Assembly (NCBI RefSeq): GCF_900176885.1
Contig: NZ_LT839648.1
Coordinates: forward strand, 3,018,403 to 3,060,103
From: Oceanobacillus senegalensis
GTDB taxonomy: Bacteria > Bacillota > Bacilli > Bacillales > Amphibacillaceae
Reading direction: 5' to 3'
DNA length: 41,701 nucleotides
The notes beneath the pieces were generated by a model. It had not been told where the DNA came from. It was given only the letters and a program-made list of their open reading frames with translations, and ran no database searches. Of this stretch, positions 1-41,701 are shown piece by piece. Numbering within the stretch: position 1 is the stretch's first letter; each line of letters opens with the position of its first letter. The translations under genes were made by a program, and so were the position numbers.

Positions 1-23
1 GGTTCTAAGTCAAATGTTGGGGT
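1..23. repeat. IS left terminal inverted repeat
   Basis: This arm pairs with 1353-1375 at 18 of 23 positions, with mismatches at positions 3, 9, 10, 11 and 13. It lies 22 bp beyond the transposase stop codon. Confidence 0.85.
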
Positions 24-45
24 GGGGCTATTAGCTCCTACCCCT

Positions 46-1260
46 TTAACCTATTGAATTGGCTACGGATTTAAATTGATGGTGTAATAATACCCTTAAT
101 CTCAATCGATCATATCTCTTGAATCCAAAGGCATTTCTCTTGATAACCTTTGTTTGATTATTCAATCCTTCAATAAACCCATTACTATACCCAAAGGCAA
201 AGCTGTTCAATATTTCAGGTTGCCAATTTTGTAGCGTCTGTATCGCTTTTTCAAATTCCTCTAAACCCGCATCTTTTACTTGCGTATAAAACTGATACAG
301 CCCTTCTTTAACCTCTTTCATATTATCTTTTCCTATTTTCTTTGCTTCTTCAAACCAAGTTCGATAAGATTCTTTTAACCCATAAGCTGTTCTCAAATCT
401 TCTGATAACCCTAAATATCTTTCTAAGTACCAATGTTGTTTTGCGCTAAGGGCTTCATAATGCTTATAAAATACATGCTTCATTCGCTTGCACTTTTTAC
501 GATCATAAGGGTGGAATTCTTTTTGAACTCGTCTTCGCACACGTTCGAGTGCCCAATAAATATAACGACAGAAATGAAATCGATCCGCTATAATAATAGG
601 ATTCCCCAATGCTTGTTGAACAGCTGATTTAAAGCTATGACTCATATCCATAATGACTATTTCTACTTTTTCTCCCTTTTCCTGTAGATACTTTTTCACC
701 GTTTTTACGGACCGATCAGGAAGAATATCCAAAGGCTCACCTGTCTCACCATTACCGATAATGGTTTGATATTTACCTTTATTTGTATCGCCCTTATATT
801 CATCGATCGCTATTACCCGTGGCAGAGCTTTAACCTCACGTAATTTACCAGCTGATACGTTATCAAAACGTCGCATAGCTGTATTGGATGACGTATGAAA
901 TTGGGCAGCAGTATCCTTGAAATTCTTCCCCTTTATCACTCGAAAACCTAACGCCTGATTCCATTCCACCGTATGTCGCTGATAACGATAGACAATATTA
1001 TTGTTTTCTACAAACCTCTTTCCACACTCACACCTATAACGACGCTTACGATAAAAAATATAGGTTCTACGTTCAAACAATTTTAAATGCTGAATTTTTT
1101 GCACTCGATAATCATGAATACGCTCTGTTATCTCCCCACAAGAAGGGCATTTATGAGGTTTTTTTGGCAACTGAACATGAATATGAAAGGATCCCTCTAT
1201 CTCCTCTGTTTTCGTTATTTTCATTTCTTCTAATCCAGGTAATTTCATGTTAAAATACAT
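46..1260 (-). CDS. ISL3-family transposase
   Basis: This is a DDE transposase of about 404 residues that would cut and join the ends of the surrounding insertion sequence. The N-terminus has a zinc ribbon of the ISL3 type, with a CPSC pair and a second C-x-C pair (RCECGKRF). The catalytic core shows AIDEYKG, then VIMDMSHSF, ADRFHFCRY, and a late glutamate in FIEGLNNQTK, in the order expected for a DDE fold. The C-terminal RNAFGFKRYDRLRLRVL ending is typical of the family. I chose the ATG at 1260 (protein starts MYFNMKLPG) because AGGAG at 1271-1275 stands 10 bases upstream; a GTG at 1281 would extend it by seven residues. The gene is intact and full length. The ribosome binding site lies in one arm of a long hairpin, described separately. 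Confidence 0.9.
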   Translation of the reverse strand: MYFNMKLPGLEEMKITKTEEIEGSFHIHVQLPKKPHKCPSCGEITERIHDYRVQKIQHLKLFERRTYIFYRKRRYRCECGKRFVENNNIVYRYQRHTVEWNQALGFRVIKGKNFKDTAAQFHTSSNTAMRRFDNVSAGKLREVKALPRVIAIDEYKGDTNKGKYQTIIGNGETGEPLDILPDRSVKTVKKYLQEKGEKVEIVIMDMSHSFKSAVQQALGNPIIIADRFHFCRYIYWALERVRRRVQKEFHPYDRKKCKRMKHVFYKHYEALSAKQHWYLERYLGLSEDLRTAYGLKESYRTWFEEAKKIGKDNMKEVKEGLYQFYTQVKDAGLEEFEKAIQTLQNWQPEILNSFAFGYSNGFIEGLNNQTKVIKRNAFGFKRYDRLRLRVLLHHQFKSVANSIG

Positions 1261-1262
1261 AT

Positions 1263-1329
1263 ACACGCAACTCCTATCCACTTGTTTCTCGTCAATTCAA
1301 GTTTAAAGGATATAGGAGCTTGCGTGTTT
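1263..1329. promoter_or_regulatory. Hairpin hiding the transposase ribosome binding site
   Basis: Bases 1263-1277 pair with 1312-1327 apart from one bulged base, and ACTTG at 1280-1284 can also pair with CAAGT at 1298-1302. Read on the minus strand, the arm nearest the gene contains the AGGAG of the transposase, so a transcript entering from outside the element would fold it away. Read on the plus strand, the hairpin is followed by a run of seven T and looks like a terminator for transcripts leaving the element. Protection against impinging transcription is known for other insertion sequences such as IS10; its action here is inferred. Confidence 0.6.
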
Positions 1330-1352
1330 TTTTATGCTTAAATTTTATTAAA

Positions 1353-1375
1353 ACCCCAACATATATTTTAGAGCC
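1353..1375. repeat. IS right terminal inverted repeat
   Basis: This is the inverted copy of bases 1-23. It lies about 90 bp upstream of the transposase start, so the promoter of the transposase is expected between here and the hairpin at 1263-1329. Confidence 0.85.
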
Positions 1376-1490
1376 TTTCTTTAACTTACCTTACCGCATC
1401 CTTTCCTGAATGGAGGGTACCCTTCATCCCATAGGGTTAAAAAGAAACCTATCTCTGTAACCCGTTCGCTTTCTACTTTACCATGACAAA

Positions 1491-1527
1491 ATAAAAAGCC
1501 CTTCCTGTGACAGAAGAGCTTTTTATC
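1491..1527 (-). terminator. Terminator of the cold-shock gene
   Basis: On the minus strand the stem AAAAAGC-TCTTCTGT pairs with ACAGGAAGGGCTTTTT around a three-base loop and runs into a T-rich tail, 10 bases after the csp stop codon. Confidence 0.8.
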
Positions 1528-1536
1528 ATTTATAAA

Positions 1537-1737
1537 TTATTGTTTAACAACGTTAGTTGCTTGTGGTCCACGGTTACCTTCTTCGATATCAAAAGTAACT
1601 GATTGACCTTCTTCTAATGTTTTGAACCCTTCGCCTTGAATTGCTGAGAAGTGTACGAATACATCGTCTCCACCTTCTACTTCGATAAATCCAAAACCTT
1701 TTTCTGCGTTAAACCATTTTACTGAACCTGTGTTCAT
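1537..1737 (-). CDS. csp: Cold-shock protein (CspB/CspD type)
   Basis: This is a 66-residue single-stranded nucleic-acid binding protein, an RNA chaperone that keeps mRNA unfolded in the cold. It has one cold-shock domain with both RNA-binding motifs, KGFGFIE (RNP1) and VFVHFSAI (RNP2), and the usual [10 protein letters not shown] ending. The length equals that of B. subtilis CspB and CspD; the sequence mixes features of both, so I do not choose a paralogue. The start is the ATG at 1737, seven bases after GGAGGAA; an upstream ATG at 1752 overlaps that ribosome binding site and is unlikely. It is monocistronic, with its own terminator and a long leader. Confidence 0.95.
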
Positions 1738-1900
1738 ATGAAATTCCTCCATTGTGCATCTTGCACGTTTATTACTTTGTTGTTCTGATAATAATTCAAG
1801 ACGATGAAATACATAGTAAGTTTATTACATAAATCTTGTATTGCTAGCACGAACAATTAAGTTAATTGTAGTATAACACATATAAATGAGAAAAGAAACC
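1738..1900 (-). promoter_or_regulatory. Long 5' leader and possible promoter of csp
   Basis: About 130 non-coding bases precede the csp start, as is usual for cold-shock mRNAs whose leaders refold with temperature. A TATACT box lies at 1870-1875 on the minus strand; the hexamer 17 bases further up is a poor -35, so the promoter call is weak. The near-repeat TGTGCATCTTGCACG just upstream of the ribosome binding site could form a small hairpin. Confidence 0.35.
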
Positions 1901-1954
1901 ATCGTACCTAATCTTTAATAGATAATGCCACTTTGTTTTTTTCATACTGCTTCT

Positions 1955-2112
1955 TTAAAGGAAGATAGCTTTCATTGGTGCAAATTTATCAAAGATAATT
2001 ATTTCTCCATCGGCATTTAAAACTCTTATCATCTCTTAGAGGCATTTATCTATAAGCTACAACGGATAAACAAGACTTCTAACCACTACATCAAATCGAT
2101 TATCTCGTCTTT
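1955..2112 (-). pseudogene. Remnant of a SAM-dependent methyltransferase
   Basis: There is no open gene here, but the minus strand keeps a recognisable piece of a class I methyltransferase. It reads DNRFDVVV (motif II region), then a stop-interrupted stretch with KCL-EMIRVLNADGE, then IIIFDKFAP, the strand after motif III, ending at a stop at 1955-1957. In intact relatives the middle reads roughly CLKEMIRVLKPGGEIIIFDKF. At least two in-frame stops and a frame slip near 2112 show it is dead, and both the N-terminal SAM-binding part and the C-terminal part are missing. The assignment rests on recall of the family pattern. Confidence 0.6.
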
Positions 2113-2152
2113 AAGATAACTACCATCCATAATTTTGTGTATAAAGCGTTTT

Positions 2153-4288
2153 TTAAGAAGCATCCTTCACTGTTAATAATCTCAAACTATTTAGTGTTAC
2201 CAACAATGTTGCTCCCATATCGGCAATAATCGCTATCCATAGCGTTAACCAACCAGGTACAACGAACAGTAGCGCTACTAATTTAATGGCTAAAGCGAAG
2301 GTGATATTTTGTTTGATAATGGCTAATGCTTTCCGACTTAATCGAATCGTGTATGGCAGTTTCTTTAAATCATCAGACATGAAGGCTATATCGGCCGTTT
2401 CTAAGGCTGTATCTGTCCCCACACCACCCATCGCTATCCCTACTGTGGAAGCCGCAAGCGCAGGTGCATCATTGACGCCATCTCCAACCATAGCTACACG
2501 TTGATGTTTATCCCGAAGTTCTTTAACAAAATTCCATTTATCCGCTGGTAATAGATTCGCTTCTATATTGGTAACACCAATCTGTTTTCCAATAGCCGTT
2601 GCGGTTCTATAATTATCTCCTGTCAGCATGATGGTTTCGATACCACGATGATTCAATGTATCGATGACTTCTTTGGATGTTTTCCTTATTTCATCGGCAA
2701 CAGCAATAAACATAAGCATTTCCTTTTCCGTGCCGAGCACCATTACTGTTTTCCCTTGGGATTGCAGTTCCGCAATCCCTTGCTTTCTATCCTGATCCAT
2801 GCTTCCATGTAATTCTTCAAAAAGTCCGGGACTTCCGACATAGTACATTTCGTTTTTTACCTTCGCTTTTATCCCTTTTCCTGTGATGGATTGGAATTCT
2901 TCGATGGTGACGTCATCCATGTTTAGTCCCATTTCTTCTGCTTTTCTCACAATCGCTGAAGCAAGTGGATGTTGTGATCCCTTTTCCATAGCCGCTGTAA
3001 TGGTAAGCCATTTCCTCTCATTTCCACCAAGTGGTACCACATCGGTTACAGCAGGAATGCCCTTTGTTAAAGTTCCGGTTTTGTCAAAAGCAATCGCCTT
3101 AAGATGTCCTGCCTCTTCTAAATAGATACCACCTTTAATTAGTACTCCATTTCTTGCTGCATTTCCGATTGCCGTAACTACAGCAACAGGTGTCGAAACA
3201 ACCAAGGCACACGGACAGCCTACCACCAGTACTGCTAATCCTTGGTAAATCCACGCGCTCCAATCCCCTCCTAATAATGGCGGAAGGACCGCAATGAACA
3301 GCGCCAAAAGCACAATAGCTGGTGTATAGTATTTCGCAAATGTATCGACAAAAGCTTGAGAAGGGGCCCGTTCGGCTTGGGCTTCCTCTACCAAGTGAAT
3401 GATTTTTGATAACGTCGTATCCTCTACTCGTTTGGTTACTTTTACTTCCAGAAATCCTTCTTCATTTAACGTTCCAGCAAAAACTTCATCATCGACTGTT
3501 TTTGTTATCGGAATACTTTCCCCAGTAATGGCAGCCTGATTTAAGGTAGAAGCTCCTTTCATAACTATTCCATCCATCGCTAATTTTTGGCCAGGCTTTA
3601 CCATCATGATGTCCCCAACTTGAATATCATCAACGTGGATGAGCATTTCTTCCATTCCACGACGAATCCATGCTTCTTTTGGGGCAATATCCATCAATGT
3701 TTCGATCGATTTGCGAGCTTTATCCATGGAATAACGCTCTAACGCTTCACTAATTGAGAATAAGATAACAACAGTTGCACCTTCTCCCCATTCACCAATG
3801 AATGCAGCTCCTATAACTGCAATGGTCATGAGTGTTTTCATATCAAAGGTTAGTCTGCTTAAATTTTTCAGTCCTGTCTTGAATAGAGAGTATCCACCAA
3901 TTAGAATCGATGCTGCATAACCAATGGTCGCAGGCAGCTGTTCTTCTGGGTACTGCTTTCCTAAAAACCAACTAAGCAGAAGGATAACCGTAGAAATATA
4001 CACGTTTACGTTCTCTTTTTGTTTCCAGAACGGTTTACGCTCTACTTTTTGCTCTCTTTCATCTCGAATTTTTAGATTTTCAAATGCCCCTGCTTTTTCA
4101 AGTTCTCCAATGGTTGTATTTCCTTGAACGTAAAGCTTAGAGGCTCCGAAATTAACCTTTGCATCCTGCACATCAGGAAGTTCTTTCACATTATTTTCAA
4201 ATGTCGCTGCACAATTGGTACAAGACAATCCTTGAATACGATACGCCTTCATTTCTTCTTCGGACCATTGTTCTAATGGTTTAGCCAT
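2153..4288 (-). CDS. cadA: Cadmium/zinc-exporting P1B-type ATPase
   Basis: This membrane ATPase pumps Cd2+, Zn2+ and probably Pb2+ out of the cell. In the 711-residue protein a heavy-metal-associated domain comes first, with the metal pair at Cys23 and Cys26 (GLSCTNCA). Membrane helices follow, then the actuator loop with TGES near 255, the transmembrane metal site CPC at 358-360, the phosphorylated aspartate in DKTGT near 402, the HP motif of P1B pumps near 440, and [10 protein letters not shown] near the end. CPC with a CadC partner points to the Zn/Cd/Pb class rather than copper. The start at 4288 overlaps the end of cadC by eight bases and has GAGAGG nine bases upstream, so translation is probably coupled. 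An in-frame ATG at 4321 would lie inside cadC and is less likely. Confidence 0.93.
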
Positions 4289-4649
4289 GGACGAACGCCT
4301 CTCTTTGATGCGCCAACGCAATGGTGATTAATTGCTTAATATGTTCATCATCTAATGAATAAAATGCCAGTCTTCCTTCTTTTCTATATTTCACAATCCC
4401 CTGCTTATGAAGGTTCCGTAAATGATGGGATGCTGTTGCCACAGATGAACCGATAATATTGGCAATATCACACACACATAACTCTTCATCCTGACAAAGA
4501 GAATAGGCAATTTTCGCTCTATTATTATCGGCAAGCACCTTAAAAAGGGAAGCAACACTAGGTATATCCTTTTTTTCTAATTCCCCTTGTATTCGTTTCA
4601 CTTTTTCTTCGTTATAACAGTAAATATCGCAAGTGTCTTTCTTCCTCAC
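4281..4649 (-). CDS. cadC: CadC, metal-sensing ArsR/SmtB-family repressor
   Basis: This 122-residue winged-helix repressor binds the cad operator and lets go when it binds Cd2+, Pb2+ or Zn2+. With the GTG start at 4649 the ligands of plasmid pI258 CadC fall at the same numbers: Cys7, Cys11, Cys58 and Cys60 for the Cd/Pb site, and Asp101, His103, His114 and Glu117 for the zinc site in the last helix. This agreement also supports the start. The recognition helix is [16 protein letters not shown]. It is the first gene of the cadCA operon and should repress itself and cadA through the palindrome at 4668-4687. Confidence 0.95.
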
Positions 4650-4667
4650 TCCTCATTCCCCCTCTTC

Positions 4668-4714
4668 ATTCAAATATCTATTTGAATATAGTGTACCGCC
4701 TTTCCCCTTTTCAA
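4668..4714 (-). promoter_or_regulatory. cad promoter and CadC operator
   Basis: A perfect inverted repeat ATTCAAATA-TC-TATTTGAAT fills 4668-4687, like the operators of known cad operons. On the minus strand a -35 TTGAAA (4709-4714) is separated by 18 bp from a -10 TATATT (4685-4690) that overlaps the operator, so bound CadC would block RNA polymerase. A further half-site TATTTGAAT lies just upstream near 4723-4733. Confidence 0.85.
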
Positions 4715-4815
4715 TCAAGCCATTATTTGAATGAAAAAGAATCGGGTTGGTTTATTCTAATCTATTCTTTGGAAGATGGGACTGTCATTTTCCATACCAT
4801 TATGCCCTTATACAT

Positions 4816-4844
4816 AAAAAAACACCTTTCTACTCGGAATGGTG
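4816..4844 (-). terminator. Terminator overlapping the end of a small membrane protein gene
   Basis: On the minus strand CACC-A-TT pairs with AA-A-GGTG and is followed by seven T. The stop codon at 4830-4832 lies in the loop. Confidence 0.7.
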
Positions 4845-5042
4845 CCTGTTACTTGGAAATTCATTTACTTTTTCTAAAGCTTTAACAAGTCGTATTCCCC
4901 AATATAATGCAACCCAAGGTAGAATAAACTTCGTAGACCACTCTATGGCATTAGCTATTACAAAGGAAGCGTTTATCCCGAACCTCGGAAGGAATAACCA
5001 AAGTGCCAACAAAACAATCACAGCAAACATTACATTTTTCAA
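4830..5042 (-). CDS. Small two-helix membrane protein, unknown function
   Basis: I do not recognise a family. The 70-residue product has two hydrophobic stretches: VMFAVIVLLALWLFLP near the N-terminus, and FILPWVALYWGIRLVKAL after a short polar turn. The tail is charged and contains HH. I start it at the TTG at 5042 because AGGGGGA lies seven bases upstream, while the longer ATG version at 5099 has no ribosome binding site and would begin with unrelated sequence. The terminator directly at the stop codon supports a real transcript. It lies upstream of cadC on the same strand, but the cad promoter separates them, so a link to metal resistance is not shown. Confidence 0.55.
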   Translation of the reverse strand: MKNVMFAVIVLLALWLFLPRFGINASFVIANAIEWSTKFILPWVALYWGIRLVKALEKVNEFPSNRHHSE

Positions 5043-5356
5043 CTTAAAGTCCCCCTGTTTAAAAATAAATAATTGATGTGATATCCTCCACAGCTTCAAC
5101 AGAATCTAAATGTAAAACTTATCCACCTCGATAAATAAAATCAAAGATATTGCTAGCGGCGAGTTGATTACCGGAAGCTTTGATATCGAGCATCATACCG
5201 CTTACCGACAATTTATCAAGATTTCTTCATTGTATTCCTTCATCCTATCATTCTTTTTACTCCGGCTACTAGATTAATGGAAACCACTCAAAATATTCCT
5301 ATATGACAGGACCAAAATCAATGCTAATTATAATAGCATTTAGTCCATATGGAATC
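5043..5356. other. Non-coding gap
   Basis: About 310 bases with no open frame, strong hairpin or recognisable RNA. It should hold the promoter of the small membrane protein, but I see no convincing -35/-10 pair. Confidence 0.4.
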
Positions 5357-5611
5357 CTACCCCCTGTTCTTTCGTATGGGTCGTTCCAGAGAAAGGATAT
5401 CTTCCTCCAAACTTAGCAACTTCTGTTCGACCATCTCTTTTGTATCCTTCACACCTTGATTATATAAATAAGGACCCACTTCCTTTACTACAAAATCAAG
5501 GAGGTTCTCTGCCGCTAAATGACCGATTTCTTCAGACCGTTCCGTGTAAAAATAGTCTAGCAGGGAGCTAATTATTTCCTCTTTGTTCTCTTTCGGAAGT
5601 TTCATAACCAT
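5357..5611 (-). CDS. DUF2164 family protein
   Basis: This small cytosolic protein of 84 residues matches the DUF2164 pattern: it opens KLPKENKEEIISSLLDYF, then has the conserved block SEEIGHLAAENLLDFVVKEVGPYLYNQGV. A helical C-terminus (VEQKLLSLEEDILSLER) probably forms a short coiled coil. The function of the family is unknown. The start at 5611 is eight bases after AGGAG; the ATG at 5617 is too close to it and the one at 5605 rather far. It stands alone, with gaps on both sides. Confidence 0.8.
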   Translation of the reverse strand: MVMKLPKENKEEIISSLLDYFYTERSEEIGHLAAENLLDFVVKEVGPYLYNQGVKDTKEMVEQKLLSLEEDILSLERPIRKNRG

Positions 5612-5956
5612 CAACATCTCTCCTTTTTTATCGTTAAAAGTCTTCTAGTCTGTATCGCAAGTTTTGGCAACATAATCCAATTGTTTCAAAACAAGCAATC
5701 GGTTTCAATGGTTTTTGCATCAATTCAATCCTTTCACATTATTAACATTGTAAAAGTTTCATACATTAATAAACAGTAAATAATTGTAAAATTCCCTCAA
5801 CAGTTGTTGTTTCTTGAAATAGTGAACTTTATATTGGTAGTGGGAATGACTTCACCTATTATATCTTTTGTTGATTGGAGGGCGGATAAATAATAAAACT
5901 AGATTTAAAGTATGCATGTTCATTAGATTTATCATCATTAAAGGAGGTTTTATAAC
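5612..5956. other. Divergent promoter region, no gene
   Basis: This 345-bp A+T-rich gap lies between the leftward DUF2164 gene and the rightward secreted phosphoesterase, so it should hold a promoter for each. Several TTAACA- and TTCATA-like hexamers occur at 5740-5780, which recall PhoP boxes, but their spacing is not the regular 11 bp, so no Pho box is claimed. Confidence 0.35.
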
Positions 5957-6805
5957 TTGAGAAAACGGGCTTATTTTTTGACAACGTTAGCAATTCTAAT
6001 AGCTATGACATTCATAGGCATGCCAGCTTTTGCAGCGGACGAATTCTCACGTGGTGAGGCTGTTAAGCTAAACGTGATGTCCTACAACATTCATCATGCG
6101 GTAGGGGAAGATAATGTACTAGATTTAGAGCGAATCGCACAGATTATCAAAGAATCCAATGCGGATATTATCGGTCTTCAAGAAGTAGATAATCATTGGT
6201 CTAGCCGTAGTGATTTTCAAGATCAGGCAAAATGGCTGGCAGACCGGTTGGACATGTTCTATACTTATGCAGCCAATTTAGATTATGAACCATTAGCAGA
6301 AGGTGATTCTCGTAGACAATATGGTACAGCCGTTCTCAGCAAGTACCCTATTTTAGATTCTGAAAATCACTCTCTTCCTAAAATTGGTAATACAGAACAA
6401 CGTGGATTGCTGGAAACAACCATTAATGTAAAGGGAACACATCTTCATTTCTATAACACTCACTTGGCTTTGACATCCGAAGAAAGAAAACTGCAAATCA
6501 ATAAGCTTGTTGAAATTACTAGACAAGCGGATGGACCAAAAGTCATTGTTGGTGATTTAAATGCAACTCCTAAGAGCGAAGAAATGAAACAAATGTATGC
6601 TCATTTTGCGGATGCCTTTGTAGATAGCAATGACGCGTATACGTATTCGGCTGATAATCCATCGAAGCGAATTGACTATATCTTTACATCGAATGAAGTG
6701 AAAACAGATAATGCGAAAGTGATTGGTACACAAGCCTCTGATCATCTTCCAATACTAACGGAACTCATCATTGAGTGTAATACACCCTTTGAGAATGGAC
6801 GATGA
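5957..6805 (+). CDS. Secreted endonuclease/exonuclease/phosphatase-family hydrolase
   Basis: This 282-residue exported metal-dependent phosphodiesterase has a signal peptide at residues 1-26 (cleavage likely after AFA) followed by one EEP domain. The catalytic landmarks are present: YNIHHA near the start of the domain, the metal-binding glutamate in GLQEVD, the aspartate/asparagine pair in VGDLNATP, and the terminal SDHLPI histidine. Substrates in this superfamily range from nucleic acids to phospholipids and inositol phosphates, so the substrate is open. The start is the TTG at 5957, nine bases after AAGGAGG at 5941-5947. The next gene is a second secreted phosphoesterase 155 bp downstream on the same strand, which suggests a shared role in breaking down external phosphate esters. 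Confidence 0.85.
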   Translation: MRKRAYFLTTLAILIAMTFIGMPAFAADEFSRGEAVKLNVMSYNIHHAVGEDNVLDLERIAQIIKESNADIIGLQEVDNHWSSRSDFQDQAKWLADRLDMFYTYAANLDYEPLAEGDSRRQYGTAVLSKYPILDSENHSLPKIGNTEQRGLLETTINVKGTHLHFYNTHLALTSEERKLQINKLVEITRQADGPKVIVGDLNATPKSEEMKQMYAHFADAFVDSNDAYTYSADNPSKRIDYIFTSNEVKTDNAKVIGTQASDHLPILTELIIECNTPFENGR

Positions 6806-6960
6806 GTGGAGACAGATCTTATTCAACATTCTAAATAGAGCATCGAGCAGGATGCAGATTAAATCGTGCGAATTTGAATGGAAGGTTACCCGCTGAGTAA
6901 TTAGAATGAACCGACCTATTAACGCTTATCCCCTAAATATAAAAGGAAAGGATGTAAATA

Positions 6961-8619
6961 ATGAGAGCAACTAAATACGTTTTTGTCTTGATCATGGTTT
7001 TCAGTTTGGTGGTGACTCCATTTTTCCGAGACTCCAACCATGCAGAGGCTAGCTCGTCAGCTTTTAAAATTGCCGTTCTACCTGATACCCAAAACTTAGC
7101 CATGAATCATCCAGAGATCTTTCGCGCCCAAACGCAGTGGATTGCCGACAATTGGGAGGAACAGAATATCAAGTTTGTCATTCATGAGGGAGACATCGTT
7201 AACAATAACAATACACCCCAATGGGAGGTTGCTTATGATGCGATGCACACTTTAGATGGTGTTGTTCCTTATACTGTTTTACCAGGAAACCATGATATGG
7301 GTACGGGGGGTTCTGCAGATACACGAGATACCACCTTATATAATACCTATTTTTCAGTAAGCGATTTTTCTAAAACGGAAACTTTTGGGGGCGTTTATCC
7401 AGCGGAACCGAACAAGTATGATAACAATTATCATACCTTCAATGCTGGGGGAACGGAATGGTTAGTACTATCGCTGGAATTTGGACCAAGAGACCCTGTA
7501 TTGGATTGGGCTAACGAAGTAGTTTCTTCTCATCCCAATCACCGTGTCATTGTAGTAACACATAGCTATATGTTTTCGGATGAGACCCGCCATAATACAG
7601 GACATGCCTGGAATCCGCATCATTACGGTGTAGCTTCTGAACCAGGTGGAGTTAATGATGGGGAAGAAATGTGGCAGAAATTCGTCAAGCTACATCCGAA
7701 TATCTCCATGGTTCTTAGTGGACACGTGTTGAATGATGGCCAAGGCCGTCGTGTATCTGTAGGAGATAATGGGAATAAAGTCTATCAGATGCTAGCTAAC
7801 TACCAGATGCAAGAAAATGGAGGAAATGGTTTTATTCGACTTCTGGAAATTAATCCAGAAAAAGGGACGTTGAAAGGAACCAGTTACTCACCATATTTAG
7901 ATCAATATAAAACGGACTGGCAAAATGAATTCCTTTATACAAACGTTGAATTGGGTACACCAGATTCAAATGTTAATCCGCCAAAGTATCTCCTAAAGGA
8001 TGACTTTAGTGCGGGTGAGAAACCATACTGTAAAAGTGAAAATAGTAATTTTGACTGTGATGATGAAGGAAACATGGACGGTTGGACGGTAGTGGATGAG
8101 GGAACGATTTCCGCACCATCCAAATGGTCTGTAGTGAGAGGAGAAGTCGTACAGTCTTCCAACATCTATGCTCCAGATGTTTCTGCTGTTGACAATCGTA
8201 AGGGTACCTTCGCTTATTACAACAAGGGCGGTGCGTTCGCTTGGAAGGATTACTCGTTTTCCACTACATTACGATCCACCGATGATGACGGAATTGGTCT
8301 TATGTTCCGCTATCAGGATCCAGATAACTACTATAAACTAGAATTGGACGAGCAACGTGAATTCTACAAGCTATTCAAAGTCGTCGACGGAGTGGAAACG
8401 ACACTGGCCCACGTGAATAGACCAGGATATATTCAAGGCGCTAATTTTGAACTAGAAATCAAGGTTATTGGTAATCAAATTCAGGCGTTCCAGGACGGAA
8501 TCAACCTATTTGAAAAGCCTATTATAGATGATTCCCATTCAAAAGGTACGGTAGCTCTATATGCTTGGGGAAACCAGAATAGCTATTTTGATGATGTACT
8601 GGTAACAAGTGAAAAATGA
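6961..8619 (+). CDS. Secreted metallophosphoesterase with C-terminal lectin-like domain
   Basis: This exported protein of 552 residues has a signal peptide (residues 1-30, cleavage after AEA), then a calcineurin-like phosphoesterase domain with PDTQ at 41-44, GD at 77-78 and GNHD at 109-112, and further metal ligands expected at VVTHSY near 200 and SGH near 245. The last motif reads GHVL, where many relatives have GHxH, so one metal ligand may be altered. From about residue 390 a jelly-roll domain follows (DNRKGTFAYYNKGG to YFDDVLV), similar to LamG/3-keto-disaccharide-hydrolase folds that bind glycans. A short segment with two cysteines (PYCKSENSNFDCDD) joins the two. AAGGAAAGGATG precedes the ATG. 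The substrate is unknown; with the preceding gene it may attack phosphodiesters of teichoic acid or external nucleotides. Confidence 0.85.
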   Translation: MRATKYVFVLIMVFSLVVTPFFRDSNHAEASSSAFKIAVLPDTQNLAMNHPEIFRAQTQWIADNWEEQNIKFVIHEGDIVNNNNTPQWEVAYDAMHTLDGVVPYTVLPGNHDMGTGGSADTRDTTLYNTYFSVSDFSKTETFGGVYPAEPNKYDNNYHTFNAGGTEWLVLSLEFGPRDPVLDWANEVVSSHPNHRVIVVTHSYMFSDETRHNTGHAWNPHHYGVASEPGGVNDGEEMWQKFVKLHPNISMVLSGHVLNDGQGRRVSVGDNGNKVYQMLANYQMQENGGNGFIRLLEINPEKGTLKGTSYSPYLDQYKTDWQNEFLYTNVELGTPDSNVNPPKYLLKDDFSAGEKPYCKSENSNFDCDDEGNMDGWTVVDEGTISAPSKWSVVRGEVVQSSNIYAPDVSAVDNRKGTFAYYNKGGAFAWKDYSFSTTLRSTDDDGIGLMFRYQDPDNYYKLELDEQREFYKLFKVVDGVETTLAHVNRPGYIQGANFELEIKVIGNQIQAFQDGINLFEKPIIDDSHSKGTVALYAWGNQNSYFDDVLVTSEK

Positions 8620-8702
8620 ATAAACGTGTCAGGTGATAAATAAGGGAGGTTCTCATTTATCACTAGGAGTTTTCCTCCATTTTGAGAAATGAGAATGTAG
8701 TA

Positions 8703-8746
8703 CACCCTGAAAGTTAACGTAAAAAGTAACTTTCGGGGTGTTTTTG
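8703..8746 (+). terminator. Terminator after the phosphoesterase pair
   Basis: CACCCTGAAAGTTA pairs with TAACTTTCGGGGTG and is followed by five T. A second perfect hairpin without a T run (GTGATAAAT and ATTTATCAC) lies just before it at 8632-8661. Confidence 0.85.
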
Positions 8747-8753
8747 ATTCCTG

Positions 8754-8764
8754 GTGCCTGGCAC
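8754..8764. repeat. GTGCC-T-GGCAC palindrome, dispersed-repeat candidate
   Basis: A perfect 5-bp palindrome around one base sits between the terminator and a gene remnant. Related wording (CCAGTGCCAAGG at 24389, GGTGTCAGTCCCAG at 24490) occurs elsewhere in the window, and such sequences are common between genes of Bacillaceae. Membership of a repeat family is inferred. Confidence 0.35.
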
Positions 8765-8768
8765 TTCC

Positions 8769-8885
8769 CCCAATTGAATTTATTTCTTCCCATTCATTTC
8801 TCAATATTCCCATTTTAATGGCGGCAAAATATTCACCCTCTATGATTCTTGCTTCTTCTTTCATTCCTAACTTTTCTACTACTTT
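8769..8885 (-). pseudogene. C-terminal remnant of a GNAT acetyltransferase
   Basis: The minus strand reads KVVEKLGMKEEARIIEGEYF followed by AAIKMGILRNEWEEI and then runs into the palindrome and terminator. The run of E-K-L-G-M-K-E-E-A-R and ILRNEWE is the typical last quarter of a GNAT N-acetyltransferase, where xxEKxGFxxEG precedes the final strand. A stop codon at 8886-8888 lies immediately upstream and no acetyl-CoA binding loop is present, so it is a fragment. Confidence 0.6.
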
Positions 8886-8911
8886 TTAATTCTTTATGTG
8901 TTGTTACATTG

Positions 8912-9367
8912 CTAGGCATTTTTATTTACCCAATCCATAAAGTAACGTACGAAAACAATTAGAATAAATACACTTATAAACGTGTATAACCATGTCCATG
9001 TATGGTATTCTATAATATTAGTGTACGTTTCCAACAAAACTTCTATCAAGGTTAGAGCAGAAGTATATAATAAGCCTTGCAGAAAGGTTCCGGTATATGT
9101 CGAATGATAGGTTGTTTTATAAAAATAAAGGCAAATGACTGGTAATGTGAGCATTTCAAATTGCAAGCTCGATTCAAAATGTTTTTCAAGAATTTTAACA
9201 GGGTAAGATAGCATTTTTTCCTCTACAACAACTGTACCAGCGATGACCGAGACATAACTAGTAAACAAAAATATAATCAGCCAATCTTTAAACGGTAACT
9301 TTGGCAAGATAAAAAACAGCATTGCAACTCCAGCGATAAATGCCCCCCATAAAATTATACTTTCCAT
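8912..9367 (-). CDS. CBO0543-type membrane protein
   Basis: This is a membrane protein of 151 residues with about four to five hydrophobic helices. The pattern EKHFESSLQFEMLTLPVICLYFY in the middle and EYHTWTWLYTF near the end resembles a family of small Bacillus/Clostridium membrane proteins named after CBO0543; no function is known. The start at 9367 follows AAGGAG by six bases, while the ATG at 9382 has no room for a ribosome binding site. It is probably a single-gene unit. No partner gene suggests a role. Confidence 0.65.
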   Translation of the reverse strand: MESIILWGAFIAGVAMLFFILPKLPFKDWLIIFLFTSYVSVIAGTVVVEEKMLSYPVKILEKHFESSLQFEMLTLPVICLYFYKTTYHSTYTGTFLQGLLYTSALTLIEVLLETYTNIIEYHTWTWLYTFISVFILIVFVRYFMDWVNKNA

Positions 9368-9766
9368 GAGTAGCTCCTTCATCCTTAATGAATATGATAT
9401 GGTCCCAGCTTATGAAATAAATATATATTCTTTGAAAACTGAGTAAACCATTCTAAATATAAAAAATCAAAAATTCCTTCTAAAACATTGTCAGGTAATC
9501 AAAGGCTTCCTTTTATTTGTTCCATGGTATTACATTTATCTATTTATTAATGTAACCATCCATATCAATTTTCATTTTAATTTTTATTAAAAGTCTTATC
9601 TTTTTTCGGTTTTATCATCCACTTTTTCAACTAGGTAAATATCCACTTGTCCAAGAAAATTATATAGATATCTTATAAATGATTAGACAAAGGCTAGAAG
9701 ATAAACATCTAGGAATAACGTGGGGAAAAAACATTGTTCGTATAACAACTTCATTTTAATAGGCAA

Positions 9767-9840
9767 AAGGCGGTTCATTTTGCATATCCCCTAATCCTTG
9801 CTAGCATTTAAGGATTATGCATCCCAAGTGAAACCGCCTT
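9767..9840. terminator. Large hairpin, terminator-like
   Basis: AAGGCGGTT at 9767-9775 pairs with AACCGCCTT at 9832-9840, and the inner TAATCCTT and AAGGATTA pair around a 10-base loop, with TGCATA words on both sides between them. On the minus strand it follows directly after the stop codon of the fragment at 9839-9955, so it may be that lost gene's terminator. On the plus strand it is followed by AAACTTTTTT. Confidence 0.55.
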
Positions 9841-9955
9841 AAACTTTTTTAATACCGAGGTCGCTAACCGGGCTTGTTCCTTTTGATTGTCTTTTAATAT
9901 ATTTCGTGCCATCTACTTGTTCACCGCTTCCACTACCTACCTCTCCTTCTAATCT
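9839..9955 (-). pseudogene. C-terminal coding remnant, family unknown
   Basis: A 38-codon open stretch begins right after a stop and ends at 9839 beside a strong hairpin. It contains GTKYIKRQSKGTSPVSDLGI. The polar, repeat-free composition and the terminator position suggest the tail of a real protein whose front is gone, but I do not recognise the family. A chance open frame remains possible. Confidence 0.3.
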
Positions 9956-10075
9956 CTAAAACATAAAGTCGTATTTTCAATGGGCTTCCAATGCCTCCTT
10001 TCCTCTTTGCTTATATATATCAGCCCGCATGTTACCTAAATGTAAATTTTTATTTGGTTTAGTAAATGGTGTTGA

Positions 10076-10135
10076 TTGACAGAAGAAGATATGTTATCTT
10101 TCTAATATTGATGTTCGATATCGAATAGCAATATT
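10076..10135 (+). promoter_or_regulatory. padR-chrA promoter with 32-bp palindromic operator
   Basis: A consensus -35 TTGACA (10076-10081) is followed 18-19 bp later by a TTCTAAT-type -10. A long palindrome at 10104-10135 starts on the -10: outer arms AATATTG and CAATATT, and a perfect core TTCGATATCGAA. It lies 18 bp before the padR start. The position and symmetry are right for autoregulation by the PadR-type protein; binding is inferred. Confidence 0.75.
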
Positions 10136-10153
10136 AAATTCCGATATGGAAAG

Positions 10154-10474
10154 GTGTTGATTAAGCTGGAGGACAAAGTACTTAGGAAGCTCTTTTTAGG
10201 GTTTATCCATATACACATTTTACACCATGCAAAAGAACATCCAATATACGGCACATGGATGCATGATGAACTTCAAGAACACGGTTATGAAATTAGTGCA
10301 GGAACCTTATACCCCATTCTTCACAATATGGAGAAAGATGGACTTTTACTGAAAAAAGAGCGTAACGTAGAAGGTAAGATAAGGAAATATTACACAGCAA
10401 CTAGCAAAGGGGAAGAAATTCTCGTTCAAGCCCGTGCTAAAGCATATGAATTGTTTAAAGAAATCAAAGATTAG
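10154..10474 (+). CDS. PadR-family regulator, probable chromate-responsive repressor
   Basis: This winged-helix protein of about 106 residues has the PadR signature HPIYGTWMHDELQEHGYEISAGTLYPILHNMEKDGLL, with the wing KERNVEGKIRKYYTATSKG and a short C-terminal helix for dimer formation. PadR-type regulators called ChrI sit directly before chrA in several Gram-positive bacteria and control chromate export, so the same is inferred here. The gene ends 15 bp before chrA. The exact start is uncertain: GGAAAGG at 10148-10154 overlaps the GTG at 10154, so TTG at 10157 or a codon just after it may be used, and the conserved part begins at LEDKVLRKLF. Confidence 0.8.
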   Translation: MLIKLEDKVLRKLFLGFIHIHILHHAKEHPIYGTWMHDELQEHGYEISAGTLYPILHNMEKDGLLLKKERNVEGKIRKYYTATSKGEEILVQARAKAYELFKEIKD

Positions 10475-10489
10475 AGAGGTGGTGCAACC

Positions 10490-11683
10490 ATGAATGAAAC
10501 AAAGAATAAAAAGTTTAAAACATGGTTAGAAATTTTAATCGTTTCTACTAGGCTGGGATTGACTTCATTTGGAGGACCTATCGCACATTTAGGTTATTTT
10601 CATGAGGAATACATCCGAAGAAGAAAGTGGATGGATGAAAAGAGCTATGCAGATCTAGTAGCACTCTGCCAGTTTCTTCCCGGTCCTGCTAGCAGTCAGG
10701 TCGGAATTGGTATTGGTGTCATGCGTGGGGGTGTATTAGGAGGATTTATATCTTTTCTAGGCTTCACACTCCCTTCCGTCCTTGCATTAATAATTTTTGC
10801 CTCTCTACTTCATACGTTTGGAATAGAAGATGCAGGATGGATTAATGGATTAAAAATTGTAGCTGTTGTCGTTGTTGCTCATGCCGTTTTAGGTATGGCT
10901 AAGAAGTTAACACCAGATCTGCAAAGGAAAAGCATCGCATTATTTGCATTAGTCGTTACTTTATTATGGCAAACAGCTTACACACAGATTGGTGTAATCT
11001 TGTTAGCTGGAGTTGTTGGTTTCTTACTTTATAGGCAGCAAACGTTACAGGAAGATCAAGCAGTTACATTTTTTCCTATTTCAAGGCGTTTGGGATACTT
11101 TTGTTTAACGTTTTTCTTTGGATTACTAATCGTTCTACCTATACTACGTAACCTTACATCCGTAGAGTGGGTCGCTATGTTAGATAGTTTTTATCGTTCC
11201 GGTGCACTCGTGTTTGGTGGAGGTCATGTTGTCTTACCATTACTGGAACAAGAATTTGTACCGACAGGTTGGTTAACTGAACAGGAATTCCTTGCAGGAT
11301 ACGGTGCAGCTCAAGCAGTTCCAGGACCATTATTTACATTTGCCGCATATATTGGTGCAGTCATTAATGGATGGCAAGGTGGTCTATTTGCTACATTTGC
11401 AATCTTTTTACCCGCATTCCTTCTTATTTTAGGTACATTACCATTTTGGGATTCCTTACGTAGTAATCCGAAAATAAAAGGTGCACTAATCGGAGTAAAT
11501 GCCTCTGTTGTAGGTATCTTAATATCTGCACTTTACAATCCAATTTGGACCAGTTCCATCCATACTCCCATTGACTTTGCTCTAGCAGCAATTCTATTCA
11601 GTATGTTGGTATATTGGAAGTTACCACCATGGATTATCGTGGTATCTGGGGCTGCTGGTGGTTTACTCATCTCATATATATAG
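10490..11683 (+). CDS. chrA: Chromate transporter ChrA, two-domain form
   Basis: This membrane protein of 397 residues belongs to the CHR superfamily and expels chromate from the cytoplasm. It is the long form with two homologous halves. The first half carries TSFGGPIAHLGYFHEEY and ALCQFLPGPASSQVGIGIG; the second carries VFGGGHVVLPLLEQEFV and GAAQAVPGPLFTFAAYIGA. Both halves keep the FGG and PGP motifs of the family. Around ten to twelve hydrophobic helices are visible. AGAGAGGTGG precedes the ATG. It is the second gene of the operon with the PadR regulator and is followed by a terminator. Confidence 0.92.
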   Translation: MNETKNKKFKTWLEILIVSTRLGLTSFGGPIAHLGYFHEEYIRRRKWMDEKSYADLVALCQFLPGPASSQVGIGIGVMRGGVLGGFISFLGFTLPSVLALIIFASLLHTFGIEDAGWINGLKIVAVVVVAHAVLGMAKKLTPDLQRKSIALFALVVTLLWQTAYTQIGVILLAGVVGFLLYRQQTLQEDQAVTFFPISRRLGYFCLTFFFGLLIVLPILRNLTSVEWVAMLDSFYRSGALVFGGGHVVLPLLEQEFVPTGWLTEQEFLAGYGAAQAVPGPLFTFAAYIGAVINGWQGGLFATFAIFLPAFLLILGTLPFWDSLRSNPKIKGALIGVNASVVGILISALYNPIWTSSIHTPIDFALAAILFSMLVYWKLPPWIIVVSGAAGGLLISYI

Positions 11684-11717
11684 AATTTCATGAGAAAATT
11701 AGTTTCTAACACGATAG

Positions 11718-11757
11718 AAAGGGCTATTCCAAACGGATATGGGATAGTCTTTCTTAT
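11718..11757 (+). terminator. Terminator of padR-chrA
   Basis: AAAGGGCTATTCC pairs imperfectly with GGGATAGTCTTT around a short loop and is followed by a T-rich tail. Confidence 0.65.
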
Positions 11758-11835
11758 TATTTACAAAACGTATTGATTGAAATAGCACAAGCGGTAAGGC
11801 TCCAAATGGAAAAAACAACAAAATTATCCAACGAT

Positions 11836-12010
11836 TCAAACATGTGTGGAATTCTGACAAAAAATGTGACTGAGCTCATTGAACATCTTTATTCCGCTAA
11901 TATTGGCTGAGAATAGCTTTAATGAACTTTGCTCTATCCCTTGTTTTACTTTATGATACAAACTATCGGCCAAATATTTGGTACGAAATTTAATACATAG
12001 CAAGGTTATA
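11836..12010 (-). pseudogene. C-terminal coding remnant, possibly of a transposase
   Basis: On the minus strand the stretch FRTKYLADSLYHKVKQGIEQ and SSLKLFSANISGIKMFNELS, ending CQNSTHV and a stop, has the look of a genuine protein tail. The strand upstream of it dissolves into the start of the betaine-binding gene. I cannot name the family with certainty. The rest of this gap (11684-12052) holds only the chrA terminator. Confidence 0.35.
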
Positions 12011-12052
12011 AATTTATCTGCTATTCTAATGCAAAGGGGTTTTATCAGAAGA

Positions 12053-12955
12053 ATGAAATTACGATTAAAGATGATTGGTATCTTCCTCTTCAGTATAGGG
12101 GTGTCACTATTCTTAGCAGGCTGCCAATCCAATGGCGGTGATGAAAATACCACCGAGAAAAATGCAGGAGCTGACATTGATGAAATTGTAGGGATTGAGC
12201 CAGGATCCGGTACAATGAATATTGCCCAAGAAACTGTTGATGCCTACAACTTGGATGTAGAACTAACACCAAGCTCCGAACCAGCAATGGTCACAGAGCT
12301 GGAAAAAGCTATAGAGAATAAAGAACCGATTGTGGTTACCCTTTGGCAGCCACATTGGACGTTTAGCGAATATGATTTAAAATTCTTAGAGGACCCTAAG
12401 GGAACCCTAGGAGAATCAGAAAACATACATACAATGGTTCGGCACGGCCTTAAAGATGAGCACCCGTCAGCCTATCAGCTGTTGGACAACTTCTACTGGG
12501 AAGTAGCTGACATGAATGCCGTGATGTCAAAGTTCGGCCAAAATGAGGATGTAGAACCGCGAGAGGCGGCGGAGGAATGGATTGCAGACAATCGGGATAA
12601 AGTGGAATCTTGGATAGAAGGCATTGAACCTGTTGAAGGAGAAACCGTTGAACTGGCTTATGTCAATTGGGATACGGAACTATCTTCTACCAATGTGGTT
12701 GCTCTTGTTCTTGAAGAATTGGGCTACACTGTTGAATTGACCCCGCTGGATATGGGGATTGCATTCCAATCTCTTTCTAAAGGGGAAATCGATGGGATGT
12801 TAATTGCCTGGCTTCCAGTAGGTGCTGCCTCCTATGTTGAGCAATATAAGGATGAAATCGTTGACTTGGGTCCTAGTCTAGAAGGAGCACAACAAGGTTT
12901 TGTTGTACCAGAATATATGAGTATTGATAGTATCGAGGACTTACCAACAAAATAA
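12053..12955 (+). CDS. Glycine betaine-binding lipoprotein of an OpuA-type transporter
   Basis: This is an extracellular substrate-binding lipoprotein of about 300 residues, similar to B. subtilis OpuAC. It has an N-terminal signal with lipobox LFLAGC, then IVGIEPGSGTMN, and three tryptophans at the places of the betaine cage: TLWQPHW, AYVNWDTE and LIAWLPVG. It closes with EYMSIDSIEDLPTK, like OpuAC, so it is full length. No ATPase or permease gene lies beside it, so it must work with a transporter encoded elsewhere or act as a spare binding protein. I start at the ATG at 12053; the AAAGGGG at 12033-12039 is 13 bases away, which is far, so a start at an alternative codon slightly upstream is possible. 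Confidence 0.85.
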   Translation: MKLRLKMIGIFLFSIGVSLFLAGCQSNGGDENTTEKNAGADIDEIVGIEPGSGTMNIAQETVDAYNLDVELTPSSEPAMVTELEKAIENKEPIVVTLWQPHWTFSEYDLKFLEDPKGTLGESENIHTMVRHGLKDEHPSAYQLLDNFYWEVADMNAVMSKFGQNEDVEPREAAEEWIADNRDKVESWIEGIEPVEGETVELAYVNWDTELSSTNVVALVLEELGYTVELTPLDMGIAFQSLSKGEIDGMLIAWLPVGAASYVEQYKDEIVDLGPSLEGAQQGFVVPEYMSIDSIEDLPTK

Positions 12956-12966
12956 ACAAAGAAAGG

Positions 12967-12995
12967 GACACCAATCGTATGGTGTTCTTTTTCTT
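12967..12995 (+). terminator. Terminator of the betaine-binding protein gene
   Basis: ACACCA pairs with TGGTGT around a six-base loop, followed by a T-rich run, starting 12 bases after the stop codon. Confidence 0.75.
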
Positions 12996-13404
12996 ATTGA
13001 TATCATAGAGCAACTGATTAAAATAAAGATGGTAAACTCAACTGAATGACAGTACATCGCCTTTCTACTGCGACACAATAAACAACAAAGTATACAAAAC
13101 AGCCTTTGAGAATGTGAAGCGTTACGTATATCAGTGGATGGTGTTAGCAAAATGGTAGTGAATGAATATGAGTAGACTTTTTAAAATTGGTTAGGATAAA
13201 AAAGAACATAATATCAACCTTCAACGTCATTATTAGAAGAGATCGTATTCGCTTGTCCTGCAAATGCGTTCGTTTATCTAAAACTTGGGATGTAAATAAT
13301 GTTAACTACCTCGAACTACTTCTTTGCTAAACCATGAATCATGCCATAAATAAACGGTACATGTTTGAAATAACGTATACTTTTGGAAAGGGAGATGAAA
13401 TTTA
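12996..13404. other. Non-coding gap before the NCS1 permease
   Basis: About 400 bases without a gene. A short open piece on the plus strand at 13092-13160 (KTAFENVKRYVYQWM) may be a coding scrap but is too short to name. I looked for a purine or other riboswitch upstream of the permease and saw none. Confidence 0.4.
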
Positions 13405-14802
13405 GTGACTACCCATTCAACTGAAGACAATACAGCAACTAACAGCGCTGAAGATTATTCTTTAGATAGAGTTCCTCGCAACAAAAGGACTATGGGTTGG
13501 CTTAGTATAACAAATATCACCTTTGGTATCGCTACGGCTATCTTTTACTTTCAAATGGGTAGTGTTATGGCACTAAATTATGGTGCAATAAATGCCATTA
13601 TCTCTGCTATTTACGCTATTGTTGTTGCCGGTATTCTAGGTACTTTCATTGCTTATTTATCAGCTAAATCCGGGATGAACGTTAATCTACTTTCAAGAGG
13701 TGGTGGCTTTGGTTATATTGGAGCATCTTTAACCTCATTTATTTATGCCACTAATTTTATTATGTATTGTGCATTAGAGGGAATGATTCTCGTATCAGCT
13801 GTCCATCATTTCTTACCTATTATTCCAGAATGGATACTAATCGTCTTTTTTGGGTCCCTCGTCATTCCACTCAATTGGTTCGGAATTAAGCAATTAGATA
13901 AACTGCAGAAATGGTCACTACCTATATTTTTCTTATTTTTAATTGCCGCCATTATTATGAACTTTATAACCCCCTCTGTATACGAGGGTGACTTTTGGAC
14001 TTATATGCCGGAGGGAGTTCAGGTAGGTGGAACAGCATTACTATTTTGTATTGGAATGCAGCATGGTATTATGGGACTAACTCCACTTCTTGCCACTGAT
14101 TATGCCCGTTTTTTGAAACCAAAGGATACAAAAATCGGCATCTTAGCTATTGGGTTTATTCCTCAAATATTTTGCTTTGGTGTTATGGGAGGATTGGGGA
14201 TTTGGTTTGGTGTTCGTCTAGGAGAGCCAAACCCAGGTGTCTACATCGTACTACTACTCGGTGCGTGGGGGGCATTATTTACCATGCTAACCCAAATTAG
14301 AATTAATGTTACAAATATTTATAGTGGATCTTTATCACTAGCATCGTTTTTTGAAAACATTTTTAAATTCACACCAGGACGTCGATTTTGGGTCGTTGTA
14401 ACAGGTGTTTCAGCAATTTTCTTAATGCTTGGTGGTATTGTCAATCACTTGGAATTAGCGATGACCTTCCAAGGTGTTTTCCTATTGACCTGGGCTACTA
14501 TTCTTGTAACAGATGCCATTCTTATTAAAAGGATCCTGAAAATTGGCCCAGCGTATTACGAAGCGAGACAATCATACTTGCATAAGTGGAATCCTGTGGG
14601 TGTCGGATCCTTAGTGATTGCCAGTGGTCTAGGAACCATTGCAGCATTAGGGTTTATGGGAGAATTTTTGCGAAGCACTGCCGCTTTCTTTGCTTCGTTA
14701 TTGGCTGCAATTATCACACTCCTTATAGCTGTCTATACGAAAGGGAAATATTACGTTAAAGAAGAAGCGAATGATATTCCGAAAGAGGATTATATAAGAT
14801 AA
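13405..14802 (+). CDS. NCS1-family purine/cytosine-type permease
   Basis: This membrane transporter of 465 residues belongs to the nucleobase:cation symporter-1 family (CodB-like branch). About twelve helices are visible. The first begins MGWLSITNITFGIATAIFYF and includes the NCS1-type GSVMALNYGAI; later landmarks are LLSRGGGFGYIGASL, NWFGIKQLDKLQKWSLP and TPLLATDYARFLKP. Family members take up cytosine, purines, allantoin, hydantoins or thiamine precursors, and the sequence alone does not fix the substrate. No deaminase or hydantoinase lies nearby. The GTG start at 13405 has AAGGGAGATG upstream. The gene is alone and closed by a strong terminator. Confidence 0.85.
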   Translation: MTTHSTEDNTATNSAEDYSLDRVPRNKRTMGWLSITNITFGIATAIFYFQMGSVMALNYGAINAIISAIYAIVVAGILGTFIAYLSAKSGMNVNLLSRGGGFGYIGASLTSFIYATNFIMYCALEGMILVSAVHHFLPIIPEWILIVFFGSLVIPLNWFGIKQLDKLQKWSLPIFFLFLIAAIIMNFITPSVYEGDFWTYMPEGVQVGGTALLFCIGMQHGIMGLTPLLATDYARFLKPKDTKIGILAIGFIPQIFCFGVMGGLGIWFGVRLGEPNPGVYIVLLLGAWGALFTMLTQIRINVTNIYSGSLSLASFFENIFKFTPGRRFWVVVTGVSAIFLMLGGIVNHLELAMTFQGVFLLTWATILVTDAILIKRILKIGPAYYEARQSYLHKWNPVGVGSLVIASGLGTIAALGFMGEFLRSTAAFFASLLAAIITLLIAVYTKGKYYVKEEANDIPKEDYIR

Positions 14803-14855
14803 GAGAAACACGCTTATTGCTATGCAGGTATTCTCTCCAGTTGACGTTTGATTTT

Positions 14856-14891
14856 AAAAAGACCATCCATTTTTCTCAGGATGGTCTTTTT
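14856..14891. terminator. Strong bidirectional terminator
   Basis: AAAAAGACCATCC pairs perfectly with GGATGGTCTTTTT around a 10-base loop. It closes the NCS1 permease gene and could serve the leftward DUF4256 gene as well. Confidence 0.9.
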
Positions 14892-15058
14892 ACTTCAGAT
14901 AAAAAAGAAACTTCCCAAAAGCTTGCTCAACTAGCCTAAACGCAACCAATGATGGTCCCTACTTTAATGCTTTTTACATAATCGTTTTGTTCCACCCATA
15001 TTATAGGATGGGATATCAAATAGTGGGATTATTACCGTCCCTTAACCTGTGAGAAATC

Positions 15059-15628
15059 TTAGACCTTAAGCGAGCCACGGAACCCTCTGGCACTGTAGTA
15101 AGAGTCTGCTCCATTATGATAAACGAAAACATGTCCATATCGGTAGTCACAAAAAATAGCACCACCTCGTTCCCGAATATCAGAAGGTGTTTGTATCCAA
15201 CTGGAAGTTTTCATATCCAAGTTTTCGAGTTCCTGCAATTCTCGATATTGTTCCTCTGTTAAGATTTCAATACCCATGGCAGTTGCCATATCGATAGCGT
15301 TATTTTCTGGTTTATTTTTTTTCCTGGACTCTAATGCTTCACGATCATAGCACACCTTTCTACGGCCTTTAGGACTTTCCTTTGAACAATCATAAAAAAT
15401 GAATTCGTCTGTCTCCTCATCATAAGCAACAACATCCGGTTCACCTTCCGTCTTTTCCATCTCATTGAGTGACCATAGCTTTTCAGGTTTAGCCTCTAGT
15501 TTTGCTTGGACTTTAGCCCATTCAAGATTTTCATGGCGGTGCATGTTTTTCTCAAAACGCTCTTTCAATACTTGGAATAATTTTTCACGTTCCTCTAATG
15601 ATAACTCTTTTTTAATGCTCGCTGTCAT
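15059..15628 (-). CDS. DUF4256 family protein
   Basis: This soluble protein of 189 residues shows the DUF4256 pattern: LWSLNEMEKTEGEPDVVAYD, the block FIFYDCSKESPKGRRKVCYD, MGIEILTEEQYRELQEL and the C-terminal TSSWIQTPSDIRERGGAIF followed by RYGHVFVYHNGADSYYSARG. The function is unknown, although the family is widespread in bacteria. The start at 15628 is eight bases after GGAGG; the ATG at 15634 is only two bases from it. It is a single gene, with no partner that hints at its role. Confidence 0.85.
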   Translation of the reverse strand: MTASIKKELSLEEREKLFQVLKERFEKNMHRHENLEWAKVQAKLEAKPEKLWSLNEMEKTEGEPDVVAYDEETDEFIFYDCSKESPKGRRKVCYDREALESRKKNKPENNAIDMATAMGIEILTEEQYRELQELENLDMKTSSWIQTPSDIRERGGAIFCDYRYGHVFVYHNGADSYYSARGFRGSLKV

Positions 15629-15726
15629 GTTCATGTCCTCCTTATTATTAAAAATAGCTTTATATATAGTAGGATAGCTGTGTAAGAGAACATCCTATCC
15701 TCATTCTTTGGTATTAATTGCCCTAG

Positions 15727-16434
15727 TTAATAACCAGCTAAAACGTCTTTTTTAATATTCTTTTTTGGAATGCTATTATTTTTTAAATAACCCAAAACAG
15801 ATTCTACCATTGATTTCGGCCCTGCAATATAGTATTTACCGTTGCTTTTATATTGATCAATAAACATATCGATTTCTGGAAGTAAATGTTCCCTTGAATC
15901 AAGATAAGTTATACATATGGTAGCGTTATTAGCCAATTCATCCAGTTCTTCTTTATAAATATACGACTTTTGGCTATCCAAATAGAGTAGTTTTATTTGT
16001 TTATCGTCTCTATTCCCTTCTACTTCTAACTGTTTTATGATGGATCGAAATGGTGTAATTCCTATCCCACCCGCAATCAAGAGTGAAGGACTATCATCAT
16101 TTAGATGAAAAGACCCAAGAGGCCCACTCATCGTTATCTTCATTCCTGGTTTGAGTTCTAACAACGCTTGTTTAAAATCACTCGGTTGATCACTAATACG
16201 CGTTGTAATTTTAATCACATTCTCTGCGGGAGCAGATGCCACACTAAATGGTTTGGTAGCATTTTTTATTTTCTTATGGGTTATCGTAAATAAACCATGT
16301 TGTCCTGCTTCCCATGTTAAGTCGTTCTCCTTTTCAAATAGAAAGCTAAATGCACCATCTGACTCTTTATAGCTTTCTAGGAATACTAATTCTCTCTTTG
16401 TAAATACAGATTTCATATCTTGAAAAAAGCCCAT
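15727..16434 (-). CDS. FAD/NAD(P)-binding oxidoreductase, ferredoxin-reductase fold
   Basis: This cytosolic flavoprotein reductase of 235 residues passes electrons between NAD(P)H and an acceptor. The N-terminal FAD domain has KPFSVASAP, where the family usually reads RPYSxAS, so the first flavin-binding arginine is replaced by lysine. GPLGSF binds the flavin phosphate side, and the NAD domain shows LIAGGIGITPFRSII, the pyridine-nucleotide motif, and GPKSMVESV near the end. There is no heme or iron-sulfur domain attached, so its partner is encoded elsewhere. AAAGGAG lies nine bases before the ATG. It is downstream of the ArsR/SRPBCC pair on the same strand, 114 bp away, and may be co-transcribed. 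Confidence 0.82.
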   Translation of the reverse strand: MGFFQDMKSVFTKRELVFLESYKESDGAFSFLFEKENDLTWEAGQHGLFTITHKKIKNATKPFSVASAPAENVIKITTRISDQPSDFKQALLELKPGMKITMSGPLGSFHLNDDSPSLLIAGGIGITPFRSIIKQLEVEGNRDDKQIKLLYLDSQKSYIYKEELDELANNATICITYLDSREHLLPEIDMFIDQYKSNGKYYIAGPKSMVESVLGYLKNNSIPKKNIKKDVLAGY

Positions 16435-16548
16435 TTCACTAACTCCTTTAAGGATTTCATTTAATACGTGCTATTTTCACAGAAGTAGTACCGAAGCCTT
16501 CCAAAGAACACGTACGAATGCCTTGATTTATCCATGGCCTTGCTTTTG

Positions 16549-16929
16549 TTATAACCATTTTTTAAGTACTTCAATCTTGTCCGCCCAACCATATTTCGCA
16601 CCTTTGAACGCATAATCTTCTTTCTCAAATCCAGTATGGTCCAGATGTAAGTATGTTATATCTCCCTCTTGTCTTAGCGTCCATGTAATGATGGTGTTGA
16701 GCGGTCCACTAACCCATGTATAAGATAACTTATAAGGCTCATCCACCACCAATACTTCACTGTCTACGATTAAATCTATTTCGTCATTTCTAAACTGACA
16801 TTTGTATCCAACAATTGGTTTAAAGTTATTTTCCATGACCCATTGCGCCAGTGTCTCTGAATTTGTTAATGCGTCCCATACCTTATGGATAGGACTCTTA
16901 AATTCAAAATCTAGAGATATATCTGCCAT
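16549..16929 (-). CDS. SRPBCC (AHSA1-like) domain protein
   Basis: This 126-residue single-domain protein has the START/Bet v1-like fold that encloses a hydrophobic cavity. It begins ISLDFEFKSPIHKVWDALTN, continues with LAQWVMENNFKP, the strand-forming YTWVSGPLNTIITWTL, and TYLHLDHTGF and ends in a helix with GWADKIEVLKKWL, as family members do. It starts three bases after the stop codon of the ArsR-type regulator, a pairing repeated throughout Bacillus in which the regulator controls the SRPBCC gene. The ligand is unknown. Confidence 0.85.
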   Translation of the reverse strand: MADISLDFEFKSPIHKVWDALTNSETLAQWVMENNFKPIVGYKCQFRNDEIDLIVDSEVLVVDEPYKLSYTWVSGPLNTIITWTLRQEGDITYLHLDHTGFEKEDYAFKGAKYGWADKIEVLKKWL

Positions 16930-16932
16930 GAT

Positions 16933-17253
16933 TTATTCCTCCAATAAATTCTTTAGTAATACCGCTCTTTCATTCCAAAACTTCTCATAAAAGGATAACC
17001 AATCTTTTACTTCCTTTAAAGGAGCTGGATTTAGCCGATACCTGGTTTCTCTACCTAATCTACGGTTCGTTACTAAATCAGCTTCTTTAAGAATAGTTAA
17101 ATGTTTAGAAACTGCTGTACGACCCATTTGAAATTGAGCCGTTAATTCATGAAGGGGTAACTCTTCTGAATCTGCCAACAAGCGTATTAATTTACGTCTT
17201 GTCGGATCTGCGATTGCTACAAAAACATCTCGCTTTTGGTGAGTATTGTTCAA
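16933..17253 (-). CDS. ArsR-family winged-helix repressor (SdpR-like)
   Basis: This DNA-binding repressor of 106 residues opens with VFVAIADPTRRKLIRLLADS, has the helix-turn-helix LHELTAQFQMGRTAVSKHLT and the wing GRETRYRLNPAPLKEV. It contains no cysteines, so it does not sense metals through thiolate sites; similar proteins (SdpR type) lack metal ligands. The start is the TTG at 17253 with AGGGGGG eight bases upstream. It is the first gene of an operon with the SRPBCC protein, and a palindrome in its promoter region is the likely autoregulatory site. Confidence 0.85.
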   Translation of the reverse strand: MNNTHQKRDVFVAIADPTRRKLIRLLADSEELPLHELTAQFQMGRTAVSKHLTILKEADLVTNRRLGRETRYRLNPAPLKEVKDWLSFYEKFWNERAVLLKNLLEE

Positions 17254-17273
17254 ATTACTATCCCCCCTAAATA

Positions 17274-17324
17274 GGACACTAATCAGTGGCCTTTATTATA
17301 TGACACCAAATAGTAACATGTCAA
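17274..17324 (-). promoter_or_regulatory. Strong promoter and operator of the arsR-SRPBCC operon
   Basis: On the minus strand a perfect -35 TTGACA (17319-17324) and a perfect -10 TATAAT (17295-17300) are separated by 18 bp. Just downstream, bases 17274-17291 form an 18-bp palindrome with 14 matching positions around ACTNATTAGT, placed where a bound ArsR repressor would block the start of transcription. Confidence 0.8.
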
Positions 17325-17345
17325 TTTTATTTTCCACCTAGAAAG

Positions 17346-17382
17346 AAAAAATGGAAGAGTACCACAGCACTCTTCCATTTTT
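17346..17382 (-). terminator. Terminator of the sugar-acid operon
   Basis: AAAAATGGAAGAGT pairs perfectly with ACTCTTCCATTTTT around an eight-base loop. It lies about 65 bp after the hxlA-like stop codon and shields the arsR promoter. Confidence 0.9.
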
Positions 17383-17447
17383 AACTCTAATTCAATTGAT
17401 GAACATCGCGTAGAATAAGCAATAAAAATAAATGAAAAACGTATCCA

Positions 17448-18065
17448 TTAAACCAACATGTCTTGCATTTCCCTAGCTACTTTTGCCGGATTTCCGGCTT
17501 TTGTTATAGCACTTCCTACAATAATAATGTCTGGCTTTTCTTTTACGATCTCTGGAAGGGTTTCTAAGGTAATTCCCCCAGCAACTGCAACTTCTAGGTT
17601 ATATCCTTCTACTAAGGAAAATAACTCTGTGTTAAAAGTTCCTTCTGATTGCTTGTCTTTTCCAACGTGTAAGCTTACAAGATTCACTCCAATATCCACT
17701 AGTTCCTTTATTCTATCATTGGAATGGCACTCTAATAAGTCTATCATGATTCGTTTGTTCTTATCCCTAGCAATATTTAAGGTATCTTTAATCGTAGAAA
17801 TGGCGGAAAATGCCATAACTGTTGTGATATCTACTCCTGCATTAAATGCCTGAAGGGTTTCATGTTTTCCAGCATCACAGGTTTTCATATCTGCCAAAAT
17901 TTCCTTATTCGGAAATTGTGCTCTCAACTCTCGAACAATCGCCATCCCATATTCCTTAATAACTCCTGTACCTACTTCAATTATGTCTATGCTTTCCTCT
18001 GTTTCTTTAACAAGCTGAAAACACCGTTCTTTCGATAAGCGATCTAAAGCCAACTGTAATTTCAT
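17448..18065 (-). CDS. 3-hexulose-6-phosphate synthase-like (HxlA/OMPDC superfamily) protein
   Basis: This TIM-barrel protein of 205 residues belongs to the orotidine-5'-phosphate-decarboxylase superfamily and is closest to HxlA, which makes 3-hexulose-6-phosphate from ribulose-5-phosphate and formaldehyde or the reverse. It has Asp8, Glu30, the DxKxxD motif at Asp59, Lys61 and Asp64 (ADMKTCDAG), and the phosphate-binding AVAGGITLETLP and IIVGSAITKAG. Two places differ from the HxlA sequences I recall: strand 4 reads TVMAFSAISTI, without the acidic pair (ED or DD), and strand 6 reads LHVGKDKQ, with Lys136 where HxlA has Tyr or Leu and 3-keto-L-gulonate-6-phosphate decarboxylase has Arg. It may therefore act on another sugar phosphate. 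It is the last gene of the operon. Confidence 0.72.
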   Translation of the reverse strand: MKLQLALDRLSKERCFQLVKETEESIDIIEVGTGVIKEYGMAIVRELRAQFPNKEILADMKTCDAGKHETLQAFNAGVDITTVMAFSAISTIKDTLNIARDKNKRIMIDLLECHSNDRIKELVDIGVNLVSLHVGKDKQSEGTFNTELFSLVEGYNLEVAVAGGITLETLPEIVKEKPDIIIVGSAITKAGNPAKVAREMQDMLV

Positions 18066-18080
18066 AATGACACCTCTAAT

Positions 18081-19031
18081 TTACCTTTCAATTGATTCCA
18101 TTTCACCTAAAAACTCTAAAACTTCTTCATAGTATGGTAATCCTTCATTATCACCCAACACGCTAACAACCATTGATCCAATCGTATTAGCAAAATAAAG
18201 CGTTCTCTCTAGAGACCATCCGTTTAAAATGCCGTATAAGAAACCTGCATTAAAACCATCGCCGGCCCCCACTGTGTCAGCAACCTTACTTGCTTTTACA
18301 GCAGGAGTCGTAATCGTTTCACCATCATAGTAGCCGACCGAGCCTTTATCTCCTAGTTTAATAGCAACATGAGAGATACCTAACGCTTTCGCCTTTTCAA
18401 TAATACGATCCGGTTCCTTTTCACCGATAATAATATCCATTTCATTGGCGCCTGCTAGTAAAATATCCACATGTGGTAGAATTTCAGACAAGACCTCGCT
18501 CGCTTCCTCTTTACTCCACATACGAAGGCGAATATTCGGATCAAAGGAAATTTTTAATCCATGTTTTTTCGCTAACTTTATTGATTTAAACATAACCCGT
18601 TTATTGATGTCACCGATTGCTGGATAGATTCCTGTTAGATGTAAGATCTTTGCCTTTTTAAAATAACCTTCATCCAAATCATCTGGTCCCAATGTTAAGG
18701 TAGGAGATTGGTCACGATAATAGAATGTTTTACCACTTCCATCCTCTCTGATCTCTTTAAAATTTAAAGAAGTTGGATACCCATCTACATGATCTACTTG
18801 CGATACATCAATTCCTTCTCCACGAGCAAATGTTTTAATATATTTCCCAAATTCGTCATTTCCTAAGCGACTAATCCACCCAGCCTTCAACCCTAGTCGG
18901 GAAACTCCAATTGCTAAATTCAACTCAGCTCCGCCAACCTTTTTCTCAAATCGATTCATAAATTTAAGTGGACCTGTCGAATCGGGATTAAATGTAATCA
19001 TTGCTTCTCCAATTGTAATGACGTCATTCAT
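18081..19031 (-). CDS. kdgK: PfkB-family sugar kinase, probable 2-keto-3-deoxygluconate kinase
   Basis: This ribokinase-fold enzyme of 316 residues should phosphorylate 2-keto-3-deoxygluconate to KDPG with ATP. It begins VITIGEAMITFNP, has the first PfkB signature GGAELNLAIGVSRLGLKAGW and the second, DTVGAGDGFNAGFLYG, with the catalytic aspartate. FYYRDQSPTLTL and SFDPNIRLRMWS are typical of KDG kinases. The eda gene in the same operon supplies the next enzyme and supports the assignment. The start at 19031 has GGAGG eight bases upstream; the ATG at 19046 precedes that site. It is separated from dctM by 104 bp and from the hxlA-like gene by 15 bp. Confidence 0.82.
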   Translation of the reverse strand: MNDVITIGEAMITFNPDSTGPLKFMNRFEKKVGGAELNLAIGVSRLGLKAGWISRLGNDEFGKYIKTFARGEGIDVSQVDHVDGYPTSLNFKEIREDGSGKTFYYRDQSPTLTLGPDDLDEGYFKKAKILHLTGIYPAIGDINKRVMFKSIKLAKKHGLKISFDPNIRLRMWSKEEASEVLSEILPHVDILLAGANEMDIIIGEKEPDRIIEKAKALGISHVAIKLGDKGSVGYYDGETITTPAVKASKVADTVGAGDGFNAGFLYGILNGWSLERTLYFANTIGSMVVSVLGDNEGLPYYEEVLEFLGEMESIER

Positions 19032-19135
19032 TCTATATACCTCCATGCCTATCTATTGTAACAACTTTTTATTACCCATTACCTGTAATTTACGGTAAAA
19101 CCTGAACTTAATCTATTTATCTTTCCGTCTTCCCC

Positions 19136-20425
19136 TTAGCCAAATATGCTAGGATTAATCATTTTCGGAATCGCAAACGCCAAATCAGGTAGAAATGCGA
19201 TAAGAAGCAAGACAACTAAAATAATAGCTAAGTAAGGAAGAACCGCAACAAATGATCTTTCTATCGATAAGTTTCCAATTTTTGCTGCTAGTAATAGCAC
19301 CAGTCCATATGGCGGTGTAGCAAGTCCGATGGCTAGTGTGATAACAATGATTAGACCTAATTGAACCGGTTCAATACCAAATTCAATTGCAGCTGGTAAG
19401 ACCATAGGGACAAATAAAATCATTGCAGGAATCGCATCCATAAATGTTCCAATAAATAGGAAGAAAAGAATAAGGATGAGAACAAAGACCCAGGGTGATC
19501 CTATATTATTTGTAAAGAAATCCTGTGCAATAGCACCTAATTGGTAATAACTCATCAATTCACCAAGCGCGCTTGCTGTTGCTAGTGCAAATAAAGAAAG
19601 AGAGCTTAGTGCAAGCGTATCCATTAAAATCTTAGGAAGATCATTAAGTTTCAGTGTTTTATAGTAAAACATACTAATTAATAGTGTATAAACTGATGCA
19701 ACGGCTGCCGATTCGGTTGCTGTGAAAAATCCGCTAATAATTCCACCAATAATAATAATCGGAGTAAATAAAGCTGGAAGAGATTCTAGAAATAACTTCA
19801 TAATCTTTCCAAATGGAACCCGTTCTTCTTTCGGGTAATTTCTTTTAACAGCAACAATATAAACGAATAACATCATACCAAGACCAATTAGAATTCCTGG
19901 AACAATACCACCCATGAATAACGCACCAATAGAGGCATTTGTTAGCCCTGCGAAAATAATCATTGGAATACTTGGTGGAATAATAACCCCAATTGTGGAA
20001 GATGCAGCTGTTACCCCTACTGCAGTTTCTTTGTCATAACCTTTCTTGGTCATACTAGGTATAAGCACTTTTCCCATACCCGCAGCATCTGCTTGTGCTG
20101 CACCTGAAACACCAGCAAACATCATTGATACTAAAATATTCGCATGTGCTAAGGCTCCTCGAATTGGTCCAACAATAGCCATAGCAAAATCAATTAATTT
20201 CTCGGAGATTTTCCCTGAATTCATTAAGTTCGCAGCTAAAATAAATAATGGAACAGCCAATAGAACAAAAGAATCTAAACCATTTACCATTTTCATTGGT
20301 ACGGTAGCTTCCGGTGTATACGGCATTCCAAAAATACCTAGTAAAGCTATGATTCCAATTACAAAAGCGATTGGAACACCGATAATCATGAGAACAAGAA
20401 ATAACCCTACTAATAAGATAGCCAT
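19136..20425 (-). CDS. dctM: TRAP transporter large membrane subunit DctM
   Basis: This integral membrane protein of 429 residues forms the transport pathway of a tripartite ATP-independent periplasmic-type transporter, which uses ion gradients rather than ATP. About twelve helices are visible, with the family landmarks PLFILAANLMNSG, GVSGAAQADAAGMGKVLIPSM, IIPPSIPMIIFAGL and IGLATPPYGLVLLLAAKIG. It begins inside the stop codon of dctQ (TGATG), so the two are translated together. Its length is normal. Confidence 0.93.
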   Translation of the reverse strand: MAILLVGLFLVLMIIGVPIAFVIGIIALLGIFGMPYTPEATVPMKMVNGLDSFVLLAVPLFILAANLMNSGKISEKLIDFAMAIVGPIRGALAHANILVSMMFAGVSGAAQADAAGMGKVLIPSMTKKGYDKETAVGVTAASSTIGVIIPPSIPMIIFAGLTNASIGALFMGGIVPGILIGLGMMLFVYIVAVKRNYPKEERVPFGKIMKLFLESLPALFTPIIIIGGIISGFFTATESAAVASVYTLLISMFYYKTLKLNDLPKILMDTLALSSLSLFALATASALGELMSYYQLGAIAQDFFTNNIGSPWVFVLILILFFLFIGTFMDAIPAMILFVPMVLPAAIEFGIEPVQLGLIIVITLAIGLATPPYGLVLLLAAKIGNLSIERSFVAVLPYLAIILVVLLLIAFLPDLAFAIPKMINPSIFG

Positions 20426-20910
20426 CAGTCAGTAACCTCCCTTGTTTTTAGCGCTTTCATATGATCCAATAAATGAGAGAGGGAATAGATAATCATCGTT
20501 CCCGCCATAATTGGAATAGCAATCCATACATACCCCATTTTCATCTCTGGGAGACTTGCCCATGTATAGTTCCAGAACTCGTTTACGACTTGAATTCCTA
20601 ATAAGAAAATAGCAATATTAAATACTATGAGAATTAAATCAATTACAATTTGTAAGACTGCTCCTTTTCCTCCCTTTAGTTTCTTTTGAAGTAGGTCAAA
20701 ATTGAAATGTTCCCTACGATTTACCATCACTGAGGCTCCCATTAAAATCGCCCATATAAATGAATAGTTAGCTACTTCTTCTGTCCAAATAACAGGAATT
20801 CCTAGATGCCTTGTAGCAATTTGGAAAATAACAACTAGAAAGAAAATACATAGAAATATAGCACCGAAAATCATCTGTACCTTATCAAGCATTTGCACAA
20901 AACGTTTCAC
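20425..20910 (-). CDS. dctQ: TRAP transporter small membrane subunit DctQ
   Basis: This four-helix membrane protein of 161 residues bridges the binding protein and DctM. The conserved start of the second region, IPVIWTEEVANYSFIWAILMGASV followed by NRREHFNFDLL, is the DctQ signature, and the last helices contain GYVWIAIPIMAGTMIIYSL. The stop codon overlaps the start of dctM by one base. Confidence 0.9.
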   Translation of the reverse strand: MKRFVQMLDKVQMIFGAIFLCIFFLVVIFQIATRHLGIPVIWTEEVANYSFIWAILMGASVMVNRREHFNFDLLQKKLKGGKGAVLQIVIDLILIVFNIAIFLLGIQVVNEFWNYTWASLPEMKMGYVWIAIPIMAGTMIIYSLSHLLDHMKALKTREVTD

Positions 20911-20935
20911 GATATTACCTCCTTAAGTCCATACT

Positions 20936-21964
20936 CTATTGATCCAGTTCATAAATATCGTTTAGTAAATCTTCTACACTAATTTCCTCTGCAAAATCAT
21001 TCAATATTGGTCTAGCAACCTCAATAAACGGCTCTCTATCAATCTCATTAACAATTGCACCCTCGGCAATCGCTTTTTCCTTATATTCTTCTTCTTGAGC
21101 AAGTGTTGCTTCACGCTCTGCTGCAACTGATTCCTCTGCAGCTTTTAGAATGATTTCTTGATGCTCTTCGGTATACTGGTCAAATTTCTCTCCATTAATG
21201 AGCATAAATCTAGTTGTAAAATCGTGTGCTGTCTCCGTAATATACTTTCCATTTGGTGTCGTATGATGTGCTTGTTGCACAAAGAATGGATAAGCATTTT
21301 CCGATGCATCAACAACATCCTGTTGCAGTCCTTGGTAGAGTTCACCCCAAGAAATGGATGAAGGGATTGCACCAGCTGTAACCCAGAAATCTGAAACAAC
21401 CCCAGATGTTTGTGTACGAAGAGAAACACCTTGTAGGTCTTCAACGGAATGGATAGGTTTCTTTCCATAATAATGTCTAACCCCCGCCGTCCAATAACCT
21501 AATACTTTAAAGGAATTATCCGACTTTTCATTAACCATTTGTGCTACCTTATCTCCTACTTTTCCATCCACTGCTTTTAACCAATGTTCATAACTATTAA
21601 ATAGATAAGGGGCGGAAAATAAATCAATCTCCTTAATTCCTGTTTGTGTCATAAATCCTGGAGAAACAATGACAACATCAGCAGCACCCAATTGAAGTTT
21701 TTCTACTAACTGTGATTCTTCCGTCCCAATTGTTCCAGCATGCACTTCAACTTCAATCGTTCCATTGGATTGTTTCTCCGCTACCTCCTTGAATTTCAAT
21801 AAACCAGCCTGATACGGGCTGTCTGGTGAAGTCTGGTTGTGTGCTGCGATAATCTTGATTTTACCGTCTCCATCAGAATCAACTTCTTTTGAATTACACC
21901 CAGCCAAAATCATTATTCCTAATAATACAGCTACAATGAACATTCCTTTAAACGCTTTCATCAT
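20936..21964 (-). CDS. dctP: TRAP transporter solute-binding lipoprotein DctP
   Basis: This extracellular binding protein of about 342 residues is anchored as a lipoprotein by the lipobox ILAGC near residue 23. The DctP fold is shown by IKIIAAHNQTSPDSPYQAGL, LGYWTAGVRHYYGKKPIHS and the region DLQGVSLRTQTSG, whose arginine normally holds the carboxylate of the ligand. SENAYPFFVQQAHH follows. The neighbours suggest the ligand is a sugar acid such as 2-keto-3-deoxygluconate or a hexuronate. Either of two consecutive ATG codons could be the start, behind AAGGGAG. Confidence 0.9.
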   Translation of the reverse strand: MMKAFKGMFIVAVLLGIMILAGCNSKEVDSDGDGKIKIIAAHNQTSPDSPYQAGLLKFKEVAEKQSNGTIEVEVHAGTIGTEESQLVEKLQLGAADVVIVSPGFMTQTGIKEIDLFSAPYLFNSYEHWLKAVDGKVGDKVAQMVNEKSDNSFKVLGYWTAGVRHYYGKKPIHSVEDLQGVSLRTQTSGVVSDFWVTAGAIPSSISWGELYQGLQQDVVDASENAYPFFVQQAHHTTPNGKYITETAHDFTTRFMLINGEKFDQYTEEHQEIILKAAEESVAAEREATLAQEEEYKEKAIAEGAIVNEIDREPFIEVARPILNDFAEEISVEDLLNDIYELDQ

Positions 21965-22022
21965 TCTGCTCCCTTCTTTAGTCCGATTTTGTGTATCTAG
22001 ATGGACAGCTTTTAGAAAAAAG

Positions 22023-22661
22023 CTATCCGTTTAGTTCTTTTAATTTACTAGTGTATTGTTTAGCTCTATCCGCTAATCTCGTATAATCCTCTTCGGTTTT
22101 TAATTGATTTGCATTCACTAAATTACTGCCAATTCCAACAGCGAAACAGCCGTTTGCAAGATATTCGTTCATGTTATCTATCGTAATTCCACCAGTTACC
22201 ATTGCTTGAACATGAGGAAGTGGTCCCAGAATATTTTTAATATAGTTTGGTCCTACAACATCTGCTGGGAAAACTTTTACCATTTGAGCCCCGTGTTCGT
22301 AAGCAGATAAAATTTCCGTTGGTGTCATTACACCTGGAATATTTAATATACCGTAACGATTAGTTAGTTTTAACGCTTCGACATTCAATGTAGGAGAAAC
22401 GATAAACTTGGCTCCCGCCATGATGACTGTCCTTGCAGTTTCAGGATCTAATACCGTTCCTGCACCGATATTTACTTCGTCTCCCATTTGGCTAACAGCA
22501 GTTTCAATAACACGCTCAACATTTGGTGTTTCTGCTGTGATTTCTACGTTCGTTACCCCACCATCGGCTAGCGCTTTCAAAATTGGAACGATATTTTCTT
22601 CATTGGACTTACGGATTACTGCAACAATTTTATTCTTTTTTATTTCATTTATAATTGACAT
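22023..22661 (-). CDS. eda: KDPG aldolase (2-keto-3-deoxy-6-phosphogluconate aldolase)
   Basis: This class I aldolase of 212 residues cleaves KDPG into pyruvate and D-glyceraldehyde-3-phosphate. VAVIR (Arg17) and NVEIT (Glu40) are the first active-site elements, followed by GAGTVLDPE, KFIVSPTLN, GVMTPTEI, the Schiff-base lysine in VKVFPAD (Lys129) and the phosphate site TGGI. The length matches the family. It sits 17 bp after the hxlB-like gene and 58 bp before dctP. An HKG/galactonate aldolase of the same family cannot be excluded. Confidence 0.9.
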   Translation of the reverse strand: MSIINEIKKNKIVAVIRKSNEENIVPILKALADGGVTNVEITAETPNVERVIETAVSQMGDEVNIGAGTVLDPETARTVIMAGAKFIVSPTLNVEALKLTNRYGILNIPGVMTPTEILSAYEHGAQMVKVFPADVVGPNYIKNILGPLPHVQAMVTGGITIDNMNEYLANGCFAVGIGSNLVNANQLKTEEDYTRLADRAKQYTSKLKELNG

Positions 22662-22678
22662 ACATTTGTATCTCCTTT

Positions 22679-23230
22679 TTACTCCAAATTGGCATGTTTT
22701 TGGTTTAAATTTTGGCTTTCCTTTGGATAATGTTCTAGTAAATAAACGACAATTGCATCCAATAGTAAGTGTGCTGATTGATCAAATTGACTTCCTAATG
22801 GTTGTATCGTTTCTGGTTCTTTTTCCAATCGTTTTTTCGTTGCAGCAGGAATAGCTACCGACTGATCCGCAATATTGCCTATAACGGAATTCTTATTCGT
22901 CGTTACGAGAGCTATTTTGGCATCCGCTTCCTTTGCTTTTTTTGCGTATTGAACGAGTGACCCCGTACTTCCAGAACCGGAAATAATGAGCAATAAGTCA
23001 TTTGGTTCAATGCTAGGGGTAATGGTTTCACCTACGACATAGACAGGATAATCACTGTGCATTAAGCGCATTGCAAATATTTTTCCAACTAGTCCTGAAC
23101 GCCCTGTACCTGAGATGAAGATTCTCTTAGCCTTCTGAACTTCCTCTGCTAATTCCTTTGTTTCATCTGCATTTATTTGCTTAACAACCTCATATACTTC
23201 GGTTACAACTGTATTTATCATTTGTTCCAT
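22679..23230 (-). CDS. 6-phospho-3-hexuloisomerase-like SIS-domain protein
   Basis: This 183-residue SIS-domain sugar-phosphate isomerase is closest to HxlB, which interconverts 3-hexulose-6-phosphate and fructose-6-phosphate. The landmarks are RIFISGTGRSGLVGKIFAMR, HSDYPVYVVGETITPSIEPND, LLIISGSGSTGSLV, IALVTTNKNSVIGNIAD and the C-terminal QPLGSQFDQSAHLLLDAIVV, all typical of the HxlB/PHI branch. In other Bacillaceae the gene is fused or adjacent to hxlA for formaldehyde fixation. Here it is the second gene of the operon, and the hxlA-like partner is six genes away at the other end. Confidence 0.82.
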   Translation of the reverse strand: MEQMINTVVTEVYEVVKQINADETKELAEEVQKAKRIFISGTGRSGLVGKIFAMRLMHSDYPVYVVGETITPSIEPNDLLLIISGSGSTGSLVQYAKKAKEADAKIALVTTNKNSVIGNIADQSVAIPAATKKRLEKEPETIQPLGSQFDQSAHLLLDAIVVYLLEHYPKESQNLNQKHANLE

Positions 23231-23246
23231 ATTAAATCTCCTTTAT

Positions 23247-24251
23247 TTAGCATGATTCCCTTGAGTTTAGTTTCGGTTCAAACCGATATATGTCCGGACT
23301 TATACGATAACTTTTATCAGTAATCCGATTAAGCAATAACTCCGCTGCTTTTTTCCCCATTTCAAATGCAGGCTGCTGAATCGTAGTTAAAGCCGGGCTA
23401 TAGATACTTGCATAGGATACCTCATCAATTCCGATTAGCGCTAAATCGTCCGGTATACGCACCGTATATTTTTTCGTAAAGGCCAAAATTTCATGTAGTA
23501 CCCTATCATTTAAGGCTAAAATCGCCTCTGGAGGGTTATCTTGTTCTAACATGTCCTTAACTACTGTCTGAATGCGACGAATCTCTCCCGTCATCAAATA
23601 GTCAGCGTTAAACGTCAATTGGTTATGTTCTAATGCTTTTTTAAAACCATTTATCCGCTCCAATCTAGGTGTAACCTTTCCTCTTATTGGGGGAGATAAG
23701 AGCCCTATATTCTTGTAACCCTTCCTCACAAACTCTTCCACAGCAAAAAAGGAAGCCATCTCATTATCCAATAAAACCGTATCAACTTCTAATCCAGGAA
23801 TAATTCTATCTAAAAAAACCAACGGAAATTTCGCATCGATTAATGATTGATAAAGCTCTATATTATCTCCCGTCGGAAATGCAATGATTCCATCTACTTG
23901 CTTGGATTGAAGCATTTCAATATAGCGCTTCTCCTTTTTCAAATCATCATCCGCATTACAGATAATCACATGAAAGTCTTTCTCATTACAAAAATCTTCA
24001 ATAGCTCGTATTACCTGAGTCGAAAAAACGTGTAAGATGTTTGCTACTATAACTCCGATTGTCATCGTTGATTTCTGCTTTAAACTTCTAGCAATGATAT
24101 TGGGGCTATATCCCAACTCCTTAATAGCTAGCTCGATACGCTCCTTCGTTTTTTCTCCCATATAATCGTAGCGCTTATTTAGATATTGAGAAACCGTGCT
24201 TTTAGATACACCAGCATGTTTCGCAACATCGGAAATAGTAATCCTTTTCAT
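23247..24251 (-). CDS. LacI-family repressor of the sugar-acid operon
   Basis: This regulator of 334 residues has the LacI N-terminal helix-turn-helix ITISDVAKHAGVSKSTVSQYLN and hinge SPNIIARSLKQK, followed by a periplasmic-binding-protein-like effector domain (IGVIVANILHVFSTQVIRAI to PALTTIQQPAFEMGKKAAEL). Its position as first gene of the KDG operon makes it a KdgR-like repressor released by a sugar-acid intermediate. AAGGAGATAA precedes the ATG. It should control its own promoter through the three AACCGTTT-like sites at 24288-24348. Confidence 0.85.
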   Translation of the reverse strand: MKRITISDVAKHAGVSKSTVSQYLNKRYDYMGEKTKERIELAIKELGYSPNIIARSLKQKSTMTIGVIVANILHVFSTQVIRAIEDFCNEKDFHVIICNADDDLKKEKRYIEMLQSKQVDGIIAFPTGDNIELYQSLIDAKFPLVFLDRIIPGLEVDTVLLDNEMASFFAVEEFVRKGYKNIGLLSPPIRGKVTPRLERINGFKKALEHNQLTFNADYLMTGEIRRIQTVVKDMLEQDNPPEAILALNDRVLHEILAFTKKYTVRIPDDLALIGIDEVSYASIYSPALTTIQQPAFEMGKKAAELLLNRITDKSYRISPDIYRFEPKLNSRESC

Positions 24252-24287
24252 ACAAATTATCTCCTTAACTAATTAATACCCTAAACA

Positions 24288-24348
24288 ACTAAATCGGTTT
24301 AGTAAAACGGTTTAGTTGAATTATAATATAGATGTAACCGTTTTACAA
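24288..24348 (-). promoter_or_regulatory. Promoter of the sugar-acid operon with three LacI-type operators
   Basis: On the minus strand -35 TTGTAA (24343-24348) and -10 TATAAT (24320-24325) are 17 bp apart. Three related pseudo-palindromes with a central CG surround them: ACTAAATCGGTTTAGT at 24288-24303, TAAAACGGTTTA centred at 24308/24309, and TGTAACCGTTTTACA at 24333-24347 over the -35. This is the form of a LacI-family operator, placed to repress the whole operon. Confidence 0.8.
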
Positions 24349-24543
24349 TGAAATTTGGAGATTTTTTTCGTAGCATGTAGTATAGGTCCCAGTGCCAAGG
24401 TTTTATAGCCAGTTATGTAGCAAAAGAATAAAAAAGAAGCCGCTGTTAAAAAACGCGGGTGTTAGCATTTCACTATCATCTTATTTTTTGGTGTCAGTCC
24501 CAGAAGAATCGATACATTCGTTGTCTAGCTACTCATTCCATTC

Positions 24544-24607
24544 TTAAACAAACATTTGATTTAAATTAAATCTACACACTTTATCAACTAATCAAATGTT
24601 TGTTTAA
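24544..24607. repeat. Perfect inverted repeat TTAAACAAACATTTGATT
   Basis: An 18-bp word at 24544-24561 and its exact inverse at 24590-24607 are separated by 28 bp. A related word lies at 24730-24745. No intact gene lies beside them. They could be regulator sites or recombinase-binding arms of the vanished integrated element. Confidence 0.6.
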
Positions 24608-24729
24608 AATTGATATTTTGAGTGTTTCTCCTATTGTGGGACAATCTTTTTCAAGCTTCGACCTTCTTCTTGAAAGAAATGGCAAATAATTTGGTGATTT
24701 ACCGCATACAGAATTGCAAACCTATTTTC

Positions 24730-24745
24730 AAACAAATGTTTGATT
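24730..24745. repeat. Third related site AAACAAATGTTTGATT
   Basis: This differs from the inverted pair at 24544-24607 only in its two central bases (TG for CA), so the half-sites AAACAAA and TTTGATT are kept. That pattern suits a dimeric DNA-binding protein. Confidence 0.5.
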
Positions 24746-24934
24746 GAACTTGGCCGTGCTTTCTAGGAACATGGGGACAAATAGAGACCACCGATTTCCG
24801 TGTTCATTGATTAACGTTGAATATCCATTACTTCCGCTTAAGACAAGTAAATCTAGACGTAAAGCCATAGGTGAAGTAGTTATTGAAGCTCTTAAAAAGC
24901 ATAAAGGGGAACGGGAATTAGAACCGGAAATATT

Positions 24935-25123
24935 AATGATATCGCGAAAGCTCTCGGCGTAACTACCGACTATTTAATAATTGGGGAAAACAAAGATTCG
25001 GAAATAGAAAAAATCCTCAACGAACCAAAAACAAACATCATGTTTAAAGACTGGGAAAAGAATGACGAACAACGTGAGGAAGCTTTGAACTTTATTAAAT
25101 TTCTTATTTCTAAGGATGAATAA
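24935..25123 (+). pseudogene. C-terminal part of an XRE-family phage/ICE repressor
   Basis: The frame reads NDIAKALGVTTDYLIIG, then a linker and DWEKNDEQREEALNFIKFLI before a stop. The first part is the last helix of a Cro/cI-type helix-turn-helix domain (IAxALxVTTDYLL); the second is the usual dimerization tail of small phage and ICE repressors. The recognition helix and start are missing: upstream, another frame (KSRRKAIGEVVIEALKKHKG, 24855-24914) takes over. It is a deletion relic belonging to the same vanished element as the integrase fragment at 25553. Confidence 0.7.
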
Positions 25124-25239
25124 AAGTGAAAATAATAAATTTTGCGTCGCCTTTACATAACTATATGCGATCTTGTATAGGTCGCTTTATTTATAGATTT
25201 ATTATAGATATATTTTTCTAGGTAAAAGGGGTAGGGGGT

Positions 25240-25552
25240 TTGGATAATTTATCGACTATAATCTTTTTAGTTGGAGTTATTAGTTTTTTAATCAGTATTA
25301 TCATGGTTGTTGTTAATGTAATCAGAAAAAAAATCACCAAAAGTACCCGCTAGGTGGGTTGCTGGGTTTGTTTTGTTAGCTATTGGTGGGATTATGATTA
25401 TGCCAACTTCTGAAACAGAAACAACTTCTTCAAATGTAGAAGTTGAAAAGGTGTCCAATAAAAAGAAAGAAGAAAAAGAGAATAAACTCCCCATCAATGT
25501 AATAATTAATCGATTTAATGTGGAACAGCGATTTGCTGAAAAGAGGTTATAA
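25240..25552 (+). pseudogene. Frameshifted small membrane protein of the integrated element
   Basis: From the TTG at 25240, behind AGGGGG, the frame reads DNLSTIIFLVGVISFLISII, a membrane helix, and stops shortly after a run of eight A at 25326-25333. In the next frame the protein continues RKK, then SPKVPARWVAGFVLLAIGGI, a second helix, and a lysine/glutamate-rich tail to 25552. Such two-helix proteins with a KKP-K-RW link are common beside integrases and repressors in Gram-positive phages and ICEs. One base change in the A run would restore a single protein of about 104 residues, so it is either a recent pseudogene or a slippage-dependent gene. Confidence 0.6.
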
Positions 25553-25792
25553 ATGTATCGCAATAAACTGTTATTATTCAAATGTTTTGGAGATGGCCCT
25601 CCAGATCCATCTACGGGAAAAATAAAATTAATAAAGCTTAGAGGAAAAACGCACATGGAAAAGGTTGGTCATGAGGATATGAAAACAACCATGAAGATTT
25701 ATACGCATGTTACAAAGAAAATGAAAGAAGATGCATCAGCTAAAGTCAAATATTTATACGGGGATGCATTGTCTCAGATAAACATAAAATAA
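25553..25792 (+). pseudogene. Tyrosine integrase with an internal deletion
   Basis: The 79-codon frame joins the N-terminal arm-binding part of a phage-type integrase (GDGPPDPSTGKIKLIKLRGK) directly to the last part of the catalytic domain (VGHEDMKTTMKIYTHVTKKM), which holds the GH motif and the nucleophilic tyrosine in IYTHV. The roughly 250 residues that normally lie between, including the first catalytic arginine, are gone. It cannot recombine DNA. It marks the right end of an integrated element next to groEL. Confidence 0.8.
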
Positions 25793-25823
25793 AGCACCCC
25801 GATTTGGAGTGCTTTATTTATTT
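25791..25823. terminator. Terminator between integrase remnant and groEL
   Basis: AAAGCAC pairs with GTGCTTT, with an inner CC/GG pair, and T-rich sequence lies on both sides. It can stop transcription from either direction and may now serve groEL. Confidence 0.75.
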
Positions 25824-25894
25824 TCAAATACGTTTTGTATAAAATGTTACCTTTTTGTTACCTTTTGGATAAATAAGGCGTTGAAAATCCCCCT

Positions 25895-25917
25895 AAACCC
25901 TTGTCATGACAGGGTTT
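25895..25917. repeat. Palindrome at the groEL side of the element, attachment-site candidate
   Basis: The 23-bp sequence AAACCCT-T-GTCATGAC-AGGGTTT is nearly a perfect palindrome and lies 12 bp beyond the groEL stop codon. Being between groEL and an integrase remnant it could be an att core or the old groEL terminator stem; it is not followed by a T run on the minus strand. Direct repeats of GTTACCTTTT lie at 25847-25868 beside it. Confidence 0.45.
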
Positions 25918-25929
25918 AATTGGTTAGAT

Positions 25930-27612
<1,683 letters not shown>

Positions 27613-27624
27613 TTAAATCGCTTT

Positions 27625-27909
27625 TTACTCAACGATTGCTAAGATGTCATTTTCACGTAAAATTAAGTATTCTGTACCTTCATATTTCACTTCAGTACCA
27701 GCAAATTTTGAGAAGATAATACGGTTACCTTCTGCAACTTCAAGTGGTAATTTCTCACCGTTGTCCAATACGCGACCAGTACCAACAGCAACGACTTTAC
27801 CTTCTTGTGGTTTTTCCTTTGCAGAGTCTGGAAGTACAATTCCGCTTGCGGTTTTTTCTTCTTGTTCAACAAGCTCGATAATAACACGATCTCCTAGTGG
27901 TTTAATCAT
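27625..27909 (-). CDS. groES: Co-chaperonin GroES (Hsp10)
   Basis: This 94-residue protein forms the seven-membered lid of the GroEL chamber. It has [20 protein letters not shown], the mobile loop [15 protein letters not shown] that contacts GroEL, and the C-terminal [19 protein letters not shown]. The ATG at 27909 is nine bases from AGGAGG and gives the usual length; the ATG six bases further upstream is too close to it. Confidence 0.98.
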
Positions 27910-27955
27910 GTACATTAGCCTCCTTGACTATCTATCATCATTTATTTTTATGTTG

Positions 27956-28022
27956 TTAGCACTCTTACCACTTGAGTGCTAATCACAATTCTTATAATAA
28001 TTAATTCCTAAAAAAAATGCAA
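27956..28022 (-). promoter_or_regulatory. groESL promoter with CIRCE operator
   Basis: The perfect CIRCE inverted repeat TTAGCACTC-N9-GAGTGCTAA at 27956-27982 is the binding site of the heat-shock repressor HrcA. Upstream on the minus strand lie -35 TTGCAT (28017-28022) and -10 TATTAT (27994-27999), 17 bp apart. The rest of the gap to 28271 contains only the promoter area of ydiL. Confidence 0.95.
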
Positions 28023-28271
28023 GCATTCTATCACTAAATTTAATAATTTTTTTCTAAAACTGTATCCCCTTTCAAAGGAACTTTCCATTCAGTTTATTCA
28101 CAGACTTCATAGTACATATAAATTCTTTCGATATGATAAAATAGTATGGATGCACGGAAAAATAAGTAAATATAATCTTAGAAAATGAATTTTTTCATTA
28201 TACCTATCAAAAATGATTAATATACTTATTAATGGTCAAACCTTATTTTAAATCAAAGGAGTCGTTTTCTA

Positions 28272-28973
28272 TTGCCTAAACGATATTGGTATGTCATTTT
28301 AACGTACATCCTAACACAGTTATCAAGTTTTCCGGCAGCCATTATTGCTCTAAAGTATTTCTCGGAGAGTTATACGGAAGTTGTAATCTATTGGAGTATT
28401 ATAAGCTTTCTCGGTGCATTGTTTATCATACTTTGGTTATTAAAACCTGATATGCAAATGCAACAGCATCGTGACAATTCCGGTGGCCAAGTGATTCTAT
28501 GGTCCATCATCGGTTTCTTTATGGCCTATGTGGTACAAGTTGGCGCTGCCATGATAGAAGTGAAGATATTTGGTATCGAAGCTGGTTCAGAAAACACACA
28601 AAACATTATCGGAATTTCTCGTGCCATTCCATTATTTATGATTGTCCCTGCCATTGTTGCACCGATCTTAGAAGAAGTTATTTTTCGGAAAATTATATTT
28701 GGTAGGCTGTATAAGCGGATGAACTTCTTTTTCGCTGCATTACTTTCTGCGTTAATATTCGGTGCCATTCACGGCGAGCTACAGCATCTATTAGTGTATT
28801 CATCAATGGGATTTGTTTTTGCTTTTCTTTATGTAAAAACAAAACGAATTTTAACTCCCATTATCGTTCATGCTGCACTAAATTCCATGACTGTTATTGC
28901 TCAGTACTCCTTGTCACCAGAAGAAATACAAAAACAACTAGATCAATTGCAGATGATCGTTTTTGGAGGTTAA
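28272..28973 (+). CDS. ydiL: CPBP-family intramembrane metalloprotease (YdiL-like)
   Basis: This membrane protein of 233 residues belongs to the CAAX-protease/bacteriocin-processing family. The three active-site motifs are present: EEVIFRKIIFGRLY, the histidine in FGAIHGELQH, and HAALNSM near the end. Around seven to eight helices are visible. It lies beside groESL as ydiL does in B. subtilis. The TTG start at 28272 has AAAGGAG 11 bases upstream. Its substrate is not known; the family includes proteins for maturation of peptides and for immunity. Confidence 0.88.
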   Translation: MPKRYWYVILTYILTQLSSFPAAIIALKYFSESYTEVVIYWSIISFLGALFIILWLLKPDMQMQQHRDNSGGQVILWSIIGFFMAYVVQVGAAMIEVKIFGIEAGSENTQNIIGISRAIPLFMIVPAIVAPILEEVIFRKIIFGRLYKRMNFFFAALLSALIFGAIHGELQHLLVYSSMGFVFAFLYVKTKRILTPIIVHAALNSMTVIAQYSLSPEEIQKQLDQLQMIVFGG

Positions 28974-28979
28974 TTCATA

Positions 28980-29183
28980 ATGAAGGTTTCACTCATGCAT
29001 AACGCAATCTTTTTCTTCATACTTGGTGTAATATTTATTTTTATTGCCATTCAAACAGCAGGGGAATCCGTGTGGAGTACCTCAACTGTTATACTTGCCG
29101 CTGTTGCTACTTTTGACATTGGAGTTGCCATACGATCGTTACGTATTCATTATCGAACAAAAAAAAGGAAAAAGAAGGAGTAG
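28980..29183 (+). CDS. ydiK: YdiK-like small membrane protein (DUF4305)
   Basis: This 67-residue protein has two membrane helices (NAIFFFILGVIFIFIAIQ and TVILAAVATFDIGVAIRSL) and a lysine/arginine-rich cytoplasmic tail. It matches the YdiK/DUF4305 pattern and its neighbour ydiL is the same as in B. subtilis. It starts six bases after ydiL, with GGAGG inside the ydiL end, so the two are co-transcribed. The function is unknown. Confidence 0.85.
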   Translation: MKVSLMHNAIFFFILGVIFIFIAIQTAGESVWSTSTVILAAVATFDIGVAIRSLRIHYRTKKRKKKE

Positions 29184-29203
29184 TCACCTTAGACTGCTCC
29201 TTC
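29174..29203 (+). terminator. Hairpin at the end of ydiLK
   Basis: GAAGGAG-T-AGTC pairs with GACT-G-CTCCTTC around a short loop, overlapping the ydiK stop codon. The T run after it is short, so termination may be partial. Confidence 0.6.
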
Positions 29204-29313
29204 TCTATAAAGACAGTATTCGTAGTTCTTTTTCTCTTTCGTTCGCAGTTAACCTAAACATACCCCAAATTATGCCAAAAACAGCCTTCTTTTTAGTAAA
29301 TAAATTCCTATTG

Positions 29314-29949
29314 TTATTCTTTATCTAACGGATAATGTTTTAAGAAATATACGAGTGCTTGTAATTCAACCGCTAAATCAATGTGATGAACGCGTACATG
29401 ATTTGGAACCGTGATTCGAGCAGGAGTAAAATTAAGAATCCCATTAATACCTTCTTTCACTAGGTTTTCCGTTATAACTTCTGCTTCCGTCGATGGGACC
29501 GTTAATATGGCAACCCGAATCCCATCAAGCTGTTCGGATAAATCATCAATATGGTAGATTGGTACACCATCAATGTCCGAACCAACCTTCCTTTCATCTG
29601 CATCAAACGCTTTCGAAATTCGTATGTTATTGTTTTTTAAAAAACTATATTTTAAGAATGCGGTACCTAAATTACCAGCACCAATTAATGCAACTTCGGT
29701 CACTTCATGATGGTCCAATGTACTTCGGAAAAAACCAAGCAAGTATTCAACATTGTATCCATACCCTTTTTTCCCTAGAGCACCGAAATAAGAAAAATCT
29801 CTACGGATAGTTGCTGAATCCACTTTAACAGCCTCACTTAATTCCTTAGAAGATACTCGTTTTTTCCCTTGTTGATTTAGATTATTTAAAAAACGATAAT
29901 ATAACGGCAGGCGTTTGGCAGTAGCTTGTGGTATTTTATTTTGCTGCAT
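29314..29949 (-). CDS. rex: Redox-sensing repressor Rex
   Basis: This repressor of 211 residues senses the NADH/NAD+ ratio and controls fermentation and respiration genes. The N-terminal winged helix has [20 protein letters not shown] and [20 protein letters not shown] followed by [16 protein letters not shown]. The Rossmann domain has [14 protein letters not shown], and the C-terminus has FTPARITVP and the swapped helix [19 protein letters not shown] lies nine bases before the ATG. The location near groESL and ydiF is the same as in B. subtilis. Confidence 0.96.
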
Positions 29950-30023
29950 CGATTTTTTCCTCTCTTCATTCTAAATATTTTATTTCCTTATTAACATTAT
30001 CTTAACAGAAATTTCAATAAAAG

Positions 30024-30041
30024 TCGTGATATTTTTCACAA
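30024..30041. promoter_or_regulatory. Candidate Rex-binding site upstream of rex
   Basis: On the minus strand the 18-mer TTGTGAA-AAAT-ATCACGA matches the Rex consensus TTGTGAA-N4-TTCACAA at 12 of 14 fixed positions. It lies between the divergent rex and ydiF genes, about 75 bp before the rex start. Autoregulation is inferred. Confidence 0.6.
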
Positions 30042-30102
30042 TTAATTATGTTGTTCCCCCTTTACCAATGCGGTAGAATTAAAATATTGAGGTGAAATCA
30101 CA

Positions 30103-32034
30103 ATGATACTTATGCAACTTAATGGCATATCAAAATCCTTCGGTGCGGAAGAGATTTTGTCAAATATAAAAATAGAGGTAAAAGAGAATGATCGTATTGC
30201 TATTGTTGGGCGTAATGGCGCTGGTAAATCTACATTACTCAAAATTATGGCTGATGAACTTACCTATGATGAAGGGGAACTAATTAAACCAAAGGATCTG
30301 ACACTTGGATATTTATCCCAGCATATGTCTATCGAATCTGGAAAAACCATTTGGGATGAGATGCTTGAAGTATTCACACCTTTATTGAAACAGGAACAAG
30401 AATTAAGGAAATTAGAAAACAAAATGGAAGATGCTCATCGTCTATCTGGAGATGACTATGAAAAGTTACTAAAGGATTATGACCGCCTACAAATAGATTT
30501 CCAGACAAAAGGTGGATATACCTATGAATCTGATATGAAAGCAGTCCTGACAGGTCTAAATTTCCATGATTATGATTACCAGACACCTATCACGGAATTA
30601 AGTGGTGGTCAAAAGACACGTCTAGCATTAGGTAAACTATTATTACAAAAGCCACAGCTTCTCATTTTAGACGAACCGACCAACCATCTTGATATCGAAA
30701 CACTATCCTGGCTAGAAGGTTATCTCACGAGTTACCCGGGAGCCGTTGTTATTGTATCCCATGACAGATACTTCTTAGATAAAACAGTTTCCATTGTTTA
30801 TGAGGTTTCTCGACATAAAACCAAAAAATATCACGGTACCTATAGTAAATATTTAAAACTTAGGAGCATGGAATTTGAGCAAGAAATGAAGGCATTTGAA
30901 AAGCAACAAACTGAAATAAAGAAAATGGAAGATTTTATACAACGTAATATTGTAAGGGCCTCAACAACCAAAAGAGCACAAAGCAGAAGAAAGCAGTTAG
31001 AAAAAATGGATCGAATGGAAAAGCCTTTAGGTGATGAATCATCTGCTTCTTTTTCCTTTCAAATTAATCGCCGTAGTGGAAATGACGTGCTCAAAATAGA
31101 AGATCTTTCTTTTCGTTATGAAGATGCGGATACCAATCTATTTTCCAATATAAATCTTCATGTAAACCGTGGGGAGAGGATTGCACTTGTGGGCCCAAAT
31201 GGAGTTGGGAAAACAACCCTTTTAAAAGTAATCTTAGGGAGTCTGGCAAAAGCTGGTGGTAGCATCCAAGTTGGTACAAATGTACAAATCGGTTATTATG
31301 ATCAGGAACAAGCTAATTTGTCTTCTACTAAAACCGTGTTAAATGAACTCTGGGACGATTATCCAACGGTAAATGAAAAGGATATTCGCACGGTATTAGG
31401 AAACTTTCTATTCTCAGGTGATGATGTATTAAAGCCTGTTACTACCCTAAGTGGAGGCGAAAAGGCTCGCCTTGCTCTTGCCAAACTAATGATGCAAAAG
31501 GCAAATCTACTCATACTAGATGAGCCCACAAACCATTTAGACATTGATAGCAAGGAAGTTCTAGAGGCCGCCTTAATTGATTTTCCTGGAACCATTATAT
31601 TTGTTTCTCACGATCGCTATTTTATTAACAAAATCACCGATCAGGTGGCAGAAATGAAGCGTGATGGGATAACCATTTATCTAGGTGACTATGATTATTA
31701 CCTAGAGAAAAAAGAAGAAGAAGCAGAACATAAAAGTTTAGAACAACTAGAACTAGAAAAACCAGTAGAAAAAAAGGCTCCAAAAAAACGAAGCTACAAA
31801 GAAGAAAAACAACTGCAAAGCCAGCTTCGTAAAAAGAAAAGACGTATTACAGAACTTGAAGAAACCATTGAAGAATTAGAATTACAAATTGCGGAACTTG
31901 AAGAAAAGATGACAGAACCAGAAGTGTTTCAAGATCATGAAAAATCCTATGAACTGAATGAACAAACTACGGAACTAAGACAAAAAGTAGATGAACATAT
32001 GGAAGAATGGGCCCAACTGCAGGAAGAAGTATAG
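30103..32034 (+). CDS. ydiF: ABC-F ATPase (YdiF-like ribosome-associated factor)
   Basis: This soluble protein of 643 residues has two ABC ATPase domains and no membrane part, as in the ABC-F group that acts on the ribosome exit or peptidyl-transferase region. The first cassette has Walker A GRNGAGKSTLL, signature LSGGQKTRLALGKLL and Walker B LLILDEPTNHLDIE; the second has GPNGVGKTTLLKV, LSGGEKARLALAKLM and LLILDEPTNHLDID. Between them a charged linker (residues about 245-310) includes ASTTKRAQSRRKQLEKMDR, the P-site tRNA interaction motif region. The C-terminal coiled coil begins near residue 560. GAGGTGA precedes the ATG. Confidence 0.94.
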   Translation: MILMQLNGISKSFGAEEILSNIKIEVKENDRIAIVGRNGAGKSTLLKIMADELTYDEGELIKPKDLTLGYLSQHMSIESGKTIWDEMLEVFTPLLKQEQELRKLENKMEDAHRLSGDDYEKLLKDYDRLQIDFQTKGGYTYESDMKAVLTGLNFHDYDYQTPITELSGGQKTRLALGKLLLQKPQLLILDEPTNHLDIETLSWLEGYLTSYPGAVVIVSHDRYFLDKTVSIVYEVSRHKTKKYHGTYSKYLKLRSMEFEQEMKAFEKQQTEIKKMEDFIQRNIVRASTTKRAQSRRKQLEKMDRMEKPLGDESSASFSFQINRRSGNDVLKIEDLSFRYEDADTNLFSNINLHVNRGERIALVGPNGVGKTTLLKVILGSLAKAGGSIQVGTNVQIGYYDQEQANLSSTKTVLNELWDDYPTVNEKDIRTVLGNFLFSGDDVLKPVTTLSGGEKARLALAKLMMQKANLLILDEPTNHLDIDSKEVLEAALIDFPGTIIFVSHDRYFINKITDQVAEMKRDGITIYLGDYDYYLEKKEEEAEHKSLEQLELEKPVEKKAPKKRSYKEEKQLQSQLRKKKRRITELEETIEELELQIAELEEKMTEPEVFQDHEKSYELNEQTTELRQKVDEHMEEWAQLQEEV

Positions 32035-32051
32035 ATAGTATGATAAAAACA

Positions 32052-32093
32052 AAAAACACGGTGATATGGAATAAAACATATCACCGTGTTTTT
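32052..32093. terminator. Bidirectional terminator between ydiF and rodA
   Basis: A perfect 17-bp stem, AAAAACACGGTGATATG with its complement, encloses an eight-base loop. It serves the converging ydiF and rodA genes from both sides. Confidence 0.95.
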
Positions 32094-32099
32094 CTGCGA

Positions 32100-33272
32100 C
32101 TATTTAAATAAATAATCATTCTGGATGGTTTGTTCAACAGAAATTCGGTAAACGATTCCCAAGCCAATCATGGTGGATAAAACCGAGCTTCCTCCATAAC
32201 TAATGAGAAGAAGAGGGATACCAGTAATCGGCATAATGCCTAAAGTCATTCCGATATTTTGAAAAACATGTATCAAAATTAAACTTAAAAAACCAAAACA
32301 ATAATAGGATCCGAATGATGAATACTTATAAATACTCAAACCTAATGTTACCAATTTATATAACAGCATAAAATACAAGAAGATGACTAATGCACTTCCA
32401 ATAAATCCAAAGCTTTCCCCAATAATAGAAAAGATAAAATCCGTTTGTGCTTCAGAATAATATACTTGTACACCACTTAAACCTTTTCCAAATAGTTGAC
32501 CAGAACCTAGTGCTGTATGAGCCCGATCAAAATGCCAATTTGCATCACTAGAAGTTTGCGTTGGGTCAAACCATGTCAAAATACGATTTATTTGATATTC
32601 CTCAATGCCAAGAAATTGCTGTGCCATGACGGGAAACTTGATAATTAACCCAAGTGCAGCCCCGCCTAGAGCACCTCCCAACACAACCAATCCAGAAATG
32701 ATTTTCCAACTTATCCCTGATAATATGATCATCATTCCTAAAATAAACAGATAGACCATGGAAGTCCCAAAGTCCGGTTGTTGCATAATTAGAAAGACTG
32801 GTAAAATGACAACCATAATAAGCTTAATTAATAATAACGTATCTGTTTGTAAATTTGCAGCTTCATATTTGGATTTATGAATCGTTATAACTCGTGCGAG
32901 GTATAATATTGTTGTTATTTTTGCAAATTCAGCTGGCTGTAAAGATAAGCCTGGTAGAGTGAACCAACTCTTTGCACCATTTACGGGCTCAGCAATAAAG
33001 TCTGGACTTATCAACAAGATAAAAAGAACAAAGACCCCTACGATATATACATAAACACTAGCCTTATAAATTTGCTCTATATCAAGATATTGAATAGCAG
33101 CAACAAGGAGTATACCTATTGAAAACCATACAATTTGCTTTAATACAAAATTCTCATCCTCATACTGTTCTAATTGCTGTGCATTGTAAATCGAAAGTAA
33201 ACTTACACAAACAAATAGAATGAAAAGGGCGATTAAATCTGTTTGAAAAAAATAAGATTGCTTCTTATTCAC
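32100..33272 (-). CDS. rodA: RodA/FtsW/SpoVE-family peptidoglycan glycosyltransferase
   Basis: This SEDS-family membrane enzyme of 390 residues polymerises lipid II into glycan strands with a partner penicillin-binding protein. About ten helices are visible. Conserved motifs include NGAKSWF and LQPAEFAKI, QQPDFGTSMV, HTALGSGQLFGKGLSGVQVY, EAQTDFIFSIIGE with the catalytic aspartate, and PITGIPLLLISYGGSSVLS. The GSGQLFGKG spacing and general length fit RodA-type proteins for side-wall growth. No transpeptidase gene lies beside it. In B. subtilis it is not located between ydiF and tsaD, so it appears to be a lineage-specific insertion in this conserved block. Confidence 0.88.
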   Translation of the reverse strand: MNKKQSYFFQTDLIALFILFVCVSLLSIYNAQQLEQYEDENFVLKQIVWFSIGILLVAAIQYLDIEQIYKASVYVYIVGVFVLFILLISPDFIAEPVNGAKSWFTLPGLSLQPAEFAKITTILYLARVITIHKSKYEAANLQTDTLLLIKLIMVVILPVFLIMQQPDFGTSMVYLFILGMMIILSGISWKIISGLVVLGGALGGAALGLIIKFPVMAQQFLGIEEYQINRILTWFDPTQTSSDANWHFDRAHTALGSGQLFGKGLSGVQVYYSEAQTDFIFSIIGESFGFIGSALVIFLYFMLLYKLVTLGLSIYKYSSFGSYYCFGFLSLILIHVFQNIGMTLGIMPITGIPLLLISYGGSSVLSTMIGLGIVYRISVEQTIQNDYLFK

Positions 33273-33441
33273 CGTATTTCACCAAATTTCTTCCCGTTTA
33301 AAACGATGAAGGATGTCAACCTATAATCCTCCATCCCCACAAGTATTGTAATACATGATGGCCCAACTTACTAGTCGTGAATGTTCTAGTTTACAATAAG
33401 AAGAGACAACTGTTGATATAATATGACATATTTTTTTCACT

Positions 33442-33650
33442 TGTGGAAAATCTAGATTATCAACATTACTATACCAACTATCCACAACATAAAATATCTA
33501 AAAACGTTGAAAACATAAGTTATGAACAGAGTTATGCACAATATCCACAGATTTTGAGATTTTTATACACAATTTTTATTAACAAAACTTATCCCAATAC
33601 GACAGGTTTCAACATACTTATACACAAACCTGTAGATAACTTTATCCAAA
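33442..33650. other. DnaA-box cluster (probable DnaA titration/binding site)
   Basis: In the 406-bp A+T-rich gap between rodA and tsaD I count three exact TTATNCACA boxes: TTATGCACA at 33532-33540, and TTATACACA at 33563-33571 and 33618-33626. At least seven boxes have one mismatch: TTTTCCACA (minus, 33442-33450), TTATCAACA (33457-33465), CTATCCACA (33478-33486), TTATGAACA (33520-33528), ATATCCACA (33541-33549), TTATCTACA (minus, 33631-33639) and TTATCCAAA (33642-33650). Most point the same way. B. subtilis has a stable DnaA-binding cluster beside gcp (= tsaD), one of several known to restrain replication initiation. An open frame of 98 codons across this region (33443-33739) is not protein-like. 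Confidence 0.82.
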
Positions 33651-33678
33651 ACGATAAAAATAGACAAATATTGACATA

Positions 33679-34689
33679 TTACTTCAATATTAAAGAGGCA
33701 TTGGCATTTAAATCTAATCCAGAACGTTTTCCTTGTTGATAATTAATCGTGCCAGCTGCTGCAATCATTGCTGCATTATCTGTGCAAAGCTTTAACGGAG
33801 GGACAGATAATGGAATCGATGTTTGAGAAAATTTCTTTTCTAGCTCGTTTCGCAATCCCCTATTTGCTGCTACTCCTCCAGCAACAATAACTTGTTTCAC
33901 CTTATATTCCTTTGCTGCTCGTAACGTTTTTTCTGTTAAAACGTCAATCACACTCGCTTGAAAGCTAGCAGCAATATCTTCATCCTTTAATGTTTCCCCA
34001 CGTTGTTTGGCATTGTGAATTTTATTAATGACGGCTGATTTTAATCCACTAAAACTAAAATCATAACTTCCTTCCTCTAACCAAGCACGAGGAAAATCAA
34101 TGGACTCCTCTCCCTCAGCTGCTAATCTGTCAATATGTGGACCACCTGGATAAGGAAGATGCAGCATTCTTGCTACTTTATCATAGGCTTCTCCTGCAGC
34201 ATCATCTCTGGTCTCTCCAATCACTTCATAGGAACCGTGTTCTTTCATTCGTACTAGTTCCGTATGTCCACCTGAAACAATCAGAGCTAATAAAGGAAAT
34301 TCAAATTCTTGTTCAAGACGGTTTGCATATATATGACCTGCTATATGATGCACCCCGACTAATGGCTTTTGTTTAGCAAAAGCTAATGCCTTTGCAGTAT
34401 TAACTCCTACTAGTAATGCACCGACTAGTCCTGGACCCTGTGTAACGGAAATAGCATCAATATCATCCCATGTTAGACCTGAGGTTTGAAAGGCTTCTTC
34501 CAATACAATAGTCATTTGCTCCACATGATGTCTGGATGCAATTTCCGGTACTACTCCACCAAAGCGTTTGTGACTCTCAATCTGAGAGGCTACAACATTT
34601 GAAATAATTTCAGTACCATTTTTTACAATTGCGACGGCTGTTTCATCACAGCTTGTCTCGATTCCTAAAATCATTGTATCCTTTTTCAT
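33679..34689 (-). CDS. tsaD: tRNA N6-adenosine threonylcarbamoyltransferase TsaD
   Basis: This enzyme of 336 residues transfers the threonylcarbamoyl group to A37 of ANN-decoding tRNAs (t6A) together with TsaB and TsaE. Features are [31 protein letters not shown], the iron/zinc-binding [20 protein letters not shown], the block [19 protein letters not shown], and [12 protein letters not shown] at the end. The ATG at 34689 overlaps the rimI stop codon as ATGA, so I prefer it to an ATG at 34704. The gene was formerly called gcp. Confidence 0.97.
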
Positions 34690-35141
34690 GATAAATTCAC
34701 CCACATTACAATAGCATCTTCTCCGCTATCGGTATAATAATTTTTTCGAATTCCACCAGGTACGAGTCCAAATTTTCGATAAAGCCTTTGAGCGGCAATA
34801 TTCGAGACCCGTACCTCTAATGACAGTCGTTTTGCACCAATATGTTGAAGCAATTGTATGACAAAACCAAAAAGCCTTTCACCCAGACTTTGACCACGAT
34901 AATCGGGCATGATGGCGATATTAGTTATTTGAGCATCATCAACTACGATCCATATCCCTACATACCCAACGATTTTCTCGTCAACCTCCAAAACAAAGTA
35001 ATGAGCATGATGGTTATCCACAATTTCCTGATAAAAGACATCGGTTGTCCAAGGTGTTGTAAAGGACGCCCTTTCCACTTCTAGCACCTGTTCAACATCC
35101 GTAAACTCCATCTTCCGAATAACGACTTCACTCATGCTCAT
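34686..35141 (-). CDS. rimI: Ribosomal-protein-alanine N-acetyltransferase RimI
   Basis: This GNAT acetyltransferase of 151 residues acetylates the N-terminal alanine of ribosomal protein S18 and perhaps other proteins. It has [14 protein letters not shown], the acetyl-CoA loop [19 protein letters not shown] (a Q/RxxGxG/A variant), [22 protein letters not shown] and the final [16 protein letters not shown]. The start at 35141 overlaps the tsaB stop codon as ATGA; the gene likewise overlaps tsaD by four bases, so tsaB-rimI-tsaD are translationally coupled. Confidence 0.93.
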
Positions 35142-35836
35142 CTTTTCCCTTTCTGAGCCTTCAACCAATTCGCTTCCGCTTCTGCCAAGCGTAAATAATT
35201 TGGCGTAAGAGTATGCGTATTATCTACTTCTTTAGAAAGCCCTGCTAACCCTAAGAAACTAGGGTTAGGAATATGATATGGACCTGCAGGAATAACGGCC
35301 TTTTCTCCTAGTACTTCCTTTATCTGTTCCAGATGCAAGGAAAGATCAGGACTTAAAAATAAAACTTCCTGATTTTCATTTGCTAATCTATCTAAAACAT
35401 CAACCATTAATATATTTTTTTCCTCATCAACAGATATCAACTGTTGATCCTGCCATTGATAAATACCTGTATAAACTAATCCACGTCTTGCATCAAAAAA
35501 TGGACAAATATATCCATTAAAAAATTGTCCATGATATGCCAAAATTTCCAAACTAGATACGCCAACTACTGGAATGTCTAGTGCCCATGCCATTGACTTA
35601 GCAGTTGAAAGACCAATTCGAACACCAGTATAGGAACCAGGTCCTTTTGCAACCACAATTTTATCTAATTGGTCCGGAGTCATGGAAACTTCCTCCATTA
35701 ATTGATTTATAGCAGGCATTAATCGGACAGAATGATTCTTCGTAATGTTTGTCACGATTTCCCCTATCACTATTTCATCCTGTAAAATAGCAACTCCCAT
35801 TACTTGATTAGATGTATCAATTGTAAGTACATTCAT
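35138..35836 (-). CDS. tsaB: tRNA t6A synthesis protein TsaB
   Basis: This 232-residue ASKHA-fold partner of TsaD stabilises and activates it and has lost metal binding. It begins MNVLTIDTSNQVMGVAIL and contains the diagnostic VAKGPGSYTGVRIGLSTAKSMAWALDIPVVGVSSLE and DARRGLVYTGIYQW. Its end runs into rimI. AGGAG precedes the start at a proper distance, and tsaE ends 12 bases upstream. Confidence 0.96.
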   Translation of the reverse strand: MNVLTIDTSNQVMGVAILQDEIVIGEIVTNITKNHSVRLMPAINQLMEEVSMTPDQLDKIVVAKGPGSYTGVRIGLSTAKSMAWALDIPVVGVSSLEILAYHGQFFNGYICPFFDARRGLVYTGIYQWQDQQLISVDEEKNILMVDVLDRLANENQEVLFLSPDLSLHLEQIKEVLGEKAVIPAGPYHIPNPSFLGLAGLSKEVDNTHTLTPNYLRLAEAEANWLKAQKGKR

Positions 35837-35848
35837 ATTTTGTAACTC

Positions 35849-36304
35849 CTAACTCAACAATTCATTCACGATGGATTCATAGTGGTAACTATTTGAAGTA
35901 AACTCAATCACCCTTGAATCCCCTTCTTGGTAACTAATTTTTACATTTAAACGTTCTGTTGGTAAAAAATCTTCAATAAATGTTGCCCACTCTACAACCG
36001 TAATTCCTTCACCGTGAAAATACTCATCAAATCCAATATCTTCATCTGAGTTTTCTAATCGGTAAACATCCATGTGATATAAAGGTAACCTACCTTCATA
36101 TTCTTTTACAATAGTAAAAGTCGGACTATTTACAGTTCGTTTAACACCTAAACCTCTTGCAAGTCCCTTTGTAAATGTAGTTTTTCCAGCACCCAAATCT
36201 CCTTCCAACGTCAAAACATCACCAGGCTTAAGTAAAGAAGCTAATTTTTCACCTAGCTGCATCGTTTCATCTGATGAATGGGTGTCGGTATTGTGTTTAC
36301 TCAA
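35849..36304 (-). CDS. tsaE: tRNA t6A synthesis ATPase TsaE
   Basis: This small P-loop ATPase of about 151 residues regulates the TsaB-TsaD complex. It has GDVLTLEGDLGAGKTTFTKGLA (Walker A), NSPTFTIVKEYEG, LYHMDVYRLEN and GITVVEWATFIEDFLP. I choose the TTG at 36304, which has AGGTGAT six bases upstream; the GTG at 36313 is only two bases from GAGGTAG. It begins nine bases after thiL ends. Confidence 0.95.
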   Translation of the reverse strand: MSKHNTDTHSSDETMQLGEKLASLLKPGDVLTLEGDLGAGKTTFTKGLARGLGVKRTVNSPTFTIVKEYEGRLPLYHMDVYRLENSDEDIGFDEYFHGEGITVVEWATFIEDFLPTERLNVKISYQEGDSRVIEFTSNSYHYESIVNELLS

Positions 36305-36313
36305 AAATATCAC

Positions 36314-37276
36314 CTACCTCAAATGGTTATACCCCTTTTTATGTAATAATCGTTTCTCATTATTAATGTTTAAAAATACACGTGTTTGATTATCAGATGT
36401 CACTTTACCAATCTTCGTAACTGGTAATTCAAATTGTTTCGCTATTTGTTGAAGACTTTCCCATTCATTTGGAGAGACGGTTCCAATTAATTCAAAATCT
36501 TCTCCACCATAATATTTCCACTTATGTTGTAATTCATCAGAAAACTGTTGAAAAGAAATAGAGGTCGGAATCAATTTATCTTCTAGCTCTATGGTTACGT
36601 GAGAGGATTCTGCAATTTCATTCGCTTCACTAGCAACTCCATCACTAATATCATTAAGCGCGATTCGAGATAAGTTTCTTAAATTAGATGAAAATTGAAC
36701 ACGTGGTGATGGCATACGATGCCTTTGAATATAATAATCTGCATCTGTGTAGCTTCCATCTGTCGTCAGTAAATGAAAGCCAGCTTGGGAGTCACCTAAT
36801 GTACCTGTTACAAATACATAATCCCCTATTCTTGCATTACTACGATAACGCTCCTTCCCATTCATAGTATAGCCAATTACGGTAATAGAAATGGTTAATT
36901 CCTTACCTGAAACCGTATCTCCACCAATGATGTCCATCTGATATTGAGAAGCTAATTCATTCATTCCACCAAATATATCTTTTAGTTGATCAAAGTTCCA
37001 CCTGCTTGGAATAACAATAGAAACTAAATAGAATGCCGGAGTGGCTCCCATAGCCGCTAAATCACTAAGATTCGCTGCTAGAGCACGATAACCAACATGG
37101 TATGGTTTCATGGTTTCTAATGAAAAGTGTATATCCTCCACAAACGTATCAACTGATGTCACCAAGTTCTGATTCGTTGCTTGTATGACCGCAGCATCAT
37201 CACCAATTCCCTTTATTAATGAAGATTGATGATTGGAATGTGGAGTTATCGAATCTATAAATGAAAATTCATCCAT
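36314..37276 (-). CDS. thiL: Thiamine-monophosphate kinase ThiL
   Basis: This 320-residue enzyme phosphorylates thiamine monophosphate to the active cofactor thiamine pyrophosphate. The PurM-like fold is seen in GIGDDAAVI, VTSVDTFVEDIHF, ALAANLSDLAAMGATP, DIIGGDTV and, in the second half, ISDGVASEANEIAE and YYGGEDFELIGTV. The sequence before the ATG has only a weak GGTGAA. It is the first gene of the thiL-tsaE-tsaB-rimI-tsaD operon, the same order as in B. subtilis. Confidence 0.95.
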   Translation of the reverse strand: MDEFSFIDSITPHSNHQSSLIKGIGDDAAVIQATNQNLVTSVDTFVEDIHFSLETMKPYHVGYRALAANLSDLAAMGATPAFYLVSIVIPSRWNFDQLKDIFGGMNELASQYQMDIIGGDTVSGKELTISITVIGYTMNGKERYRSNARIGDYVFVTGTLGDSQAGFHLLTTDGSYTDADYYIQRHRMPSPRVQFSSNLRNLSRIALNDISDGVASEANEIAESSHVTIELEDKLIPTSISFQQFSDELQHKWKYYGGEDFELIGTVSPNEWESLQQIAKQFELPVTKIGKVTSDNQTRVFLNINNEKRLLHKKGYNHLR

Positions 37277-37426
37277 CTTAATTCACCAAATTTCTATATG
37301 AACTACACTTATGATAGCAAAAAGAACGGTAAAAGGAAAAAATAACTATTTCGGGTGACATGCTTTTTAGGGTTAAATAGTCAATCTAGAGGTGTACTAA
37401 TATGATGAAGTAAATTTACTCTTTTC

Positions 37427-37597
37427 CGCAAAGAAAAATGGGTCAAAACCATTGAAGAACACTCAAGTGAACCATCTTTTTAAACAAAACTAAAAAATGA
37501 TGAAGAACTCTATAGAAACATCGTAATTTATGAAAAAGAACTAGAGCGATTATTCATTAGAAGCAAGGGAATATTAACTATCCCAGACGGATCATAA
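37427..37597 (+). pseudogene. Coding remnant of unknown family
   Basis: The plus-strand frame reads RKEKWVKTIEEHSSEPSF, one stop codon, then TKLKNDEELYRNIVIYEKEL and ERLFIRSKGILTIPDGS before a second stop. The helix-rich, charged composition on both sides of the stop suggests the remains of one real protein. I do not recognise it. Confidence 0.35.
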
Positions 37598-37741
37598 ACA
37601 CTTAAAAATTGCACTTTTTATACTTACTGAAGGGGCGCCTTTTAAATGATGTAACCCAGAACTTAATGATAGACAAGAAGTATTTAAGATAGTTATCAAT
37701 GCAATGCCATTAATTAGCAGCATAAATAAAGTGAATCTCAA

Positions 37742-37862
37742 TCAGTGGGGGTTATCGACGCACAGGACGTGCTAGTGTCGACAATGCGACAAATGTTTTC
37801 GGTAGGGCGAGCAATCGCAGTCCCAGGACGTCGCGTTTTGTTGACCTTTCATCCCCCACTGA
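37742..37862 (-). ncRNA. Bacillaceae-1-type structured RNA
   Basis: Outer arms TCAGTGGGGG (37742-37751) and CCCCCACTGA (37853-37862) close a 121-nt structure. On the minus strand an inner hairpin reads GCAC-GUCCU-GUGC (37760-37772), continued by CGAC and GUCG beyond a small internal loop, and a second GUCCU occurs at 37825-37829, though I do not find an equally clean stem there. Two terminal loops of consensus RUCCU and a position next to rRNA operons are what is published for the Bacillaceae-1 RNA motif. It lies downstream of tRNA-Asp on the same strand. Its function is unknown. Confidence 0.72.
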
Positions 37863-38045
37863 AACAAAGGAACAAAGGCTAAAGTCACAACGTCCGTTGC
37901 AACGCCTCCTGAGACCTACGCCCTGTAGGCCCGAACGAATCGGGCTTTTAGGGGCAGTTTATACCACGAGGGTATGACACAAGGCCCTCCCTCACCTAAA
38001 ATGATTATTGTTTCCTCCATTTTTGAGGTGGGGGGGATTATTGCT
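37863..38045. other. Further structured non-coding region
   Basis: Beside the structured RNA this C+G-richer stretch holds several dyads: CAACG-TC-CGTTG at 37889-37900, the terminator-like hairpin at 37929-37949, and a large arm pair CCTCCCTCACCT (37986-37998) with AGGTGGGGGG (38026-38035). No open frame is present. It may be a second non-coding RNA or part of the first one's transcript. Confidence 0.45.
37929..37949 (+). terminator. Terminator-like hairpin
   Basis: GCCCGA pairs with TCGGGC around a five-base loop and is followed by TTTT on the plus strand. No plus-strand gene is visible upstream except the remnant at 37427-37597. Confidence 0.5.
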
Positions 38046-38372
38046 TCTTAACCTGCGATAAATTGACTTCATTTTCTCGATAAGAGTGAAGATTGAATCT
38101 CATTTCCTCAGGGAATATACCCCTGATGTTTAGCCTTACCCTACTAAACTGCAAATACAAATAAGTACGTCATCTAGTTATTTTGTACCCTATGCCAGAT
38201 TGCATCAATGCAGACGAAAAAAACGTTTCTGGACCAGAAAATAGAGCCTATCCCCTAGTAAAAATGCTACTCGTAAAAAATTAACATACGATAGGTGTAT
38301 TAGAGTTATCCAAAGACTTGAAAAAGTATTTGACATTGTTCGCTAAACTATAATCACTTTTATCTAAACACT
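38046..38372. other. Non-coding A+T-rich gap
   Basis: I see no gene or strong structure here. A TTGACA at 38330 and a TATAAT at 38349 lie on the plus strand but only 13 bp apart, too close for a normal promoter. Confidence 0.4.
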
Positions 38373-38406
38373 AAAAAACACACGATTCAAATAATCATGT
38401 GTGTGC
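38373..38406 (-). terminator. Terminator of the rRNA-tRNA operon
   Basis: On the minus strand a stem of CACACATGATT with AATCGTGTGT (one bulge) around a five-base loop is followed by six T, about 15 bases after tRNA-Asp. Confidence 0.85.
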
Positions 38407-38422
38407 TTTATACATATTAAAC

Positions 38423-38499
38423 TGGCGGTCCGGACGGGACTCGAACCCGCGACCTCCTGCGTGACAGGCAGGCATTCTAACCAACTGAACTACCGGACC
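38423..38499 (-). tRNA. tRNA-Asp (GUC)
   Basis: The acceptor stem GGTCCGG/CCGGACC is complete with an encoded CCA end. The D arm TAGTTCAGTTGGTTA, anticodon arm CCTGCCT-GTC-ACGCAGG and T arm GCGGGTTCGAGTCCCGT are all regular. The anticodon GUC reads aspartate codons. It is the last gene of the ribosomal RNA operon. Confidence 0.97.
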
Positions 38500-38521
38500 T
38501 ATAAAAAAGTGCATAAAAAAA

Positions 38522-38637
38522 GCCTGGCGGCGTCCTACTCTCGCAGGGGTTAATCCCAACTACCATCGGCGCTGGAGAGCTTAACTACTGTGTTCGGCAT
38601 GGGAACAGGTGTGACCTCTCCGCCATTACTACCAGGC
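38522..38637 (-). rRNA. rrf: 5S ribosomal RNA
   Basis: This 116-nt gene begins GCCTGGTAGTAATGGCGGAG and ends GCCGCCAGGC on the minus strand, with the terminal helix GCCTGG/CCAGGC and the conserved loop region CCCATGCCGAACACAG. It lies between 23S and tRNA-Asp. Confidence 0.97.
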
Positions 38638-38663
38638 CTACAGGATATAGGTCGATTGGTATT

Positions 38664-38680
38664 GTTCACAGGACGTGAAC
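38664..38680 (-). ncRNA. GUCCU hairpin in the 23S-5S spacer
   Basis: On the minus strand GUUCAC-GUCCU-GUGAAC forms a perfect 6-bp stem with the same five-base loop as the inner hairpin of the Bacillaceae-1-type RNA. A second small dyad, GGTTTTAACC, lies directly beside it at 38681-38690. The spacer is otherwise A+T rich. Confidence 0.6.
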
Positions 38681-38782
38681 GGTTTTAACCGAACCTCCCT
38701 GAATGTTTTAAAATAGTTATACCTTGAAAATATACCTTGAAAACTAAATAAGAGATAATCACTGACATCCTTTAAGAAGTTA

Positions 38783-41699
<2,917 letters not shown>

Positions 41700-41701
41700 A
41701 A

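Follow-up and report, generated by a model that had tools for sequence, protein, structure and literature searches.

An operon of eight co-directional genes in the window, a stretch of 41,701 nucleotides from Oceanobacillus senegalensis, may serve to import a 2-keto sugar acid, for which 2-keto-D-gluconate is the most probable candidate, and to degrade it by a redox-free route to ribulose 5-phosphate and CO2. Judging from sequence comparisons, we give this reading an even chance. Its more specific form, a redox-neutral 2-ketogluconate pathway that would run through 3-keto-6-phosphogluconate by the action of HxlB and then HxlA, bypassing KguD, Edd and Gnd, falls slightly short of that. 3-Keto-6-phosphogluconate is a known intermediate of 6-phosphogluconate dehydrogenase, and no isomerise-and-decarboxylate catabolic route of the predicted kind was found in the literature searched. 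The operon is conserved across many bacilli.

Gene order and regulation

All eight reading frames lie on the minus strand (17448-24251), separated by gaps of 15-89 bp or overlapping by one base. The first encodes a LacI-family regulator (23247..24251; PF00356 and PF13377). It is followed by an HxlB-like SIS isomerase of 183 aa (22679..23230; TIGR03127), which is the predicted 2-keto/3-keto hexonate-6-phosphate isomerase, and by a KDPG/KHG-type aldolase (22023..22661; TIGR01182) that is predicted to serve a side branch for KDG 6-phosphate. A TRAP transporter comes next, consisting of the solute-binding protein DctP (20936..21964; PF03480), whose predicted ligand is a 2-keto sugar acid, the small permease DctQ with a GTG start (20425..20910; PF04290) and the large permease DctM (19136..20425; TIGR00786, 398.6 bits against a cut-off of 268.45). 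A PfkB sugar-acid kinase (18081..19046; PF00294), predicted to act on 2-ketogluconate or KDG, precedes the HxlA-like protein of 205 aa (17448..18065; TIGR03128), which has an OMPDC/HUMPS fold and is the predicted 3-keto-hexonate-6-phosphate decarboxylase. Reading frames, protein families and the LacI operator all agree with the operon described in an earlier sequence-only reading, with the HxlB-like gene second and the HxlA-like gene last. No reductase occurs among the eight genes, and a profile search of them found no formaldehyde-generating or HxlR-type gene.

A tandem LacI-type operator, ACTAAACCGTTTTACTAAACCGATTTAGT (24288..24316, minus strand), lies directly downstream of the -10 box of a sigma-70-type promoter-like site, TTGTAA-17-TATAAT (24320..24348, minus strand; 10/12 in a consensus scan), and a terminator-like hairpin with a 16-pair stem follows the hxlA-like gene (17347..17382, minus strand). 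The promoter and terminator are consensus matches of kinds that show no excess in this region (19 promoter-like sites against a shuffle mean of 27.8, and 4 hairpins against 4.5 in shuffles). Taken together with the tandem operator, they make the operon read as one transcription unit.

A 16-bp operator consensus, ACTAAAYCGRTTTAGT, is present with at most two mismatches upstream of the LacI gene in 70 of 76 loci; at the same tolerance it turns up in 16 of 760 windows drawn at random and in 1 of 380 shuffled upstream regions. The operator at the LacI gene is the sole exact site in the window genome. In two Halobacillus genomes an extra copy precedes a mannonate-type operon, Ldh_2-DctPQM-ADH-UxuA-SDR. 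PtxS, the regulator of the kgu operon, binds TGAAACCGGTTTCA according to one report (PMC11678583). The inner ten bases of this site, AAACCGGTTT, are also present in the operator of relatives of the operon, such as locus L018. Because many LacI-family operators resemble one another, the shared core is weak evidence.

Variation among related operons

The 80 loci that were fetched were found through HxlA, which is consequently present in all of them by construction; HxlB and LacI each occur in 78 and PfkB in 77, and the two loci without HxlB are cut contigs. Accidental linkage, which the sequence-only reading had named as something to check by genome neighbourhood, is not what these counts indicate, with both HxlB and LacI retained at 78 of 80 HxlA loci. 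The same figure for LacI upholds the proposal that control is by LacI rather than HxlR, and a canonical HxlA-HxlB pair sits beside an HxlR gene (PF01638) at a separate site in the same genome. The separation of the hxlA- and hxlB-like genes, which had been singled out as odd, is lineage variation: they are adjacent in 46 loci, split in 32 and lack HxlB in 2.

The aldolase is more variable. It belongs to the operon at 58 of 80 loci and is absent from 22, three of which are cut contigs. Three minimal operons (LacI-HxlB-DctPQM-RpiA-HxlA) have neither aldolase nor kinase, and in their genomes the nearest kinase encoded elsewhere is 37-39% identical. Direct import of KDG had been put forward as one of two options, and these losses count against KDG as the core substrate; moreover, a 3-deoxy sugar would offer no 3-hydroxyl for the chemistry of HxlB and HxlA. 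Since the aldolase occurs in 58 loci only, the KDG label fits a side branch. It is very improbable that this is a plain operon for KDG import and cleavage with the HxlA and HxlB genes as passengers. A KDG-kinase-like PfkB protein and a KDPG-type aldolase are indeed encoded, the latter in most loci, but no genes are more constant than HxlB and, by construction, HxlA, the kinase and aldolase can both be missing, and many HxlA and HxlB residues are invariant, so that these genes look to be under selection.

The genome also appears to lack the usual dehydratases. Neither UxuA nor altronate dehydratase (PF04295) was found in the window genome, and its two full ILVD_EDD proteins pass dihydroxy-acid dehydratase cut-offs and fail the edd cut-off (a third match, a 27-bit fragment, was left out of this assignment). 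Thus, of the earlier remark that dehydratase and isomerase are missing, the first half extends to the whole genome as far as tested, whereas the second half is confined to the operon, because a glucuronate isomerase, UxaC, is encoded outside it.

RpiA, identified from scans of three members, shares the operon at 35 of 80 loci and lies inside the fetched stretch in 45. At 45 of 80 loci the same-strand operon has no RpiA, and in the window genome RpiA is encoded elsewhere. An Ldh_2 protein (2-keto/2-hydroxy acid dehydrogenase) occurs in 9 of 80 loci, none of which has RpiA in the operon, and the main DctP occurs in 68; the two are never found at the same locus. This exclusion recurs among 12 held-out loci (six with each, never together). 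It holds per locus and not per genome, since two Halobacillus genomes carry both a main TRAP operon and an Ldh_2 operon. Some variant operons contain UxuA and mannonate-oxidoreductase-like genes, and five of the 80 contain a Zn-ADH of the L-galactonate/L-idonate dehydrogenase type.

Residue switches in both enzymes

The HxlA-like protein passes the equivalog cut-off of the 3-hexulose-6-phosphate synthase (HPS) family TIGR03128 (257.9 bits against 200), and most of the named entries among the 120 matches listed for it are labelled as this enzyme. Its suprafamily catalytic residues D8, E30, D59, K61, D64, D109 and H133 do not vary across 198 operon-type rows, of which 184 are distinct, or across 120 canonical sequences. 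Other positions are switched relative to canonical HPS, namely to R9, G34, Y39, C63, M84, L111 and K136. Among the 184 distinct operon-type sequences, R9 occurs in 184 and K136 in 181 (I, M or L in the remaining three), while all 120 canonical sequences have L9 and either Y or L at 136. K37 is not exclusive to the operon type: 5 of the 120 canonical sequences have it, as does 3ajx. Position 136, which is 137 in 3ajx numbering, is L in that structure and T in 3f4w, a solved protein named putative HPS.

A published active-site table separates HPS from KGPDC by P34 and by its position-139 column (PMC5980557). The HxlA-like protein has G34 and K136 in place of the HPS-type P34 and L/Y136. P34 is found in none of 198 operon-type rows, and P34 and Y136 occur together in 16 of 16 canonical loci. 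In the alignment with KGPDC, K136 falls on Arg139, but D109 and A162 are of the HPS type and not the Glu112 and Thr169 of KGPDC.

The HxlB-like protein likewise passes the cut-off of its family, the isomerase PHI (TIGR03127; 237.5 bits against 160), and carries the switches L148 to Q, E150 to D and L154 to H. D150 and H154 occur in 77 of 77 operon-type sequences; the 120 canonical ones all have E150 and L154. Glu150 of the PxGxxFE motif, which we take to have a catalytic role, is thus an Asp in the operon-type proteins. Operon-type HxlA and operon-type HxlB each form a clade of their own apart from 120 canonical Bacillales sequences. In the held-out set, a class-wide sample of 12 new loci from which L175 was removed as a repeat of L030, HxlA keeps R9, G34, K37, Y39, C63, M84 and L111 in 12/12 and has I, M or L for K136 in 2/12, and HxlB keeps Q148, D150 and H154 in 12/12. 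The next 16 matches have canonical residues in 16/16.

With linkage conserved and active-site residues switched, the pair probably catalyzes so far unassigned reactions of a phosphorylated sugar acid, as had been suggested. We consider it unlikely that the two proteins are ordinary HPS and PHI which only happen to lie in an operon with a sugar-acid pathway and which fix formaldehyde or, running backwards, release it from fructose 6-phosphate with ribulose 5-phosphate as the other product. Both equivalog cut-offs and the retained catalytic residues favor such a role, and RpiA would also fit its ribulose-phosphate product. However, the genome already has the canonical pair with its HxlR gene, and positions that never vary in 120 canonical HxlA or 120 canonical HxlB sequences carry other residues in the operon type, themselves invariant or nearly so. 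The uniqueness of the exact operator in this genome, its second placement before a mannonate-type operon in two relatives, and the lack of formaldehyde-generating or HxlR-type genes among the eight also argue against this role.

Predicted substrate and route

The best families for the PfkB protein are KDG/KDGal kinases, with scores below the cut-offs of 400 (242.2 bits for NF040938 and 115.1 for NF052444), and its PDB relatives are 4du5 and the Thermus KDG kinase 1v19. Aligned to 1v19, Y110, R111, R173 and D257, presumably the positions with roles in the Thermus enzyme, are present in 77 of 77 sequences. There are six other PfkB matches in the window genome, two strong ones (a ribokinase and a 1-phosphofructokinase) and four weak ones (<45 bits). 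PMC6651773 describes 2-ketogluconate kinase and KDG kinase as homologous, each taking the other's substrate, and 2-ketogluconate kinase as taking several 2-keto acids. The aldolase passes the eda-type TIGR01182 (183.2 bits against 156.05) and scores 227.2 bits against PRK06552 (cut-off 238). DctP has the fold of TRAP binding proteins; its nearest PDB sequence is 4x8r, and the structures closest to it belong to various such proteins.

In the predicted 2-ketogluconate route, DctPQM would import the 2-keto acid and the PfkB kinase would phosphorylate it at C6. HxlB could then shift the carbonyl from C2 to C3, in analogy to the conversion of fructose 6-phosphate to 3-hexulose 6-phosphate, and HxlA could decarboxylate the 3-keto-hexonate 6-phosphate to ribulose 5-phosphate and CO2. 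The pentulose phosphate would enter the pentose phosphate pathway via RpiA. KDG 6-phosphate formed by the same kinase may go to the aldolase as a side branch, and where the TRAP transporter is replaced, Ldh_2 may supply the 2-keto acid by oxidizing a 2-hydroxy acid, for example D-mannonate. In favor of this route are the conserved gene set, the separate canonical pair, the clades and residue switches of HxlA and HxlB, RpiA in many related operons, the locus-level exclusion between Ldh_2 and the main DctP, the published overlap of the two kinase types, and the extra operator copy in Halobacillus. Several observations count against this route: both HPS and PHI cut-offs are passed, HPS-type D109 and A162 are retained, position 136 varies among HPS relatives and in a few operon-type proteins, K37 is shared with some canonical sequences, the aldolase in 58 of 80 operons requires a second branch, RpiA is not in the window operon or in any of the nine Ldh_2 operons, the minimal operons have no kinase, DctP resembles a mixture of TRAP binding proteins, and the exclusion of Ldh_2 and main DctP does not extend to whole genomes.

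Another D-series 2-keto acid, such as 2-keto-D-galactonate or a C3 epimer, could be processed by the same isomerise-and-decarboxylate logic, possibly to a different pentulose phosphate. The residue switches and operon logic leave the stereochemistry free, and the substrate breadth of 2-ketogluconate kinase would accommodate such acids. This has a low probability, because the association with RpiA favors D-ribulose 5-phosphate. Fructose 6-phosphate, the natural partner of PHI, also has the arabino configuration of 2-ketogluconate.

A quite improbable alternative is an L-series pathway, of the sort that serves ascorbate or L-gulonate catabolism, from 2-keto-L-gulonate 6-phosphate through 3-keto-L-gulonate 6-phosphate to L-xylulose 5-phosphate. 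Among the relatives of HxlA with solved structures is KGPDC, which has Arg139 at the place of K136, and the Zn-ADH in five operons and Ldh_2 in nine would suit these substrates. However, no UlaE- or UlaF-like epimerase is among the operon genes assigned a name, the presence of RpiA in 35 of the 80 operons suggests a D-ribulose phosphate, and KGPDC residues Glu112, Thr169 and Arg192 are absent from HxlA.

Relationship to known pathways

The predicted 2-ketogluconate route most resembles the Pseudomonas kgu system (kguE-kguK-kguT-kguD), which is under LacI-family control by PtxS and has a KDG-kinase homolog acting on imported 2-ketogluconate. There KguT is the transporter and KguD reduces the 6-phosphate to 6-phosphogluconate, whereas this operon has a TRAP system and a predicted isomerase and decarboxylase with no reductase. 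KGPDC belongs to the same suprafamily as HxlA, and both would release CO2 from a 3-keto-hexonate 6-phosphate with a basic residue at 139. HxlA nevertheless has Lys for Arg139 and Asp, Ala and Ser for Glu112, Thr169 and Arg192, and its predicted product is D-ribulose and not L-xylulose phosphate. The HxlA-HxlB pair of the RuMP pathway shares the families, the HxlA catalytic residues and the C2/C3 carbonyl shift, but here residues are switched in both partners, LacI replaces HxlR, the setting is a sugar-acid operon, and the predicted one-carbon product is CO2 instead of formaldehyde. The hexuronate/KDG pathway (UxaC, UxuA, KdgK and KdgA) has kinase and aldolase of the same types, although its dehydratases were not found in the window genome as far as tested. 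To our knowledge, HxlA and HxlB play no part in it.

If the proposed route is correct, it would be a further way to convert sugar acids to pentose phosphates, one that needs no redox step, and sequences automatically named HPS or PHI would include non-formaldehyde enzymes. The operon-type proteins would then mislead if used to mark formaldehyde assimilation or to build synthetic methylotrophy. They would also hint at how a limited number of residue switches can make a keto-acid isomerase out of a C2/C3 ketose isomerase and a decarboxylase out of an aldolase. R9, G34, Y39, C63 and K136 of HxlA, together with Q148, D150 and H154 of HxlB, provide a residue code for re-annotating the family.

Operon organization and a second HxlA-HxlB pair

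The eight operon genes are all encoded on the minus strand, between 24251 and 17448, in the order lacI, hxlB-like, eda-type aldolase, dctP, dctQ, dctM, pfkB-type kinase, and hxlA-like. On the same strand, a promoter-like site ending at 24320 lies upstream, a tandem 16-bp operator (24316-24288) sits just behind its -10 box, and a terminator-like hairpin (17382-17347) is located 3' of the hxlA-like gene. Promoter-like and terminator-like matches show no excess over shuffles in this region of the window. The promoter spacer (24333-24347) contains TGTAAAACGGTTACA, which resembles a catabolite-repression cre site but exceeds the cre consensus by one base. Just downstream of the operon, genes for an ArsR-type regulator and then an AHSA1-family protein (16549-17253) have a 12-of-12 promoter-like site ahead of them and look like an ordinary independent unit. 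Farther on, an ORF of 465 aa (13405-14802) is permease-like with many helices and has no Pfam match at E 0.001.

NCBI curated rules name the HxlA-like and HxlB-like proteins of the operon 3-hexulose-6-phosphate synthase (HPS) and 6-phospho-3-hexuloisomerase (PHI). Beyond the window, the genome (4.3 Mb, 99.99% complete) encodes one PHI-type gene over the cut-off and one more OMPDC/HUMPS-family protein, leaving aside a far stronger OMPDC-type match at C4:1844504. These two genes adjoin one another and have an HxlR-family gene upstream (PF01638, 127.6 bits). For both HxlA proteins of the genome, the nearest named relatives are from Oceanobacillus species. The window HxlA averages 40% identity to 120 canonical relatives versus 61% to the operon type. 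The canonical sets comprise the 120 sequences closest to this genome's canonical pair and therefore represent only Bacillales-type HPS and PHI. FastTree places all 80 operon-type HxlA proteins apart from the 120 canonical sequences (support 0.996-1.0) and all 78 operon-type HxlB proteins apart from their canonical counterparts (0.967-0.974), with the solved HPS and PHI sequences that were included lying outside the operon clades.

Conserved linkage and variable gene order

In a scan of genome contigs with HxlA, 133 relatives were confirmed and 80 of them kept; since these loci are related to one another, counts over them are not independent events. Besides HxlA, which is present in 80/80 loci by construction, these encode HxlB (78/80), LacI (78/80), PfkB (77/80), DctM (77/80), the main DctP (68/80), and the aldolase (58/80). 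The two loci without HxlB and LacI, L009 and L019, are both on cut contigs. This genome-neighbourhood comparison indicates that the linkage of HxlA and HxlB to the operon is not accidental. The sequence-only reading regarded the separation of the two genes as odd; it is one of several gene orders, with the pair adjacent in 46/80 loci and apart in 32/80. The aldolase is missing from the operon in 22/80 loci, of which three are cut by a contig end. A minimal operon that lacks both kinase and aldolase, LacI-HxlB-DctPQM-RpiA-HxlA, is present in three genomes from a single genus (2.3-2.7 Mb; L184, L185, and L186), and a kinase 37-39% identical is encoded elsewhere in each.

Active-site residue switches

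Among the 24 active-site columns that PMC5980557 gives for HPS and 3-keto-L-gulonate-6-phosphate decarboxylase (KGPDC), the window HxlA matches HPS at the acidic, lysine, and histidine positions. It is unlike both HPS rows of that table at G34 (Pro), M84 (Leu), L111 (Ile), and K136 (Leu/Tyr). It also departs from both rows at A85 (Gly) and S185 (Gly), although Ala is common at 85 in canonical HPS and Ser occurs at 185 in the solved relative 3f4w. K136 aligns with Arg139 of KGPDC, where the KGPDC variant 1xbx has Val, and positions 109 and 162 are HPS-like, not KGPDC-like. Outside these columns, distinct operon-type HxlA proteins have R9 (184/184), C63 (184/184), and Y39 (183/184), and canonical proteins have Leu9 (120/120), Met63 (118/120), and Glu39 (120/120). 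K37 is likewise invariant in the operon type (184/184), yet it is less diagnostic because it occurs in 5/120 canonical proteins and in the solved relative 3ajx. In HxlB, the operon type has D150 and H154 (77/77 each) and Q148 (76/77) where canonical PHI has E150, L154, and L148 (120/120 each); Glu150 acts as the base of PHI.

A class-wide sample of 398 genomes includes 137 with an HxlA match at E 1e-30 or better. In the 30 best matches, residue type follows identity rank without exception (30/30): the first 14 loci, among them the window's own genome and that of L030, have the HxlA switch set and reach as low as 43.35% identity, and the other 16, all at 43.27% or less, have the canonical set. 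Thirteen non-own loci were fetched with wider flanks, and one (L175) is identical to L030, leaving 12 new held-out loci. R9, G34, K37, Y39, C63, M84, and L111 are kept in 12/12, as are Q148, D150, and H154 of HxlB. K136 is found in 10/12, with I in L181 and L in L187; the L181 protein also has S162. For a genome of the same genus (G421), the only match in this sample is of the canonical type, so the distribution is patchy.

Operator and regulon

The consensus ACTAAAYCGRTTTAGT occurs with ≤2 mismatches within 350 bases upstream of LacI in 70/76 loci (exact in 34), compared with 16/760 windows drawn at random from these loci and 1/380 shuffles. Exact sites are present in 31/50 relatives' genomes, and the backward control gives 0. 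A search of the window's own genome found no second exact site. In each of two Halobacillus genomes, another site away from the first precedes an operon encoding Ldh_2, an alternative DctPQM, Zn-ADH, UxuA, and a mannonate-oxidoreductase-like SDR (complete in L135, truncated in L136 where the fetched stretch stops). Through this shared operator, the HxlA/HxlB operon is linked to hexonate metabolism and not to formaldehyde.

Neighboring genes and a proposed pathway

An RpiA-cluster gene is within the fetched stretch in 45/80 loci and in a same-strand operon in 35/80; the two cluster members and one minimal-operon relative scanned all pass TIGR00021 (3/3). The one RpiA of the window's genome is encoded outside the operon. 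This association points to D-ribulose 5-phosphate as the operon product.

The Ldh_2 family (PF02615), whose members interconvert 2-hydroxy and 2-keto acids, is represented in 9/80 loci. The main DctP is absent from all nine, Ldh_2 is absent from all 68 loci with the main DctP, and three loci on cut contigs lack both. The held-out loci of the class-wide sample divide in the same way (6/12 Ldh_2, 6/12 main DctP, no overlap). By this mutual exclusion, the dehydrogenase seems to take the place of direct import of a 2-keto acid. Ldh_2 is accompanied by a Zn-ADH of the L-galactonate/L-idonate dehydrogenase type in 5/9 loci and 5/6 held-out loci, and by mannonate dehydratase in 4/9 and 5/6.

The most economical fit to this evidence is a chain in which a 2-keto-hexonate would be imported or made by Ldh_2 and phosphorylated at C6, HxlB would shift the carbonyl from C2 to C3, HxlA would β-decarboxylate the resulting compound, and RpiA would then take over. 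D-series stereochemistry and a ribulose 5-phosphate product would make the substrate 2-keto-D-gluconate or its C3 epimer; D-mannonate oxidized at C2 would yield 2-keto-D-gluconate as well. 3-Keto-6-phosphogluconate is the accepted intermediate of 6-phosphogluconate dehydrogenase. One kinase for both 2-ketogluconate and KDG has precedent (PMC6651773), so the same operon could use KDG through its aldolase.

Several variants add further genes. Four loci (L020, L049, L059, and L176) have a second PfkB gene beside the aldolase, and their operons end with a gene for a DapA-family protein; this arrangement may hint that the first kinase serves HxlA/HxlB and the second the aldolase. A small cupin protein (PF07883; e.g., L026:14763-15044) is in the operon of 25/80 loci, mostly right after DctM, and is perhaps a sugar-acid mutarotase or epimerase. 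A Gfo/Idh/MocA oxidoreductase adjoins the operon in 16/80 loci (e.g., L014:10631-11614) and could supply the pathway with a keto sugar acid.

Searches of the window's own genome gave neither UxuA nor altronate dehydratase, and the two full ILVD_EDD proteins it encodes score below the edd cut-off, so KDG would have to come from outside or through a family beyond those searched. Elsewhere in this genome (C4), a UxaC (glucuronate isomerase) gene adjoins a 6-phosphogluconate dehydrogenase gene (L144:8294-11210). A GPH-type symporter and another TRAP set are encoded close by.
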